From positions 1 to 64,000 of the forward strand of contig JBCCWS010000007.1 of assembly GCA_039193195.1 (NCBI GenBank): DNA of 64,000 nucleotides, given 5' to 3'. Shown piece after piece: positions 1-64,000 of this stretch. The notes below the pieces were generated by a model that did no database searches, had not been told where the DNA came from, and was given only the letters and a program-made list of their open reading frames with translations. Position 1 is the first letter of the stretch, and every line of letters begins with the position of its first letter. The position numbers and the translations under genes were made by a program. The stretch is from Pseudomonadota bacterium (GTDB taxonomy: Bacteria; Pseudomonadota; Gammaproteobacteria; Steroidobacterales; JBCBZW01).

Positions 1-139
1 GATGGTGATGCCGGGCGACAACATCAAGCTTGGCGTGGAGTTGATTGCACCGATCGCGATGGAGGAAGGCCTGCGCTTCGCCATCCGCGAGGGTGGCCGC
101 ACGGTGGGTGCGGGCGTGGTGGCGAAGATCCTCGAGTGA
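1..139 (+). CDS. tuf: Elongation factor Tu, C-terminal end (partial)
   Basis: The window opens inside the last codons of EF-Tu, the GTPase that brings aminoacyl-tRNA to the ribosome. Codons from position 2 read [15 protein letters not shown] and end [17 protein letters not shown] before TGA at 137-139, which is the standard C-terminal beta-barrel (domain 3) end of bacterial EF-Tu. The start lies outside the window. It sits 39 nt before rpsJ, the usual str operon to S10 operon junction. Confidence 0.95.
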
Positions 140-178
140 TCTCGCGCCTGCACTTAGAGAACTGAAGGAAACCTACAC

Positions 179-499
179 GTGGCAAATCAGAACATCCGTA
201 TCCGGCTCCGCGCTTTCGATTACAAGCTGATCGATAGCTCGGCCCGGGAGATCGTCGAAACCGCGCGTCGTACTGGCGCGCAGGTCCGCGGCCCGATCCC
301 CCTGCCGACCAAGAAGGAGCGCTTCACGGTGCTGATCTCCCCGCACGTCAACAAGGACGCGCGAGACCAGTACGAGTTGCGCACGCACAAGCGTCTGATG
401 GACATCGTCGACCCGACGGACAAAACCGTTGACGCCCTCATGAAGCTCGAGCTGCCGGCCGGTGTGGACGTGCAGATCAAGCTGCAGGCCGGGGCTTAA
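179..499 (+). CDS. rpsJ: 30S ribosomal protein S10
   Basis: Small-subunit head protein, also NusE, which joins NusB in antitermination. 106 residues from a GTG start, with the family opening [17 protein letters not shown] and the conserved [23 protein letters not shown] segment in part. It follows tuf closely but is separated from rplC by 304 nt, so it may be transcribed mainly with the tuf unit rather than heading the S10 operon. Confidence 0.97.
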
Positions 500-510
500 A
501 CAACCCCGGC

Positions 511-547
511 GACGCGAGGGGCGACCGTCCTGCCGGGAGCGGTCGCC
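511..547 (+). promoter_or_regulatory. Hairpin and repeat copy R1 downstream of rpsJ
   Basis: GGCGACCG (520-527) pairs perfectly with CGGTCGCC (540-547) around a 12-nt loop. There is no T-run, so it is a weak terminator candidate, perhaps an RNA-processing or protein-binding site. The stretch 511-542 is nearly repeated at 5571-5604, just before rplN. Confidence 0.45.
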
Positions 548-575
548 TTAACTGCCTTCCGCTGCGCCTTCGGCG

Positions 576-603
576 TTGACGTAGGCGAATATCGTGCTAA
601 CAT
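576..603 (+). promoter_or_regulatory. Candidate sigma-70 promoter for the rplC-led S10 operon
   Basis: TTGACG at 576-581, a 16-nt spacer, then TGC-TAACAT at 595-603, an extended -10 box with four of six consensus bases. If used, transcription starts near 610 and leaves a leader of about 195 nt before rplC. This would explain the unusually long rpsJ-rplC gap. Found by eye only. Confidence 0.4.
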
Positions 604-609
604 TTCCGG

Positions 610-803
610 CTCTCCCCGGCTCGGGCACGAGTTCCGTTATCCAGGCCGTGGCTTAAGACTGGCTGATCACCGAGATCTACCCGCGGCTTTGACCGCCGTC
701 GGCGCGCCTTTCTGCGCGTGGATGGATCCCCTGCGCTGACGTTGGCGCCGCCTCCGAGAGGGGTGTGGCGGCCTGCCAGCCGGTGACATTCGAGGATTTG
801 ACG
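610..803 (+). promoter_or_regulatory. Possible untranslated leader of rplC operon
   Basis: No convincing gene lies here. The region contains short inverted repeats, for example GCCGCC/GGCGGC around 746-773, and ends at the rplC start. In E. coli the S10 operon leader binds L4 and controls the whole operon, but that leader precedes rpsJ. A displaced L4-responsive leader here is an inference from position alone. Confidence 0.25.
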
Positions 804-1451
804 ATGCCCATTGGTGTAGTCGGCCGCAAACGCGGTATGACGCGGATCTTTACTGAAAACGGCGAGTCGGTGCCCGTCACCGTGATCGAGGCCACCCCCA
901 ACCGGGTGACCCAGGTCAAGGGGCAGGACACGGACGGCTACACGGCACTGCAAGTTACCGCGGGCGAGAAGCGTCGCTCACGCGTTTCAAAGGCGGCCGC
1001 CGGGCACTTCGCCAAGGCCGACGTGGCGCCGGGTACCGGCCTGTGGGAGTTCCGCGTCTCCGATGCCGAGCTTGAGGGTATGTCGGCGGGCAGCGAGATC
1101 ACCGTCGAGGCCTTCGAGGCCGGCCAAAAGGTCGACGTGGTCGGCACGACCGTCGGTAAGGGGTTCGCCGGTGCGATCAAGCGGCACAACTTCCGCACCC
1201 AGGACGCCACGCACGGCAACTCCCTAGCCCACCGGGCGCCTGGCTCCATCGGCCAGAATCAGACGCCGGGCCGCGTGTTCAAGGGTAAGAAGATGTCGGG
1301 GCACATGGGGAACAAGCGCCGCACGGCGCAAAATCTGGAGGTCGTTCGCGTGGACGCTGAGCGCAACCTCCTGCTGATCAAGGGTGCCGTACCGGGCGCC
1401 GCCGGCAGCGACGTCATCGTGCAGCCGGCCGTGAAGACGAGGACGGCCTGA
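804..1451 (+). CDS. rplC: 50S ribosomal protein L3
   Basis: Binds 23S rRNA early in large-subunit assembly. 215 residues from ATG at 804 ([16 protein letters not shown]); an in-frame upstream start at 765 would add 13 non-family residues and is rejected. The long extension with [18 protein letters not shown] that reaches toward the peptidyl-transferase centre is intact. Its stop overlaps the rplD start by one base (TGATG), so translation is coupled. Confidence 0.97.
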
Positions 1452-2059
1452 TGGAACTTCAGCTCACGGGCGGTCAAGGTAGTGTTGATATCTCCGACAC
1501 CACCTTCGGCCGCGAATACAACGAAGCGCTGGTGCACCAGCTGGTCGTGGCCTACATGGCCAAGGGCCGTGCCGGAAGCAAAGCGCAGAAGACGCGTTCC
1601 GACGTCAGCGGCGGCGGCATCAAGCCTTGGCGTCAGAAGGGCACTGGTCGCGCCCGCGCCGGTACCATTCGCAGCCCCATCTGGCGCGGGGGCGGTCGAG
1701 CCTTCGCCGCTCGCCCGCGGAACTTCGAACAGAAGGTCAACCGAAAGGCCTATCGCGCAGGCATGCGTTCCATCCTGTCGGAGCTCGTGCGGCAGGACCG
1801 ATTGCACGTCGTCGAGTCCGTCGCCGTGGCAGAACCCAAGACCAAGGCCCTGCTCGCGTGGCTGGCCGGTGTCGACGTGGCAGCAGACTGCGCCATCATC
1901 GTCGGTGCAGCCCCCGACGCGCTGGTCCTCGCGGCCCGCAATCTGCCCCACGTCGAAGTGCTCGAAGCTAAGGCGGTCAACCCCGTCAGCCTCCTGCGCA
2001 ATGCTCGCGTGGTCATCGACACGGCCGCACTCACGCACATCGAGGAGGCCTGGCAATGA
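1451..2059 (+). CDS. rplD: 50S ribosomal protein L4
   Basis: 202 residues. The globular domain carries the extended loop [19 protein letters not shown] that lines the peptide exit tunnel. In enterobacteria L4 also represses its own operon by binding the S10 leader. Coupled on both sides: TGATG with rplC and a 4-nt ATGA overlap with rplW. Confidence 0.97.
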
Positions 2060-2355
2060 GCCAAGAGCGTCTCATGACCCTGCTCCTCGGTCCGCACGTG
2101 TCCGAGAAGTCCACGCGCGTGGCGGATCAGTCTAATCAGGTGGTCTTCAAGGTGCGCCGCGATGCTAGCAAGCCCGAGATCGCCCAGGCGGTCGAGCTGA
2201 TGTTCGACGTCAAGGTAGACAGCGTTCAGGTGGTCAACCACCGCGGCAAAATTAAGCGCTTCGGTTCCCGCTTCGGCCGTAGGTCGGACTGGAAGAAAGC
2301 CTACGTGACCCTAGCAGAGGGCCACGACATCGATTTCCTCGACGCCGCCGAGTAA
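2056..2355 (+). CDS. rplW: 50S ribosomal protein L23
   Basis: Exit-tunnel rim protein, docking site for trigger factor and SRP. 99 residues with [15 protein letters not shown] near the start and the [18 protein letters not shown] loop. Starts inside the end of rplD (ATGA), 37 nt before rplB. Confidence 0.96.
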
Positions 2356-2392
2356 TAGCGCGTCGACGTAACGAATAGCGAGAGTCGCAGCG

Positions 2393-3220
2393 ATGGCAGT
2401 TCAAAAGACCAAACCCACCTCCGCCGGCCGGCGCTTCGTCGTCAAGGTCAAGGCGAGTGGGCTGCACACGGGCAAGCCCTACGAGCCTCTCGTAGCGAGC
2501 AAGTCCCGCAGCGGTGGGCGCAACAACGCAGGTCGTATCACCACCCGACATCGTGGTGGTGGTCACAAGCAGCGCTATCGCGTCGTCGACTTCAAGCGTG
2601 ACAAGGACAGCATCCCGGCCAAGGTGGAGCGTCTCGAGTACGACCCTAATCGGTCCGCTAACCTCGCGCTGCTGCTCTACGCGGACGGCGAGCGCCGCTA
2701 CATCATTGCGCCCAAGGGTGTGGAAACCGGCACGCCTATAATGTCCGGCACAGATGCACCGATTAAGCCCGGCAACTGCCTGCCGCTGCGAAATATCCCG
2801 GTGGGTTCGGTCGTGCACTGCATAGAGCTGAAGCCTGGCTGCGGCGCTCAGCTCGCGCGCTCGGCCGGCGCGAGCGTGCAGCTGGCTGCGCGCGAGGGTC
2901 GCTACGCCACCCTGCGCCTGCGTTCCGGCGAGATGCGCAAGGTACTTGCCGAGTGCCGCGCGACCGTGGGTGAGGTCGGGAACGACGAGCACTCCTTGCG
3001 CAAGCTTGGTAAAGCGGGCGCCACGCGCTGGCGCGGTGTTCGCCCAACCGTTCGCGGTGTGGCTATGAACCCGGTCGACCACCCGCACGGTGGTGGTGAA
3101 GGTCGTACCTCCGGTGGTCGTCATCCGGTGAGCCCGTGGGGTACCCCCACCAAGGGCTACAAGACGCGTAACAACAAGCGCACGGACAACATGATCGTCC
3201 GTCGCCGTCGTAAGAAGTAA
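2393..3220 (+). CDS. rplB: 50S ribosomal protein L2
   Basis: Core large-subunit protein needed for peptidyl-transferase assembly. 275 residues, close to the usual 273. Visible signatures are [19 protein letters not shown], and [18 protein letters not shown], which carries the conserved histidine near the catalytic centre, and the basic tail [13 protein letters not shown] start; 12 nt separate it from rpsS. Confidence 0.97.
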
Positions 3221-3232
3221 GGGGTTGGTGAA

Positions 3233-3505
3233 GTGCCACGTTCGGTAAGAAAAGGGCCTTTCGTCGACGAGCATCTGGCGAAGAAGGTGGAGGCAGCGGT
3301 CTCCGCTAACGATCGCCGTCCGATCAAGACCTGGTCGCGGCGCTCGATGATTCTCCCGGACATGGTGGGTCTCACCATTGCCGTGCACAACGGTCGTCAG
3401 CACGTGCCCGTGCTGGTGTCGGAAAACATGGTCGGCCCCAAGCTCGGTGAGTTCGCGCCCACGCGCACTTACAAGGGCCACGTGGCAGACAAGAAGACCC
3501 GCTGA
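3233..3505 (+). CDS. rpsS: 30S ribosomal protein S19
   Basis: 30S head protein contacting S13. 90 residues from GTG, reading [14 protein letters not shown] and ending in the family [17 protein letters not shown] motif. Tight S10-operon spacing on both sides. Confidence 0.96.
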
Positions 3506-3519
3506 TAGGAGTGGGAACG

Positions 3520-3855
3520 ATGGAAGTTTCAGCGAAGCTCCGCTACGCCCGCATCTCACCGCAGAAGTGTCGCCTGGTGGCTGACATGGTCCGTGGTAAG
3601 CCGGTCGGTCAGGCGTTGCAGACCCTCATGTTTACGCCTAAGAAGGCTGCCGGCATCGTGCGCAAGGTCCTCGAGTCGGCCATCGCCAATGCTGAGCACA
3701 ACCATGGGGCCGACATCGACGAGCTGCGCGTGGCCTCCATCATGGTCGACGAGGCGCCCCGCTTCCGCCGCTACCAGGCGCGGGCAAAGGGTCGTGGCAC
3801 GCGCATCATCAAGCGCAACAGCCACATCACCATCCGCGTTGCGGACGATAGTTAA
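3520..3855 (+). CDS. rplV: 50S ribosomal protein L22
   Basis: Lines the exit tunnel with L4. 111 residues from ATG at 3520 ([20 protein letters not shown]). An in-frame GTG at 3511 overlaps the GGAG ribosome-binding site and is less likely. The tunnel hairpin [16 protein letters not shown] is present. Confidence 0.96.
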
Positions 3856-3871
3856 GGTCAGGGCTTAAACG

Positions 3872-4567
3872 ATGGGTCAGAAGGTCAATCCGATCGGTCT
3901 GCGTCTCGGCATCACCCGCGAGTGGTCCTCGCGTTGGTTTGCCGATTCCAAGACGTTCCCCGATTACGTGCACAGCGATCACGTCATCCGCACGTTCTTG
4001 AAGAAGCGTCTGTCGCAGGCGTCCGTGAGCCGCATCCAGATCGAGCGTCCCGCTCGCAAGTGTCACATCACCATTCACACGGCGCGTCCGGGTGTTGTGA
4101 TCGGCAAGAAGGGTGAGGACATCGAGAAGCTACGTCGCGAGACGGCCAAGCTCCTGGGCATGGGCCTGGGTGACGTGCGCATTTCGATCGCGGAGATCCG
4201 CAAGCCTGAGCTCGACGCGCAGCTGGTGGCCGAGGGCCTGGCCCAGCAGCTGGAGCGTCGCGTGATGTTCCGTCGCGCCATGAAGCGGTCACTGACCAAC
4301 ACCATGCGCCTCGGCGCGGGCGGCGTGAAGATTCGCGTCGCCGGTCGCCTGAACGGTGCTGAGATCGCTCGCGCCGAGTGGACGCACGAAGGCCGCGTGC
4401 CGCTGCACACGTTGCGCGCTGAGGTCGACTACGGGTTCGCCGAAGCCAATACCACCTACGGTGTGATCGGCGTGAAGGTGTGGATCTTCAAGGGTGAGGT
4501 TTTCGACGAGCTCGAAATTGCCGAACCCGAGGCGGAGGCTCCGACCCCCGCTGCTGCTCAGGGGTAA
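3872..4567 (+). CDS. rpsC: 30S ribosomal protein S3
   Basis: Forms the mRNA entry channel. 231 residues with the N-terminal [16 protein letters not shown] domain with [11 protein letters not shown] in the GxxG position, and the C-terminal [13 protein letters not shown] region. Acidic, Ala/Pro-rich tail. 6 nt before rplP. Confidence 0.97.
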
Positions 4568-4573
4568 GCCCAC

Positions 4574-4987
4574 ATGCTTCAGCCCAAGAGAACCAAGTTC
4601 CGCAAGCAGATGAAGGGCCGCAACCGCGGTCTGGCTCATCGCGGCTCCACCGTGTCTTTCGGCGAGTTCGGCCTGAAGGCGACGGAGCGCGGGCAGATCA
4701 CCGCACGACAGATCGAGGCGGGTCGTCGCGCGATCACCCGTCACATCAAGCGTGGCGGCAAGATCTGGATCCGCGTGTTCCCGGACAAGCCGATTACCAA
4801 GAAGCCTCTCGAGGTTCGTCAGGGTAAGGGCAAGGGGAGCGTCGAATACTGGGTCTGCCAGATCCAGCCCGGGCGCATGCTTTACGAGATGGAAGGTGTG
4901 AGCGAGCCCGTCGCGCGTGAGGCCTTCCGCCTCGCCGCTGCGAAGCTGCCGTTCGCCACGTCTTTCGTGTCTCGACAGATCCTGTAA
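4574..4987 (+). CDS. rplP: 50S ribosomal protein L16
   Basis: Late-assembly protein near the A site. 137 residues, starting [19 protein letters not shown], with the conserved [20 protein letters not shown] block and [10 protein letters not shown]. Complete and unremarkable. Confidence 0.97.
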
Positions 4988-4997
4988 GGCGGTTGTC

Positions 4998-5201
4998 GTG
5001 AAGATTGACGAGCTGCGCGGCAAGTCGCGCGAAGAACTCAATGAGACGTTGCTGGAGCTGCGTCGTGAGCAGTTCAACCTGCGCATGCAGCAGGCATCGG
5101 GCCAGCTGGCCCAGACCGATCAGGTCAAGAAGGTCCGCCGCGACATCGCGCGGGTCAAGACGGTAATGACCGATCTGCACAACGCAGCGGCAACGGAGTA
5201 A
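4998..5201 (+). CDS. rpmC: 50S ribosomal protein L29
   Basis: 67 residues from a GTG at 4998 ([20 protein letters not shown]), 10 nt after rplP. Longer in-frame starts would run into rplP and add unrelated sequence. Two-helix coiled-coil protein at the tunnel exit beside L23. Confidence 0.95.
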
Positions 5202-5207
5202 AGCGAC

Positions 5208-5492
5208 GTGAGCGACGGCAACGACACTGGCACCGACAACAAGGTGATTCGCACAGTGCAGGGACGTGTGGTCAGCAACAAGATGGATCGCACGATCACG
5301 GTGGCGATCGAGCGCCGCGTGAAGCACCCGCTGTACGGCAAGTTCGTGCGTCAGACCACTAAGCTGATGGCCCACGACCAGGACAACGACTGCCGGATTG
5401 GCGATGTCGTGCAGATCCGCGAGTGCCGACCGATGTCGAAGCATAAGTCGTGGCAGCTGGTGAACGTGGTGGAGCGCGCACCGGAGCGGTGA
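5208..5492 (+). CDS. rpsQ: 30S ribosomal protein S17
   Basis: OB-fold 16S rRNA binder, 94 residues from GTG. Core motif [19 protein letters not shown] and the C-terminal [12 protein letters not shown] are present. The N-terminus is about ten residues longer than in E. coli ([15 protein letters not shown]). Confidence 0.95.
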
Positions 5493-5504
5493 TCGCAGGG
5501 TAAC

Positions 5505-5549
5505 GAGTGACTCGCTGCCTCTTGCGAACGAGGCGCGGCTGAGTCGCTC
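5505..5549 (+). promoter_or_regulatory. Two-part hairpin between rpsQ and rplN
   Basis: GAGTGACTC (505-513) pairs with GAGTCGCTC (541-549) with one mismatch, and inside it GCCTC (517-521) pairs with GAGGC (530-534). It lies in the 116-nt gap where the S10 operon ends and the spc operon begins in enterobacteria. It could be an attenuator or processing site. No T-run follows. Confidence 0.45.
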
Positions 5550-5570
5550 ACTGGACAGCAAGGCCGAGCG

Positions 5571-5604
5571 GACGCGAAGGGCGACCGAGGCCAGCCGGGA
5601 GCGG
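5571..5604 (+). repeat. Repeat copy R2 at the rplN start
   Basis: Matches 511-542 with 16 of 17 bases at the left end and all 11 of the right end (GCCGGGAGCGG), differing in the middle 4-6 bases. Here the GGGAG of the right end sits about 8 nt before the rplN ATG and probably acts as its ribosome-binding site. Confidence 0.5.
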
Positions 5605-5608
5605 ACAG

Positions 5609-5977
5609 ATGATTCAGATGCAGACAGTGTTGAGCGCGGCCGACAACAGCGGTGCCCGCAAGGTCATGTGCATCAAGGTGCTGGGCGGCTCGAAGCGTCG
5701 CTACGCCGGGGTCGGTGACATCATCAAGGTGAGCGTCAAGGACGCCATCCCTCGCGGCAAGGTGAAGAAGGGCGAGATCTACAACGCTGTGGTGGTTCGC
5801 ACGCGCAAGGGCGTGCGCCGTCCAGATGGTTCGCTGATCCGTTTCGACGGCAACGCAGCCGTGCTGCTGAATAACCGCCTCGAGCCGATCGGCACGCGTA
5901 TCTTTGGCCCGGTTACGCGCGAACTGCGTACCAGCAACTTCATGAAGATCATCTCGCTCGCACCGGAAGTGCTGTAA
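5609..5977 (+). CDS. rplN: 50S ribosomal protein L14
   Basis: First gene of the spc segment. 122 residues reading [24 protein letters not shown], with [20 protein letters not shown]. Binds 23S rRNA next to L19 and is the docking site of the silencing factor RsfS, also encoded here (37094-37456). Confidence 0.97.
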
Positions 5978-6002
5978 GCGGGCGCGGCGAGAGGAAGAGA
6001 CG

Positions 6003-6332
6003 ATGAACAAGATCCGACAGGGTGACGAGGTGATCGTCATCACGGGCAAAGACAGGGGGCGGCGCGGTTCCGTCACTCAGGTGCTGGGTAACGGCCGCGT
6101 GCTCGTTGAAGGCATCAACATGGTTAAGAAGCACCAGCGTCCGAACCCGCAGGCCGGCGTGGCTGGCGGGATCGTCGAGAAGGAGATGCCCATGTCCATC
6201 TCCAACGTGATGCTGTTCAACCCGGCCACCTCCAAGGGTGACCGCGTGGGCATCCGCGTGCTCGACGACGGCGACGGTGGTTCGCGCAAGGTGCGCTATT
6301 TCAAGTCCAACGGCGAAGTCGTGGACATCTGA
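6003..6332 (+). CDS. rplX: 50S ribosomal protein L24
   Basis: Assembly initiator protein with a KOW motif ([21 protein letters not shown]). 109 residues. The [14 protein letters not shown] loop is conserved. ATG start after a GAGGAAGAGACG ribosome-binding region. Confidence 0.96.
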
Positions 6333-6342
6333 GGTTACGGCG

Positions 6343-6882
6343 ATGGCTAGGCTGCAAGAGTTCTACAGAGAGACCGTGGTCCCCCAGCTTCGCGAGAAGC
6401 TGCAGATCGAGAACGTGATGGAAGTGCCACGGCTCGAGAAGATCACCGTGAACATGGGCGTCGGCGAAGCGGTTGCCGACCGCAAGGTCATGGAGCACGC
6501 CGTAGGCGACCTGACGGCGCTGTCGGGCCAAAAGCCTGTCATCACGCTGGCGCGCAAGTCTGTCGCCAGCTTCAAGATCCGCGACGGCTACCCATGCGGA
6601 TGCAAGGTTACGCTTCGCCGCGAGCGCATGTACGAGTTCCTTGATCGCCTGATCGCTATCGCGATTCCTCGTATCCGCGACTTTCGCGGCCTGAATCCCA
6701 AGGGATTCGATGGTCGCGGCAACTACAACATGGGTGTGAAGGAACAGATCATCTTCCCCGAGATCGACTACGACACGATCGACACGATACGGGGTATGGA
6801 TATCTGCTTCACCACCTCCGCCCACAGCGACGAACACGGGCGCGCATTGCTGGAAGCCTTCAGCTTCCCGTTCCGCAAGTAA
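6343..6882 (+). CDS. rplE: 50S ribosomal protein L5
   Basis: Central protuberance protein that binds 5S rRNA. 179 residues from ATG at 6343 ([20 protein letters not shown]), exactly the family length. An in-frame start at 6238 lies inside rplX and is rejected. Motif [19 protein letters not shown] is present. Confidence 0.97.
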
Positions 6883-6900
6883 GGGAAGGTACCGAAGAGC

Positions 6901-7206
6901 ATGGCTAAGAAGTCGATGATTCAGCGTGAGGTGAAGCGCCGCAAGACGGCAGCAAAGTTCGCCGACAAGCGCGCGAAGCTGAAGGCGGTCATTGGGTCGG
7001 CGATGAGCACCGACGATGAGCGCATGGAGGCGATGGCGCAGCTGCACAAGCTTCCACGCGACGCCGGACCCACGCGTCAGCGCAATCGCTGCAGCATCTC
7101 AGGTCGTCCGCACGGCTACTACCGCAAGTTCGGTCTCGCACGGAACAAGCTGCGTGAAGCGGCAATGCACGGTGAAATCCCGGGTCTGCGCAAGGCGAGC
7201 TGGTAA
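6901..7206 (+). CDS. rpsN: 30S ribosomal protein S14 (zinc-free form)
   Basis: 101 residues, the long form lacking the CxxC zinc pairs. C-terminal [20 protein letters not shown] and GLRKASW are canonical. Lies between rplE and rpsH as usual. Confidence 0.96.
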
Positions 7207-7220
7207 GGGAGCTACGAACA

Positions 7221-7619
7221 ATGAGCATGTCTGATCCTATCGCCGATCTGCTGACCCACATTCGTAATGGTCAGCGCGCGTCGAAGCAGAGCGTCACCTT
7301 GCCCTCCTCGAAGGCCAAGCTCGCCATCTGCGCCGTGTTGCGCGATGAAGGCTACATCGAGGACTTCATGGCGGCTGATGCCGGCAATAATCTCAGCAAG
7401 CTCACGGTGAAGCTTAAGTATTTCGAAGGTAAGCCTGTGATAGATCGCCTCGATCGGGTAAGCCGTCCAGGCCTGCGGATCTACCGCGGCAAAGATGATC
7501 TGCCCAAGGTCCTCGGCGGACTGGGTGTCGCCATCGTCTCCACGTCTCAAGGCGTGATGAGCGATCGAGCGGCCCGCGCCAAGGGTCAGGGTGGCGAGGT
7601 GCTATGCGTCGTTTCCTGA
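7221..7619 (+). CDS. rpsH: 30S ribosomal protein S8
   Basis: 132 residues, [18 protein letters not shown]. The C-terminal [23 protein letters not shown] binds 16S helix 21. In E. coli S8 represses the spc operon by binding near the rplE start; nothing here proves or excludes that. Confidence 0.96.
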
Positions 7620-7666
7620 TGCAGCTAGCAGTAGTACCCGCAACACAGCGTTAAGGCAGCAGAGCA

Positions 7667-8194
7667 ATGTCTAGAGTAGCGAAGAAGCCTATCGACATCC
7701 CGAAGGGTGTCGAAGTGTCCATCAGGGATAACGTGGTGCACGTGAAGGGCCCGAAAGGCGCGCTGACCCAGGAGGTCCACCCTCAGGTGGAGCTTACCCA
7801 GGAAGACGCGCAGCTGAAGGTCGCCCCGCGCAAACCCGACTCGATGGCCATCGCGGGCACCATGCAGGCGCTCGTTGCCAACATGTGCAAGGGCGTGAGC
7901 GAGGGCTTCGAGCGCAAGCTGCAGCTCGTGGGCGTCGGCTATCGTGCCCAGGCGAAGGGCAAGAGCCTGAACATCGCCGTTGGCTTCTCGCACCCGGTGG
8001 ATTTTCCGGTGCCAGAGGGGTTGACCATCGAGACGCCGAGCCAGACCGAGATCGTCATCAAGGGAGCGGACAAGCAGCAGGTCGGTCAAGCCGCCGCCAA
8101 CATCCGTGCCTACCGCCCGCCTGAGCCCTACAAAGGCAAGGGTATCCGCTACGCCGATGAGTACGTGGCGATTAAGGAAGCGAAGAAGAAGTAA
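7667..8194 (+). CDS. rplF: 50S ribosomal protein L6
   Basis: Two-domain protein at the base of the L7/L12 stalk. 175 residues, [16 protein letters not shown] at the start and [16 protein letters not shown] at the end. 47 nt after rpsH. Confidence 0.96.
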
Positions 8195-8236
8195 GTAGGC
8201 CATGCGCCCTTACGGAACCAACCGTCAGAGTCAGTC

Positions 8237-8590
8237 ATGAACAAACGCAATGCTCGTCAGCGCCGCGCGACCAAGACCCGCGCGAAGATCCGCACCCTCG
8301 CCAAGCCGCGCCTGTCGATTCACCGCACGCCGCGTCATATCTACGCTCAGGTGATCTCGGCCGACGGCGGGCAGGTTGTTGCCAGCGCGTCCACCGTGGC
8401 TAAGGCGCTACGCGAGGGGATCGACAAGAGTGGCAACGTCGACGCGGCGCGCGCGGTAGGTCAGGCCGTCGCCCAGGCATCGGTTGCAGCCGGGGTTACT
8501 GCGGTCGCGTTTGATCGCTCTGGGTTCCGTTACCACGGGCGAGTGAAGGCGTTGGCGGAAGCCGCGCGCGAGGGCGGTCTGCAGTTCTAA
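8237..8590 (+). CDS. rplR: 50S ribosomal protein L18
   Basis: 5S rRNA-binding protein, exactly 117 residues. Motifs [16 protein letters not shown] and [23 protein letters not shown] identify it. Confidence 0.96.
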
Positions 8591-8635
8591 GCGAGCGCAG
8601 GCAACACCAAGAACATCTCAAGGTAAGCATCGAAT

Positions 8636-9139
8636 ATGGCTAGGGGCGAACAGAACGCAAGCGACGATTTCATCGAGAAGCTCGTCGCCGTGAATCGCGT
8701 AGCGAAGGTGGTTAAGGGTGGTCGCCAATTTGGCTTCACGGCTCTCACCGTGGTCGGCGATGGCAACGGCCAGGTCGGCTTCGGCTACGGCAAGGCTCGC
8801 GAGGTGCCCGGCGCCATCCAGAAGGCGATGCAGGCTGCTCGCAAGAGCTTGCATTCCGTGCCCCTGCGCGACGATACCCTGCAGCACGAGCTGCACGGCC
8901 GCCACGGCGCCACGCGCGTGTTCATGCAGCCCGCCTCTGACGGTACGGGCATCATCGCCGGCGGTGCGATGCGCGCTGTGCTCGAAGCGGCTGGCGTGCG
9001 CAACGTGCTCGCTAAGTCCTACGGCTCGCGCAACCCGATCAACGTGGTGCGCGCGACCGTGAATGCCCTTGCCAGCATGCGATCGCCCAAGTCCGTCGCC
9101 GCCAAACGCGGCAAAGCGGTCGAAGAGATCGTGGGTTGA
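8636..9139 (+). CDS. rpsE: 30S ribosomal protein S5
   Basis: Decoding-accuracy protein. 167 residues with the N-terminal double-stranded RNA-binding part ([21 protein letters not shown]) and the C-terminal [20 protein letters not shown]. Confidence 0.97.
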
Positions 9140-9155
9140 GCGGGAGACGAGAATC

Positions 9156-9350
9156 GTGACTGACGCGAAGAAGATCCGGATCACGCAGATCCGCAGCAAG
9201 CACGGCCGCCTGAAGGCGCACCAAGCCTGTCTGATGGGCTTAGGGCTGCGGCGCATCCACCATACGGTGGAAGTGGCCGACACCCCCGAGAATCGGGGCA
9301 TGATCAATCGAGTCTCCTTCATGCTCAAGGTGGAGGAGGCGGCGAGCTGA
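9156..9350 (+). CDS. rpmD: 50S ribosomal protein L30
   Basis: 64 residues from GTG at 9156 ([17 protein letters not shown]). Preceded by GGGAGACGAGAATC as ribosome-binding region. Longer in-frame readings extend into rpsE and are rejected. Ends [16 protein letters not shown]. Confidence 0.94.
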
Positions 9351-9382
9351 GTGCTCGTGGCTGTTAACGGGGCAAGCAAACG

Positions 9383-9832
9383 ATGCACCTGAATACGATC
9401 AAGCCCGGTGAGGGCGCACGTAAGCCTGGCAAGCGCAAAGGTCGCGGCGAGTCGGCGGGCCAGGGCAAGACCTGTGGCCGCGGTGTGAAGGGCCAGCATG
9501 CCCGCTCCGGTGGCTTCCACAAGGTGGGTTTCGAGGGCGGCCAGATGCCCCTGCAGCGGCGCTTGCCGAAGGTGGGTTTCCGCTCGCGCACGCAGCGTTT
9601 CGTTGACGAGATTCGTCTCGGCGAGCTCGCCAAGGCGGCTGCAGCGTCGGAAGACGGTACGACCGTGGACCTTCTCTCTCTACGCAAGGCCCGCCTGATC
9701 ACCTCTCTCATCCGTGAGGCGCGCGTGATTAGCTCCGGCAGCGTGGAGAGCGCGGTGACGGTTCGCGGCCTGAAGGTGACGAAGGGCGCCCGCGCCGCGA
9801 TCGAGGCGGCCGGTGGCAAGGTCGAAGATTGA
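9383..9832 (+). CDS. rplO: 50S ribosomal protein L15
   Basis: 149 residues. Starts [20 protein letters not shown] and has the Gly-rich [20 protein letters not shown] segment threading into the large subunit. Confidence 0.96.
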
Positions 9833-9916
9833 CCCATCGCTGAGCTACGCAAGAAAGAACTAAGCACAAAGGCCGGCACAGGGTGTCGACACGGGCGAGG
9901 GCCCGGGAGTACGTAA

Positions 9917-11293
9917 GTGGCACGTTCGATGACAGGTAAAAACCAGGCAGCTATGGCCGCCGCCGCTGGCGGTGCCACGGGCGGCAAGCTCACGGAGCTG
10001 CGCCAGCGCCTGATGTTTTTGATCGGCGCCCTGATCGTCTATCGCATCGGCACGTTCATTCCGGTGCCGGGGATCGATCCGGAAGCGCTCGCGCAGCTGT
10101 TTGAGAACCAGGGCAGCGGCTCGGTGTTGAACCTTTTCAACATGTTCTCCGGCGGCGCCCTCGAGCGTCTTAGCATCTTCGCCCTCGGGATCATGCCGTA
10201 CATCAGCATGTCCATCATCATGCAGATGATGTCTGTGATCCTGCCCAGCCTGGCCGCCCTGAAGAAGGAAGGCGAAGCCGGTCGACGCAAGATCACTCAG
10301 TACACTCGCTACGGCACGGTGGTGCTGGCGACCTTCCAGTCCGTGGCGGCCGCGTTAGCATTGCAGAGCCAGAACCTGGTCATCACCCCGGGCGTTCCCT
10401 TCGTGTTCACCGCGGCCGTGACCTTGGTCACCGGCACCGTGTTCCTCATGTGGCTGGGCGAGCAAATCACTGAGCGGGGTATCGGCAACGGTATCTCCAT
10501 GATCATTCTAGCCAGCATCCTGTCCGGCCTTCCCGCGGCGGTCGGGGGAACGATCAACCTCGTGGCTACCGGCCAGATGCAGAACTGGGTTGCCATCATT
10601 CTTTTTGTGCTAGTGCTCGCGGTCACGGCCTTCGTGGTGTTTGTCGAGCGCGCGCAGCGCCGCATCACCGTCAACTACGCGAAGCGCCAGCAGGGGCGCC
10701 GCGTGTTTCAAGGCCAACAGAGCCATCTGCCATTCAAACTGAACATGAGTGGTGTTATCCCGCCGATCTTCGCGTCGAGCTTGATCCTGTTCCCGGCCAC
10801 CATCGCAGGCTGGGTCAGCGGCTCTAGTGCTGACGGTCTCGGTTGGCTGCAGCGCTTTGCGGCAACGCTCGCCCCGGGCCAGCCGATCTACACGCTGACC
10901 TACGGCGCACTAATCATATTCTTTTGCTTCTTCTATACCGCCCTCATGTTCAATTCCCGTGAGACGGCCGACAACTTGAAGAAGTCGGGAGCATTCATCC
11001 CCGGAATTCGGCCGGGTCGCCAAACTGGCGAGTACATCGACACAGTGCTTACGCGTCTTACCCTCTGGGGTGCCCTGTACGTGACCGCCGTGTGCTTGAT
11101 GCCGGAGTTCATGATCATGCAGTTCCAGGTACCGTTCTACTTTGGCGGTACTTCTCTGCTGATCATTGTGGTGGTCGTAATGGACTTCATGGCGCAGGTT
11201 CAGGCGCACATGATGTCGCACCAGTACGAAGGCCTGATGAAGAAGGCAAACCTGAAGGGCTACAGCCGTTCGGGCGCCGGTCAGGTGAGGTAA
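9917..11293 (+). CDS. secY: Protein translocase subunit SecY
   Basis: Channel subunit of the Sec translocon, inner membrane. 458 residues from GTG, about 15 longer than E. coli. Ten hydrophobic spans are expected; visible are [20 protein letters not shown] (span 1), the plug region [20 protein letters not shown], and [19 protein letters not shown] before the last spans. The cytosolic tail [12 protein letters not shown] fits. 84 nt after rplO and 10 nt before rpmJ, as in other Gammaproteobacteria. Confidence 0.97.
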
Positions 11294-11303
11294 GGAGAGC
11301 GTC

Positions 11304-11420
11304 ATGAAGGTCCGCGCGTCGGTCAAAAAAATGTGCCGTAACTGCAAGATAATCAAGCGGAACGGCGTCATTCGGGTGATCTGTAGTTCGGAGCCCAAGC
11401 ACAAGCAGCGCCAGGGCTAA
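11304..11420 (+). CDS. rpmJ: 50S ribosomal protein L36 (zinc-binding form)
   Basis: 38-residue protein starting [19 protein letters not shown]. Zinc ligands C11, C14, C27 and H33 are all present. GGAGAGC ribosome-binding site just before ATG. Lies between secY and rpsM, its normal place. Confidence 0.96.
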
Positions 11421-11433
11421 TCCCCAGCGCGTT

Positions 11434-11463
11434 CCGATCGTGCGCCGTGTAGGGGCACGACGG
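11434..11463 (+). promoter_or_regulatory. Hairpin in the leader of the alpha operon
   Basis: CCG (434-436), bulged A, TCGTGC (438-443), 11-nt loop, GCACGA (455-460), CGG (461-463). It stands in the 69-nt gap before rpsM, the position where S4 binds and represses the alpha operon in E. coli. Similarity to the known S4 pseudoknot is not established. Confidence 0.4.
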
Positions 11464-11489
11464 TTAGAGGAAGACCAGGAGTCAGGTAA

Positions 11490-11846
11490 ATGGCCCGCAT
11501 CGCAGGCATCAACATTCCGGCCCACAAGCACACGGTGATCGCGCTGACGTCGATCTACGGCATCGGCCGTACGACGGCGAAGCACATCTGCGCGAGCGCC
11601 AACGTGGAGCCGAGCACCAGGATTCGCGATCTCACCGAGGAGGAGGTTAGCCTCCTGCGTAACGAGGTGGGGCGTTACACGGTGGAGGGTGACCTGCGAC
11701 GTGAGGTCAACCTCAACATCAAGCGACTGATGGACCTCGGGACCTACCGCGGCATCCGTCACCGTCGTGGACTGCCGCTGCGTGGTCAGCGCACTCGCAC
11801 CAACGCGCGCACCCGCAAGGGCCCGCGTCGCATCATCAAGAAGTAA
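11490..11846 (+). CDS. rpsM: 30S ribosomal protein S13
   Basis: Head protein forming bridges to the large subunit. 118 residues, [21 protein letters not shown], helix-two-turn-helix, and the basic [16 protein letters not shown] tail. First gene of the alpha operon. Confidence 0.97.
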
Positions 11847-11860
11847 GGCAGCGATAAGCC

Positions 11861-12244
11861 ATGGCGAAGCAGCAAACGAAGAAGAAGGTCAAGAAGCAGG
11901 TCATCGATGGCATTGCCCACATCCAGGCCTCCTTCAACAACACCATCATCACGATCACCGATCGTCAGGGCAACGCACTCTCTTGGGCGACCTCGGGAGG
12001 CTGCGGCTTCCGCGGTTCGCGCAAGAGCACGCCGTTCGCCGCGCAGGTGGCTGCCGAACGCGCCGGCCAGGCCGCACAGGACTACGGGTTAAAGAACCTG
12101 GAAGTTCGCGTGCGTGGGCCCGGTCCTGGCCGCGAGTCCGCCGTGCGTGCGTTGAATGCCGTGGGCTACCGCATCACCAGCATCGAAGACGTCACGCCGA
12201 TTCCGCACAACGGCTGTCGCCCGTCGAAGAAGCGTCGGGTTTAA
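11861..12244 (+). CDS. rpsK: 30S ribosomal protein S11
   Basis: Platform protein, 127 residues. Motifs [34 protein letters not shown] and the C-terminal [15 protein letters not shown] are canonical. Confidence 0.97.
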
Positions 12245-12257
12245 GGATATCTAAGGT

Positions 12258-12878
12258 ATGGCTAAGTACACCGGTCCGAAGTGCAAGCTCTCCCGTCGTG
12301 AGGGCACCGATCTGTTTCTGAAGAGTGGCATCAAGCCGCTCGAGTCGAAGTGCAAGTCTGAAGTGCTGCCGGGCGGTGCCCAGGCGCGTCGTACTCGCTT
12401 GTCCGACTACGGCCTGCAGCTGCGCGAGAAGCAGAAGCTGCGCCGCATGTACGGCGTGCTGGAGAAGCAGTTCCGCAACTACTACAAGAGCGCTGCGGGG
12501 CAGAGGGGCTCCACCGGTGAGAACCTGCTGCGCATGCTCGAGTGTCGCCTCGACAATGTGGTCTACCGCATGGGCTTCGCTACCACGCGTGCCGAGGCGC
12601 GCCAGTTGGTGAACCACCGTGGTGTGACCGTCAACGGCACCACCGTCAACGTGCCTTCCTACCAGTGCGCAGGGGGTGACACGGTGCAGCTGCGGGAACG
12701 TGCCCGCAAGCAGTCCCGCGTGCAGGCTGCGCGCGAGATCGCAACTCAGGTTGGTCTGCCCGAGTGGGTAGAGGTGAACGAGCAGGAGATGAGCGGCGTC
12801 TTCAAGGCGGCGCCCGAACGCGATGACATCCTGCCGGACATCAACGAAAACCTGGTCGTCGAGCTTTACTCGAGGTAA
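12258..12878 (+). CDS. rpsD: 30S ribosomal protein S4
   Basis: Primary 16S rRNA binder and likely autoregulator of this operon. 206 residues, the family length. Contains [15 protein letters not shown], the S4 RNA-binding domain [20 protein letters not shown] and ends LVVELYSR. No N-terminal CxxC zinc cluster. Confidence 0.97.
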
Positions 12879-12886
12879 ACCGCTAC

Positions 12887-13888
12887 ATGGCAGCAGCATT
12901 GACAGAGTTCCTTCGTCCGAAAGTCGTCAAGGTCGACAAGATCACCGATCATCATGCGAAGATCGTGATCGAGCCGATGGAGCGTGGCTTTGGCCACACG
13001 CTAGGCAACGCGTTGCGCCGCATCCTGCTTTCTTCCATGCCGGGCTGCGCGATCGTCGAATCTGAGATCGAAGGGGTTCTGCACGAGTACACGAGCATCG
13101 AGGGCGTGCAGGAGGATGTTGTCGACATCCTGCTGAACCTCAAGCTTGTGGCGATCCGCATGCACGCGCGCGACGAGGCGATGCTCACTCTGACCAAGAG
13201 CGGCCCGGGGCCGGTCTACGCGGGCGACATCGACACGGGTCATGACATCGAGATCGTCAACCCAGAGCTAGTGATTTGCACGCTCAACGAGAGTGGCTCG
13301 ATCAACATGAACCTGCGCGTTGTGAAGGGTCGCGGCTTCCAGCCGGCGGCCCAGCGCGCCAGCTTCGACGAGGTCTCGCGCCCGATCGGTCGCCTGCTCC
13401 TCGATGCCAGCTTCAGCCCGATCCGCAAAGTCAGCTACACGGTGGAGTCCGCTCGCGTCGAGCAGCGCACGAACCTGGACAAGCTGATCCTGGACGTGGA
13501 AACCAACGCCACCATCGAGCCTGACGAAGCCATTCGTCGCGCCGGTGGCATCCTAAAGGACCAACTCTCCGTATTCGTCGATTTGCCGACGCAGCCGGAA
13601 GAGGTGGAAACCAAGCAGGATACGATCGACCCGATGCTGCTGCGTCCGGTGGACGAGCTCGAGCTCACCGTACGCTCGCTCAACTGCCTAAAGGCAGAGA
13701 ACATCAATTACATCGGTGACCTGGTCCAGCGCACCGAGGTGGAGCTGCTCCGCACGCCCAACCTCGGTAAGAAGTCGCTCAACGAGATCAAGGAAGTGCT
13801 GGAAAGCCACAGCCTTGGACTCGGCATGCGCCTGGACGGCTGGCCGCCATCGAACTTGAGCCAGGACGATCCGTTCTCACGGATCTGA
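12887..13888 (+). CDS. rpoA: RNA polymerase subunit alpha
   Basis: 333 residues. The N-terminal assembly domain carries [20 protein letters not shown]; after a linker the C-terminal domain (about 250-325) carries [19 protein letters not shown] and [16 protein letters not shown], the UP-element and activator contact surface. 8 nt after rpsD. Confidence 0.98.
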
Positions 13889-13910
13889 CCGATTAACGGG
13901 ATAGAAGACC

Positions 13911-14309
13911 ATGCGCCATCGTCATTCCGGCCGCCAACTGAACCGCAACTCGTCGCACCGAAAGGCGATGTTCCGCAACATGTCCGCCAGCATGCTCACC
14001 CACGAGACGATTCGTACGACCCTCGCGAAGGCGAAAGAGCTGCGCCGTCACGTCGAGCCGCTTATCACGCTGGCCAAGACCGACAGCGTTGCCAACCGTC
14101 GCCTTGCCTTCGATCGCCTGCGTGACAAGGCAGTGGTCGCTAAGCTCTTCACGGACATCGCGCCCCGCTTCAAGGACCGCCCTGGAGGTTACCTGCGCAT
14201 TCTGAAGCTGGGCCCACGCCCGGGGGATGCTGCGCCGATGGCGCTCGTGCAGCTTGTCGAACTCGGCGAGCCGCAGACGCAAGGCGCGGACGTGGCGGCC
14301 GAAGCCTAG
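13911..14309 (+). CDS. rplQ: 50S ribosomal protein L17
   Basis: 132 residues, starting [20 protein letters not shown] with [21 protein letters not shown] in part. Last gene of the ribosomal superoperon. Confidence 0.97.
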
Positions 14310-14375
14310 CGACTGGTCAGCCGCTGGAGCGCTGGTGTACTCCGCGCTGATGATGAGCTGATGATTAATCGAGAG

Positions 14376-14398
14376 AAAGGGGCTTAGGCCCCTTTTTT
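14376..14398 (+). terminator. Rho-independent terminator of the ribosomal gene cluster
   Basis: AAAGGGGC (376-383) pairs with GCCCCTTT (388-395) around TTAG, followed by a T-run to 14398. About 65 nt after rplQ. The rest of 14310-14509 shows no gene. Confidence 0.9.
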
Positions 14399-14509
14399 CG
14401 TGGAGCCAATCGGCGCGCGACAGATGCGGTCACTGTGGGCTGGTGGTGAATGAAGGTCGCGCAGGCGAATAAGAAAGATAGGTACCTGTCACCCTATGCC
14501 CACGAAGGT

Positions 14510-16288
14510 CTAGTTTGGGTGCAGCGGCCACACCAAGGGGATCAGCGCGATCGCCGTAGCGCCTAGTAATAGGTTCAGCGGGATACCGAAGCGCAGATAG
14601 TCTGAGAATCGGTAGCCGCCGGGGCCGTAGACCATCAAGTTCGTTTGGTATCCTATCGGTGTGGCAAAGCTGGCGGAGGCAGCCATGGCGATGGCGACGG
14701 CGTACGGCAGCACGCTGACGCCCAGCGACTCAGCACCCGCCACGGCGATAGGGAACATTAGCACCGCAGCGGCGGCGTTGGTAATGAGTGATGTCATCAA
14801 CACCGTCATCACGTAGACCGCAGCTAGCAGCAGCACAGGGTTGCCGTCGGTGACCGTCAACATGGTGGTGGCTAGCCAGGCTGCCGCCCCGGATGCTTCC
14901 ACTGCCTGACCGATGCCATAGGCTGCGGCGATCACTACGACCACCTGAGTATCGACGCTGTTGCGTGCGATGGATCCCGTGCAACATCGCGTCAGCACCA
15001 TTGCGCCAGCCCCGAGCAACGCTGCCTGCAGCATGCTGGTGATGCCGGTTGCTGCCAGCAGCACCATGGCGCACAGGATCAGCCACGCGACGCCGGCTCG
15101 CTCGTGGCGCGGCGGCCGTGCGTCATGGATTGGGCGCAGGAGCAGGAAATCGCGGGAGTTGCGGTAGCGGCGCGAGAAGCCTTCCTCGGCTTCCAGCAGC
15201 AGCGTGTCCCCAGCGTGCAGCCGGATGTCTCCTAGCTTGCGCGCGATGCGCTGACCGTCGCGGGCGACGGCGATGACCACGGCGCCGTAGCGCCGGCGGA
15301 AGCGCGATTCCTTCACTGTCTTGTAGGCTGTTGGGCTGGTGGGCGAAACCACGGCCTCGATGAACTCGCGTGACCTGCGAGGGGAATCGAGCTTAAACAG
15401 CTGATCCGTAGCCGGCTGAAGGCCGCGAATCCGCTGTAGGTCGATAATGGACTCGGTCACCCCCGCGAACACCAGTCGGTCGCCAGCGTGGAGCATCTCT
15501 TTTGGGGTCACTGCTGGCAACACGTCGCCGTCGCGATCGATCTCGATCAGATACAGGCCTGGGAGATTTCGTAGCTGGGCCTGCTCCACGGTCTGCCCCA
15601 CGAGCGGGCCCTCGGGCTCGACGATCATCTCTACCGTGTACTCGCGTGGATTGCGAAGCTCTTCCACCGATGCATCGCGGTCGGGCAGCAGGCGATGAGA
15701 TGTCAGCAGTACGTAGGCGATGCCGATGATCGCCGACGGGACACCCACCAGGGCGAGCTCAGCGAAGGCGAGGCCGCGCACCTGTGGCTGCGCCAGCAGT
15801 AGACCATTTACGATTAGGTTCGTGGAGGTGCCTACGAGCGTGCAGCTCCCGCCGAGGATGGCGGCGTAGGACATGGGCATCATCAAACGCGATGGCGAAA
15901 TGCGCATTTTTTTGGCCCAGTCCAGCACCGCGGGGATAAAGCAGGCCACGACCGGTGTATTGTTGACGAAACCACTAGCGACCGTGACCGGGAGCATCAA
16001 TAGCAGCTGGGCAGATGCTACCGATCGAGCTCGGTGGAACAGGCCACGCACCACGACATCCAAAGCGCCGGTCTCGCGCAAGCCGGCGGCGACCACGTAG
16101 AGCACGGCCACGGTGATTGTTCCCTCGTTTGCGAAGCCCGCCAGGCCGCTCGCTGCGCCGATGACGCCGCCGCCGAGCAATACGGTCAGTCCGCCCATGA
16201 GCACGATGTCAGGAGCGGCGCGGGTGAAGACGAGGGTGCCGACGCATCCGAACAGGACGGCAACGGTCACCAGAAGATCGAGAGTCAA
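14510..16288 (-). CDS. SLC13/DASS-type permease with two TrkA-C domains
   Basis: Inner-membrane anion symporter of the SLC13 (ion transporter superfamily) type. About 592 residues. Hydrophobic N-terminal half, two central cytoplasmic RCK-C (TrkA-C) domains at roughly 205-285 and 300-380 (EPEGPLVGQTVEQAQLRNLPG and LHAGDTLLLEAEEGF), then a second membrane half. SFVNNTPVV-like GFVNNTPVVACFIP and SLITNAAAAVLMFPIA are the family signature helices. A TTG at 16288 has GGAG five bases upstream; a TTG at 16303 is possible but lacks a site. Substrate unknown; sulfate is suggested by related proteins and by sat-cysC nearby, but weakly. Opposite in direction to the ribosomal cluster. Confidence 0.85.
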   Translation of the reverse strand: MTLDLLVTVAVLFGCVGTLVFTRAAPDIVLMGGLTVLLGGGVIGAASGLAGFANEGTITVAVLYVVAAGLRETGALDVVVRGLFHRARSVASAQLLLMLPVTVASGFVNNTPVVACFIPAVLDWAKKMRISPSRLMMPMSYAAILGGSCTLVGTSTNLIVNGLLLAQPQVRGLAFAELALVGVPSAIIGIAYVLLTSHRLLPDRDASVEELRNPREYTVEMIVEPEGPLVGQTVEQAQLRNLPGLYLIEIDRDGDVLPAVTPKEMLHAGDRLVFAGVTESIIDLQRIRGLQPATDQLFKLDSPRRSREFIEAVVSPTSPTAYKTVKESRFRRRYGAVVIAVARDGQRIARKLGDIRLHAGDTLLLEAEEGFSRRYRNSRDFLLLRPIHDARPPRHERAGVAWLILCAMVLLAATGITSMLQAALLGAGAMVLTRCCTGSIARNSVDTQVVVVIAAAYGIGQAVEASGAAAWLATTMLTVTDGNPVLLLAAVYVMTVLMTSLITNAAAAVLMFPIAVAGAESLGVSVLPYAVAIAMAASASFATPIGYQTNLMVYGPGGYRFSDYLRFGIPLNLLLGATAIALIPLVWPLHPN

Positions 16289-16342
16289 AGGAGCTCCAAG
16301 CAACGCGCCGCGTTGCTGGCGGCAGCCTCGGGAGTATAGCGG

Positions 16343-16759
16343 TCAGTGCTGGCGGTAGCGGATCTCGATACGGTAGTGCAGCTCGTGAAGGCAGCGGCGC
16401 TGCGAGGCGCCGGGAGGTGACTCTACGCCAGCACACACACCTGTACCAACCACCTTGGTGCGGCTAGCGGACATGGCGCGATCGATGAGCCCGAGTAGTT
16501 CGAAACCGCCCTGGCGGCAGCTGGGATTCTTACAGCGGAAACTCAGGCTGGCGCGGGACCTTGCATCGAAGGTACGCGTGTGTGGACGTGTGCCGTGCTC
16601 GCCGTCAGGGGAGGAGAAGCGCAGGGTCATGGCGACCGTATCAACCTCGGGGTACACGGTACCTAGCTGCGGGATGTCATCCAGCGCCAGTCGGCGAGGC
16701 TCACGTCCCCCCGGTGTACCGAGGAGGCGCGCAGCCACTTTGCGAAGTGAATTCAACAC
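16343..16759 (-). CDS. Conserved Cys-rich small protein, possible zinc ribbon
   Basis: 138 residues from GTG at 16759, chosen because AAGGAG lies 9 nt upstream; an in-frame start at 16864 lacks such a site. Four cysteines, C76 and C81 (FRCKNPSC), C109 and C123 (RRCLHELHY), could bind one metal ion. The part around RCKNPSC and the C-terminal ELHYRIEIRY recall a family of unannotated gammaproteobacterial proteins, but I cannot name it. It lies downstream of uvrA in the same direction with a gap of about 130 nt. No signal peptide or membrane span. Function unknown. Confidence 0.6.
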   Translation of the reverse strand: MLNSLRKVAARLLGTPGGREPRRLALDDIPQLGTVYPEVDTVAMTLRFSSPDGEHGTRPHTRTFDARSRASLSFRCKNPSCRQGGFELLGLIDRAMSASRTKVVGTGVCAGVESPPGASQRRCLHELHYRIEIRYRQH

Positions 16760-16891
16760 CCGTTCTCGCTCCTTGAGGTGTGGTGCTGCAGGGAAATTCG
16801 TCGCTTCCGGGCGACATGGGAAAGCTTGCACGAGCGAACCTGTCGTGCAACGGGTACAGGTCACAAAACGAGATGGCGCGTGCCTGGCCGC

Positions 16892-19759
16892 CTAAGCGTT
16901 TGAGACCGAACTGTCTCCACTTCGGGCAGGCCGCTCCCCTTGGGTAAGTAGCTGTCGCAGGAACGCACCCGTGTAGGAGTGCTCCACTTGCGCAAGAGCT
17001 TCTGGCGTACCGGTTGCCAGTACCTCACCGCCGCCCGCCCCACCTTCAGGGCCGAGATCGATCACCCAGTCGGCGGTTTTGATCACGTCCAGGTTGTGTT
17101 CGATCACGATGACCGTATTACCCGCGTCACGCAGGCGGTGGAGTACGGCAAGGAGTTGTGCCACATCGTGGAAGTGTAGGCCCGTTGTCGGCTCATCCAG
17201 CAGGTAGAGGGTGCGCCCCGTGGAGCGCTTGGCCAGCTCACGTGCTAGCTTGACTCGCTGAGCCTCACCGCCAGACAGGGTGGTGGCGCTCTGGCCGAGC
17301 TTGACGTAGGACAGGCCTACGTCGAGCACGGTCTGCAGGCGGTGGGCAATGATAGGGACGTTGGCGAAGAAGTCGCGGGCCTCCTCAATGCTCATTTCCA
17401 GGACTTCGTGAATGTTCTTTCCCTTGTAGGTGACCTCCAGCGTCTCGCGGTTGAAGCGTCGGCCGTTGCAGACATCACAGGGCACGAACACATCGGGCAG
17501 GAAGTGCATTTCAACCTTGATTACGCCATCACCCTGGCAGGCCTCGCACCGGCCGCCACGAACGTTGAAGCTGAAGCGACCTGGCTTGTAGCCCCGACTA
17601 CGAGCCTCCTGGGTGCCGGCGAAGAGCTCGCGAATGGGCGTGAGTACACCGGTGTAGGTTGCAGGGTTCGAGCGCGGCGTGCGGCCGATGGGGGCCTGGC
17701 TGATGTCGATCACACGGTCGATTAGATCGAGGCCTTCGAACGCCGTATGAGGGGCGGGCTCGTCTTCCTTCTGGCCGAGGCCGGTCTTTACAGCGCGGAA
17801 CAGGGTCTCGTTGATCAAGGTCGATTTGCCGGACCCCGAGACGCCGGTAACGCAAGACATCAGTCCAACTGGGAACGCAATGTCTACGTGCTTGAGGTTG
17901 TTGCCACTAGCTCCCTTGAGAAGCAGCTGCGCGTCGCCAGGCGCCTTGCGGTCCTTGGGGACCTCGATCTTGCGCTTCCCGCTAAGGTACTGACCTGTCA
18001 GGGATGCAGGGTTCGCGAGTACTTCTTGGGGCGATCCCTGTGCCACGACCTGTCCACCGTGAACGCCGGCGCCCGGGCCCATGTCTACGACGTGATTGGC
18101 GTGCAGGATTGCCTCGCTGTCATGCTCTACGACGATCACCGTGTTCCCGATATCTCGTAGGTGCTCGAGCGTGCCAAGAAGCTTCTCGTTGTCGCGCTGA
18201 TGCAGTCCAATGGAAGGTTCATCCAATACGTACATGACGCCGACCAAGCCTGAGCCTATCTGGCTCGCCAGGCGGATACGCTGGGCTTCGCCGCCTGAGA
18301 GGCTGTCGGCGCTGCGGTCGAGCGATAGGTAGTTGAGTCCTACATCGACCAAAAAACCCAGGCGACTGCGAATCTCCTTCACCACCCGCTGGGCGATCTC
18401 GCCTCGCCATCCCTGCACCTTTAAGTCATCGAAGAATGCGCAGGCATCCTCGATGGAAAGAGCGGTGATCTGGGGGAGCGAGGAATCGCCCACGAACACA
18501 TTGCGGGCGTACTCGTTCAGGCGGGTGCCGTGGCACGAGGGGCAGCGCCGGGTAGTTTGGAATCGCCCAAGTTCCTCGCGTACGTTCGCCGAGTCAGTCT
18601 CTCGGTAGCGCCGCTCCATGTTCGGTAGGATGCCCTCGAAGCTGTGCCGTCTCGAGGTGGTTTTGCCACGGCCATCGAGGTAGTGGAAGTCGATCTCTTC
18701 ATCGCCGCTGCCGTTTAGTACGAGGTCTTGGTGACGTTCGTCCAGTGATGAAAATGGTGCCTCCAAATCGAAGCCGTAGTGCAATGCTAACGATTTCATT
18801 AGCATGAAATAGTAGGCGTTGCGTCGATACCATCCGCGAATCGCGCCGCCTGCGATAGACAGTTCCGGGTGGGTGACGATGCGGTTGGCGTCGAAGTAGC
18901 GGGTGACCCCTAGACCGTCGCAGGTTTGGCAGGCGCCGGCTGGGTTGTTGAAGGAAAACAGGCGTGGCTCGAGCTCTGGGATGCTGAATCCACAGTACCG
19001 GCAGGCGAAACGATCAGAGAAGACGATTGGGGCATCATCGGGGCGCTCAAGGCTGATCACGCTCGCGACGCCGTTGCCGAGGGCGAGCGCCGTCTCGAAG
19101 GACTCGGCGAGGCGGAGCTTGAGGTCTTCCCGCACGCGGAAGCGATCCACCACGACGTCGATGTCATGGCGCTTGCGCGCATCAAGCGACGGCGCTTCAT
19201 CCAACTCGAAGAGCTCGCCGTCGATGCGGGCGCGTACAAAGCCACGCGCCCGAAGTTCATCGAACAGTGCGGCGTGCTCGCCCTTCCGGCCGCGCACCAT
19301 CGGCGCGAGCAGCATCATGCGCTGCCCCTCCGGTTGGGCGAGCACTTGGTCTACCATCTGACTGACCGTTTGAGCCACGAGATCGACGTCGTGCTCGGGG
19401 CAGCGCGGGATGCCCGCGCGAGCGAAGAGAAGTCTGAGGTAGTCGTAGATCTCCGTGACCGTACCAACAGTCGATCGGGGATTGTGCGACGTGGACTTCT
19501 GTTCGATGGAGATCGCTGGCGATAGTCCATCGATATGGTCGACGTCCGGCTTTTCCATCAACGAGAGGAACTGGCGCGCGTACGCGGATAGGGACTCCAC
19601 GTAACGTCGTTGACCCTCGGCGTAGATCGTGTCGAAGGCGAGCGACGACTTGCCCGAGCCAGAAAGGCCCGTGATGACGATCAATCGATCTCGCGGCAAC
19701 GTGACGTCGACGTCGCGCAGATTGTGGGTGCGGGCACCCCGGACGTTGATGACGGACAT
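16892..19759 (-). CDS. uvrA: UvrABC system protein A
   Basis: Damage-recognition ATPase of nucleotide excision repair. 955 residues from ATG at 19759 ([19 protein letters not shown]), matching the family start; an in-frame TTG at 19792 adds 11 unrelated residues. Two ABC modules with Walker [14 protein letters not shown] and [12 protein letters not shown], two signature motifs [11 protein letters not shown] and [12 protein letters not shown], and zinc modules including CRYCGFS...CQTC and CEACQGDG...CDVCNGRR. No SOS (LexA) box of CTGT-N8-ACAG form is visible upstream. Divergent from the MFS gene. Confidence 0.98.
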
Positions 19760-19890
19760 GCGTTTCGCAGGGCTGGCGCCAGCGCAGGGCAAACCCCCGA
19801 CTATACGACCGGGAGCTGTCCGCTGCCAAAGCGCAGGACGATTGCTTTGATCGTCTGGGGATTTGGTTCGTTTCGGCCTAGGCCGGGGCG

Positions 19891-21165
19891 ATGACCGAGG
19901 CAGCTGCTACCATACGCGCCCGCTTGCAGCTCCATACACGGAATCACCTTTTGGCCACCCCCGCCGACGCGACTCAGACCAGGCTTCTCCCAGCCGAAGG
20001 CCGCGCCATCGGTGTCCTCTCACTGGTGGTGGTGTGCCGCATGCTCGGCTTGTTCATGATTCTGCCCGTGCTAGCAGTGCACACGGCAGACTACGCCGGC
20101 GCGACGCCCGCCCTGATCGGCCTGGTCATTGGTGCGTATGGCATCACCCAAGCGGCTCTGCAGATACCCTTTGGTCTTCTGTCCGATCGCATCGGGCGTC
20201 GGCCGGTCATCGTGGCCGGTTTATGCCTGTTGGCGGCGGGGTCCGTGCTCGCGGCGACGGCGCAAACGCTGCCGGTGCTGATCGTAGCGCGCGTGTTGCA
20301 GGGTGCCGGTGCGATCTCCGCAGCCGCCACGGCGTTGCTGGCTGACCTCACGCGCTTTGAGGTGCGCACCCGTGCGATGGCGCTGCTGGGTGCGAGCATC
20401 GGTGCGTCCTTCATGCTATCGCTCGTCCTGGGGCCGCTGCTGGGCGCCTGGCTCGGTGCTCGTTCCATCTTCTGGCTCACCGGCGCCCTCGCCTTGGGCG
20501 GTGTGGTGCTCGTGCTCGGCGCTGTGCCAAACCCGCCGACGCATGCCCGAAGCGCTGCTCTGCTCGATCGTGCTCGACTGGCGGAAGTGTTCGCCTCGCC
20601 CTCCCTCCTGCGGTTAGATGCCGGGGTATTCCTAGTCCATATGCAGCTGACCGCTCTCTTCGTGGCGGTGCCGTTGGTGCTGCGCGATGAGCTGGGCCTA
20701 GCGGCAGGTCGCCACTGGCAGGTTTACGTGCTGGCCATCCTCACCTCCTTGTTGGCCACCGTGCCGATGATCCGTGCGCTAGAGCGAGGCACGGGTGCTC
20801 GACGCCTTTGGGTGCTGGCCCTCATTGCCCTGGCGGTCTCGCAGGCACTGCTCGCCCTCGGTTTCGGCAGTCTTCCGGTGCTCATCGGTGCGCTGATACT
20901 CTTTTTCGTCGGTTTCAACTTCATCGAAGCGAGGTTGCCTGCCGAGGTCACCCGGGAGGCACCCGGGGACTTGCGGGGTGCGGCGACTGGCGTCTACGCC
21001 AGCAGCCAGTTCTTCGGCGCTTTCGTCGGCGGCAGCGTCGGGGGTCTGCTCTACGGATACGGCGGTCCGAGTGCCGTGTTCGCCTTCGGGGCCGCCGCTG
21101 CAGCTCTCTGGTTGGGGCTTCTGGGCGAGGCTGGTGAGTCGGCTCCGGTCGATCTGTCGAGGTGA
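19891..21165 (+). CDS. MFS transporter
   Basis: Twelve-span major facilitator, 424 residues. After about 38 polar residues, span 1 begins at [17 protein letters not shown]. Motif [15 protein letters not shown] follows span 2 and [12 protein letters not shown] is in span 5. It resembles YajR-type transporters without the C-terminal domain. A transporter between uvrA and ssb is also found in Pseudomonas, so this is inherited order. Substrate unknown. Confidence 0.85.
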
Positions 21166-21234
21166 CTGTCGGTAAACGCGACGGAGTCCCCCACGTTGTG
21201 TCAAGCGGGCCGTGAGTTTTGCACTGCATCGGAA

Positions 21235-21240
21235 TATAAT
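21235..21240 (+). promoter_or_regulatory. Candidate -10 box upstream of ssb
   Basis: A perfect TATAAT stands 243 nt before the ssb start, in a GC-rich 317-nt gap (21166-21482). No good -35 box is seen at 16-18 nt. The rest of the gap holds no supported gene; a 69-codon reading at 21212-21421 has no family features. Confidence 0.3.
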
Positions 21241-21482
21241 TGCCTTCCTCGACCAGCCGGCCGGCAATGAGCTGCCATCCAAGCGCGCTATCGCGCGGCG
21301 GCACCAAAAAACGCTGAGCACTGTGGCTGCGGTGCCGGGGCTATTATGCGAAGGGCAACGGAACTGCCGCGTCACCAGCTGGCGATGGCGGCATCGCCGA
21401 CGCTGTTCGCGGGAGCTCTAAGCGGGTTGCCGTCGTTACCGCGCGACGCATGATTGCGCAGCGCTCAAGGAGGAAGGTCGAT

Positions 21483-21971
21483 ATGGCAAGAGGAATCAAC
21501 AAGGTAATTCTGGTGGGCAACCTGGGTTCAGACCCAGAGACGCGCTACTCGCCGAGCGGCAGCGCCGTAACGAAATTCAGCGTCGCCACCAGCGAGAGCT
21601 GGCGCGATAAGCAGAGCGGTGAGCGCCAGGAGCGAACCGAGTGGCACCGGGTGGTGATGTTCGCGCGACTCGCAGAGATTGGTCAGGAATATCTGCGTAA
21701 GGGTTCTCAGGTGTACATCGAGGGCAGCCTGCGCACCAACAAGTGGCAAGACAACAACGGCAACGACCGCTACACCACGGAAGTCGTGGCCAACGAGATG
21801 CAGATGCTGGGCGGCCGAGGTGGCGGCGGTATGGGCGGTGGAGAGCCGTCTTACGACGACAGTCCTCGGCGCCAGGCGCCAGCACAACAGAGTAATCCCG
21901 GTGCCGCCCCGGCTGGTGCGGCAGTCCCCGCCGCGGGTGGCGAGGGCTTTGACGACGACATTCCGTTCTAG
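21483..21971 (+). CDS. ssb: Single-stranded DNA-binding protein
   Basis: 162 residues. OB fold over the first 110 residues ([36 protein letters not shown]), a Gly/Pro/Gln-rich linker, and the acidic tip DDDIPF that recruits replication and repair partners. ATG at 21483 follows AAGGAGGAAGGTCGAT; an upstream in-frame ATG at 21450 has no site. Confidence 0.97.
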
Positions 21972-22044
21972 GCGAACGCCGGGCCGGGCCTGGTGTCGCA
22001 AGTGATCGCCCGCATAAATCAATCAAAATAAGGAGTCTGCGCAC

Positions 22045-23757
22045 ATGCCCGACCTGATCAAGCCACACGGTGGCGAGCTCAAGGATCTCTACCTCCCGGA
22101 AGCTCAGCTGGAGGAGTACAAGAAGGCCGCGCTCGACTATCCCTCTTGGGATCTCACCCAGCGCCAGCTGTGCGATATCGAGCTACTGCTGAACGGCGCG
22201 TTCTCGCCGCTCGAAGGCTTCCTCGGCCAGGCTGACTACGACCGCGTGGTCGAGGAAATGCGCCTTGCCGACGGCACCCTATGGCCGATGCCGATCACGC
22301 TGGACGTCACCGAGGCTTTTGCGGAGCAGTTGAAATCAGGCGGTCACGTCGCCCTGCGCGACCAGGAGGGCGTGATGATCGCCGTCCTTGAGGTCTCCGA
22401 CGTCTGGACGCCGAACAAGAGCCTGGAAGCCGAGAAGGTCTTCGGTGCTGACGACCTGGCGCACCCGGCGGTCAACTTCCTCCACAACCACGCTAACCCC
22501 GTGTACGTGGGCGGTCGCCTGGTCGGCATTCAGCAGCCCGTGCACTACGACTTCAAGCACCTGCGTGACTCGCCGAAGGAGCTACGCGCTCGCTTCGAGA
22601 AGCTCGGCTGGCGCAAGGTCGTGGCTTTCCAGACCCGCAACCCCATGCACCGCGCGCACCAGGAACTCACCTTCCGCGCCGCCAAGCAGGTGGAAGCCAA
22701 CCTCCTGATCCAGCCCGTGGTCGGCATGACCAAGCCGGGTGACATCGATCACTTCACCCGCGTGCGCTGCTACGAGCACCTGCTCGACGAGTACCCAGAG
22801 CAGACCACGGCCCTGACCCTGCTGCCCCTGGCCATGCGCATGGGCGGTCCCCGCGAGGCGGTCTGGCACGCGCTGATCCGCAAGAACTACGGCTGCACGC
22901 ACTTCATCGTCGGCCGCGACCACGCGGGCCCGGGCAAGAACAGCAAGGGCGAGGACTTCTACGGCGCTTACGACGCCCAGGAGATGGTGGTCGAGTACCA
23001 GAACGAGCTCGAGATCGAAATGGTGCCCTTCCGCCAGGTGGTCTACGTCTCCAACAAGGCCCAGTACGTGCCCCGCGACGAGTGCGAAGAGGGTGATGAC
23101 ATCCTCAGCATCTCCGGCACGGAGTTCCGTCGCCGCCTGCAGGAAGGCCTGGAGATTCCCGAGTGGTTCTCCTACCCGAAGGTAGTCGCCGAGCTGCGCA
23201 AGACCCACCCGCCGCGCCACCAACAGGGCTTTACGGTGTTCCTGACCGGTCTGTCAGGTTCCGGTAAGTCGACCATCGCCAATGCCCTGATGGTAAAGCT
23301 GATGGAGATGGGCGGGCGCAAGGTCACGCTGCTCGACGGCGACGTCGTGCGCAAGCACCTCTCCAGCGAGCTCGGTTTCTCCCGCGAGCACCGCGACCTC
23401 AACATCATGCGTATCGGCTTCGTGGCCAGTGAGATCACCAAGAACGGCGGTATCGCTATCTGCGCACCGATCGCCCCTTACACTGCCACCCGTCGCGCCG
23501 TGAAGGAGATGATCGCTGCCGGTGGAGGCTACGTCGAAGTGCACGTCGCCACGCCACTTGAGGTGTGCGAAGCACGTGATCGCAAGGGCCTGTACGCGAA
23601 GGCTCGCGCTGGCGTGATTAAGGAATTCACCGGCATCAGCGATCCCTACGAGGCGCCCGAGAACCCCGAGCTTGCGATCGATACACAGGACATTACTCCG
23701 GACCACGCGGCCCACCTGATCCTGGTAAAGCTCGAGAGCCTCGGCTTCATCAAATAG
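22045..23757 (+). CDS. Bifunctional sulfate adenylyltransferase/APS kinase
   Basis: Makes PAPS from sulfate in two steps. 570 residues. PUA-like plus ATP sulfurylase domains (about 1-390) with FQTRNPMHRAHQELTFR and GRDHAGPG; APS kinase domain (about 395-570) with P-loop [31 protein letters not shown] and AKARAGVIKEFTGISDPYEAP. The sulfurylase is the single-chain (archaeal/dissimilatory-like) kind, not the CysDN heterodimer of enterobacteria. Strong AAGGAG site 9 nt before ATG and very regular codon choice suggest high expression. It stands alone between ssb and a pair of hairpins. Confidence 0.93.
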   Translation: MPDLIKPHGGELKDLYLPEAQLEEYKKAALDYPSWDLTQRQLCDIELLLNGAFSPLEGFLGQADYDRVVEEMRLADGTLWPMPITLDVTEAFAEQLKSGGHVALRDQEGVMIAVLEVSDVWTPNKSLEAEKVFGADDLAHPAVNFLHNHANPVYVGGRLVGIQQPVHYDFKHLRDSPKELRARFEKLGWRKVVAFQTRNPMHRAHQELTFRAAKQVEANLLIQPVVGMTKPGDIDHFTRVRCYEHLLDEYPEQTTALTLLPLAMRMGGPREAVWHALIRKNYGCTHFIVGRDHAGPGKNSKGEDFYGAYDAQEMVVEYQNELEIEMVPFRQVVYVSNKAQYVPRDECEEGDDILSISGTEFRRRLQEGLEIPEWFSYPKVVAELRKTHPPRHQQGFTVFLTGLSGSGKSTIANALMVKLMEMGGRKVTLLDGDVVRKHLSSELGFSREHRDLNIMRIGFVASEITKNGGIAICAPIAPYTATRRAVKEMIAAGGGYVEVHVATPLEVCEARDRKGLYAKARAGVIKEFTGISDPYEAPENPELAIDTQDITPDHAAHLILVKLESLGFIK

Positions 23758-23766
23758 GGTGGCCGT

Positions 23767-23859
23767 GTGATCGCCAGCCGCCCAGTAGAGCGGGCGGGGG
23801 CGATTACGGGTAAACTTTGGTGGCAGAACTAGCCGACCCGGGCGTCCGCGCCCGGGTCG
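23767..23859 (+). terminator. Two tandem strong hairpins after sat-cysC
   Basis: First: 23767-23775 with 23799-23807 plus CCGCCC/GGGCGG (778-783/792-797). Second: CGACCCGGGCG (834-844) with CGCCCGGGTCG (849-859), loop TCCG. Neither has a clean T-run, so termination may be partial, or the hairpins may protect the mRNA end. Confidence 0.55.
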
Positions 23860-23970
23860 TCTGCGTTTATGAGGTAGCCGTTTCCCGCGCTATCGAAGGG
23901 ATTTCGGGTCCTGTCTTGGCGGCATGACCCCCAAGATCTGCCGCCTTGTGGCGCCTAGACATCTAACTCC

Positions 23971-25332
23971 ATGAAGCTGTACATCAAGACCTACGGCTGT
24001 CAGATGAACGAGTACGATTCCGCGCGCATGGCGGACGTGCTGCGGGAGTCTCACGGTTGCGAGGTCACCTCCGAGCCTTCGGAGGCCGATATCGTCCTGT
24101 TCAACACCTGCTCGATCCGAGAGAAAGCCCAGGAGAAGGTGTTCTCTGAGCTGGGGCGCTGGAAACCCCTGAAGGTGGCCAAGCCGGACATGATCCTCGG
24201 CGTGGGCGGGTGTGTGGCCAGCCAGGAGGGGGATGCAATTCTGCGCCGGGCGCCTTACGTCGACCTGGTGTTTGGCCCTCAGACGGTTCATCGCCTACCT
24301 GACTTGATCGCCGAGCGTCGCCGCCAGGCACGCCCGCAGGTGGATATCTCCTTCCCGGAGATCGAGAAGTTCGATCGCTTGCCCGAACCGCGGGCCGACG
24401 GCCCGACTGCGTTCGTCTCCATCATGGAAGGCTGCAGCAAGTACTGCAGCTTCTGCGTCGTGCCCTACACGCGCGGTGAGGAGATCTCGCGTCCGTTCGA
24501 CGAGGTGCTGGCGGAAGTGGCCGAACTCGCGGCGCAGGGTGTACGCGAAGTTACCTTGCTAGGGCAAAACGTCAATGCCTACCGAGGGCCTGCCGACGGT
24601 CGCGTCGTCGATCTGGGCGAGCTGATCTACTATGTCGCCGGTATCGACGGGATCGGCCGGGTGCGCTTCACCACCTCCCATCCGGTGGAGTTCTCCAGCA
24701 GTCTCATCGAGGCGTACGCCTTGGTTCCCGAACTACCGGACTACCTGCACCTGCCGGTGCAGAGCGGTTCCGATCGCATCCTGTCGGCGATGAAGCGCGG
24801 CTACACGTCCCTGGAGTTCAAGCACAAGGTCTCCCGCCTCCGCGAAGTACGCCCAAACATCAGCCTATCCTCTGACTTCATCGTCGGATTTCCCGGCGAG
24901 ACGGATCGTGACTTCCAGGCCACAATGGATCTGGTTGCAAGCGTCGGTTTCGACCAGTCTTTTAGTTTCGTGTACAGCGCGCGACCCGGTACTCCTGCTT
25001 CGGGACTGCCGGACGACATGCCCCAATCCGTCAAGAAAGAGCGGCTGGCGTTACTCCAGGCCCGCCTCAATCAGCAGGCGTTGGCGATCAGTGAGGCGAT
25101 GGTGGGCACTCGACAGCGAGTGCTGGTCGAGCGCCAGTCCCGCAAGAGCGAGCAGCAGCTGACTGGGCGCACAGAGAACATGCGCTGGGTTAACTTCGAT
25201 GCACCACAGTACCTAATTGGTGAGTTCGTCGATGTAGTCATTACCGAGGCCCTGCCCAACTCTCTGCGTGGACGCCTGGCCACGGAGCGTGCCCCTGAGA
25301 TTGCCAGCGTAGCGGCCCTCGAACGCTCTTGA
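23971..25332 (+). CDS. miaB: tRNA-2-methylthio-N6-dimethylallyladenosine synthase MiaB
   Basis: Radical-SAM methylthiotransferase acting on i6A37 of tRNA. 453 residues. N-terminal domain [19 protein letters not shown] with its three cluster cysteines, radical-SAM [15 protein letters not shown] (CxxxCxxC), and a C-terminal TRAM domain. Its TGA overlaps the TTG start of phoH, opening the miaB-phoH-ybeY-corC-lnt operon. Confidence 0.97.
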
Positions 25333-26390
25333 ACGTCACCCGAACATCGCGAGAACTGACCTTGGAGCCGGCCGATAACGCCCGGCTCGCGAACCTGTGT
25401 GGTCAGCTCGACGAACACCTGCGCCACATCGAGCAGCGCCTGGGGGTGGAGATCGCATACCGTGGCGCGCAGTTTCGCGTCGACGGCGACGAGGACGGTA
25501 CGCTCCTCGCCACCAAAGTGATAGAGCGCCTCTTCGCCCAGGCGGGTCGCGAAGACCTCACGCCACAACACGTGCACTTCGCTCTCCAGGAGATTGGCGC
25601 TCGAGAGGCGACGATGGGCCCCACAGAGACCTCGGGTAGCGCTGCGAGGTCCGCCATCGATGATGATGTGGTGGTGCGGGCGCGCCGCCTGCAGATACGG
25701 GGTCGGGGCGACAACCAGCGTCGCTACTTACGCAACATCCGCGACGCGGACCTCAACTTTGGCGTCGGCCCCGCGGGTACGGGCAAGACGTACCTCGCCG
25801 TGGCGGCGGCCGTGGAGGCGCTGGAGACGGAGACCGTGCGCCGATTGGTGCTGGTGCGCCCAGCAGTGGAGGCGGGTGAGCGTCTTGGCTTTCTGCCAGG
25901 TGACATGTCTCAGAAGGTCGATCCCTATCTACGACCGATCTACGATGCGCTTTACGAGATGCTCGGCTTCGATCGGGTGGCTAAGCTTATCGATCGCCAC
26001 GTGATCGAGATCGCACCGCTGGCCTTTATGCGCGGGCGCAGCCTGAACGAAGCCTTTGTCATTCTGGATGAGGCGCAGAACACCAGCGTTTCGCAGATGA
26101 AGATGTTTCTAACGCGTATCGGCTTCGGTACTCGGGCAGTCGTGACCGGCGATGTCACGCAAACTGATCTGCCGCGCCAACAGCTCTCGGGCCTACGCCA
26201 TGCGCTCGAGGTGTTACGTGAGGTGGAGGGAGTACGCGTGACGCGGTTTACCGTGGCCGACGTGGTGCGTCATCCCCTCGTGCAGAGAATCGTGGAAGCC
26301 TACGAGCGCGCCCCGAAGGCGGATAGCGGGGGGCGCGAGGGAAACGATAGCCCCCCATCAGCGCCGCTCGACAGCGAGCAACACCGTTGA
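25329..26390 (+). CDS. ybeZ: PhoH-like ATPase (YbeZ)
   Basis: 353 residues from a TTG overlapping the miaB stop. N-terminal KH-like region, then the P-loop [36 protein letters not shown] and the Walker [12 protein letters not shown]. Works with YbeY in RNA metabolism. Pro/Ser/Gly-rich tail. Its stop overlaps the ybeY start. Confidence 0.95.
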
Positions 26391-26887
26391 GTCAAGACGC
26401 GACCTTCTCTATGGACACGGCGCTTGAGCACGAGATCGACGTCGCGGGCGAGCTGGAGCCGCTGCCCGTGTCGCCAGCGCAGCTGGCGTCTTGGGTTCGC
26501 CTGGCCCTAGAGTCGGCGCCGGGTGCGAGCTCAGTGGGGGTGCAGATCGTCGACCGTGAGACGATTCAGATCTTGAACGCCCACTACCGTGACCGCGACA
26601 AGGCCACCAACGTGTTGTCCTTTCCGGCGGATGTCCCCGCGCCCTTGCCTGTGCGACCCCTGGGCGATGTGGTGGTCTGTGCCGAGGTGGTGGCCGAGCA
26701 AGCGCGAGCTGGTGCAATCGAGCCGGCAGCGCACTGGGCGCACATGGTGATCCACGGCACGTTACACCTGCTCGGTTACGACCACGAGGCTGATGGAGAG
26801 GCTGCCGTGATGGAAGCACGTGAATCGGAGCTTCTGGCGCGTGCCGGCTTCGAAGACCCTTACCGATCAAGACACGAGGACCCCTGA
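26387..26887 (+). CDS. ybeY: Endoribonuclease YbeY
   Basis: Zinc endonuclease for 16S rRNA 3' end maturation and ribosome quality control. 166 residues from TTG. Zinc site HGTLHLLGYDH (H-x3-H-x5-H) and the VLSFPAD motif are intact. About 20 extra acidic residues at the N-terminus. Four-base overlap with phoH, 6 nt before corC. Confidence 0.95.
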   Translation: MSQDATFSMDTALEHEIDVAGELEPLPVSPAQLASWVRLALESAPGASSVGVQIVDRETIQILNAHYRDRDKATNVLSFPADVPAPLPVRPLGDVVVCAEVVAEQARAGAIEPAAHWAHMVIHGTLHLLGYDHEADGEAAVMEARESELLARAGFEDPYRSRHEDP

Positions 26888-26893
26888 GCGACG

Positions 26894-27763
26894 ATGAGCG
26901 ACGACCAACCTCCTAGTAGCAACGGTTCCGGCCCGCGCAGCTGGCTCAAGCGCCTGACTCAGGCCTTAGGTAGCGAGCCCCGGGACCGTGAAACACTGGT
27001 CGAAATCCTCGAGGATGCGCAGCAGCGCGGTCTTTACGATGCGGACGCCTTCGGTATGATCCAGGGCGTACTCGAGGTGTCCGAAATGCAGGTGCGGGAC
27101 ATTATGATCCCGCGCCCGCACATGGTGGTGGCCGAGCGCGACGCCAAACCTCAGGAGCTGCTGCCCATCATCATCGATTCCGGCCACTCGCGCTTTCCGG
27201 TCATCGGTGAACACCGCGACGAGGTCGTCGGTATCCTGCTTGCCAAGGACCTCCTGCGCTACTTTGCGGAGGGCAGCGACGCCGCGTTCAACATCCGCGA
27301 CTACCTGCGTAAGGCGGTGTTCATCCCGGAGAGCAAGCGCCTCAACGTGCTGCTCAAGGAGTTTCGCGACAGCCAGAATCACATGGCGATCGTGGTGGAC
27401 GAGTACGGTGGCGTGTCTGGTCTGGTCACTATTGAAGATGTGATCGAGCAGATCGTCGGTGATATTGACGACGAGCACGATGTAGAGGATGAAGACATCG
27501 CCGCCGATGGCGACGACCGCTTCGCCGTGCGTGCTGTCACCCGCATCGACGACTTCAACGATTACTTCCGAACCGACTTCGCCGCCGAGGACTACGATAC
27601 GATTGGCGGTATGGTCATCCATCGCTTCGGTCGACTACCTCGCCGTGGCGAGAGCGTCGTCGTTGGCGGCTTCAGCTTTAGGGTGATGCGGGCGACCCGT
27701 CGCCGGATCGATCTGCTCCAGGTGATTCGCGCCGAGATCCCGCAAAGCGACGAGGGCGATTGA
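26894..27763 (+). CDS. ybeX: CBS/CorC-domain protein (CorC/YbeX)
   Basis: 289 residues. Two CBS repeats (about 65-190, from VRDIMIPRPHMVVAERD to VDEYGGVSGLVTIEDVIEQIV) and a C-terminal CorC_HlyC domain (DDFNDYFRTDFAAEDYDTIGG). Cytosolic, no membrane anchor. Linked to magnesium/cobalt efflux or ribosome maturation in E. coli; its direct activity is unsettled. Confidence 0.93.
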   Translation: MSDDQPPSSNGSGPRSWLKRLTQALGSEPRDRETLVEILEDAQQRGLYDADAFGMIQGVLEVSEMQVRDIMIPRPHMVVAERDAKPQELLPIIIDSGHSRFPVIGEHRDEVVGILLAKDLLRYFAEGSDAAFNIRDYLRKAVFIPESKRLNVLLKEFRDSQNHMAIVVDEYGGVSGLVTIEDVIEQIVGDIDDEHDVEDEDIAADGDDRFAVRAVTRIDDFNDYFRTDFAAEDYDTIGGMVIHRFGRLPRRGESVVVGGFSFRVMRATRRRIDLLQVIRAEIPQSDEGD

Positions 27764-27770
27764 TCACCCG

Positions 27771-29315
27771 ATGGATGCGGAACTGCCGCTCTGGCTAACG
27801 CGCCTCATGGAGGGTCGGCGCGGCGATCTGCTGGCGCTCATCGCGGGTGCCCCCCTCACCTTCGCCTTCGCACCCTTTGGGTGGTTTGTTGTCGCCATCG
27901 CGTCCCTGGCGGTGCTCTACCTGAGTTGGCTGGAGCAAATGCCGCGCCGCGCCGCTTGGCGAGGATTTCTGTTCGGTGCTGCGGGATTTTTAGGTGGCAC
28001 CTACTGGCTGTACATCAGCCTGCACGAGTTCGGTGAGGCGCCGCTGTTCATAGCCATTCCGATGATGCTGGGGTTGGTGGCCGTGATGGCGAGCTACTTC
28101 GCATTCGCGGGATGGCTGGTGTGCTGGCTACAGCGCTTGGCTGGAGGTGGTTCGGCGCTCTCCCTGCTCGCGCTGATGCCTGGTGCGTTGGTTCTCACGG
28201 AATGGCTGAGGGGCTGGGTGGCCACGGGGTTCCCCTGGTTCGCCTGGGGCTACTCGCAAACAGACTCGACGTTGATCGGTTGGGCGCCCGTTTTCGGCGT
28301 GCTCGGGGTTAGCCTCGCCGTGGCACTGAGCGCCGGCACGCTGGCTCTGTTGGCCGTTGGCCGAGGCGTGACGCAGCGAGCGTTGGCGCTTGGCGTTTTG
28401 CTCGGCGTATGGCTAGGGGGACTAGCACTGGAGCGCGTCGAATGGTCCACACCTCTCGGCGCTGCCCTAGAGGTCGGCGTGGTCCAGGGCGGAATCTCCC
28501 AGGATCTGAAGTGGCAAGCGGAGCAGCTGCCGAAGACTAAGGCGCTCTACCGCCGCCTGACGGACGAGCACTGGGATGCTGATCTGCTGATCTGGCCGGA
28601 GGCTGCGATACCCGCTCTCGCCAATCGTGAGCGCGATTACTTCGCCGATCTTTTCAACACCGCCCGGCGCCAGAACACCGGGCTTTTGATCGGTGCGATT
28701 CAGGCCAAGGGGCCGCGCGATGATCGGCGCTACTACAACAGCGTGTTCGGCGTGAACCGGCTGGGTGTAACCGAGTATCACAAGCGCCACCTCGTGCCCT
28801 TCGGCGAGTACTTTCCCGTGCCACACTTCGTGCGGCGCTGGATGAGAAGCCTCAATCTGCCCTACTCGGACTTCGAGTCCGGCCCTGCCGGGCAGGCACC
28901 CCTGCAGGTGGCCGGGCAGCGGGTGGGCGTATCGATCTGCTACGAAGACGTCTTTGGCAACGAGCTTCGCGCCATGCTGCCCGCGGCCAGCTTCCTCGCG
29001 AACGTGAGCAACGATGCCTGGTTCGGAGGCTCCGTGGCGCCCTACCAGCACCTGCAGATCGCGCGGATGCGCGCCATCGAGGTGGCCCGACCTATGGTGC
29101 GATCCACCAATAGCGGAATCTCCGCCTATATCGAGCACGACGGGGCCCTACGTGAGGTTACGGGCTTGTTCGATGCTGTCGTGCTGCGTGGCCAGGTACA
29201 GCCCCGGGAAGGTCTGACCCCTTATGTCCGCTGGGGGGACTGGCCGACGATTTCATTAGTTGTACTCATGCTGCTAATCGCGCCCTTCGCTCGCCTCCTG
29301 TCGATGAGATCCTAG
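27771..29315 (+). CDS. lnt: Apolipoprotein N-acyltransferase
   Basis: Adds the third acyl chain to lipoproteins at the periplasmic face of the inner membrane. 514 residues. N-terminal hydrophobic spans, then a nitrilase-fold domain with WPEAAIPAL (catalytic Glu), YHKRHLVPFGEYFP (Lys) and GVSICYEDVFG (Cys). Last gene of the operon, 7 nt after corC. Confidence 0.97.
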   Translation: MDAELPLWLTRLMEGRRGDLLALIAGAPLTFAFAPFGWFVVAIASLAVLYLSWLEQMPRRAAWRGFLFGAAGFLGGTYWLYISLHEFGEAPLFIAIPMMLGLVAVMASYFAFAGWLVCWLQRLAGGGSALSLLALMPGALVLTEWLRGWVATGFPWFAWGYSQTDSTLIGWAPVFGVLGVSLAVALSAGTLALLAVGRGVTQRALALGVLLGVWLGGLALERVEWSTPLGAALEVGVVQGGISQDLKWQAEQLPKTKALYRRLTDEHWDADLLIWPEAAIPALANRERDYFADLFNTARRQNTGLLIGAIQAKGPRDDRRYYNSVFGVNRLGVTEYHKRHLVPFGEYFPVPHFVRRWMRSLNLPYSDFESGPAGQAPLQVAGQRVGVSICYEDVFGNELRAMLPAASFLANVSNDAWFGGSVAPYQHLQIARMRAIEVARPMVRSTNSGISAYIEHDGALREVTGLFDAVVLRGQVQPREGLTPYVRWGDWPTISLVVLMLLIAPFARLLSMRS

Positions 29316-29468
29316 CCTGCGCTTTACCCAACGCTTATGTGACGCACTTCTCGCTCTGCAGCGAGGAGGATCGTCGAGCGACAACGTTGCCGCGCTTGCG
29401 CTGCCGCAGACTTTGGCCATCGTCCCGTTAGGGGCTTGTGTTTTCTCTCGCGGAGGAGCGGAGTCATC

Positions 29469-32414
29469 ATGAAGCGCGCAGCCAGTCTGCTCGGCGCCAC
29501 CACGATCGCGATCGCAGCGATCGTCGGGCTTAAAGCGCCGACGGGATCGGATGTATTCGCAGGCGAGGCGGTGACGCCTGTGCCTGCTCTAGACAACACG
29601 GTAGCCCGCCCGGTCGCTGCCTCGATCGATGTTCCCCAGGGCCCGGCTGCGCCCACTGTCCCCGGGGCGCGCACCGCTTCGCAGGCGGTGGCGACTGAAG
29701 TTCCTCCGCCACTCGCTGTGTCGCTCGCGCGGGCTGAACAGGCTCGAGCGGCTGATCGTCAATACCGTGCCACGACAGGGCAAGCTCCTGCAGCTGCGCC
29801 TGGTGATCGCAGCCATGGCCAGCTGTCCGTCCGTGCAGGGGCCTTCGTGCCGCCCGCTGTGGGGCAAGTGGATCAGGTGATCTCTATGCCTCCGGGGCTC
29901 ACCCTGGCCCAATTGGAGCGCGAGCTCGACGCCGCGGGCGGTGAGGTGCTTCGAGCCTACGGCAACTTCGCCATGGTTGCGGTACGGTTGCCCGCTGAGG
30001 ACGCAGCCGCCTTCTTGGCTGACAATGGCATCCAACGTGCAGTCGAGGATGAGGTTGTCGAAATGGCTTGGAGTGGCGCTGGTTCGGGTAGCCGTAGTGC
30101 CATGCTCGAAGCCGCCAACGTGCCCACCGCCACGTCCGCCTCCTCGCGGATCGGCATAGCCGTGATCGACGGCGGTGTCTTCGAGCACCGGGATGTCAAC
30201 GTGCAGCGCCACGCAAACTTCATTCAACCCTCCACTCGCCAGCAGGGCGCGCGCAGCGAGTCAGGCCCGCAGGCGTTGTATATCTTCGATGAAGGGCAGG
30301 GTGCTCGCGTGTTCGACCGTGCTGACCACGGTGGGCAACCGGCTCATCTGGAGTACGTATCGCTCCTGAACGACGCGGAGTACAACGCACTCGTGTCGAG
30401 CTACTACCCGGGCGGCGTGCACCCCGATCAGGTGTCCTTGAAGTCCCTGCGCTCCGTCGGTGGAGGGGCGGCGCGCTTCATGGATCTGCTCAACTACAGC
30501 AACAAGGCGCTGAAAGTGCTGTGGGTGAACTTCGAGGGCGAGCCAGAGCATTACCACACGGTGGCGCCCTTCGGTTATCAGAGCTGGCAGACCCGCGCCG
30601 CCCACCCCTGGATCATCGCCGATGCCGTGACGGGGGAGTACCTGAGCGTCATCGAGTCGCCCACGGACTCGCCCTACAACGACTTTCACGGCAACCCCAT
30701 CACCTGGCACGGCCAGGGCGCGAGCGTCGCCAACGGCTCTCTGCGTGCGCAGTTCTCCGGGGTCAGCCGCATCACCGCCGAGTGTCGCAAGACGGACTTC
30801 ATGGCGGTGGAGGCGTGGCTAACACTACCGCCCGCGAGCTTGGTGCACGGCGAGGTGACCGTACTACGCCACGGCGTGGGATCGAACAACTCCTTCGAGC
30901 TTGAAGACCTCGGTTCGAACGGCATGGAGTTGAGCATCAAGACCACACGGGGCAACTTGGTCGCCAGGTGGATGCCCCCACACCGAAACGCAGTGCCCCA
31001 GCACATCGTCGCGAAGCTCGGTGCTGATCGCTACCTGCGCGTCTTCGTCGATGCGCAGCAAGTCTTTAGCCAGTACGTGAGCTCGTCCCACAAGCTCGAC
31101 AGCTGGCCGGAGCAGGGCCGTCTACAGCTCGGGTTGTACGATACGACGAGGGCCTGGGCCGGAGAGTACAACCTGCTTGCCGTGCACTGTGACAACAAGC
31201 AGAACTCCACGGCCGGGAGCTTCTACGCAGAGGGCCCCGACGCCTTCATTACCGACCGTGACCCGGCAGGTCACGGCACGCACGTTGCTGGTGCCCTGTC
31301 TGGCAATGGGCTCGGCTCCCTCGGTCAGTACCGCGGGGTTGCCTCCCAAGCGCCGATCTTCGACCTGCGCGTTCTCGATGGGGAAGGCAAAGGCACAGTG
31401 AGTGCCGTGTTGTCCGCCCTCGATTGGGTGGCTAACAACGCGACGCAGTACGACATTCGCGTCGTGAACATGAGCTTGGGTAAAGCCGTAGAGGCGGCAG
31501 CGGAGTTTGATCCGCTCGTGCAGGCCGTAGAGGCGCTCTGGGCTGATGGCATCGTGGTAGTGGCCTCTGCCGGCAACTACGGTTCTCTTGGCAACTTCTA
31601 CATCACCAGCCCGGGAATCGCGCGTAACATCATCACGGTGGGCTCGGTAACGGATGGGGGGACTGGGCTGAACTTCGCCGATGACTACGTCTCGAGCTAC
31701 TCCTCTCGCGGCCCCACCATGTACGACCACTTCCTGAAGCCGGACCTGCTCGCGCCGGGCAACCGCGTGGTCGCCGCGGTCGCGGGCCACGCCAATCTGA
31801 AGGAGCAACTGCCTGAAGGCGTGGTCGAGTGTCTCCTCGACTGCGACGGTGGCAGCTACCTCGAGATGTCAGGCACCAGCATGGCGGCCGGTGTGGTCTC
31901 CGGTGCTGCAGCCCTGATGCTGGCGGAGGATCCTTCCCTCAACCCCGCCACCGTCAAGGCACGCTTGATGCGCTCGGCGCGGAAGATCGCAGGCGATCCA
32001 GTGGAGGTCGGTGCGGGTGTACTCGATGTGCAGGCCGCGCTTGCGCAGGGTGGTTTCGCCGCGACCGCGCCGTCGCCGAAGATGTCTCGCTCGCAGCAGG
32101 GCTCGGTCATTCTTATCGAGGACACCGGCGAGCTGTGGGGCTCCACTCAGTGGGGCGCTGCCTACCTTTGGAGTGATGGCTACCTCTGGAACGATGGCTA
32201 CCTCTGGAGCGATGGCTACCTCTGGAACGATGCTTATCTGTGGAGCGACGGCTACCTCTGGAGCGATGGCTACCTCTGGAGTGACGGCTATCTCTGGAGT
32301 GATGCGTACCTGTGGAGCGATGCCTATCTCTGGAGTGATGCGTACCTGTGGAGCGACGGATACCTCTGGAGTGATGGCACCATCACCCAGGATACTGTTG
32401 GCCGCGGCGACTAG
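29469..32414 (+). CDS. Secreted S8 subtilase with VHL-like and LamG-like insertions and YLWSDG repeats
   Basis: 981 residues. ATG at 29469 follows GGAGGAGCGGAG. Signal peptide MKRAASLLGATTIAIAAIVGL, Pro/Ala-rich segment, I9-like propeptide (about 135-200), then a subtilase fold with D234 (AVIDGG), H602 (GHGTHVAG), N703 (SAGN) and S804 (GTSMAA). Asp to His is normally about 30-100 residues; here it is 368, filled by a VHL-beta-like domain (about 330-400, LWVNFEGEPEHYHTVAP, HPWIIADA) and a concanavalin/LamG-like beta domain (about 440-576). Residues 899-970 are 12 perfect YLW[SN]D[GA] hexamers. Likely exported or surface-bound protease; substrate unknown. It stands alone 153 nt after lnt and is followed by a small secreted protein. 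Confidence 0.9.
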   Translation: MKRAASLLGATTIAIAAIVGLKAPTGSDVFAGEAVTPVPALDNTVARPVAASIDVPQGPAAPTVPGARTASQAVATEVPPPLAVSLARAEQARAADRQYRATTGQAPAAAPGDRSHGQLSVRAGAFVPPAVGQVDQVISMPPGLTLAQLERELDAAGGEVLRAYGNFAMVAVRLPAEDAAAFLADNGIQRAVEDEVVEMAWSGAGSGSRSAMLEAANVPTATSASSRIGIAVIDGGVFEHRDVNVQRHANFIQPSTRQQGARSESGPQALYIFDEGQGARVFDRADHGGQPAHLEYVSLLNDAEYNALVSSYYPGGVHPDQVSLKSLRSVGGGAARFMDLLNYSNKALKVLWVNFEGEPEHYHTVAPFGYQSWQTRAAHPWIIADAVTGEYLSVIESPTDSPYNDFHGNPITWHGQGASVANGSLRAQFSGVSRITAECRKTDFMAVEAWLTLPPASLVHGEVTVLRHGVGSNNSFELEDLGSNGMELSIKTTRGNLVARWMPPHRNAVPQHIVAKLGADRYLRVFVDAQQVFSQYVSSSHKLDSWPEQGRLQLGLYDTTRAWAGEYNLLAVHCDNKQNSTAGSFYAEGPDAFITDRDPAGHGTHVAGALSGNGLGSLGQYRGVASQAPIFDLRVLDGEGKGTVSAVLSALDWVANNATQYDIRVVNMSLGKAVEAAAEFDPLVQAVEALWADGIVVVASAGNYGSLGNFYITSPGIARNIITVGSVTDGGTGLNFADDYVSSYSSRGPTMYDHFLKPDLLAPGNRVVAAVAGHANLKEQLPEGVVECLLDCDGGSYLEMSGTSMAAGVVSGAAALMLAEDPSLNPATVKARLMRSARKIAGDPVEVGAGVLDVQAALAQGGFAATAPSPKMSRSQQGSVILIEDTGELWGSTQWGAAYLWSDGYLWNDGYLWSDGYLWNDAYLWSDGYLWSDGYLWSDGYLWSDAYLWSDAYLWSDAYLWSDGYLWSDGTITQDTVGRGD
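32163..32378 (+). repeat. Twelve 18-bp coding repeats in the subtilase gene
   Basis: Each unit reads TAC CTC TGG AGT GAT GGC with synonymous and S/N or G/A changes, giving (YLW[SN]D[GA])12 without interruption. The synonymous variation argues for selection on the peptide and against a very recent expansion. Confidence 0.95.
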
Positions 32415-32440
32415 GCCCTCGAGCGACAGGAGTGAAAGCG

Positions 32441-32731
32441 ATGACCAAGCTGACCATGTCGATCGTGTTGGCCTTTGGGGTCTCAGGCGCTGCCGGCGCA
32501 CCTGTCCTTGGTGCATTTAGCGCTGAGCAGGTCGCGCAGGGCGCACCTTCCCCTCATCCCGTCGAGCGGGTGATGGTGGATATGGTGTCCAGGGACGATG
32601 CAGAGATCATTCTGCTGCGCCTGGGCGTTGATCCAAGCCGCATCGAGCACAGTGCTCACGGAGTAATTGCTCCCCTTACGCTGGGGCAGCGAAGCGCCTT
32701 GGCGCGCTTGGAAAGCGTGCAGCTGCGTTAG
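32441..32731 (+). CDS. Small secreted protein, possible I9-like subtilase inhibitor
   Basis: 96 residues. ATG at 32441 with GGAG 8 nt before it, 26 nt after the subtilase stop, so likely co-transcribed. Signal peptide TKLTMSIVLAFGVSGAAGA. The mature part runs VERVMVDMVSRDDAEIILLRLG and ends GVIAPLTLGQRSALARLESV, which has the look of an I9 propeptide/inhibitor fold (beta, helix with xxAxxLL, then G-x-LT-xxQ-xxAL). The I9 assignment is by eye and tentative; role as inhibitor or folding helper of the protease is inference. Confidence 0.65.
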   Translation: MTKLTMSIVLAFGVSGAAGAPVLGAFSAEQVAQGAPSPHPVERVMVDMVSRDDAEIILLRLGVDPSRIEHSAHGVIAPLTLGQRSALARLESVQLR

Positions 32732-32789
32732 CGATCAATGGCGTTGGGATGCCAGGGACCACCGAGGAAACCCGATGGCCCCTTTGCGC

Positions 32790-33974
32790 CTAGCCCGTTG
32801 CGCGTTCTTCTGGGCTGCTTACCAATGGCGCCGTTAGCTCGGCGGCGACGACGCAGTTGCGACCCCTTGACTTCGCTCGGTAGAGGGCGAGGTCCGCTTC
32901 GCGGAACAGTGATAGCGGCTCACGCTCCTCCTCCTCCGGAGGTAGCGTGGCTACGCCGACGCTGAGGGTGACGTAGGCAGAGATACTGGAATCCGGGTGT
33001 GGTATCTCGCACTGCTCTAGGTGACAGCGCAGGGCTTCGCCGAGCTTCGTGGCCTCGCGCAGGTCGGTGTTCGGCAGCAGCACCACAAACTCCTCGCCGC
33101 CGTAGCGCGCCAGGAGGGTCTCGGCTGAACGTTTCTCGCAGAAGCGCTCTAGCTCATCGGCTACGGCGCGTAGGCACTCGTCCCCCGCGCCGTGGCCGAC
33201 CGCATCGTTGTAGCGCTTGAAGTAGTCGATGTCGGCGACCAGTAGCCCAACGGCGCAACCCTTGGCGCGGGCCTCCTGCCACGCGTCGTCCAAGCGTGAG
33301 GCGAAGCGGCGCCGGTTGTAGAGATTGGTCAGCGGATCGCGCTCGGAAAGGATCTTGAGTTCGTCGACTAGCGCTTCCTTCTCCAAGCGGTTTTGCTCGG
33401 AGGTGATCAGCGTGTGGTGCACGCGATGGCCGGAGATGAGCATGAAGGCGAACCAGGCGATCCACTCGGCGACCAGCGTGTAGTGGAAACCGCTTTCGAG
33501 CGGCCACATGAGCAGCGGCAGGGAGAGGGCCAGGGGGATCGTGAAGCAGCCGAAGGACACGATAGAGGCCGAAGTGGTGGCGATGGCTGCACCCACGACG
33601 CCTGCGACGGAGATCACGGCGATCGTGAGCTCGGGCGGGGATCCGAGTGAGACCACGGCCGCCACATTGACGATCCATGCAGTCGCGTGACATAACGTTG
33701 TCCCCGCGTGCAGATTCCGCCAGGTGACCGGGCTAAAGAGGCCGGAGCGGCGGCGGTGGGCCATGTAGAGCGCAGTGCGTGTGATGGCGAACAGCAGCGT
33801 CAAGCAGACCCACCAGTACAGGGAAGCGGCCGGCAGCTCGCCGCCGTAGTAGGCCAGGTTGATGCCGAACACCGTGAGTGCTCCGAGCACCGTCGCTGGG
33901 ATATGGCAGTACAGGATGGCGATCAGCCGTTCCTGCAGGGCTGCCTTCAAACGACCAGATTGTTTGGGAGTCAC
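32790..33974 (-). CDS. Membrane-bound diguanylate cyclase
   Basis: 394 residues from GTG. About five to six hydrophobic spans within 15-185 with no recognisable sensor family, then a GGDEF domain (about 205-385) with RDPLTNLYNRRRF and the active GGEEF loop at 292-296. Makes cyclic di-GMP. An RxxD inhibitory site is not seen just before GGEEF. Convergent with the subtilase pair. Confidence 0.92.
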   Translation of the reverse strand: MTPKQSGRLKAALQERLIAILYCHIPATVLGALTVFGINLAYYGGELPAASLYWWVCLTLLFAITRTALYMAHRRRSGLFSPVTWRNLHAGTTLCHATAWIVNVAAVVSLGSPPELTIAVISVAGVVGAAIATTSASIVSFGCFTIPLALSLPLLMWPLESGFHYTLVAEWIAWFAFMLISGHRVHHTLITSEQNRLEKEALVDELKILSERDPLTNLYNRRRFASRLDDAWQEARAKGCAVGLLVADIDYFKRYNDAVGHGAGDECLRAVADELERFCEKRSAETLLARYGGEEFVVLLPNTDLREATKLGEALRCHLEQCEIPHPDSSISAYVTLSVGVATLPPEEEEREPLSLFREADLALYRAKSRGRNCVVAAELTAPLVSSPEERATG

Positions 33975-34322
33975 CTGACGTCCCTCCCCCTAGCAGACTG
34001 GCCAGTGAACCGGATTCGGCCTGCAGGAGCAAGCTGCAGCGGCAGGCGACGGCCCTGCGAGCACCGGCCGGTGCTATGCTCTGCGTCTATCCGATTGCCC
34101 GCTAACGCCCTGCGCAAAGAGGCGAGAGGCGGTTTCGGTACCGGAAAACGCATGAGAACGGCGAAACGCTGCTATTTCTAGCGGAGCGAGACGTACGGCG
34201 CCGATCCGCGTGCCAAAGAAAGGTAGATGCGCGCCTCAACGGTCCTGTCGCTTGACCTGGGAGGTGAGCAGATTCGTAAGGTGATTGACAGGCCTGCATG
34301 CCGGCCAAGAGGTGGTGAGCGG
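33975..34322 (+). other. 348-nt gap between divergent dgc and lptE
   Basis: No supported gene, terminator or clear promoter. In many Gammaproteobacteria leuS lies directly before lptE; it is absent here, so this gap marks a break in the usual order. Confidence 0.5.
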
Positions 34323-34841
34323 ATGAGCGCGTGGCGACGAGGGTGGGCGATGGGCTTGATTGCAGTTTTGACAGCCTGTCCGATACTCGCCGGCTGCGGC
34401 TTCACGCTGCAGGGCGCCGGGGAGCTGCCGGATGAGATGCGCGCAACTTACCTCGAGACGGCTGACCCACGCAGTGAGTTCGCTGAAGCCCTGCGACGAA
34501 CCTTGGACTCCCGTGGTCAGCCGTTGGTAGCGAACCGCGCCCAGGCCTCCGCAGTGCTGCGCCTGCTCCAGGATGAGGCGGGCGAGAGGATCCTGTCCGT
34601 TTCGGCCACGGGCGTGCCCGAGGAGTTGGAACTCTACCACACGGTGCGCTTCCAGCTGCGGGCAGGCAATCGCGTGCTTATCCGCGAAGAGCAGATCACC
34701 GTGACCCGCGACTACCGCTTCGATCCGAATGACATTTTGGGCAAACGCCGCGAAGCGCAACTGCTCAAGGACGCGTTGGTCGCAGACCTCGTCAACCGGT
34801 TCTTTCGACGCTTGGACCTACTCGCTCGCGAGAATGGCTAA
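34323..34841 (+). CDS. lptE: LPS-assembly lipoprotein LptE
   Basis: Plug of the LptD outer-membrane LPS translocon. 172 residues from ATG at 34323; an in-frame ATG at 34227 would put 32 polar residues before the signal peptide. Lipoprotein signal GLIAVLTACPILAGCGF with the lipobox Cys, then the LptE motif FTLQGAGELPDEM and ...LYHTVRFQL. Overlaps the next gene by 8 nt. Confidence 0.93.
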   Translation: MSAWRRGWAMGLIAVLTACPILAGCGFTLQGAGELPDEMRATYLETADPRSEFAEALRRTLDSRGQPLVANRAQASAVLRLLQDEAGERILSVSATGVPEELELYHTVRFQLRAGNRVLIREEQITVTRDYRFDPNDILGKRREAQLLKDALVADLVNRFFRRLDLLARENG

Positions 34842-35334
34842 TCGCCCTGGCCCGCCGGACGTGCTCCGCGTTGGTGACATCGACCCCGGGCCCTTGGGTG
34901 CACTCCTGTCGCGCCTTGGCATGAGCTTCGAGCTGCTGGAGCTACAGCAGGCGGTGCCAGGCTCCTACTGGGGCGAGGCCGAGGCCGGACTCGTCGGCCA
35001 GCGCCTGCTTGCTCGGCCCGATACGCCTGTGCATTCGGTCCTTCACGAAGCGTGTCACTACCTCTGCATGGATCGACACCGACGGGCCAATCTACATACG
35101 GACGCAGGCGGGGATGATGAGGAGGAGTGCGCCGTCTGCGCGCTGCAGGTGCTCCTGGCGGATGAGCTGGCTGAGGTTGGTCGCGAGCGGATGCTGAGCG
35201 ATATGGACCGATGGGGGTACACCTTTCGCCTCGGATCTGCCCGGCGCTGGTGGTACACGGAGGCGGAGGAGGCCCGCCAATGGCTCGTGGCCAAACGCCT
35301 CGTGCCCCCGTCCGGCGCCATAGATCGCGACTGA
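34834..35334 (+). CDS. Putative HExxH zinc-dependent hydrolase-like protein
   Basis: 166 residues from ATG at 34834, overlapping lptE. H71-E72-A-C-H75 followed by YLCMD, and an acidic run DDEEEC (94-99) preceding VCALQVLLADEL, where the third metal ligand of ImmA/IrrE-like gluzincins would be. C-terminal part is Trp/Tyr-rich (WGYTFRLGSARRWWY). No signal peptide, so cytosolic. Translationally coupled to lptE and upstream of holA, where E. coli has nothing. I do not recognise a named family; peptidase activity is inferred only from the motif. Confidence 0.75.
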   Translation: MANRPGPPDVLRVGDIDPGPLGALLSRLGMSFELLELQQAVPGSYWGEAEAGLVGQRLLARPDTPVHSVLHEACHYLCMDRHRRANLHTDAGGDDEEECAVCALQVLLADELAEVGRERMLSDMDRWGYTFRLGSARRWWYTEAEEARQWLVAKRLVPPSGAIDRD

Positions 35335-35403
35335 CTCGCTATGCGGTGCGTCCGCGCGGACGCGACGTTATGATGGGTGTTCGGGACTTCCACGGATGAC
35401 CGC

Positions 35404-36411
35404 TTGAAGCTGACCACCGACAACCTCGCCACTCACGTTCAGCAGAACCTTCAGCCCGCTTATCTGGTGAGCGGAGATGAGCCCCTGCTGGTCATGGAGG
35501 CCTGCGACACGATCCGCCAGGCAGCGAGGAAGCAAGGGTTCTCTGAGCGTATCACCTTCACTACCGGCCGAGGTTTCGACTGGCAGCAGCTGCTCGCCGA
35601 GGGTGCCAGCCTGTCCCTCTTCGCCGAGCGACGCCTCATTGAGCTGCGCATGAACTCGGCCAAGCCGGGCAAGGCAGGCGACAAAGCGATCTGCGACTTT
35701 ATGGCGGCGGAGCCCACGGATACCCTGTTACTGGTGGTCGCCCCTAAGCTCGACAAGACGGCGTCCAGGGCTGCTTGGGTAAAGGCCTTGACGAGTTCGG
35801 GCGGGCACCTGGCGCTCTGGCCACCGGAGCTTCAGCAGTTGCCGACCTGGATAGGGCAGCGCTTGCGTTCGCGCGGCTTCGAGGCTAGCAGGGAGGCAAC
35901 CGCGCTGATCGCCGACCGAGTGGAAGGCAACCTACTTGCCGCTGCCCAAGAGGTGGACAAGCTCTCCTTGCTCCACTCGCCCGGCACACTCGATGAGCAG
36001 GCCGTGCGCGAAGCTGTTGCGGACAGCGCCCGCTACGATGTCTTCGCCTTGGCCGACGCGGCCCTTGCGGCGCGCGCTCCGCGTGCATTGCGCGTGCTCG
36101 GCGGTCTGCGCGCCGAGGGCGCTGAGCCCACACTCGTGCTGTGGGCGCTGACGCGCGAGCTGCGCTCCCTCGCCGCTATCGCCTGGGCCCTGGCGACAGG
36201 GCGCCCAGAGGCAGAGGCTATGCGCGGGGTCTGGCCCCGACGCCAGCGTCTGCTGGCGAGCGCGGCGCGGCGCTTGACCTTGCCTGGCATCCACCGCGCC
36301 TTACACCAGGCTGGGTACGCGGATGAAGTCGTCAAAGGTGCTCGACCGGGCGTGGATCCCTGGACTGTTGTCACTGGCTTGGTAGTGAGCGTTTGCGGAG
36401 TTGCGGCGTGA
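35404..36411 (+). CDS. holA: DNA polymerase III subunit delta
   Basis: Clamp-loader subunit that opens the beta clamp. 335 residues from TTG at 35404 (KLTTDNLATHVQQNLQPAYLVSGDEPLL), which fits the family start; GTG at 35377 would add nine residues. Matches FTTGRGFDWQQLL, LIELRMNSAKPG and EGNLLAAAQEVDKL. Its stop overlaps the nadD start (GTGA). Confidence 0.95.
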   Translation: MKLTTDNLATHVQQNLQPAYLVSGDEPLLVMEACDTIRQAARKQGFSERITFTTGRGFDWQQLLAEGASLSLFAERRLIELRMNSAKPGKAGDKAICDFMAAEPTDTLLLVVAPKLDKTASRAAWVKALTSSGGHLALWPPELQQLPTWIGQRLRSRGFEASREATALIADRVEGNLLAAAQEVDKLSLLHSPGTLDEQAVREAVADSARYDVFALADAALAARAPRALRVLGGLRAEGAEPTLVLWALTRELRSLAAIAWALATGRPEAEAMRGVWPRRQRLLASAARRLTLPGIHRALHQAGYADEVVKGARPGVDPWTVVTGLVVSVCGVAA

Positions 36412-37100
36412 GTGCCATCGGCGTCTTTGGCGGCACCTTCGATCCTGTGCACTACGGCCACCTGCGGACCGCATTCGAGTTGCTGCGGGCCCTACGGTTG
36501 GACGAGGTGCGCTTCATGCCCGCCGGGACGCCGCCCCATCGCGGTCAGCCGATGGCGGCCGCGGCCCTGCGCTTGGCGATGGTCCAAGCAGCGGTGCGCG
36601 ATTTGCCGGGATTTACCGTGGACGATCGCGAGCTTCGTCGCGAAGGCCCGTCCTACTCGGTCGACACATTGGGCGATTTGCGCGCGGAGTTCCCCACTCG
36701 CCCCCTGCTGTTGATCGTCGGGATGGACGCTTTTATCGGTTTACCGAAGTGGCATCACTGGCGCGAGATCTTGCAGCTGGCTCACGTGGTTGTTGCTCAC
36801 AGGCCCGGTTGGCGTACGCCTGCGACCGGTCCCCTGGGCGAGCTGCTGCTCGATAGGGGAACCGGTACCGTAGGCGACCTACACGAATCGGTCGGTGGCC
36901 ACATCTACATCCACGCGGTTACCCAACTGGAAATCGCATCGACGAGCGTTCGCACGCTGATCGCGCGCGGGCAGGACCCCAGGTTTTTGATGCCTGAGGC
37001 GGTAAGGAAGATCATCTTCGAAACGGGCTGTTACCGGGAGCCGGGCAAGGGGCCGGGCGAATCGGTGAGCACCGGGGAGGGCGACGGGACGGCATGGTGA
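36408..37100 (+). CDS. nadD: Nicotinate-nucleotide adenylyltransferase
   Basis: Forms deamido-NAD. 230 residues from GTG at 36408. Nucleotidyltransferase motif GGTFDPVHYGHLR and C-terminal ASTSVRTLI (the ISSTxIR motif). A Gly-rich tail follows GCYREPGKG. Overlaps rsfS by 7 nt. Confidence 0.96.
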   Translation: MSAIGVFGGTFDPVHYGHLRTAFELLRALRLDEVRFMPAGTPPHRGQPMAAAALRLAMVQAAVRDLPGFTVDDRELRREGPSYSVDTLGDLRAEFPTRPLLLIVGMDAFIGLPKWHHWREILQLAHVVVAHRPGWRTPATGPLGELLLDRGTGTVGDLHESVGGHIYIHAVTQLEIASTSVRTLIARGQDPRFLMPEAVRKIIFETGCYREPGKGPGESVSTGEGDGTAW

Positions 37101-37456
37101 CGCAAGCGGCGCTGGCGGACTTGGTCGAGGGCGCGCTCGAGGAGCTTAGGGCGCGGGACATCCGCGTGCTCGATGTGAGCGGGCTCACGAGCATCATGGA
37201 CACCATGGTGGTGGCTAGTGGTACGTCGGATCGACACGTACGTGCTCTGGCAGACAAGGTAGTGCAAGCTGCCAAGGCGGCTGGCGTGCCGCCCCTCGGT
37301 ATGGAGGGCGAAACCCAGGGCGAATGGGTGCTGGTGGATCTTGGCGATCTGGTGTTGCACATCATGCTGCCTCAGATCCGCGATCTGTATCAGCTTGAGA
37401 AGCTGTGGGATGCGCAGCGCTTCGGCGGCGCAGATCTCGCCAACGATTCGCGTTAG
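37094..37456 (+). CDS. rsfS: Ribosomal silencing factor RsfS
   Basis: 120 residues. Binds L14 and blocks subunit joining in starvation. Motifs VLDVSGLTSIMDTMVVASGTSDRHVRAL (in part), GEWVLVDLGDLVLHIM and LEKLW. Three nt before rlmH. Confidence 0.96.
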   Translation: MVTQAALADLVEGALEELRARDIRVLDVSGLTSIMDTMVVASGTSDRHVRALADKVVQAAKAAGVPPLGMEGETQGEWVLVDLGDLVLHIMLPQIRDLYQLEKLWDAQRFGGADLANDSR

Positions 37457-37459
37457 CTC

Positions 37460-37957
37460 ATGCGCATGCGTCTCCTCGCCGTGGGCACGCGCATGCCCGC
37501 CTGGGTCAACATCGCAGTCGACGAGTACCGTCGTCGCTTTCCCCGCGACCTATCCCTAGAGCTCGTGGAGATAGCTCCCGGCGCGCGCGGCGGAACACGC
37601 TACGATGCGGCCAAGGCGATGGGGCAAGAGGCACAACGGCTCACCGCCAAGCTTGATTCGCGAGACCACGTGGTGGCTCTAGAAGTTGATGGGCGCCAGC
37701 TCGACACGCAAGCCCTGGCCAAGTGGCTACAAGGGCGGCGCGAGCAGGGCCAAGATCTAGCGTTTCTGATCGGCGGTGCCGACGGCCTTGACTGTTCATT
37801 AACATCGCGTATTCAGGAGCGCCTGTCTCTGTCCCCCCTGACCCTGCCCCACGCGATCGCCAGAGTCGTGCTGATCGAGCAGCTTTATCGCGCCTGGACG
37901 ATTACCGCGGGTCACCCGTACCATCGCGCGGCGGCGGCCAGTGCCATATCGCGGTGA
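37460..37957 (+). CDS. rlmH: 23S rRNA pseudouridine-1915 N3-methyltransferase
   Basis: SPOUT methyltransferase, 165 residues, about ten longer than E. coli at the C-terminus. MRMRLLAVGTRMPAWV, FLIGGADGL and LPHAIARVVLIEQLYRAW..HPYHR identify the knot and substrate-binding residues. Confidence 0.96.
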   Translation: MRMRLLAVGTRMPAWVNIAVDEYRRRFPRDLSLELVEIAPGARGGTRYDAAKAMGQEAQRLTAKLDSRDHVVALEVDGRQLDTQALAKWLQGRREQGQDLAFLIGGADGLDCSLTSRIQERLSLSPLTLPHAIARVVLIEQLYRAWTITAGHPYHRAAAASAISR

Positions 37958-37976
37958 GCGGGTACTCTCTAGTTCC

Positions 37977-38594
37977 ATGGCACCAATGCACGCTGACGAT
38001 GTCGGATTCGATGTATGGCTAGCGTCGGCGTCGCCCCGGCGTGCCACTCTTCTCTCCCAGCTCGGTTTGCGTTCGCGTCAATACCCGGTAGATGTCGACG
38101 AATCCGCTCACGAGGGCGAGGATGCTGCAGATTACGTTAGGCGTGTAACAGCGCTGAAGTTGGAGACAGCTGTGTCGCGCCTGTCGGATGAGCAGGCTGA
38201 CCCTTCGGAGCCGGTGCTAGCGGCCGATACAGCAGTAGTGCTCGACGGCGAGGCCTTAGGGAAGCCGCGCGACCGAACCCACGCCCTGGGGATGCTTAAG
38301 CGCTTGTCCGGGCGCCCGCACCAGGTCTTTACGCACGTGGCAGTGGCGGACTGTTCGGGCGCCGTCCATCGGGCGACGTCGGTCACGCAGGTGTGCTTTC
38401 GCACCGTTGAAGAGCCCGAGTGGGTGCGCTACTGGGCGAGTGGTGAGCCTTGCGACAAGGCCGGTGCCTACGCAATTCAGGGCCTCGGCGCCGCGTTCAT
38501 TGAGCGCATTGATGGGAGCTATTCGGGAGTGATGGGCTTGCCCCTGTTCGAGACCGTCCAGTTGCTCGCCAAAGTGGGAGTTCGCATTGTCTGA
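37977..38594 (+). CDS. maf: Maf-type dTTP/UTP pyrophosphatase
   Basis: House-cleaning nucleotide pyrophosphatase, 205 residues from ATG at 37977 (a GTG at 37941 is possible). LASASPRRATLLSQLGL, VLAADTAVVLDG, DKAGAYAIQGLGA are the family motifs. Overlaps rng by 8 nt, as the E. coli yhdE-rng pair. Confidence 0.94.
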   Translation: MAPMHADDVGFDVWLASASPRRATLLSQLGLRSRQYPVDVDESAHEGEDAADYVRRVTALKLETAVSRLSDEQADPSEPVLAADTAVVLDGEALGKPRDRTHALGMLKRLSGRPHQVFTHVAVADCSGAVHRATSVTQVCFRTVEEPEWVRYWASGEPCDKAGAYAIQGLGAAFIERIDGSYSGVMGLPLFETVQLLAKVGVRIV

Positions 38595-40161
38595 TGCGCC
38601 TGTAAATCCTCCGGTCCGTAGCGCCACCGCGCCGAACACCATCGTCACCGGCGGGGCTGGCGTCAGCGGCCGACGTGTGGTTGCGAAGGAGGTGCTGGTC
38701 AACGTTGCGCCGCGTGAGACCCGTGCAGCCCTACTCGAGAACGGGTTGCTGCACGAGGTGTTCATCGAGCGCGCAAGCCACCGCGGCTTGGTGAGCAATA
38801 TCTACAAGGGGCGCGTCTCGCGTGTGCTGCCGGGGATGCAGGCGGCGTTCATCGATATTGGACTCGAGCGCACAGCCTTTCTTCACGCCTCCGACATCGC
38901 GCCGCCGGAATTGGATGAGGACGGTATCGAGAGTCCCCGCGCTGAGAGCATCCGCGAGCTGGTTAGCGAGGGGCGAGAGATCCTGGTGCAAGTGCTAAAG
39001 GATCCGATCGGTACGAAGGGTGCGCGCCTGACCACGTACATCACCATACCGTCTCGCTATCTTGTATATCTGCCCAAGGGCCAGGGGATCGGGGTGTCCT
39101 CGCGCATCGAGGATGAGACCGAGCGTCAGCGCTTGCGCGAAGTGGTAGGCGATCTCATTAACGTCTCAGGCGAGCGCGAGCAGCTCGGTGGTTACATCGT
39201 CCGGACCGTTGGCGAAGGGGCGAGCGTCGAGTCCCTGAGGGCGGATATGCTATTTCTGCGTCGCCTGTGGGGCTTGATCTCGCAGCGAGCGATCGAGACC
39301 GCACCCGGCGAGCTCGTGCACGAGGATCTGCCTCTCGCTTCCAGATTGCTAAGGGATTGTCTAGGAACGGAGATGGAGCGAGTGCTGGTGGATGACGAGT
39401 CTGCGTATGGGCGGATGGTCAGCTTTACCCGCACCTTTGCCCCTGAGCTCAGCGAGCGCATCGAGTATTACGATGGGCCGCGCCCGATCTTTGATCTGTA
39501 TGGAGTAGAAGACGAGCTGGAGCGAGCTCTCGATCGACGTGTCTCCCTGAAAAGTGGCGGACATCTAGTGATCGACCAGACGGAGGCGATGACTACCGTC
39601 GATGTCAATACGGGTGCCTACGTCGGGCATCGTAACCTTGAAGAGACGATCTTCCGCACCAATCTCGAAGCCAGCGAATCCCTCGCCCGACAGCTGCGCC
39701 TGCGCAATCTCGGCGGCATCATCATCGTGGACTTCATCGACATGCTGGATGAGGAGCACAAGCGCCAGGTGATGCACTCGCTCGAGCGCCATTTGAGCAC
39801 GGACAATGCGCGTACCCAGATCTGTGAGGTCTCGCCCCTCGGTTTGGTCGAGATGACCCGTAAGCGCACGCGGGAAAGCCTGGAACACTTGCTGTGTGCG
39901 GCGTGTCCAACCTGTGACGGAAAGGGACGGATCAAGACTGCCCAGACCGTGTGCTACGAGATATTTCGTGAAATCGCCCGCCAGTCGAATAGCTTCGACT
40001 TCCAAAAGATCATGCTGCTGGCGAGCGCCGAGGTGATCGAGGTGCTATTGGACGAGGAATCTGCCGCTCTTGCATCGCTTGAGGAAGGGACCGGGCGTCC
40101 CATTCGCTTGCAGCAAGAGGATAGCTACGCGCGGGACCAGTACGATGTCGTGCTCATGTAG
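38587..40161 (+). CDS. rng: Ribonuclease G
   Basis: Endoribonuclease for 16S rRNA 5' maturation. 524 residues from TTG at 38587, with about 30 extra N-terminal residues before EVLVNVAPRETRAAL; an internal start is possible. S1-domain region GLVSNIYKGRVSRVLPGMQAAF, catalytic MTTVDVNTG and FIDMLDEEHKRQV, and the zinc-link CPTCDGKGRI. Directly abuts yhdP. Confidence 0.95.
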   Translation: MSDAPVNPPVRSATAPNTIVTGGAGVSGRRVVAKEVLVNVAPRETRAALLENGLLHEVFIERASHRGLVSNIYKGRVSRVLPGMQAAFIDIGLERTAFLHASDIAPPELDEDGIESPRAESIRELVSEGREILVQVLKDPIGTKGARLTTYITIPSRYLVYLPKGQGIGVSSRIEDETERQRLREVVGDLINVSGEREQLGGYIVRTVGEGASVESLRADMLFLRRLWGLISQRAIETAPGELVHEDLPLASRLLRDCLGTEMERVLVDDESAYGRMVSFTRTFAPELSERIEYYDGPRPIFDLYGVEDELERALDRRVSLKSGGHLVIDQTEAMTTVDVNTGAYVGHRNLEETIFRTNLEASESLARQLRLRNLGGIIIVDFIDMLDEEHKRQVMHSLERHLSTDNARTQICEVSPLGLVEMTRKRTRESLEHLLCAACPTCDGKGRIKTAQTVCYEIFREIARQSNSFDFQKIMLLASAEVIEVLLDEESAALASLEEGTGRPIRLQQEDSYARDQYDVVLM

Positions 40162-43100
40162 TTGCGCCAGGCAGGCCTCGGCGAGGTTGCTTTGAGCGAA
40201 GCAGCTACCCACTCGCCAGGCGAGCCGTTGCGCAAGGGGCGCGGACCGGTCGCTCGGGTGTTCGGCCTGCTGATGCGTACGGTGGCCGGTCTTGTGATCG
40301 GCTTGGCCCTGCTGGTTGGCGTGTTTCGCCTCGCCCTGCCGCTGGCGCCCGCCTACCACGCGCAAATCGAGCGCTGGGCGGGGCAGGCTCTCGGCGTGCG
40401 TGTAATCCTGAGTGAGCTTGATGCGCGTTGGCCGCTTCTATCGGGACCTGAGCTGATCTTCGAGGACGCGGCCCTTTGGTCGCCCGACGGCGAGGCCCTA
40501 TTGCTAAGCGCCGAGCGAGGTAGCGTTGCTCTCGACCTCATGGAGCTGGTGACCAACTTCTCCGTGCAACCGGGCGACGTCCTTCTTCAAGGCGTGGTGA
40601 TCGACGTCGAGCACCGCTCCGACGAGGGCGGCTGGCAGGTGTTGGGGCGGGCTGTGGCGGCCACGGCCCAGCGGTCCGATCAGGCGCCTCCACAGCGACC
40701 TCGCGGCGCCCAGGCGCTGCCCCGTGGGCGGCTGGAGATCGACGACGCGACGATCGTCGTGACCGATGATCGAAACGACCCTGAAGCGGGGCCCACCCGG
40801 ATCTCCGGGGTACATCTGGACTTCGCGCACGAGCGGGGATCCCTGTTCCTCGAGGGTGCCCTGCAGGCGCCCGGTGAGGGTGGCGAGGTCTCCTTTTCGG
40901 TGGAAGGGCGCGATCTCGATCAGGCAGCACCTGAGGGACGCTGGCAGTTCTTCCTGAGCGGCACTCGGGTGGATCTCGGCGCCATTGGCGCCACGGTCGG
41001 TTTGCGGCCGACCGCACTGCACGGTATCGGCAGCATCACCATGTGGGCGTCGCGTGCCCGTGGACGCATCGAGCAGGCCAGCCTCACCGTGGAGTTGGAC
41101 GATCTGCTACTTGCCGGGGACGGTGATCATGCGGTGCAGTACGATCGCTTAGCCGGGCGCTTCAACCTGACTGCCGAGGCTGACGGCTGGGCGCTCCTGG
41201 GGCGCGATGTGGAGCTGGCCCGAAACGGCCATCGCTGGCCCAAGAGTAGCTTCTCCGTAGAGCTCGATGGGGACGGTGTGCGGGCGGCGCGCGCCGACTA
41301 TCTGCGCATCGACGATCTACTCCCCCTCGCGAACCTAGCCCTGTCGCTCGATCCTGCGGAGCGTTCGCCGCTCCGCGGCCAAGTCCTGTCGATGGAACCT
41401 CGCGGTGAGCTGTCGGCCCTGCGCTTCGAGCGCGAGACCCCTGACGGTCCCATGGTGGTAGCGAAATTCGATGGGCTCGCCGTCACGGTGAGCGAGGAAC
41501 GTCCTGGGGTCAGCGGAGTGACCGGCTCGCTCAACATACGCGGTAGCGAAGGCAGCTTGACTCTCGATGCGGAGGCGCTGGTCATCGAGGTGCCACGGCT
41601 GTTCCGCCAGGCGCTACCGCCCATGGCCTCGAGGGGCACCTTCACCTGGAGCACCGACAGCGAGGGTGAGCGCACGTTGACGGTGCCCGATCTGGCGTTG
41701 AGCAGCCCCGCCTTCAACGTGGAGGGCAAGGCTGAGGTGCGCCTACCGCGGGGAGCAGTAGGTGGGGATGGGGATGGGGTAGGCCCGATTCTCGATCTCC
41801 AGCTGGCCGTGTCAGACGCGGATATGGCCAAGTTTCGTCGCTACGTGCCGTCTTTGGTGCTGGCGCCGAGCGTCGGCAGGTGGCTGGAGACCTCGATGGT
41901 CAGCGGCACCATGCCGAGGGCGAGCGTCGCCTTCACCGGTCCCCTGAAGGCCTTTCCCTTCGACGACGGCGAGGGTGAGTTTCTGGTGCGGGCGCAGATT
42001 CAGGATGTGGAGCTGGCCTACGCTGACGCCTTCCCACATGCAGTTGACCTAACGGGTGTGGTAGCAATCAACAACGTTCGGTTGGATGCCGAGGGCTTTT
42101 CCGGCAGCACGGCAGGCAATTCGGTGCGCACGCTCGAGGTGGGTATCAAGGATCTGCGCGTTGGCGTTCTCGAGTACCGCAGCCGCACACGAGGCACCCT
42201 CGCCGCCCTGACCGACTACCTTCGCAATAGCCCCTTCTCCCCTCACGTAGAGCCGCTGGAGGAGGTGCGTGGTCGCGGCGAGGTGTTGTTGGACTTCACC
42301 TTGCCCTTGCGCAAGCGGGAGGACGCCACGTTTTTTGCAGAGCTCGAAGCGCAAGAGGGTTTCCTGAAGTTGTCGGGGTTGCCGATGCCGTTGGAGCGCC
42401 TAGAGGGCACCCTGCGCTACGACCGAGCCAATGGCCTGTCTGGCGAAGATATCCGCGGCGCAGTCCTCGGTGGTGCCGTTGGGGTGCGTCTGACGCCGCT
42501 TTACGATCAGCGCGGCAAGGCAGTGACCTCTCAGCTCGAGGTCCGAGGGCGGTTCGATGTGGCAGAGGCCGTTCGCGCGATGCTGCCGGCGGTGGATGGA
42601 TATCTGGAAGGCACGACGGAATACGTCGCGAGCCTTCGTCTGCCGCAGGCGAACGAAGATGTGCGTTCGCTGGTGATCGAGTCAGATCTTGTGGGCGCAC
42701 TGATGGCCTTGCCGGCGCCCCTTGCCAAGCCCTTCGCCGAAGCGCTTCCCACGTCGGTGGAGATCAGCCATGCGGGTGATGGGACGGCTGGCCTCAGCCT
42801 GGCGATCGGGCAGCTGCTTCGCGCTCGCGTCGACGGCACCATGCAGGCTGGCGTGCTGTCGCTGGAGCGCGGTGCGGTGACCTTCGGAGGGGCGCCGCCG
42901 GTGCTGCCACAGGCGAGAGGGCTGGACGTTTCCGGAGCTATCGACGAGCTTGACCTGACCGGATGGGGGACGGTGTTGGCGCGCGTAGGGAGTGGCGCTG
43001 CGCTCGATGTCGAAGGAGCCTCCCCGCGAGGTGCGGACGTGTTGGTGCTCCCGCCCCTGAACGCGTTGGGTTTGGAGATCGCGCGCCTGCAGGTGGCCGG

Positions 43101-44238
43101 GCAGACGCTGGAGGACATGTCAGTGGCGCTTCGCAGCGGTGATGATCGTTGGGCTCTCGACCTGCGCAGCGAAGACGTGGCGGGCGAGATATTCGTGCCC
43201 ACGCAGGTCGATAGTGGCCCCTTCGTGGCACGCTTCAGCAAGCTGCACCTGCCTGCGCCCCCAGTCCAAGCACCCAGTTCGATCACGGAGACCACCCCTG
43301 AGGCACCCGAGCAGCGAGTCGCAGCGCCAACCTCTGCCTCGCCTACACTCGACCCTCGACGCCTGCCCGCACTGGTGCTAGAGATCGATGATTTCGCTTG
43401 GCGACAGCTCGCCTTGGGCCGCGTGGCCCTAGAGCTGCAGGCGGTAGAGTCAGGTGTGCGCCTGCCGCACCTAACGGTAGAGGCGGAGAGCTACCGCCTG
43501 GAGGGTGAGGGCGAATGGCTGGCACGCGAGAGCAGCAAGCAAGCGTCATCGCTGACGCTCGCCATCGGTAGCACCGATCTCCTGTCAACCCTCGAGCGGC
43601 TCGGTTTCGCCGGATCGATGAGCGCGAGTGCCGCGAGTTTGGATGCGAACTTCCGCTGGACCGGCCCACCGCGTTTGGCTCTGGATGATGGGCTGGCCGG
43701 TGAAATCGCGGTGAAGATCGAATCGGGTCAGCTCATGAATGTGCGTCCGGGGGCGGGCAAGGTGTTCGGCCTGATGAGCGTGGCCGCCTTACCTAGGCGC
43801 CTAGAGTTGGATTTTCGGGATGTGTTCGATAAGGGTCTCGGTTTCGACGAGATCTCCGGCACCTTCACGATCGCCGACGGCGATGCCTATACCGACGACC
43901 TTCAGCTGCTCGGGCAAACCGCTGATGTGCGCATCAGCGGGCGGACGGGCCTGGTCAGTCGAGACTATGATCAGACTGCAGTGGTGGTGGCCAACGTGGG
44001 ATCGCCCCTACCGGTCGCCGGCGCTCTCGCCGGTGGCCCGGTGGTCGGTGCGGCGCTTCTCATCTTCACCGAGCTGATGAAAGAGCCCCTGAAGGATCTG
44101 TCGCGTACGGAGTACCGGATCACCGGCCCTTGGGCGGAGCCGACCGTGCAGCGGGTGGCGCTGCCAAGCGCGCGCGGCGAGGCCGCGCGGCGCGAAGCGG
44201 ATGAGAGCCCAGTGGCGCCCAGGCCACGCGGCCGCTGA
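40162..44238 (+). CDS. yhdP: YhdP family AsmA-like lipid-transport protein
   Basis: 1358 residues starting at TTG with no gap after the rng stop. One membrane span near residues 30-60 ([20 protein letters not shown]), then a long periplasmic beta-rich part of the AsmA/DUF3971 type, ending with [19 protein letters not shown] and [11 protein letters not shown]. YhdP, TamB and YdbH move phospholipid to the outer membrane in E. coli; that role is assumed here. Order rng-yhdP-tldD is conserved. Confidence 0.93.
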
Positions 44239-44263
44239 TGGAATTGACTTAAGTGAGGACACG

Positions 44264-45706
44264 ATGACTGACGCTACGCTGGAGACCGCACGGCGCACGC
44301 TGCTGGCGCCGTCCGGCCTCGATGAGACCCGGCTAGAAAGGCTGCTGGGAGGCATGCTAGATCGGCAGGTGGACTACGCCGATGTGTACCTGCAAGCCTC
44401 GCGTAGCGAGGGTTGGTCGCTTGAGGACGGCATGGTCAAGGACGCCAGCCACAGCATCGATCACGGCGCGGGACTACGCGCAGTGAGCGCGGAGAAGACC
44501 GGCTTTGCCTATTCGGATGAAATCGCGCCGAAGGCGCTGGAGCAGGCTGGACGCGCGGCCCGCGCCATTGCCGCAGCGGGCGACGCCGGCGCCGTGCAGG
44601 CGTGGCGCTCGCCCGATCGTCCGCAGCTCTACGTGCCCGTCGATCCCCTCGATACGCTCTCGGACGATGCCAAGGTGGCCTTGCTCGAGGACATCGACAA
44701 GCGTACCCGAGCTCTGGATCCGCGCGTGCGGCAGGTGATGGTGAGCCTATCCGGCGAGTTGGAGACCATGTTGGTTGCTGCCACCGACGGCACCTTTGCG
44801 GCGGATGTCCGACCCCTGGTGCGCTTCAACGTCACCGTCATCGCCGAGAGCGACGGGCGGCGAGAGGTCGGCAGTGCCGGCGGTGGTGGACGTTTTGGCT
44901 ACGACTACTTCGTGACCGACGATCGCGCCATGGACTACGCGCGCCGTGCCGTAGAGCAGGCGCTGGTGAATCTCGAGGCCGAGGAGGCACCTGCGGGCAC
45001 CATGACCGTGGTGCTGGGCCCAGGCTGGCCGGGCGTGCTGCTGCACGAAGCGATTGGGCATGGCCTGGAAGGCGACTTCAACCGGAAGAAAACCTCAGCC
45101 TTCGCTGGTCGTCTCGGCGAGCAGGTCGCCTCTCCCCTGTGCACCGTGGTGGATCAGGGCAACATCCCCGATCGTCGCGGCTCTCTCAATGTCGATGACG
45201 AAGGAACGCCAACCGGCGAAACCGTGTTGATCGAGAACGGCATTCTGCGCGGCTATATGCAGGACAAGATGAACGCGCGCCTGATGGGCATGAAGCCGAC
45301 GGGGAACGGACGCCGCGAGTCCTTCGCGCACGTGCCCATGCCGCGCATGACCAACACCTTTATGCTCTCCGGTAAACACGATCCTGAGGAGATCCTCGCC
45401 TCCGTCGATCGCGGCCTCTACGCCAGCAACTTCGGCGGCGGTCAGGTGGACATTACCTCGGGCAAATTCGTCTTCTCCGCCAGCGAGGCCTGGCTGATCG
45501 AAGACGGCAAGCTCACTCGCCCCGTGAAGGGCGCAACCCTGATCGGTAACGGCCCGGACGTGCTGACGCGGGTGAGCATGGTGGGTAACGATATGGCCCT
45601 CGATCGTGGTGTGGGCGTGTGTGGAAAGGAAGGGCAAAGCGTGCCCGTCGGCGTGGGTCAACCCACTTTGAAGATCGATGGTCTAACCGTGGGTGGGACG
45701 GGCTAA
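44264..45706 (+). CDS. tldD: Metalloprotease TldD
   Basis: Active subunit of the TldD/TldE (PmbA) peptidase. 480 residues from ATG at 44264, after GTGAGGACACG. Zinc motif [11 protein letters not shown], then [18 protein letters not shown] and the C-terminal [16 protein letters not shown]. Its partner pmbA is at 54709-56079. Confidence 0.96.
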
Positions 45707-45715
45707 TGCAAACGC

Positions 45716-47212
45716 TCAGCGCTCGATGAGCTCTAGGGCGGCCTCCATCGCCGGGTCGCCTCCCGCACGCGCGATCGCGAAGGTCTGTGGAGCCGCGATG
45801 TCTGGCGCCAGTCCCATGCCAGGCTCAAAGCTGCTGACGTTGTTTCTGTAGCGGAAGAACGGCAGGCGCGTGCGAATGCCGCTATTCGGTAGGGTAAGAG
45901 TGAATAGCAGTCCCGCCGTCGGTCCCTCCGCGCTGCCCCCCGTGGCTTCGCCGATGAGCGTCGTGCGGTCCTGCTCGGCGAGGATCGCCGACAGGTTGGT
46001 GCTACCAGAGGAATTGTCCGCGCCGATCAGCACCAGGAGCCTTCCTCTAAAGGAGGGTCGACGCGGCTTGATGCGTTTGAGGTCGTCGGAGACAAAGGTG
46101 CGCAGGGAGTAAGTGCCGTCCTCCCGCTTGCGGAAGCCCAAGCGGTTCGGCTTAAGGGCGCGCTTGTCCCAGGTGCTCAGGTGGTCGCGTAGATCGTCAA
46201 GATCGAGGGTCGCCACCCGCATGTCCGTGTGCATGCGCATGGGGCTCTCGATCAGGTAGGCGAGCAGGCCCTGTGCGGCGTCGTTGGAGCCACCGCCGTT
46301 GCGCCTGAGGTCGAGTATCAAGGTCTCGCGCGCTTCATCCACGAGCGATCGGAAGATCGGTGCGTATAGCGAGTGTGGATCGACGGGGTCGCGGTAGTTG
46401 ACGAAGGTGTCGACGCGCAGGTACGCCGCAGTGTCTCCGATACGCTCGAAGGTGACCGCATCTTTAAAGTTGCGTGCGCGGCCTTGCGCCGTGCCGATGG
46501 CGGTCCAGGCGCTGTGATCGACACGTGCCACGTCTACCGTGCGCTCAACCCCTTCAGGGCCTTGCACGGTCAACCGCGCGGTGACCTGAGGGGGGCGCAG
46601 CAGGGCTCCGAAGTGTTCCACCGCGCCTCCCATGAACTCCAAGGACGCCCCCATCTCGCCGGCGCGCGCGTGGTCGGTGTAGCCGTCCACGGGCACAAGG
46701 GCTGCCACCTCGGCCACGCGTTGGATTATGGGTACGCCATCGATCGCGAGCAGCTCATCCCCCGCGTCGATGCCGAGGGTTGGTGGCGCGTAGCGCACCA
46801 GCGCCCGCTCATCGACCCACTGCCAGCGCAGCGGTAGGTACAAGGGAGCTGCGGATCGCCCCTCGCGCAGGGCAACGGGCAGCTCCGCTTTAGTGTGGTC
46901 GCAGCGGATCAGGGGCAGGATGCGCGAGATAGCCAGGTAGAGCGCGGAGGTGCGCATGCCGCCTTCCTTTTGGGCGTGGACGCGCAGCGCCTCCCACGCA
47001 TCCGCTAGCGTGTCCTCATCCGCATACCGTGTGTATCCCGGATGAACCCTTGCGTAAGCGCGCTCGGCTAGGGCGACGTCGGCCACGACTTGATCCGCAC
47101 TTAGTTGCCTATCGCCAGGAATGTCCGCCGTGGCGGTTAGGTGGTTCATGCCGACTAAGGCCAAGCAAAGTAGCACCGTGCGCAGCGCGCTAGGGGAAGA
47201 ACGACGCGTCAT
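45716..47212 (-). CDS. Secreted S41-family (tail-specific-like) peptidase
   Basis: 498 residues from ATG at 47212 (an in-frame TTG at 47227 is possible). Signal peptide TVLLCLALVGMNHLTATA. A PDZ-like middle part (LGIDAGDELLAIDGVPIIQRV) precedes the S41 core: LILDLRRNGGGSNDAA, LLVLIGADNSSGSTNLSAIL and TTLIGEATGGS. The nucleophile is probably in NSSGST, where many relatives have a Glu after the Ser; Thr stands there here. Same direction as and 66 nt after the AraC-type gene. Confidence 0.85.
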   Translation of the reverse strand: MTRRSSPSALRTVLLCLALVGMNHLTATADIPGDRQLSADQVVADVALAERAYARVHPGYTRYADEDTLADAWEALRVHAQKEGGMRTSALYLAISRILPLIRCDHTKAELPVALREGRSAAPLYLPLRWQWVDERALVRYAPPTLGIDAGDELLAIDGVPIIQRVAEVAALVPVDGYTDHARAGEMGASLEFMGGAVEHFGALLRPPQVTARLTVQGPEGVERTVDVARVDHSAWTAIGTAQGRARNFKDAVTFERIGDTAAYLRVDTFVNYRDPVDPHSLYAPIFRSLVDEARETLILDLRRNGGGSNDAAQGLLAYLIESPMRMHTDMRVATLDLDDLRDHLSTWDKRALKPNRLGFRKREDGTYSLRTFVSDDLKRIKPRRPSFRGRLLVLIGADNSSGSTNLSAILAEQDRTTLIGEATGGSAEGPTAGLLFTLTLPNSGIRTRLPFFRYRNNVSSFEPGMGLAPDIAAPQTFAIARAGGDPAMEAALELIER

Positions 47213-47278
47213 GGGAGAGTCATCCAAGTGGCGAGTACCCCGTGACTCTCACTCGAGTGCCACGGTCAAGGCGCCGCA

Positions 47279-48430
47279 TCACCCGGTATTCGGACGCGTT
47301 TCGCTCCTTTGAGACGTCAACTCTTGGCGCATTTGGCTAGGTGTGGTGCCTGCATGCTCGCGAAAGGCACGATTGAAGCTGGCCTTCGAACCGAAGCCGC
47401 TGTCGTGGGCGATCTCGAGCAAAGACAGGTTGGGGTTGCTCAGCAGGGATTTCGCATGCTCCACGCGCAGGCCGTTCACGAATTGGGAGAAGGTTTGCTC
47501 CAGCCCTTGATTGAGCGTGCGCGAGAGGTAGGACTGGTTCATGCCAAATAGTCGCGACAGGCGTTGCAGCGAGAGACCCGCCTGCAGATGCCACCCCTGG
47601 GCCAAGGCGGCCTCGCGCAAGCGTTCCCCCTCGGCCTGCCAGTCTCTAGTTTCCTCGCTGGTTGGCGGGGCGCTTGCCTGCTTGGTGTCGATCTTTGGAA
47701 ACTGCGCGTCGATGCGTGCCAGCGCTTCGCTGCAGAGAAGGAACAGCAGGACGACGGCAGCGAAGTTGCCCCAGTAGCGCTCGAAGTAGTCCAGTCCGAA
47801 GGCGCTGCCGAGCACGTACTCCAGCGCCCACACCACCGCCAGTGGCGTGCCGACAAGCACGAAGCGCAGGAGCCAGCGTGGCTCGAAGCGATCGCCGTCG
47901 GAGTGATGATCCGCCAACCAGCGCAGGTAGCTTCGCCGCAGCCTCCAGATCTGTACCAGTGCGAAGATCACCAGGGCGAGCGCCCCGAGGAATACCATGG
48001 GCAGCACGTAGGGCTCGTGCACAGCGTCGTTGAAGGCCCATTTGGTCGGTACGTCGGGCAGCAGTAGGAAGGCCCAACTCTGGTAGAGAACATAGGCGGC
48101 GCCTGGAGCGAACAGCCACCAATGCCACGGCGGGGGCTTGCGGTGGACGAGGCTGTGGGCGTGCAGGTACAGCGTGGGACCAAACCACATAGCCAAATCG
48201 AGCGGCGCGAAGGTAAGGTCGGGCCATCGATCGTAAGCGCCAGCGAAGCCAATGATCTGAGGTATCACCGTCACGGTGGCGCAAGCGAAAAAGACCATCA
48301 GCCAGCCGACGGAACGCCGCTCTAGCTCTCTCGCATAGAGGTGCCCTAGGCACACGGCGCCACACAACAGGGGCAGCGCTAGGGCAGTGCTGCGCCAGCT
48401 CATGATGAGCGGTTGTGCCGAGCCGTCCAC
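47279..48430 (-). CDS. AraC-type regulator with an N-terminal membrane domain
   Basis: 383 residues from GTG, 9 nt after the photolyase-like gene. Seven or so hydrophobic spans fill residues 5-240, followed by a cytoplasmic AraC HTH domain (about 280-375: LSLQRLSRLFGMNQSYLSRTLN and ISFGSKASFNRAFREHAGTTPSQ-like end). This layout is shared by membrane-anchored AraC regulators that may sense a membrane or periplasmic signal. Ligand unknown. Confidence 0.88.
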   Translation of the reverse strand: MDGSAQPLIMSWRSTALALPLLCGAVCLGHLYARELERRSVGWLMVFFACATVTVIPQIIGFAGAYDRWPDLTFAPLDLAMWFGPTLYLHAHSLVHRKPPPWHWWLFAPGAAYVLYQSWAFLLLPDVPTKWAFNDAVHEPYVLPMVFLGALALVIFALVQIWRLRRSYLRWLADHHSDGDRFEPRWLLRFVLVGTPLAVVWALEYVLGSAFGLDYFERYWGNFAAVVLLFLLCSEALARIDAQFPKIDTKQASAPPTSEETRDWQAEGERLREAALAQGWHLQAGLSLQRLSRLFGMNQSYLSRTLNQGLEQTFSQFVNGLRVEHAKSLLSNPNLSLLEIAHDSGFGSKASFNRAFREHAGTTPSQMRQELTSQRSETRPNTG

Positions 48431-48439
48431 GGGGTCGCC

Positions 48440-49768
48440 CTAGGCGGGAAGCGCGTCGATCAAGCTGGCGATCTTCTTCTTCAATCCGAAGAATCCCGCC
48501 TTCGCGTGAGGCCAAGCGAGCGTGTCGTAGTCGCGCCGCAGTTGGATCAATGCAATGTCGGCCGCTGCTAACTCTTTCGTGAGGTTGTCCAGCACGCTGC
48601 GCGTGGGTCCGATCGGTGCGTGGGCAGTGACCACGGCCTGCAGCGAATGTGCCTGCGCCCAGGATAGGACACCTCTCGACCAATCCTTCGAATCGAAGGT
48701 CATGGCTTCGAGCCCGTAGTGGTCGGCCCCAGCGCGCAAGCCCTCGGCGACGGCGCCTTTGCTGAAGGCGAGTTGCTCGGGACTTCGAGGCGGTGCCGAG
48801 GCCGCGCCAGCGCTTACCGGCAACGCGCCAATAGCGATGGGTTGACTGGGCAATGGCAGAGATTGGGGGTGACAGTCTTCCTGGGTAACCAGTAGCGCGA
48901 GGCGAACATCTCGGGCTGGCGGTGTCGGCGCGAGGGTGAGCGGCACCCGCTGTGGACGCTCCTCATCCGATTCCTCGAGTGCCTGCGCGTGGGTGTTCAG
49001 CTGGCCTGACGGGTTGAAGCGGCCGCCCGTGTACTTGGCGATGTTGTCCGGCCGCGCCAGGTAGTGCTTGCCGCGCGTGTGCAGGCCGGCGATCCAGCGC
49101 CAGGAGAGCGTATTCGAGGCTGGGTCCCCATCCAGCAGGTGCTCGTAGAAGTAAGCTGCGCCGAGCGACCACGGCAGCTGGAGGGTGAAGATCCAAATCG
49201 ACGCGAACCACATGCGCGCGTGGTTGTGTAGGTAACCGGTCTGCACCAGCTCCTGCGCCCAGGCATCGAAGCAGTCAATTCCGGTGCGCGCGCATAGCGC
49301 TTGCACGTAGCGCTCGCGCAGGGCCCGATCGGCGTCGAGACCTGCTTGATCCTCCGTCAGCTGGGCCAACCACCTGGTCCATGTGTCGGGGTGCTGTTCG
49401 AGCCATCCCTTAAAGTAGGTGCGCCAGTAGACCTCTTGCACGAACTTCTGCGCATCTCCCAGCCCATGGCGGGCCACGGCCGCCTTGATGACCTCCTGTT
49501 CCAGCACCAGGCGGTGACGTAGCCACGGCGACAGGCCGGAGACATTGCGGCGCTGTTCAGGACCTTCATCGTGGTTGCGAAGGCGCGCGTACTGCGTTCC
49601 TGCGTTGGGCATAAAGCGGGCGAGCCCCTCGCGGGCCGCCTGCTGGGTGGGTTGCCAGGAAAGAGGGATCATCCAAACACCGTCGAGGTCGCTACTGCTG
49701 AAGAGCTTTCGTTCGGCACGTGGCGGCGGAGTCCCCGCGGGCACACGAGGTGCCGCGTCACGCGACAC
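48440..49768 (-). CDS. Photolyase/cryptochrome relative with domains in swapped order
   Basis: 442 residues from GTG at 49768 (ATG at 49672 is an alternative). Residues about 37-255 are the photolyase FAD-binding domain: ARLRNHDEGPEQRRNVSGLSPW, VQEVYWRTYFKGWLE, TGYLHNHARMWFASIWIFTL and DGDPASNTLSWRWIAG. The usual N-terminal antenna domain is absent; instead a Rossmann-like domain (about 287-430) follows, with VRLALLVTQED, LEAMTFDSKDW and IQLRRDYDTLAWPHAKAGFF in the place of photolyase end motifs. So the order is reversed. FAD binding is well supported; DNA repair or signalling is not known. Confidence 0.85.
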   Translation of the reverse strand: MSRDAAPRVPAGTPPPRAERKLFSSSDLDGVWMIPLSWQPTQQAAREGLARFMPNAGTQYARLRNHDEGPEQRRNVSGLSPWLRHRLVLEQEVIKAAVARHGLGDAQKFVQEVYWRTYFKGWLEQHPDTWTRWLAQLTEDQAGLDADRALRERYVQALCARTGIDCFDAWAQELVQTGYLHNHARMWFASIWIFTLQLPWSLGAAYFYEHLLDGDPASNTLSWRWIAGLHTRGKHYLARPDNIAKYTGGRFNPSGQLNTHAQALEESDEERPQRVPLTLAPTPPARDVRLALLVTQEDCHPQSLPLPSQPIAIGALPVSAGAASAPPRSPEQLAFSKGAVAEGLRAGADHYGLEAMTFDSKDWSRGVLSWAQAHSLQAVVTAHAPIGPTRSVLDNLTKELAAADIALIQLRRDYDTLAWPHAKAGFFGLKKKIASLIDALPA

Positions 49769-49852
49769 GGTGACCGGCCCTTAGGGTAGCCTCGAGACAC
49801 GCGGTGAGCGGTAGCCTGGTGACCTGTTTCAGGGTGACCGGTCAATCCGGTC

Positions 49853-50806
49853 ATGACTACGTACGCACAACGCTCGGACATCCTCGCCATGACCGCTCAT
49901 TCCTGCTCATCGCCAGACGATTCCGCGACGCCGCGCAGTGACACGCTCAGCCGATTCATTCGCCCGAAGGCAAAGGATATCGGTGAGTTCGAGGTACGAC
50001 GGGTGCTGCCGGCGGGTCGCTGCCGATCGGTTGGGCCGTTTATCTTCTTCGATCACATGGGGCCGGCCAACTTCGCCCCAGGCAAGGGGATCAACGTACG
50101 CCCTCATCCCCACGTGTGTCTGTCTACCATGACCTACCTGTTCGAAGGCGAGATCATGCATCGCGATAGCCTCGGCTACGCGCAGCTGATTCGCCCGGGC
50201 GCGGTCAACCTGATGCGCGCGGGGCGTGGCATCGTGCACTCGGAGCGGGCAGGGCCCGATCTGTCGGAGCCTTCGCGCTTGGACGGTATCCAAACGTGGA
50301 TGGCCTTGCCTGATGCGCACGAGGAGGCGGACCCCGCCTTCGACCACTACCCTGCCGAGACGATTCCCTCGGTCGACGTAGCTGGCGTGACGGTCCGGGT
50401 GGTGATGGGAGACGCCCTGGGAGTTACGTCCCCCGTGCGCACCTTATCCCCGACGCTCTACCTCGATGTGACGCTTGCGGCGGACCAAGCCCTTAGCATC
50501 CCCCGCGAGGCACAAGAACTTGCCGTCTACGTGGCATCAGGTGCGATTACCGTGGACGAGCAGGATGAGATCGCCGACGGCGTGATGGGCGTGACTGCTG
50601 AGAACGCCGATCTAGCCGTGCGTGGGAGAGCGCACGGCGCTCGATTGATCGTGGTGGGCGGATCGCCACTCGGCCCCCGCCACCTGTGGTGGAACTTCGT
50701 CGCCCGCGATCCCGACCGCATCGAGCAAGCTAAGCGCGATTGGCGCGACGGTCGTTTCGAAAAGGTGCCGGGAGATGACCAGGAGTTCATTCCTTTGCCG
50801 ACGTAA
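49853..50806 (+). CDS. Pirin family protein
   Basis: Bicupin iron protein, 317 residues (ATG at 49889 is an alternative start). Metal ligands in RPHPHVCLSTMTYLFEGEIMHRD in part and GIVHSER are present. WMALPDAHEEADPAFDHY is the family linker. Related pirins oxidise flavonols such as quercetin; activity here is unknown. Divergent from the photolyase-like gene with 84 nt between. Confidence 0.92.
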   Translation: MTTYAQRSDILAMTAHSCSSPDDSATPRSDTLSRFIRPKAKDIGEFEVRRVLPAGRCRSVGPFIFFDHMGPANFAPGKGINVRPHPHVCLSTMTYLFEGEIMHRDSLGYAQLIRPGAVNLMRAGRGIVHSERAGPDLSEPSRLDGIQTWMALPDAHEEADPAFDHYPAETIPSVDVAGVTVRVVMGDALGVTSPVRTLSPTLYLDVTLAADQALSIPREAQELAVYVASGAITVDEQDEIADGVMGVTAENADLAVRGRAHGARLIVVGGSPLGPRHLWWNFVARDPDRIEQAKRDWRDGRFEKVPGDDQEFIPLPT

Positions 50807-50881
50807 TCGGTCCTACACTAGGGTCTTGCGACAGGTGGGCTGCCCCTCCCCGGCCAAATCCCGTGCGAAGGAGACTGTTCG

Positions 50882-51328
50882 ATGAGCGCGAAGCGCTACC
50901 GCTTGTGGAGCCCCCTCGGGCTTATGTTCCTCAGCTGTGCCGTACTCGCGCAGGACTTCGACGCCGATCCCCCGACGCCTTGCCTCGGCGTGAACGTACG
51001 CGACTTGCAAGACGTGATCTTTGGGAACGCGGCTGGGAGTTGGGAGTACGAGGGCGTCAAAAATGGCGTGCCGGTGGTTAACGTAAACCGTGGGTCACCG
51101 GCGGCGTTGATTGGCCTGCGCATTGGTGACTTCATCGTCTCAATGGACGGCCGAGCCATTTACCTGGCCGGCGAGCTCGTGTCGCGCGTGCGGGAGTTGC
51201 AGATCGGCGAGCGCGTAGAGATCGAGATCTACCGGCGCGGAGAGTTCCTGCGCGCCCGGGGGGTTTTGGGCAAGTTGGTCGGAGACCTGTGCCAACCCGC
51301 AGCGGCGCCACGCCCGCGCAGCCAGTAA
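50882..51328 (+). CDS. Secreted PDZ-domain protein
   Basis: 148 residues. Signal peptide RLWSPLGLMFLSCAVLA before QDFDADPP, then one PDZ domain (about 60-130: VPVVNVNRGSPAALIGLRIGDFIVSMDG) and a short Pro/Arg tail. No protease domain, so an adaptor or a detached PDZ module. ATG after GGAGACTGTTCG. Confidence 0.8.
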   Translation: MSAKRYRLWSPLGLMFLSCAVLAQDFDADPPTPCLGVNVRDLQDVIFGNAAGSWEYEGVKNGVPVVNVNRGSPAALIGLRIGDFIVSMDGRAIYLAGELVSRVRELQIGERVEIEIYRRGEFLRARGVLGKLVGDLCQPAAAPRPRSQ

Positions 51329-51357
51329 ATCCACTCTGGGGGTTTGACCCGGTCGCC

Positions 51358-52155
51358 TCAGCTAGGTCGCTGACCGTGCAGAAACGCGAGCACCGCTGCT
51401 TCCACCTTGGCAGGTTGCTCCGGCAGTAGGGCGTGGCCTGCCCGCTCCACTTCCACCAAACGTGCGCGCGCGCCAAGGCTATCGCGTAGCGAACGGCCGT
51501 TTTCCGGGGGTGCCATTCGGTCGTCAAGCCCCTGCACGATCAACACCTGCACCTCGCCGCGCGGTAGCCACCAATCCTCGAGCGACGCGCGGCCGGCGGC
51601 CGTCGCCTGGCCACGCGCCGTCTCCAGCCACCATCCGTCGGCCCACGCGCTGGGGTCACCCGCCGGTGAGAAGTTGGCCTGCGCCACCTCGCTCAAAAAG
51701 GCGTCTGGCGCTAAGGGCGTAGAGACGAAGCGACGGAAGGCGTCCACGGCTTCCTCCACCGGTGGCACCTTTCCGCCAGCCGCCAGCAAGATCAGCGAAC
51801 GCACCCGGTCGGGGTGATCGGCTTGCACACAGCGCGCGACTCGATTGCCGAAGGCGTGACCGATCACGTGCGCGCGTTCGATGGCGAGCGCATCCAACGC
51901 GGCCACCGCATCGTCTGCCAGGCTATGCAAAGTGAGGTGTTCGAAGGTGGCCTTGTCGCTATGACCTATTCCGCGAGGGTCTAGTGCCAAGGTGCGAAAG
52001 CCCTCGCGAGTCAATGCTTCGACGAGCCCATCGAAGTCACCGCGACCGCGGCCGAGGGATGGCAGCAGCAGGACGGCATCATCCCCTACGCCACGCGCAT
52101 CGACTTCGAGCTCAACTAGCGTTGGCGATGGTACGGAGTAACGGTGAACGCCCAT
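51358..52155 (-). CDS. Alpha/beta hydrolase-fold protein lacking the nucleophilic serine
   Basis: 265 residues from ATG at 52155, preceded by GAGGAG. Oxyanion and lid regions look normal (LLLPSLGRGRGDFDGLVEAL, LALDPRGIGHSDKA). The nucleophile elbow reads G99-H-A101-F-G, with GCC (Ala) where Ser is expected. The acid (GLDDRMAP, D211/D212) and H241 (AGHALLPEQP) are kept. It may be a pseudo-enzyme or use another mechanism. Convergent with the PDZ gene. Confidence 0.85.
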   Translation of the reverse strand: MGVHRYSVPSPTLVELEVDARGVGDDAVLLLPSLGRGRGDFDGLVEALTREGFRTLALDPRGIGHSDKATFEHLTLHSLADDAVAALDALAIERAHVIGHAFGNRVARCVQADHPDRVRSLILLAAGGKVPPVEEAVDAFRRFVSTPLAPDAFLSEVAQANFSPAGDPSAWADGWWLETARGQATAAGRASLEDWWLPRGEVQVLIVQGLDDRMAPPENGRSLRDSLGARARLVEVERAGHALLPEQPAKVEAAVLAFLHGQRPS

Positions 52156-52325
52156 GAGGCTTCTCCTCGAACACGTTTTCGCTGATTGAGTTGTGCGCTG
52201 CGCTACGAGCGGCCTTGTGATGAACCTCACAGTGTCCGCGCCGCGGCAACGCTAGTCTCTAGTAACATCGCACAGGCACACCAAGGGACTCAGGGCAATT
52301 GGAAGACCAAAGCAAGGAAGAAACG

Positions 52326-52502
52326 GTGTTTGATTTCACGCCCAACGGCCACGCCTGCCGCACTGTCGGTAGCGCGCGCGATGGGTGGTCTGCCTACACG
52401 CGCTGGCTTAGGGCCCTAAAGGTCGAGCATCGCAAGGGGCCGCGTTCCGTGTACTCCTTATCGGTAGAGCAAAAGAAAGCGTTAGGTGATGAGAGTGCCT
52501 AG
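52326..52502 (+). CDS. Small hypothetical protein
   Basis: 58 residues from GTG at 52326 with AAGGAAG five nt upstream; a TTG at 52299 would add nine. Reads FDFTPNGHACRTVGSARDGW, basic, no signal or membrane span. It looks translated, but no family is recognised. Ends 3 nt before the end of purK on the other strand. Confidence 0.5.
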   Translation: MFDFTPNGHACRTVGSARDGWSAYTRWLRALKVEHRKGPRSVYSLSVEQKKALGDESA

Positions 52503-52505
52503 CGG

Positions 52506-53597
52506 CTAGGCCTGATCAGCGATTAGTCCCTCCACTCGCGCTAGGCGCTCGTGCAGCTCGGCTTCGTCCACGCCGATGACCGTGCAATGGCCCAGCTTGC
52601 GCCCCGGGCGAGCCGACTTGCCGTAGTCGTGCAGGTTGGCGCCTGGTATAGCCAGCACCTTATCCGGGGCGGGCATGGTGCCGATGAAGTTGACCATGGC
52701 GCTCGGACAGCGCAAGGCGACGCTGCCCAAAGGTAGGTCGGCGACGGCCCGGATATGGTTCTCGAATTGGCTGGTAATTGCCCCCTCGATAGTCCAATGG
52801 CCTGAGTTATGCACTCGCGGTGCCATCTCATTGGCGAGCGGCTGCCCATCCTTGACGAAGTACTCTATCGTCAGTACGCCCACGTAGTCGAAGCGGGTCA
52901 TTACCCGCTCTAGCTGCTCCCGAGCGGTTACCTCTAGCGCTGGGTCTACGGGAGCCGGAGCGATCGACGTACGTAAGATGCCATCGCGATGCTTGTTCAG
53001 GCTTAGGGGGTAGGTCAGGATCTCGCCCTGCCTACTGCGCACGCCGACGATGGACACCTCGCCATCGAAGGGAACGAACTGCTCCGCGAGCAAGGGCACG
53101 CCGCGCAAGGCTTGCCAGGCCGGCTCGATGTCGTCGATTTCCCTCAGCACCCGCTGGCCGCGGCCGTCGTAGCCGAGGCGACGCGTTTTTAGCACCAGGG
53201 GTAAGCCGAGCTCACTCACGGCATCGAACAGCTCGTCGAGCTCATTCACCGGGCGGTAGCCTGCCACCGAGATTCCAAGCTCGTCGAACAGTGTTTTCTC
53301 GTTCAGGCGATCCTGGCAGGTCTCGAGTGCGTCGACGGGAGGGTAGAGGTGCGGGGCCGCCACCTGGCGAAGCACGGGGGCCGGCACATTCTCCAAATCG
53401 AAGGTGAGCACGTCGACCCGGCCTGCCATAGCCCTGAGGCGTTCGGGATCGCCGTAGTTGCCGAGCATCATAGGCGCGACCTGGCCGCCGCTCGTGCGTT
53501 CGTTGGGGTCTAGGATCAGGAACTCTTGGCCCAGCGAATAGCCGGCAAGCACCATCATTCGGGCGAGCTGACCGCCGCCGACGATTCCTATTTTCAT
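52506..53597 (-). CDS. purK: N5-carboxyaminoimidazole ribonucleotide synthase
   Basis: ATP-grasp enzyme of purine synthesis that carboxylates AIR using bicarbonate. 363 residues. KIGIVGGGQLARMMVLAGYSLG start, GRGQRVLREIDD and NEMAPRVHNSGHWTIEG are canonical. Starts 3 nt after the purE stop. Confidence 0.96.
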   Translation of the reverse strand: MKIGIVGGGQLARMMVLAGYSLGQEFLILDPNERTSGGQVAPMMLGNYGDPERLRAMAGRVDVLTFDLENVPAPVLRQVAAPHLYPPVDALETCQDRLNEKTLFDELGISVAGYRPVNELDELFDAVSELGLPLVLKTRRLGYDGRGQRVLREIDDIEPAWQALRGVPLLAEQFVPFDGEVSIVGVRSRQGEILTYPLSLNKHRDGILRTSIAPAPVDPALEVTAREQLERVMTRFDYVGVLTIEYFVKDGQPLANEMAPRVHNSGHWTIEGAITSQFENHIRAVADLPLGSVALRCPSAMVNFIGTMPAPDKVLAIPGANLHDYGKSARPGRKLGHCTVIGVDEAELHERLARVEGLIADQA

Positions 53598-53600
53598 GGG

Positions 53601-54668
53601 TCAGTCCGCGGGGGGTGGTTGGCTGGGATCTGGGTCAGCAAGCACGCGTTCGGTCTGCTGACGACGGAACGCAGTGAGCGCTGTATGCACTTCGTCATCC
53701 TCGTTGGCGAGGATGGCGGCGGCTAGCAAAGCGGCGTTTTGGGCGCCGGCTGGGCCGATGGCGAGCGTGCCGACGGGGATGCCCTTAGGCATTTGCACGA
53801 TGGAGAGTAAGGAGTCGATTCCTGCCAAGGCCTTCGACATCACCGGCACTGCCAACACCGGCAGCTCGGTTTTCGCGGCGGCCATGCCAGGTAGATGGGC
53901 AGCGCCGCCCGCTCCGGCGATGATCACCTTGAGTCCGCGCCCGCGCGCCTGCTCGCAGTACTTGAAAAGTAAGTCCGGTGTGCGGTGGGCGGAGACCACA
54001 CGGCTCTCGTGGGCCACGCCGAGGGCGCTCAGCGTCTCGCTGGCCGATCGCATGGTCTCCCAGTCGGAGCGCGATCCCATGATGATGCCTACTCGTGCTT
54101 GCATCGTTTGAAGTGTAGCACCAGCAATGGGCGTCTCAGGCAGGGGGGCGCTCTCGTCCTGTTCTGGCGCTGGCGGTGTGATGCGCTCGCGCAGGTGGCG
54201 GAAGAGGGCTCGGGCAGACCGCGGTGGAAGGTGCGCTTCACGCTCTTGTCGTGCTTGGCGCACAAAATGCCGCAAGGGCGCCCGCTCGAGGTGAGGGAAG
54301 CTCGCTAGGAGTTCGTCGATCGCCACGTCACCCTCGGCTAGAAGACGGTCGCGCCAGTGCTCAAGGGTGTGGAAATGCTGGGTCTGCCCGTTCGCTTCAC
54401 GCTCCAGTTGGGCGAGGGCCTCACGGATCGGTTCGTGGTCGGCGCGGCGCATCAACTTGCCGAGATACTGGCGCTGGCGACGTAGCGCGCCATGGGAGGT
54501 GATGCGTCGCGTCGCCCGAATTGCGTCGTAGAGTTTTTCCGGCAGCGGGATGCGTGCCAGCTGCTCGTCGGAAAGCTCCACCAGCGACACGGCGAGCGCC
54601 TGCAGCGCCTGCGCGTCCCGTTTGCGCTGCGACTTGCTAGGTCCGTCGTCGTGCTCAAGGTCCTCCAT
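53601..54668 (-). CDS. purE: DarP (YjgA)-PurE fusion protein
   Basis: 355 residues in one frame. Residues about 1-165 are DarP/YjgA, a factor in 50S assembly ([52 protein letters not shown]). A Pro/Glu-rich linker (about 166-188) leads into PurE, N5-CAIR mutase, at 189-355 ([33 protein letters not shown]). No stop separates them and no ribosome-binding site precedes the internal ATG at 54104, so a real fusion is likely; a lost stop from sequencing error cannot be excluded. Divergent from pmbA, as darP in E. coli; 3 nt before purK. Confidence 0.88.
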
Positions 54669-54708
54669 GGGTAGAATCCTACCGGTCCGCATCGTTGGGA
54701 AGAACCGT

Positions 54709-56079
54709 ATGAACGAAACCGCCCTGGCTGTCACGCAACCGTCGGCGGATGCCGATGAGTTGCAGCGGGTCGTCGAACGAGTCCTGCAGATGGCGGTTGC
54801 GCGTGGCGCCTCGCAAGCAGAGGCCGCTGCCAGCGCCGGCGCCGGCTTAGGTGTGACCGTCCGGCTCGGGGAGGTGGAGACCCTCGAGCAAACTCGCGAC
54901 CGCGGTGTCGCGGTGACGGTTTACTTCGGCCAACGCAAGGCCACCGCCAGCACCGCCGACTTCGCCGACGCGGCCTTGGAAGACACGGTGGGCAAGGCGT
55001 GCAGCATCGCTGGGTTCACCGCTGAGGACCCGTGTGCGGGGCTGGCCGATCGAGAGTTGATGGCTGTCGAGTCCCCTGATCTAGGCCTCGATCACCCCTG
55101 GTCCCTCGAGCCGGATGCGGCGATCGAGCTGGCTCGGCGCTGCGAGGCGGCTGCCCTGGAGGCGGACGATCGAGTCGACAACTCCGAAGGAGGGTCCGTG
55201 CACACGAGCCGCGGCTGCCGCGTTTACGGCAACAGCTGGGGGTTTGTCGGCAGCGGAACCAGCACTCGCCACTCGCTCAGCTGCAGCGTGCTCGCGAGCA
55301 GTGACGGCAACATGGAGCGGGACTACTGGTACTCGGTGGCGCGGGCGCCGGAACACTTGGAGTCGCCGGAAGCTGTGGGGCTCAGGGCGGCGCAGCGCAC
55401 GCTCCGCCGCCTGGGGGCCCGCAAGATCGCCACCACCAAGGCGCCGGTGCTGCTGCCGCCAGAGCACGCGCGCGGTTTGATCGGCTCGTTCCTCGGCGCC
55501 CTTCGGGGCGGCGCCCAGTACCGCGAAGCATCGTTTCTACTCGACGCTGCGGGCGAGCAGGTGTTCCCCGCCTTCGTGCAGATGATGGAGCGGCCTCACC
55601 TACCGGGCGCCTTGGCCAGCGCAAGCTTCGATCAAGAGGGCGTCGCTACTCGCGATCGAGACTTGCTTAGCGATGGGGTGGTGATGGGCTACCTGCTCTC
55701 CAGCTATTCCGCACGTAAGCTGGGATTGCACACTACAGGCCACTGCGGTGGCGCGTGGAACACCCTGGTTCCAGCGGCTACCGCTGAGGGAGAGGAGCTC
55801 GACTTCGAGGCGCTCCTGGCGCGTATGGATCGTGGTTTCTTGGTGACCGAGCTAATCGGTCAGGGTGTCAACATGGTGACCGGGGACTACTCGCGAGGTG
55901 CCGCCGGCTTCTGGGTGGAAGGTGGGGAGCTTCGCTACCCCGTGCACGAGGTCACTATCGCCGGCAACCTGCGCGCAATGTTCTCAGGGCTCCAGGCAAT
56001 TGGTACGGATGTGGATCGTCGCGGCGCCGTGCACTGCGGCTCAATCCTGCTCGATGAGATGACGATCGCCGGCGACTGA
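54709..56079 (+). CDS. pmbA: TldE/PmbA, non-catalytic partner of TldD
   Basis: 456 residues from ATG at 54709 after TTGGGAAGAACCGT. Matches ...[27 protein letters not shown] and [23 protein letters not shown]. It lacks the HExxxH site of TldD, as the family does. The TldD/E pair processes microcin and modified peptides in E. coli. 40 nt from the divergent darP-purE start. Confidence 0.95.
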
Positions 56080-56088
56080 GGCGGGTCA

Positions 56089-56982
56089 TCAGCCCATGAG
56101 CAATTCGAGGGCTCGCCGGTAGCGTGCCACTGTGCCCTCGATCACCTCCGCGGGTAGAGATGGTGCTGGCGGCGAACGATCCCACGCCAAGGTCGAGAGG
56201 TAGTCGCGAACGAACTGCTTGTCGAAGCTAGGTGGGCTGCTTCCCACAGCGTACTTCTCAGCGGGCCAGAAGCGCGAGGAGTCCGGCGTGAGGGCCTCGT
56301 CGATCAAGATGAGGTCATCTCCATCCATGGCGAATTCGAATTTGGTGTCCGCGATGATGATGCCTCGGGTGGCCGCGTACTGGGCGGCGAACTGGTAGAG
56401 GCTGATCGACGCCTCGCGGACCCGCGCTGCCACGTCCCCCCCCACCAACGCGGTGCACTGCGCGAAGCTGATGTTCTCATCGTGATCGCCGACCGCCGCC
56501 TTCGTCGCTGGAGTGAACAGGGGTTCTGGCAACTGCTGCGCCTGGCGCATGCCCGGCGCCAAGGCGATGCCGCACACCTCGCCCGTCCGCTGATAGTCCA
56601 GCCACCCAGACCCTAGCAGGTAGCCGCGCACGACGGCTTCGATGGGCAAGGGTTTCAGGCGACGCACGAGCATTGCCCGCGAGCTGTAGACTCCGGCCCC
56701 ATGGTGCGCCAGAAGGTCATCGAGGCCATCGCGCAGGAGGTGGTTGGGCACGATGTGCTGAGTGCGGTCGAACCAGAAGCCCGCGATACCGTTCAGCACC
56801 TCGCCCTTTCCGGGGATCGGGTCTGGTAGCACCACGTCAAAGGCGGATAGTCGATCACTGACCACGATCAGCAGGCGGTTCTCGTCCACGGCGTAGACGT
56901 CGCGAACCTTGCCGCGGGCGATCAACTCGAGGCCGCCGATGTCGGATTCATAAACGCAGGGCGCGGGGGATTCGGCTGACAT
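56089..56982 (-). CDS. purC: Phosphoribosylaminoimidazole-succinocarboxamide synthase
   Basis: SAICAR synthetase, 297 residues from ATG at 56982 (further upstream in-frame starts add non-family sequence). GKVRDVYAVDENRLLIVVSDRLSAFD in part, IIIADTKFEFAMDG and LIDEALTPDSSRFWP are the family motifs. It is the larger, non-E. coli form. Convergent with pmbA. Confidence 0.95.
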   Translation of the reverse strand: MSAESPAPCVYESDIGGLELIARGKVRDVYAVDENRLLIVVSDRLSAFDVVLPDPIPGKGEVLNGIAGFWFDRTQHIVPNHLLRDGLDDLLAHHGAGVYSSRAMLVRRLKPLPIEAVVRGYLLGSGWLDYQRTGEVCGIALAPGMRQAQQLPEPLFTPATKAAVGDHDENISFAQCTALVGGDVAARVREASISLYQFAAQYAATRGIIIADTKFEFAMDGDDLILIDEALTPDSSRFWPAEKYAVGSSPPSFDKQFVRDYLSTLAWDRSPPAPSLPAEVIEGTVARYRRALELLMG

Positions 56983-57121
56983 GGGTACTTTGCTCGGCAG
57001 TGGGGCGGCGCGTCGGTGTGCGATCGCAGAGTATGCCATTGGTGCCGCCATCGGCAGCCCCTACTGAAATCGTGGGGCCAGGGCCGCTAAAATTGCGGGT
57101 GCGCAAGTGTAAGGTTTCTCG

Positions 57122-57913
57122 ATGAACCAAGTGCTATGGGGAAAATTTGCTGGCGGCGTGCTGGGCTTCATGGCCGGGCAGTGGCTGGGTGCGATCGTCG
57201 GCGTGGTCGTCGGGCACCAGTTCGACGTCGGCCTCTCGCGCCACCGGCTCGGTCGGACCGAGGGCGATCAGGATGTGCGCGAAGTTCAGTTCGAGTTCTT
57301 CACGGCCACCTTCTGGATGATGGGGCACACGGCTAAGGCCGACGGTCGCGTGTCCGAGCAGGAGATCCGCGTCGCCCGGGAAGTCATGCAGCGAATGCAG
57401 CTAAACGAAGAGCAGACCCGCTCCGCAATCACGCTGTTCAATGAAGGCAAGCACCCAGACTTCGATGCACCGGCGACCCTGCGTCGCTTTCACGGCAAGT
57501 GCCGCCACCACCCCGATCTGCTGCGCACCTTCATGGAGATTCAGATTCAGGTCACCCTCGCTGACGGGGAGCTCAGTGAGGACCAACGATCGGTGCTGAA
57601 CCGAGCAGCGAGCAGCTTGGGTATCTCGCGTGCGGAGCTGTCTCGGCTCGAGGCGCTGGTCCGTCGCCATGGCACCGCTCGGGCGGTGCAGATCACGCCG
57701 ACGGAGCGCTTGCAGCAGTCCTACCGGCTGCTCGGCGTGGATCGCGATGCGAGCGACAGTGCGGTGAAGAAGGCTTATCGGCGGCTGATGAATCAGCATC
57801 ACCCGGATAAGTTGGTTGGGAGGGATATGCCGGAGGATATGGTGCGTTTGGCGGAGGAGCGTACGCGGCAGATTCGCGAGGCATACGACCTAATCCGCTC
57901 CTCCCGCTCCTGA
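57122..57913 (+). CDS. djlA: Co-chaperone DjlA
   Basis: Inner-membrane DnaJ-like protein, 263 residues. One N-terminal span with Gly repeats (GGVLGFMAGQWLGAIVGVVVG), a TerB-like helical middle domain, and a C-terminal J domain with SYRLLGVDRDASDSAVKKAYRR and the HPD motif in MNQHHPDKL. Divergent from purC. Confidence 0.94.
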   Translation: MNQVLWGKFAGGVLGFMAGQWLGAIVGVVVGHQFDVGLSRHRLGRTEGDQDVREVQFEFFTATFWMMGHTAKADGRVSEQEIRVAREVMQRMQLNEEQTRSAITLFNEGKHPDFDAPATLRRFHGKCRHHPDLLRTFMEIQIQVTLADGELSEDQRSVLNRAASSLGISRAELSRLEALVRRHGTARAVQITPTERLQQSYRLLGVDRDASDSAVKKAYRRLMNQHHPDKLVGRDMPEDMVRLAEERTRQIREAYDLIRSSRS

Positions 57914-57916
57914 GGA

Positions 57917-58027
57917 GTCTCAGGGGGTGCAGCTGCGCGTTGGGGTGGGGAGGGGAGTGTTCACCCAGTCGGTCTACGCTCCGCCTTCTAGCCTCCACCC
58001 CGACGCAAAGCTGCACCCCCAGAGACA
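57917..58027 (+). repeat. Long inverted repeat between djlA and rpe
   Basis: Arms 57917-57952 and 57992-58027 (about 36 bp) are complementary with a few mismatches; the core is GGGGGTGCAGCT against AGCTGCACCCCC-like sequence. The loop is about 39 nt. A second small stem (CAGGCGT/ACGCCTG) lies between 58032 and 58085. It could terminate djlA or be a mobile REP/MITE-like unit. Confidence 0.7.
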
Positions 58028-58132
58028 CCTTCAGGCGTCCACTTCCAGGTTCGGCGCATCGCGGCGTTCACGCCTGGTGGCCTCGCTGCGCACGCCTGGG
58101 GGCGGTGATATTGGAACTTGGGGGATGGATTG

Positions 58133-58810
58133 ATGGGGTTTGTGATTGCGCCTTCTATTTTGTCGGCTGACCTTGCCCGTTTGGGGGAGGAGGTCGCAGC
58201 GGTGTTGGCGGCTGGGGCGGATGTGGTGCACTTCGACGTGATGGACAGTCACTACGTGCCGAATCTGACATTTGGGCCGGAGATTGCTCGGGCCTTAAGA
58301 GGCTACGGGATTACGGCGCCTTTGGACGTACACCTGATGTGTCGGCCCGTGGATCGGTTGATCGGCGAGTTCGCTGCTGCGGGGGCCGATTGGATCTCGA
58401 TCCATCCGGAGGGCACGGACCATCTGGATCGCAGCCTAGGCTTGATTCGCGAGTGTGGGGCGAAGGCGGGGGTGGCGCTCAATCCGGCCACGCCGATCGA
58501 ATGGTTGGATCACGTGATGGATCGCGTCGATCTAATTCTGGTGATGTCCGTGAACCCTGGGTTCGGTGGGCAGAGCTTCCTGCCTTCAGCGCTCCCGAAG
58601 ATTCGCGCCCTCGCATCGCGCATAGCGGATGTGGACCATCCGATTCGCTTGCAAGTGGACGGCGGGGTCAAGGTGAACAACATCGCCGAGGTCGCAGCGG
58701 CGGGCGCCGATGCCTTCGTGGCGGGGTCTGCGATCTTCGGTGCGGATGATTACGCTGCGACGATCAGTGCCATGCGCGAAGCACTAGCAGCTGGGGCAGA
58801 GGGCACCTGA
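58133..58810 (+). CDS. rpe: Ribulose-phosphate 3-epimerase
   Basis: 225 residues from ATG at 58133. [48 protein letters not shown] and [12 protein letters not shown] are the TIM-barrel metal and phosphate motifs. TTG-rich upstream region; site GGGGGATGG. Confidence 0.96.
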
Positions 58811-58824
58811 GGGTGGTGCCAACC

Positions 58825-58855
58825 CGAGGTGCGCGACGTCACGCCGCGCACCTCG
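58825..58855 (+). terminator. Perfect 11-bp hairpin between convergent rpe and crp
   Basis: CGAGGTGCGCG (825-835) and CGCGCACCTCG (845-855), loop ACGTCACGC. Placed to serve both directions, though neither side has a strong T-run. Confidence 0.6.
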
Positions 58856-58869
58856 CAGACTGCTGCCAA

Positions 58870-59553
58870 TCAGCGGGCGATGGGCTCGGCCGGCTGCTGA
58901 TTGCGCATGTTGTAGACCACGATGGTCTTGCCGCTGGCGGTGATCAAGCCCTGCTCCTCAAGCACCTTCAGCACTCGGCCGGCCATCTCGCGAGAGCAGC
59001 CGACTAGACGCGCGAGCTCCTGACGGCTGACCTTGATCTGCACGCCGAAGTTGTCCGGGTGGCCTAAGGCATCGGGCTCACCACACAGATCCATTAGGGC
59101 GTGGGCGATGCGACCGGTCACGTCCACAAAGGCGAGGTCGCCAAGCTTGCGGTTGGTGCGATCCAAGCGGCTGGCGAGCTGCGTGGCCAGTTCGAACACA
59201 AGGCCTGGGCTCTCGCTGGCGATTTGCCGGAAGCGCGGGTAGGTCATCTCGGCGATCTCACAGGCGCGACGGGTGCGCACCCAGGCGGAGCGGGCGGGCT
59301 GCTCGTAGAACAGGCCCATCTCGCCGAAGAACTGTCCCTTGTTGAGATAGGCGAGGACCATCTCGTTGCCGTCCTCATCTTCGATCATCACTTCGACGGA
59401 GCCGTCTACGATGTAGTAGAGGGTGTCGGGGACGTCGCCGGCATGGATCACGACCGTCTTCGACGGTACGGTGCGGATTCGGCAATAGCTCAAGAAGCGG
59501 TTGATCGCCGGAATGTCGCTTAAGGGCTTGGCGGGGTTCGCAAGGTTTTCCAT
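58870..59553 (-). CDS. CRP/Vfr-type cyclic nucleotide regulator
   Basis: 227 residues from ATG at 59553. cAMP pocket residues in GQFFGEMGLFYEQPARSAWVRT are kept, and the recognition helix lies in SRQELARLVGCSREMAGRVL. This fits Vfr/CRP rather than FNR (no N-terminal Cys cluster). Likely a global cAMP-dependent activator. A longer in-frame reading to 59736 is Ser/Arg-rich and not part of the protein. Confidence 0.93.
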   Translation of the reverse strand: MENLANPAKPLSDIPAINRFLSYCRIRTVPSKTVVIHAGDVPDTLYYIVDGSVEVMIEDEDGNEMVLAYLNKGQFFGEMGLFYEQPARSAWVRTRRACEIAEMTYPRFRQIASESPGLVFELATQLASRLDRTNRKLGDLAFVDVTGRIAHALMDLCGEPDALGHPDNFGVQIKVSRQELARLVGCSREMAGRVLKVLEEQGLITASGKTIVVYNMRNQQPAEPIAR

Positions 59554-59928
59554 CGGTGGCCTCTCGGACGCTGGCTGAAAACGTGCGGTAGCTCTCGCCC
59601 GGCACGTGCCCGGGGTTGCTGCTGCCTGGTTTGCGGAAGTGGAACACGGCGAGCCGTGTTGCCACCTGACCGACCTCGCGGCCGGCTTACGTTGCCTAGT
59701 ATCGGCCGCCCTGCCGGTTACTGAAGGTTCCGTCACACCTGACGCCCGATGAATGTGAACCGGGCACGCCGTTCCCCCAAACGGCTAGGCAGCTGCGATA
59801 CTCCATGCGCCAAGGGAAGCGCGTCATCGCGTCGACGATTAGACGTAATTGATCGAGCCCGCGTCGTGACGCGGGTCTCATTTGATCGAGAGATCGGCAA
59901 GCGTTAGCGACGTGTTGTGTGCTTCGCG
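59554..59928 (-). promoter_or_regulatory. 375-nt gap between coq7 and the crp-type gene
   Basis: Contains a stem CCCGCGTC/GACGCGGG (59858-59865/59868-59875) that may end coq7 transcription and presumably the regulator's promoter. I find no clear -35/-10 pair or full CRP palindrome (TGTGA-N6-TCACA). Confidence 0.35.
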
Positions 59929-60600
59929 TCAGATCCAGTACGCGGCGCGCGTCATCACCTTGGCGACGTGGCGCATGACGCCACGAACTGCTGAAGGTAG
60001 CTCGCTACCGCCTGCAGCCATCGCTGCCGCGCCGTGACGCACCTCATCCGCTTGCATTTGCTCGAGAATGGCGCGACTTCGGGTGTCGCCCGCCGGTAAG
60101 CGGGCGAGATGTTCGGTGAGATGCTCCTCGACCTGTCGTTCGGTCTCCGCGACGAAACCGAGGCTCCAGCGGTCGCCGCTCGCGCCCGCAGTAGCGCCGA
60201 TCGCCAAGGACCCGAGGTACCAAAAGGGCGTGAGCGCGCTGGTGGCACCGCCGAGTTCTTGCAGTCGGACTTCGCACCACTCTAGGTGGTCTCGTTCCTC
60301 GTCGCCGGCCGCCATCATATGGGCGCGGGTCTGCGGGTCGCGCGCCGTCGCCGCCTGACCTTGGTAGAGAGCCTGGGCCGCGACTTCGCCCGCGTGATTG
60401 ACGCGCATGAGGCGGATCGCGAGCTCGCGCTCGCGCTCGGATAGCTCGAACGACTCATCGATGGGCTCGCCTTTTGGGACGGGGCGACCGGTGGTCTGCG
60501 GCGGTATGTCCACGGTGCCCGTTTTGGGCCCTGCGACCTGGCGCAGGAAACGGTCACCGAGAACCAGCAGACGATCGGACAAGGTCAGATTCGCGCGCAT
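59929..60600 (-). CDS. coq7: 3-demethoxyubiquinol 3-hydroxylase (Coq7)
   Basis: Di-iron monooxygenase of ubiquinone synthesis, 223 residues. Iron ligands in MRVNHAGEVAAQALYQGQ, EERDHLEW, ETERQVEEHL and ADEVRHGAAA form the two ExxH pairs. ATG at 60600 (ANLTLSDRLLVLGDRFLRQ) chosen. Consistent with aerobic growth. Confidence 0.94.
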   Translation of the reverse strand: MRANLTLSDRLLVLGDRFLRQVAGPKTGTVDIPPQTTGRPVPKGEPIDESFELSERERELAIRLMRVNHAGEVAAQALYQGQAATARDPQTRAHMMAAGDEERDHLEWCEVRLQELGGATSALTPFWYLGSLAIGATAGASGDRWSLGFVAETERQVEEHLTEHLARLPAGDTRSRAILEQMQADEVRHGAAAMAAGGSELPSAVRGVMRHVAKVMTRAAYWI

Positions 60601-60722
60601 CCCGCGATTGTAAAGGGTCGTTGACCGGACGGGCATAGGCGACATTTCGCTGGTATGATGCGCCGCCACACGGCTGCAGCACGCACCGTGCCGCCGAACA
60701 CGATTACTACGAGGAACTTCTC

Positions 60723-61496
60723 ATGGGACGCTTCAGCGCGCACCAGTCTAGTTTTTTGCGCCGTCGCGCGGCGCCAGTCCTTACCTGTCTCCTAGCCGGC
60801 GTACTCTCCCTTGGCGCGCAGGCGCAGGATGAGGAAGAGAAGGGCTTCTCGGGCACGGCCAAGCTCGGTTTCGCGGCGACCACCGGAAACGCAGATACCT
60901 CCAGCCTGACCGTGGGCCTGGGCACTGTGTACGCGGCGGGCAACTGGCGCCACGAGTTCACCGCCAACGCTCTGCGCGCTACGGCAGAAGATCAGGACAC
61001 GGGGGAGACCGACACGACCGCCGAACGGTACCAGGCCGGCTACCAGGCGAACTGGGATATCACCGATCGCAGCTACATCTTCGGCCGGGTCAACTTCGAT
61101 CGCGACCTCTTCAGCGGTTTCGAGCGCCAGATCACCGAGACGGTGGGTTACGGTCGCACGTTCATCGATAATGGCACGCACCTCCTGTCCGGCGAGATCG
61201 GCGGCGGTGCCACGCAGCAGAAGCGTAACGACGGCACGGACTTCAACCAGGCGATCGCGCGCGCGGCTGCGCTCTACACCTGGAATTTCACCGAGTCTAG
61301 CTCCTTCAACCAGCGTTTCTCTGTGGAGAGCGGCAGCGAGAACACGTTGTTCGAGTCCATCACCGAGGTGAAGGCGACGCTGATCGGCAATGTGGCGTTG
61401 GGCCTCTCCTACACCCTGCGCAACAACTCCGATGTGCCCGAGGGCTCGGCTTCGACCGATACCTTCACGGCGATCACGCTACAGTACGACTTCTAA
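60723..61496 (+). CDS. DUF481 outer-membrane beta-barrel protein
   Basis: 257 residues. Signal peptide with [18 protein letters not shown], then alternating beta strands ending in the C-terminal aromatic [33 protein letters not shown] is the DUF481 (YdiY-like) opening. Outer membrane; function unknown, often salt-induced. Two small hairpins follow at 61500-61540. Confidence 0.88.
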
Positions 61497-61632
61497 GTCG
61501 CCTGTCGGCAGGCATCGCAGGCGAAGACTCGCTCGCCTGCGGGTCCGGTGGTATCGGCCTTGTCAGCAGCCAAACCCGGACCTATACTTGCCGGCTCCTT
61601 ACCACCCAGCCATCCCGGTATCACCGCAGATG

Positions 61633-62064
61633 ATGAAAATGACGGTTTCCGCCAAGCCCGCTGAGGTGCGACGCGACTGGTTTCTGGTCGACGCCACCGA
61701 CAAGACGCTCGGCCGTCTCGCCACCGAGATTGCCAGCCGTTTGCGCGGCAAGCACAAGCCTATCTACACCCCGCACGTGGACACGGGTGACTACATCGTG
61801 GTGGTCAACGCGGAGAAGATCCGCGTCACCGGCAACAAGGCCAGCGACAAGATGTATCACCACCACACGGGGTATATCGGCGGCCTGAAGACGCGCAACT
61901 TCAACCAGATGATCGAGCGCTCGCCGGAGCGCGTGCTCGAGATCGCGGTGAAGGGCATGCTGCCCAAGGGGCCCCTAGGCCGGCAGATGTACCGCAAGCT
62001 GAAGGTTTTCGCCGGCAGCGAACACAAGCACGAAGCCCAGCAGCCCCAGCCGCTGGACATCTGA
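61633..62064 (+). CDS. rplM: 50S ribosomal protein L13
   Basis: 143 residues from ATG at 61633 (61630 and 61639 are in-frame alternatives). [25 protein letters not shown] and [20 protein letters not shown] in part are canonical. 23 nt before rpsI. Confidence 0.95.
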
Positions 62065-62087
62065 GCGACGGCGAGAGCTATTAGCGA

Positions 62088-62483
62088 ATGAACATGCAGA
62101 GCAACTACTACGGCACCGGCCGCCGCAAAACCTCCACCGCGCGTGTCTTCGTGCGTCCGGGCACCGGCGAGTTCACCATCAACCGCGTGCCTCTGGAGCG
62201 CTTCTTCGGTCGTGAGACCGCGCGCATGATCGTCATGCAGCCATTGGAGCTCACTGAGCTCGTGGGCCGCTTCGATGTCACCGTCACCGTCACGGGCGGC
62301 GGCACCACGGGCCAGGCCGGCGCTATTCGCCACGGTCTCACCCGCGCGCTCATGCAGTACGACGATCAGTTGCGCTCTCCCCTACGTAAGGCCGGCTACG
62401 TGACGCGCGACGCCCGCGAGGTGGAGCGCAAAAAGGTCGGTCTGCGCAAGGCTCGCCGCGCTACCCAATTCTCGAAGCGCTGA
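62088..62483 (+). CDS. rpsI: 30S ribosomal protein S9
   Basis: 131 residues. [15 protein letters not shown] start and the P-site-reaching tail [11 protein letters not shown]. Pair rplM-rpsI is conserved. Confidence 0.96.
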
Positions 62484-62512
62484 TCGTTATTCGGCGCCTC
62501 GGTTCCACCTAC

Positions 62513-62586
62513 TGGGGGATCGTCTAGTGGTAGGACTACGGACTCTGACTCCGTCAACCTAGGTTCGAATCCTAGTCCCCCAGCCA
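62513..62586 (+). tRNA. tRNA-Gln (CUG)
   Basis: 74 nt with encoded CCA. Acceptor TGGGGGA/TCCCCCA, D arm, anticodon stem ACGGA-CTCTGAC-TCCGT giving CUG, and T arm CTAGG-TTCGAAT-CCTAG. Lies 29 nt after rpsI. Confidence 0.97.
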
Positions 62587-62591
62587 ACACC

Positions 62592-62620
62592 AAACGCCCC
62601 CGCTCGTCGGGGGCGTTTTT
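62592..62620 (+). terminator. Rho-independent terminator after tRNA-Gln
   Basis: AAACGCCCCCG (592-602) pairs with CGGGGGCGTTT (608-618), loop CTCGT, running into a T-run. Ends the rplM-rpsI-tRNA unit. Confidence 0.92.
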
Positions 62621-62796
62621 GTCTATGCCTTGCCAAATTGGCAAGCATCTTCGTCAGGCGCCCGTCACCGCGATTTTTGCCGGCCTTGGTAGTCTATGTT
62701 GGAGGCCGTCGAGTCTTCCATCAACATGTTGAGCACCTAGCCAAGCGAGCATGTTGCATGAGTGGTGTCGGTGGCGAGATCGGGGCAGGCCGCGCT

Positions 62797-64000
62797 GGGC
62801 ACTATCTCCAGCGCGAGTTTCAGAGCGCCGGGTGCCTCGACGGCATCTGGCACTGGGATCTACGCCAGCCCGAACACGATGGATGAGTCGCAGCTTCTGG
62901 GAGACCTTAGGCTATGACCGGAGTGAAAGCCGCATCTGTCTTCAGCCTGGCAGGGCATCATCAACTCGGATGTTCTCCAGGTGGACTTGGAGAACGCCAA
63001 GGGCCACTTCGACGACCCTGCTCACCCCTACGACCAAATCGTCCGCCACCGTCACGCGAAGGGCCACACCGTTTGGATACGTTGTCGGGGTCTCGCCGTA
63101 CGCGACGGCGAGGGACGACCCCTGCGGATGCTCGCCGCGCACCCCGACGTGACCCAGCTCAAGCAGGCCGAGGAAGACATCAGGGCGCGTTCCCGAGAGC
63201 TGGATTTGATTCTGGAGCACATGCCGGCCCGGATCTGGCTGAAGGATGATGCGAATAAGATCATTCGCTGCAACTGGGCGGCGGCGAACTCGATGGGTTT
63301 CGAGGACGCAGAAAGCCTGCGCGGGAGCGATACCTACGAGCTGTTTCCCACCATGGCGAAGAAGTACCACGATGACGACCTCGCCATCACCGACTAGGGG
63401 GGAGGCAAGGCTCAACATCCAGGAGCGCTACATGCCGCGAGATGGGGCGAGCGCCTGGATCAGCACCGATAAGGTGCCTATGGAGACGGAGGGTGGTTAA
63501 CGCCGCCTGCTCGTGATGTCGACGGACGCGACCGAGCGTATCGCGCGAGAGCGACGCCTCTCGCAGCTCAACGAAAGCCTGCGTGACTTCACCCACATCG
63601 CCGCCCATGACCTCCAGGCACCCTTACGCCAGGTGGCGGTGCTGACGGAGATCCTCGAGGAGGAGTTGGGGCAGAACGCAGAGCAAGTCAGCGAGGATGT
63701 GCAGGACGTAGTCCGCGGCATATCCACGGGCGTGCGTCGTATGCGGGGGCTCGTGAGCAGCTTGCACCAGCTTTCCAAGCTCGAGTCCATCGCCATCGAG
63801 CGGCAGCTCTGCGATCTGCAAAAAGTGGTGGTGGAGGGGCGGGCGCTCGCGTCCCTCGCCTTGGACGAGACGAATGCGAAGGTGGTGGTGGATTCGCTGC
63901 CGAGTGTGCACGGTTCGGCGGAACTGCTGGCTCAGCTATTCCAGAACCTGTTCTCAAATGCCTGCAAGTACGCCGGTGACTCACCACCGAAGGTTCGTAT
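62797..64000 (+). pseudogene. Broken PAS-domain sensor histidine kinase
   Basis: Pieces of one kinase are readable in different frames. PAS: CLDGIWHWDLRQPEHD, then MSRSFWETLGYD, then SSAWQGIINSDVLQVDLENAK and DQIVRHRHAKGHTVWIRCRGLA. A second PAS (about 63190-63390) ends at a stop at 63395-63397, then GEARLNIQERYM resumes. Frame changes lie near 62880, 62927 (a run of A) and 63397 (a run of G), and there is an in-frame TAA at 63498-63500. After it come HIAAHDLQAPLRQV (H box) and LFQNLFSNACKYAG (N box), and the gene leaves the window. The start is unclear; ATG at 62696 is one option. Confidence 0.8.

Follow-up and report, generated by a model that had tools for sequence, protein, structure and literature searches.

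What kind of protein ends in an unbroken run of near-identical aromatic hexapeptides, is such a run maintained by selection, and what might it do? In the window, which is the whole 64,000-nucleotide stretch of DNA analysed in the present study, twelve YLW[SN]D[GA] hexads followed one another back to back, without a break, at 32163-32378 on the forward strand. Translation of these positions confirmed the twelve perfect hexapeptides described in the first-pass annotation. With the ATG at 29472 as residue 1, the array comprised residues 898-969 of a 980-residue S8 subtilase, which corrected the earlier numbering of 899-970. The array had also been placed at the C-terminus; it was indeed near the end, but 11 residues (TITQDTVGRGD) came after it before the true C-terminus. 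The S8 carrier, its paralogues and the sensor neighbourhood described below are additions to that annotation.

The carrier protease and its adjoining genes

The features of the locus were as follows.

29472..32414, + strand: S8 subtilase gene, 980 aa, bearing the array (PF00082, E=5e-43; PDB fold search)
29472..29564, + strand: probable Sec signal peptide (MKRAASLLGATTIAIAAIVGLKAPTGSDVFA), read from the sequence
29859..30071, + strand: propeptide-like alpha/beta domain, residues about 130-200 (AlphaFold2 pLDDT mostly >90)
30168..30170, + strand: catalytic Asp233 (IAVIDGG), a nearly invariant column of alignment A2
30489..30650, + strand: VHL-beta-like domain within the Asp-His insert (PF01847, E=4.1e-8, 33.6 bits, cut-off 21 bits)
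31272..31274, + strand: catalytic His601 (GHGTHVAG), nearly invariant in alignment A2
31878..31880, + strand: catalytic Ser803 (SGTSMA), invariant in alignment A2
32070..32144, + strand: conserved pre-repeat segment PSPKMSRSQQGSVILIEDTGELWGS, presumed N-cap (comparison of families A and B)
32145..32162, + strand: degenerate in-register unit TQWGAA directly before the array, giving 13 W at spacing 6
32163..32378, + strand: hexad array, 12 x YLW[SN]D[GA] (translation, TRF, shuffle test)
32379..32411, + strand: final residues TITQDTVGRGD, a presumed C-cap region (DD is the ending of many other family A proteins)
32432..32731, + strand: small signal-peptide-like downstream ORF, 96 aa from the ATG at 32441, beginning 17 nt past the protease stop
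32790..33974, - strand: stand-alone GGDEF diguanylate cyclase gene, a convergent neighbour (PF00990, E=9e-47)

A PDB fold search with the array-bearing protein returned subtilases as the best matches, with pro-subtilisins among the top ones. Judged by its residues, the Asp-His-Ser triad is intact and the protein belongs to the S8 peptidases (PF00082), with which it may also share a propeptide-like domain and export. Unlike them, it adds the W-hexad module and a large insert, about 350 residues long, which separates the catalytic Asp from the His and bears the VHL-beta-like domain. From the model, residues about 130-200 may serve as an I9 propeptide; the Pfam scan gave no match to PF05922 for the window subtilase. 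Signal-like N-termini were observed in 74 of the 83 carriers by a crude hydrophobicity test.

The PADLOC subtilase and IetS profiles matched the window protein across the S8 catalytic region, and its NCBIfam IteS score was far below the cut-off. No partner ATPase was found among the neighbours of the window gene covered by the Pfam scan. In plasmid records, S8 matches were below 60% identity and none spanned 80% of the query. The small downstream ORF is probably co-transcribed with the protease. It gave no family match above the Pfam cut-off, and its only orthologue, with 69% identity, was in the congener (2 of the 20 genomes searched, with the window genome); it was accordingly rejected as a conserved partner. 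The convergent arrangement with the GGDEF gene was kept in the congener (locus L021).

Distribution, anatomy and selection of the array

To describe the occurrence of such tails, 84,980 species genomes were scanned for five W at a spacing of 18 nt with matching neighbours, and at least 116 stretches matched. Among the matches listed, the arrays came from Proteobacteria, Acidobacteriota, Chloroflexota, Actinomycetota and one Bacillota MAG. The named carriers among them were Steroidobacter, Peristeroidobacter, Alteromonas, Aliiglaciecola, Thalassomonas, Pseudomaricurvus and Woeseiaceae, together with Acidobacteriota, Anaerolineae and Caldilineaceae MAGs, the Bacillota MAG, Knoellia and Phycicoccus. 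Cultured species such as Pseudomaricurvus alcaniphilus, Steroidobacter gossypii and Alteromonas salexigens are among the carriers. The possibility, raised earlier, that the repeats were strain-specific noise is thus contradicted by relatives across several phyla. In the window genome itself, tails with W at every sixth residue were encoded by 12 S8 genes, seven of the YLWSD type and five of the GYTWSQ type. PF00082 matched 58 of the 65 array-bearing ORFs from the matches listed that were scanned with Pfam; several of the remaining seven were truncated or were unrelated N-rich proteins. The trait was sparse, since only 6/369 genomes matched in a class-wide sample, some of them through chance repeats.

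In the catalytic-core tree, nearly all carriers fell into a single clade, with an actinobacterial member (locus L197) outside it. Those apparent non-carriers in the clade that were inspected had an array region that was cut, masked or broken. We define the W-hexad subtilase clade by W at spacing 6, at least four units, a position C-terminal to the S8 domain and grouping of the carriers; the window gene has all of these features and grouped with family A. A single origin of the carriers is likely, judging from this tree, rather than proven, because the genes were sampled by pattern and the root was placed at the midpoint. In Knoellia and Phycicoccus, both actinobacteria, the array was placed before the catalytic region, and the actinobacterial S8 genes at L092 (415-2373) and L197 (6313-7998) carried GWGDGI or GWSDGI hexads in that position. 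W/N-rich stretches of Ruminococcus (WNNNNQ; loci L102, L125 and L198) matched the pattern but were not S8, and glycoside hydrolase domains were present in some of these proteins.

Over 101 carriers, the unit consensus was [YF]-[LTVI]-W-[STGNA]-[DNQ]-[GAS], with 4-18 units per array (median 9). Copy numbers over these carriers did not favour multiples of 3 or 2, as a fixed 3-strand or 2-strand coil might require, and such a coil was rejected. N runs broke up the arrays in public contigs at L108, L110, L140 and L191, so that copy numbers there are underestimated. Bases 1-118 of contig C1 of the window genome (L055-L062) consisted of a perfect hexanucleotide repeat, of TTGGGC type on the minus strand, which is possibly the site of an assembly break.

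The segments flanking the arrays were also conserved. Family A, the window type, had a pre-repeat segment resembling ALSPxLxRxxDGxxxLVEDTAxLWG, and its array proteins often ended in DD. Family B had HFGGPANxDxxGNYY in the equivalent position and ended in SINSWVEQE-like sequences, commonly 17 residues past the last W. The end segments were conserved across phyla, for example SLTETMSINSWVEQE. Of 28 gaps left where W was lost, 16 had a length that was a multiple of 6, and those of 12 residues kept [DN] (13/14), G (13/14) and mostly an aliphatic residue. One relative alternated YIWTDG with GVNANG, that is, hexads with and without W; this tail (locus L006, 676-2760) had a 12-residue period and was missed by the W-every-six filter.

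The variable acidic position bears on a role in calcium binding through an Asp ladder, as in RTX proteins. Asp was present in all units of the window array, and the W-hexads resembled RTX repeats in being short, Gly/Asp-rich and located near the C-terminus of exported proteins. They differed in having a period of 6 rather than 9, an aromatic core and an Asp that varied across relatives: it was replaced by Q in five paralogues of the window genome and by N, E or K elsewhere. Pfam returned no RTX domain match, so the array does not belong with the GGxGxDxUx nonapeptides. Because Asp was not conserved in the relatives, many of which carry N, Q, E or K in its place, calcium binding, proposed in the first-pass annotation, is not supported as a general function, and we consider it highly improbable for the array.

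At the DNA level, 10 of the 12 units of the window array were distinct, and the variation was confined to third codon positions and to the S/N and G/A sites. The degenerate codon pattern was found in 11 pairs of adjacent units, compared with 0 expected from 100 dinucleotide shuffles, and the TRF scores of the array were 260 for a period of 18 and 303 for a period of 72. In the window orthologue pair, formed with the congener, dN was 0.021 and dS 1.30 over the array, whereas the preceding 300 codons gave 0.043 and 0.81; in some other pairs, dN was inflated by AGY/TCN serine switches that left the amino acid unchanged. The number of units was equal in 7/7 orthologue pairs between the two genomes, which answered the earlier suggestion to count copies in related genomes. 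These results demonstrated that the array peptide is under strong purifying selection, as synonymous codon variation had earlier suggested.

The DNA units of several arrays were similar at lag-2, indicating that the evolution of these arrays involves, in part, the duplication or conversion of doublets. The same similarity could be cited in favour of a neutral origin of the array, through slippage by 18 or 36 bp and gene conversion. However, the peptide was preserved while synonymous sites were heavily changed, and one module was found on one protease family in several phyla. Both the dN/dS values and the copy numbers contradict neutral slippage, which was rejected and which we regard as scarcely credible.

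Candidate fold and role of the tail

Neither Pfam nor NCBIfam had a model over the tail, and a PDB sequence search with it found no relative (best E 0.65, a pectate lyase). The tail is thus unlike common sorting signals, as had been stated, and the known domain model that would have accounted for the repeats was absent from these three resources. The open library that was searched contained nothing relevant on the motifs, or on a subtilase with a propeller or repeats. These results indicated that the W-hexad tail is a conserved repeat module, hitherto undescribed, in a protease family that is itself known.

Our preferred reading, which we hold tentatively and at somewhat under even chances, is that the array is a capped aromatic accessory module of strand/turn hexads that docks the exported S8 protease to a ligand or partner, with a sensor pathway in relatives. 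The Y-L-W of each hexad would form a short beta-strand and S-D-G a tight turn. Successive strands would build a regular sheet or solenoid with a W/Y face opposite an aliphatic face: with a three-residue strand and a three-residue S-D-G loop, we infer that all Y and W would fall on the same face, with every L opposite. The conserved segments before and after the array would close the sheet or solenoid, and the aromatic face would probably dock the protease to an extracytoplasmic partner or polymer, holding it near its substrate.

The repeating beta structure proposed in the first-pass annotation fitted the residue preferences and the 6-residue register of the W-less units, but AlphaFold2 gave none: over the array, pLDDT was about 25-35, with no strands, in two different family members. 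From these models, the low pLDDT fits disorder equally well as a fold that could not be learned from about 60 sequences, and the strand-plus-turn structure is suggested by the sequence pattern. Among known architectures, left-handed beta-helix hexapeptide repeats share the six-residue period. Unlike these repeats, which have one aliphatic position and small residues elsewhere ([LIV]-[GAED]-X2-[STAV]-X), the W-hexads each have a single W and a strand of the order aromatic, aliphatic, aromatic, and Pfam gave no match to the Hexapep profile. By our own analogy, the hexads may also resemble tryptophan zippers (PMC2705519), in which Trp strands are joined by tight turns; those are designed single hairpins, whereas natural arrays of up to 18 units occur here.

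The same models are relevant to a tail without a fold, a disordered and sticky aromatic segment acting as a flexible linker or as a hydrophobic anchor with low affinity for membrane, polysaccharide or protein. This is unlikely in our estimate but deserves serious weight, given the pLDDT of about 30 without secondary structure in both models and the high G/S/D content. On the other hand, the 6-residue register was often retained despite the loss of W, copy number was equal between orthologues and conserved segments flanked the array on both sides. Moreover, subtilisins favour large hydrophobic P1 residues, and an unfolded YLW-rich tail should therefore be cut by its own subtilase.

Such cutting could itself be the function. 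The protease may process its own array at aromatic or Leu P1 residues, as an autoinhibitory timer or for the release of repeated peptides, possibly read by the neighbouring beta-propeller sensors; we consider this rather improbable. The homogeneous short tandem peptides on a protease, the W-hexads on an actinobacterial S8 protein outside the main clade and the many arrays adjoining Reg_prop sensors with GGDEF, His-kinase or sigma54 outputs are consistent with it. However, a fold is suggested by the conserved end segments and by the W-less units that stay in register, and the window genus has no linked sensor. In units that lack W, both the register of six residues and the [DN]G turn persist, which favours a lattice of strands and turns, closed by conserved caps, over free peptides. 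In a further version, which we regard as very doubtful, the array would be a peptide store cut by its own subtilase, and the freed YLWSDG-type peptides would be read by beta-propeller sensors, either linked or, in this genus, unlinked; if true, this would be a protease-encoded signalling system with paralogue-specific peptides.

The W-hexad tail is a candidate new repeat fold. The module spans several phyla on one protease clade, occurs in twelve genes of the window genome and is tied to large sensors in relatives. It provides a defined family in which to examine whether a repeat tail serves to dock exported proteases or allows them to be sensed.

Reg_prop sensor genes beside the proteases

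In related families, the neighbours of the proteases were Reg_prop/Y_Y_Y sensors with GGDEF, His-kinase or sigma54 outputs, as well as GGDEF-EAL response regulators. Among 54 neighbours, hand-picked as adjacent to and mostly co-directional with the protease, Reg_prop was present in 21 and GGDEF in 22. By our own count in nine related genomes, 13 of the 17 Reg_prop genes adjoined a W-tailed S8 gene, and two of the others were at contig ends. A Reg_prop gene was found at 17/59 array loci compared with 1/57 array-free loci (Fisher P 4e-5, uncorrected for relatedness).

These one- and two-component sensors are separate proteins that neighbour the W-tailed proteases in relatives but not in the window genus. 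In the window genome and its congener, 0/4 Reg_prop genes each were near an array gene, and the only such signalling neighbour of the window gene was the convergent stand-alone GGDEF gene. The linkage, strong in relatives and absent from the window genus, therefore cannot be assumed for the window gene. In relatives, the adjoining beta-propeller sensor genes suggested a shared pathway, in which the protease would act together with an adjacent periplasmic sensor setting cyclic-di-GMP or gene expression; any interaction between the two is, like the fold and the docking role, putative. In the region 5285-6410 of locus L046, Reg_prop matches were observed in two reading frames beside the array gene, which suggests a frameshift or an assembly error in the sensor gene.
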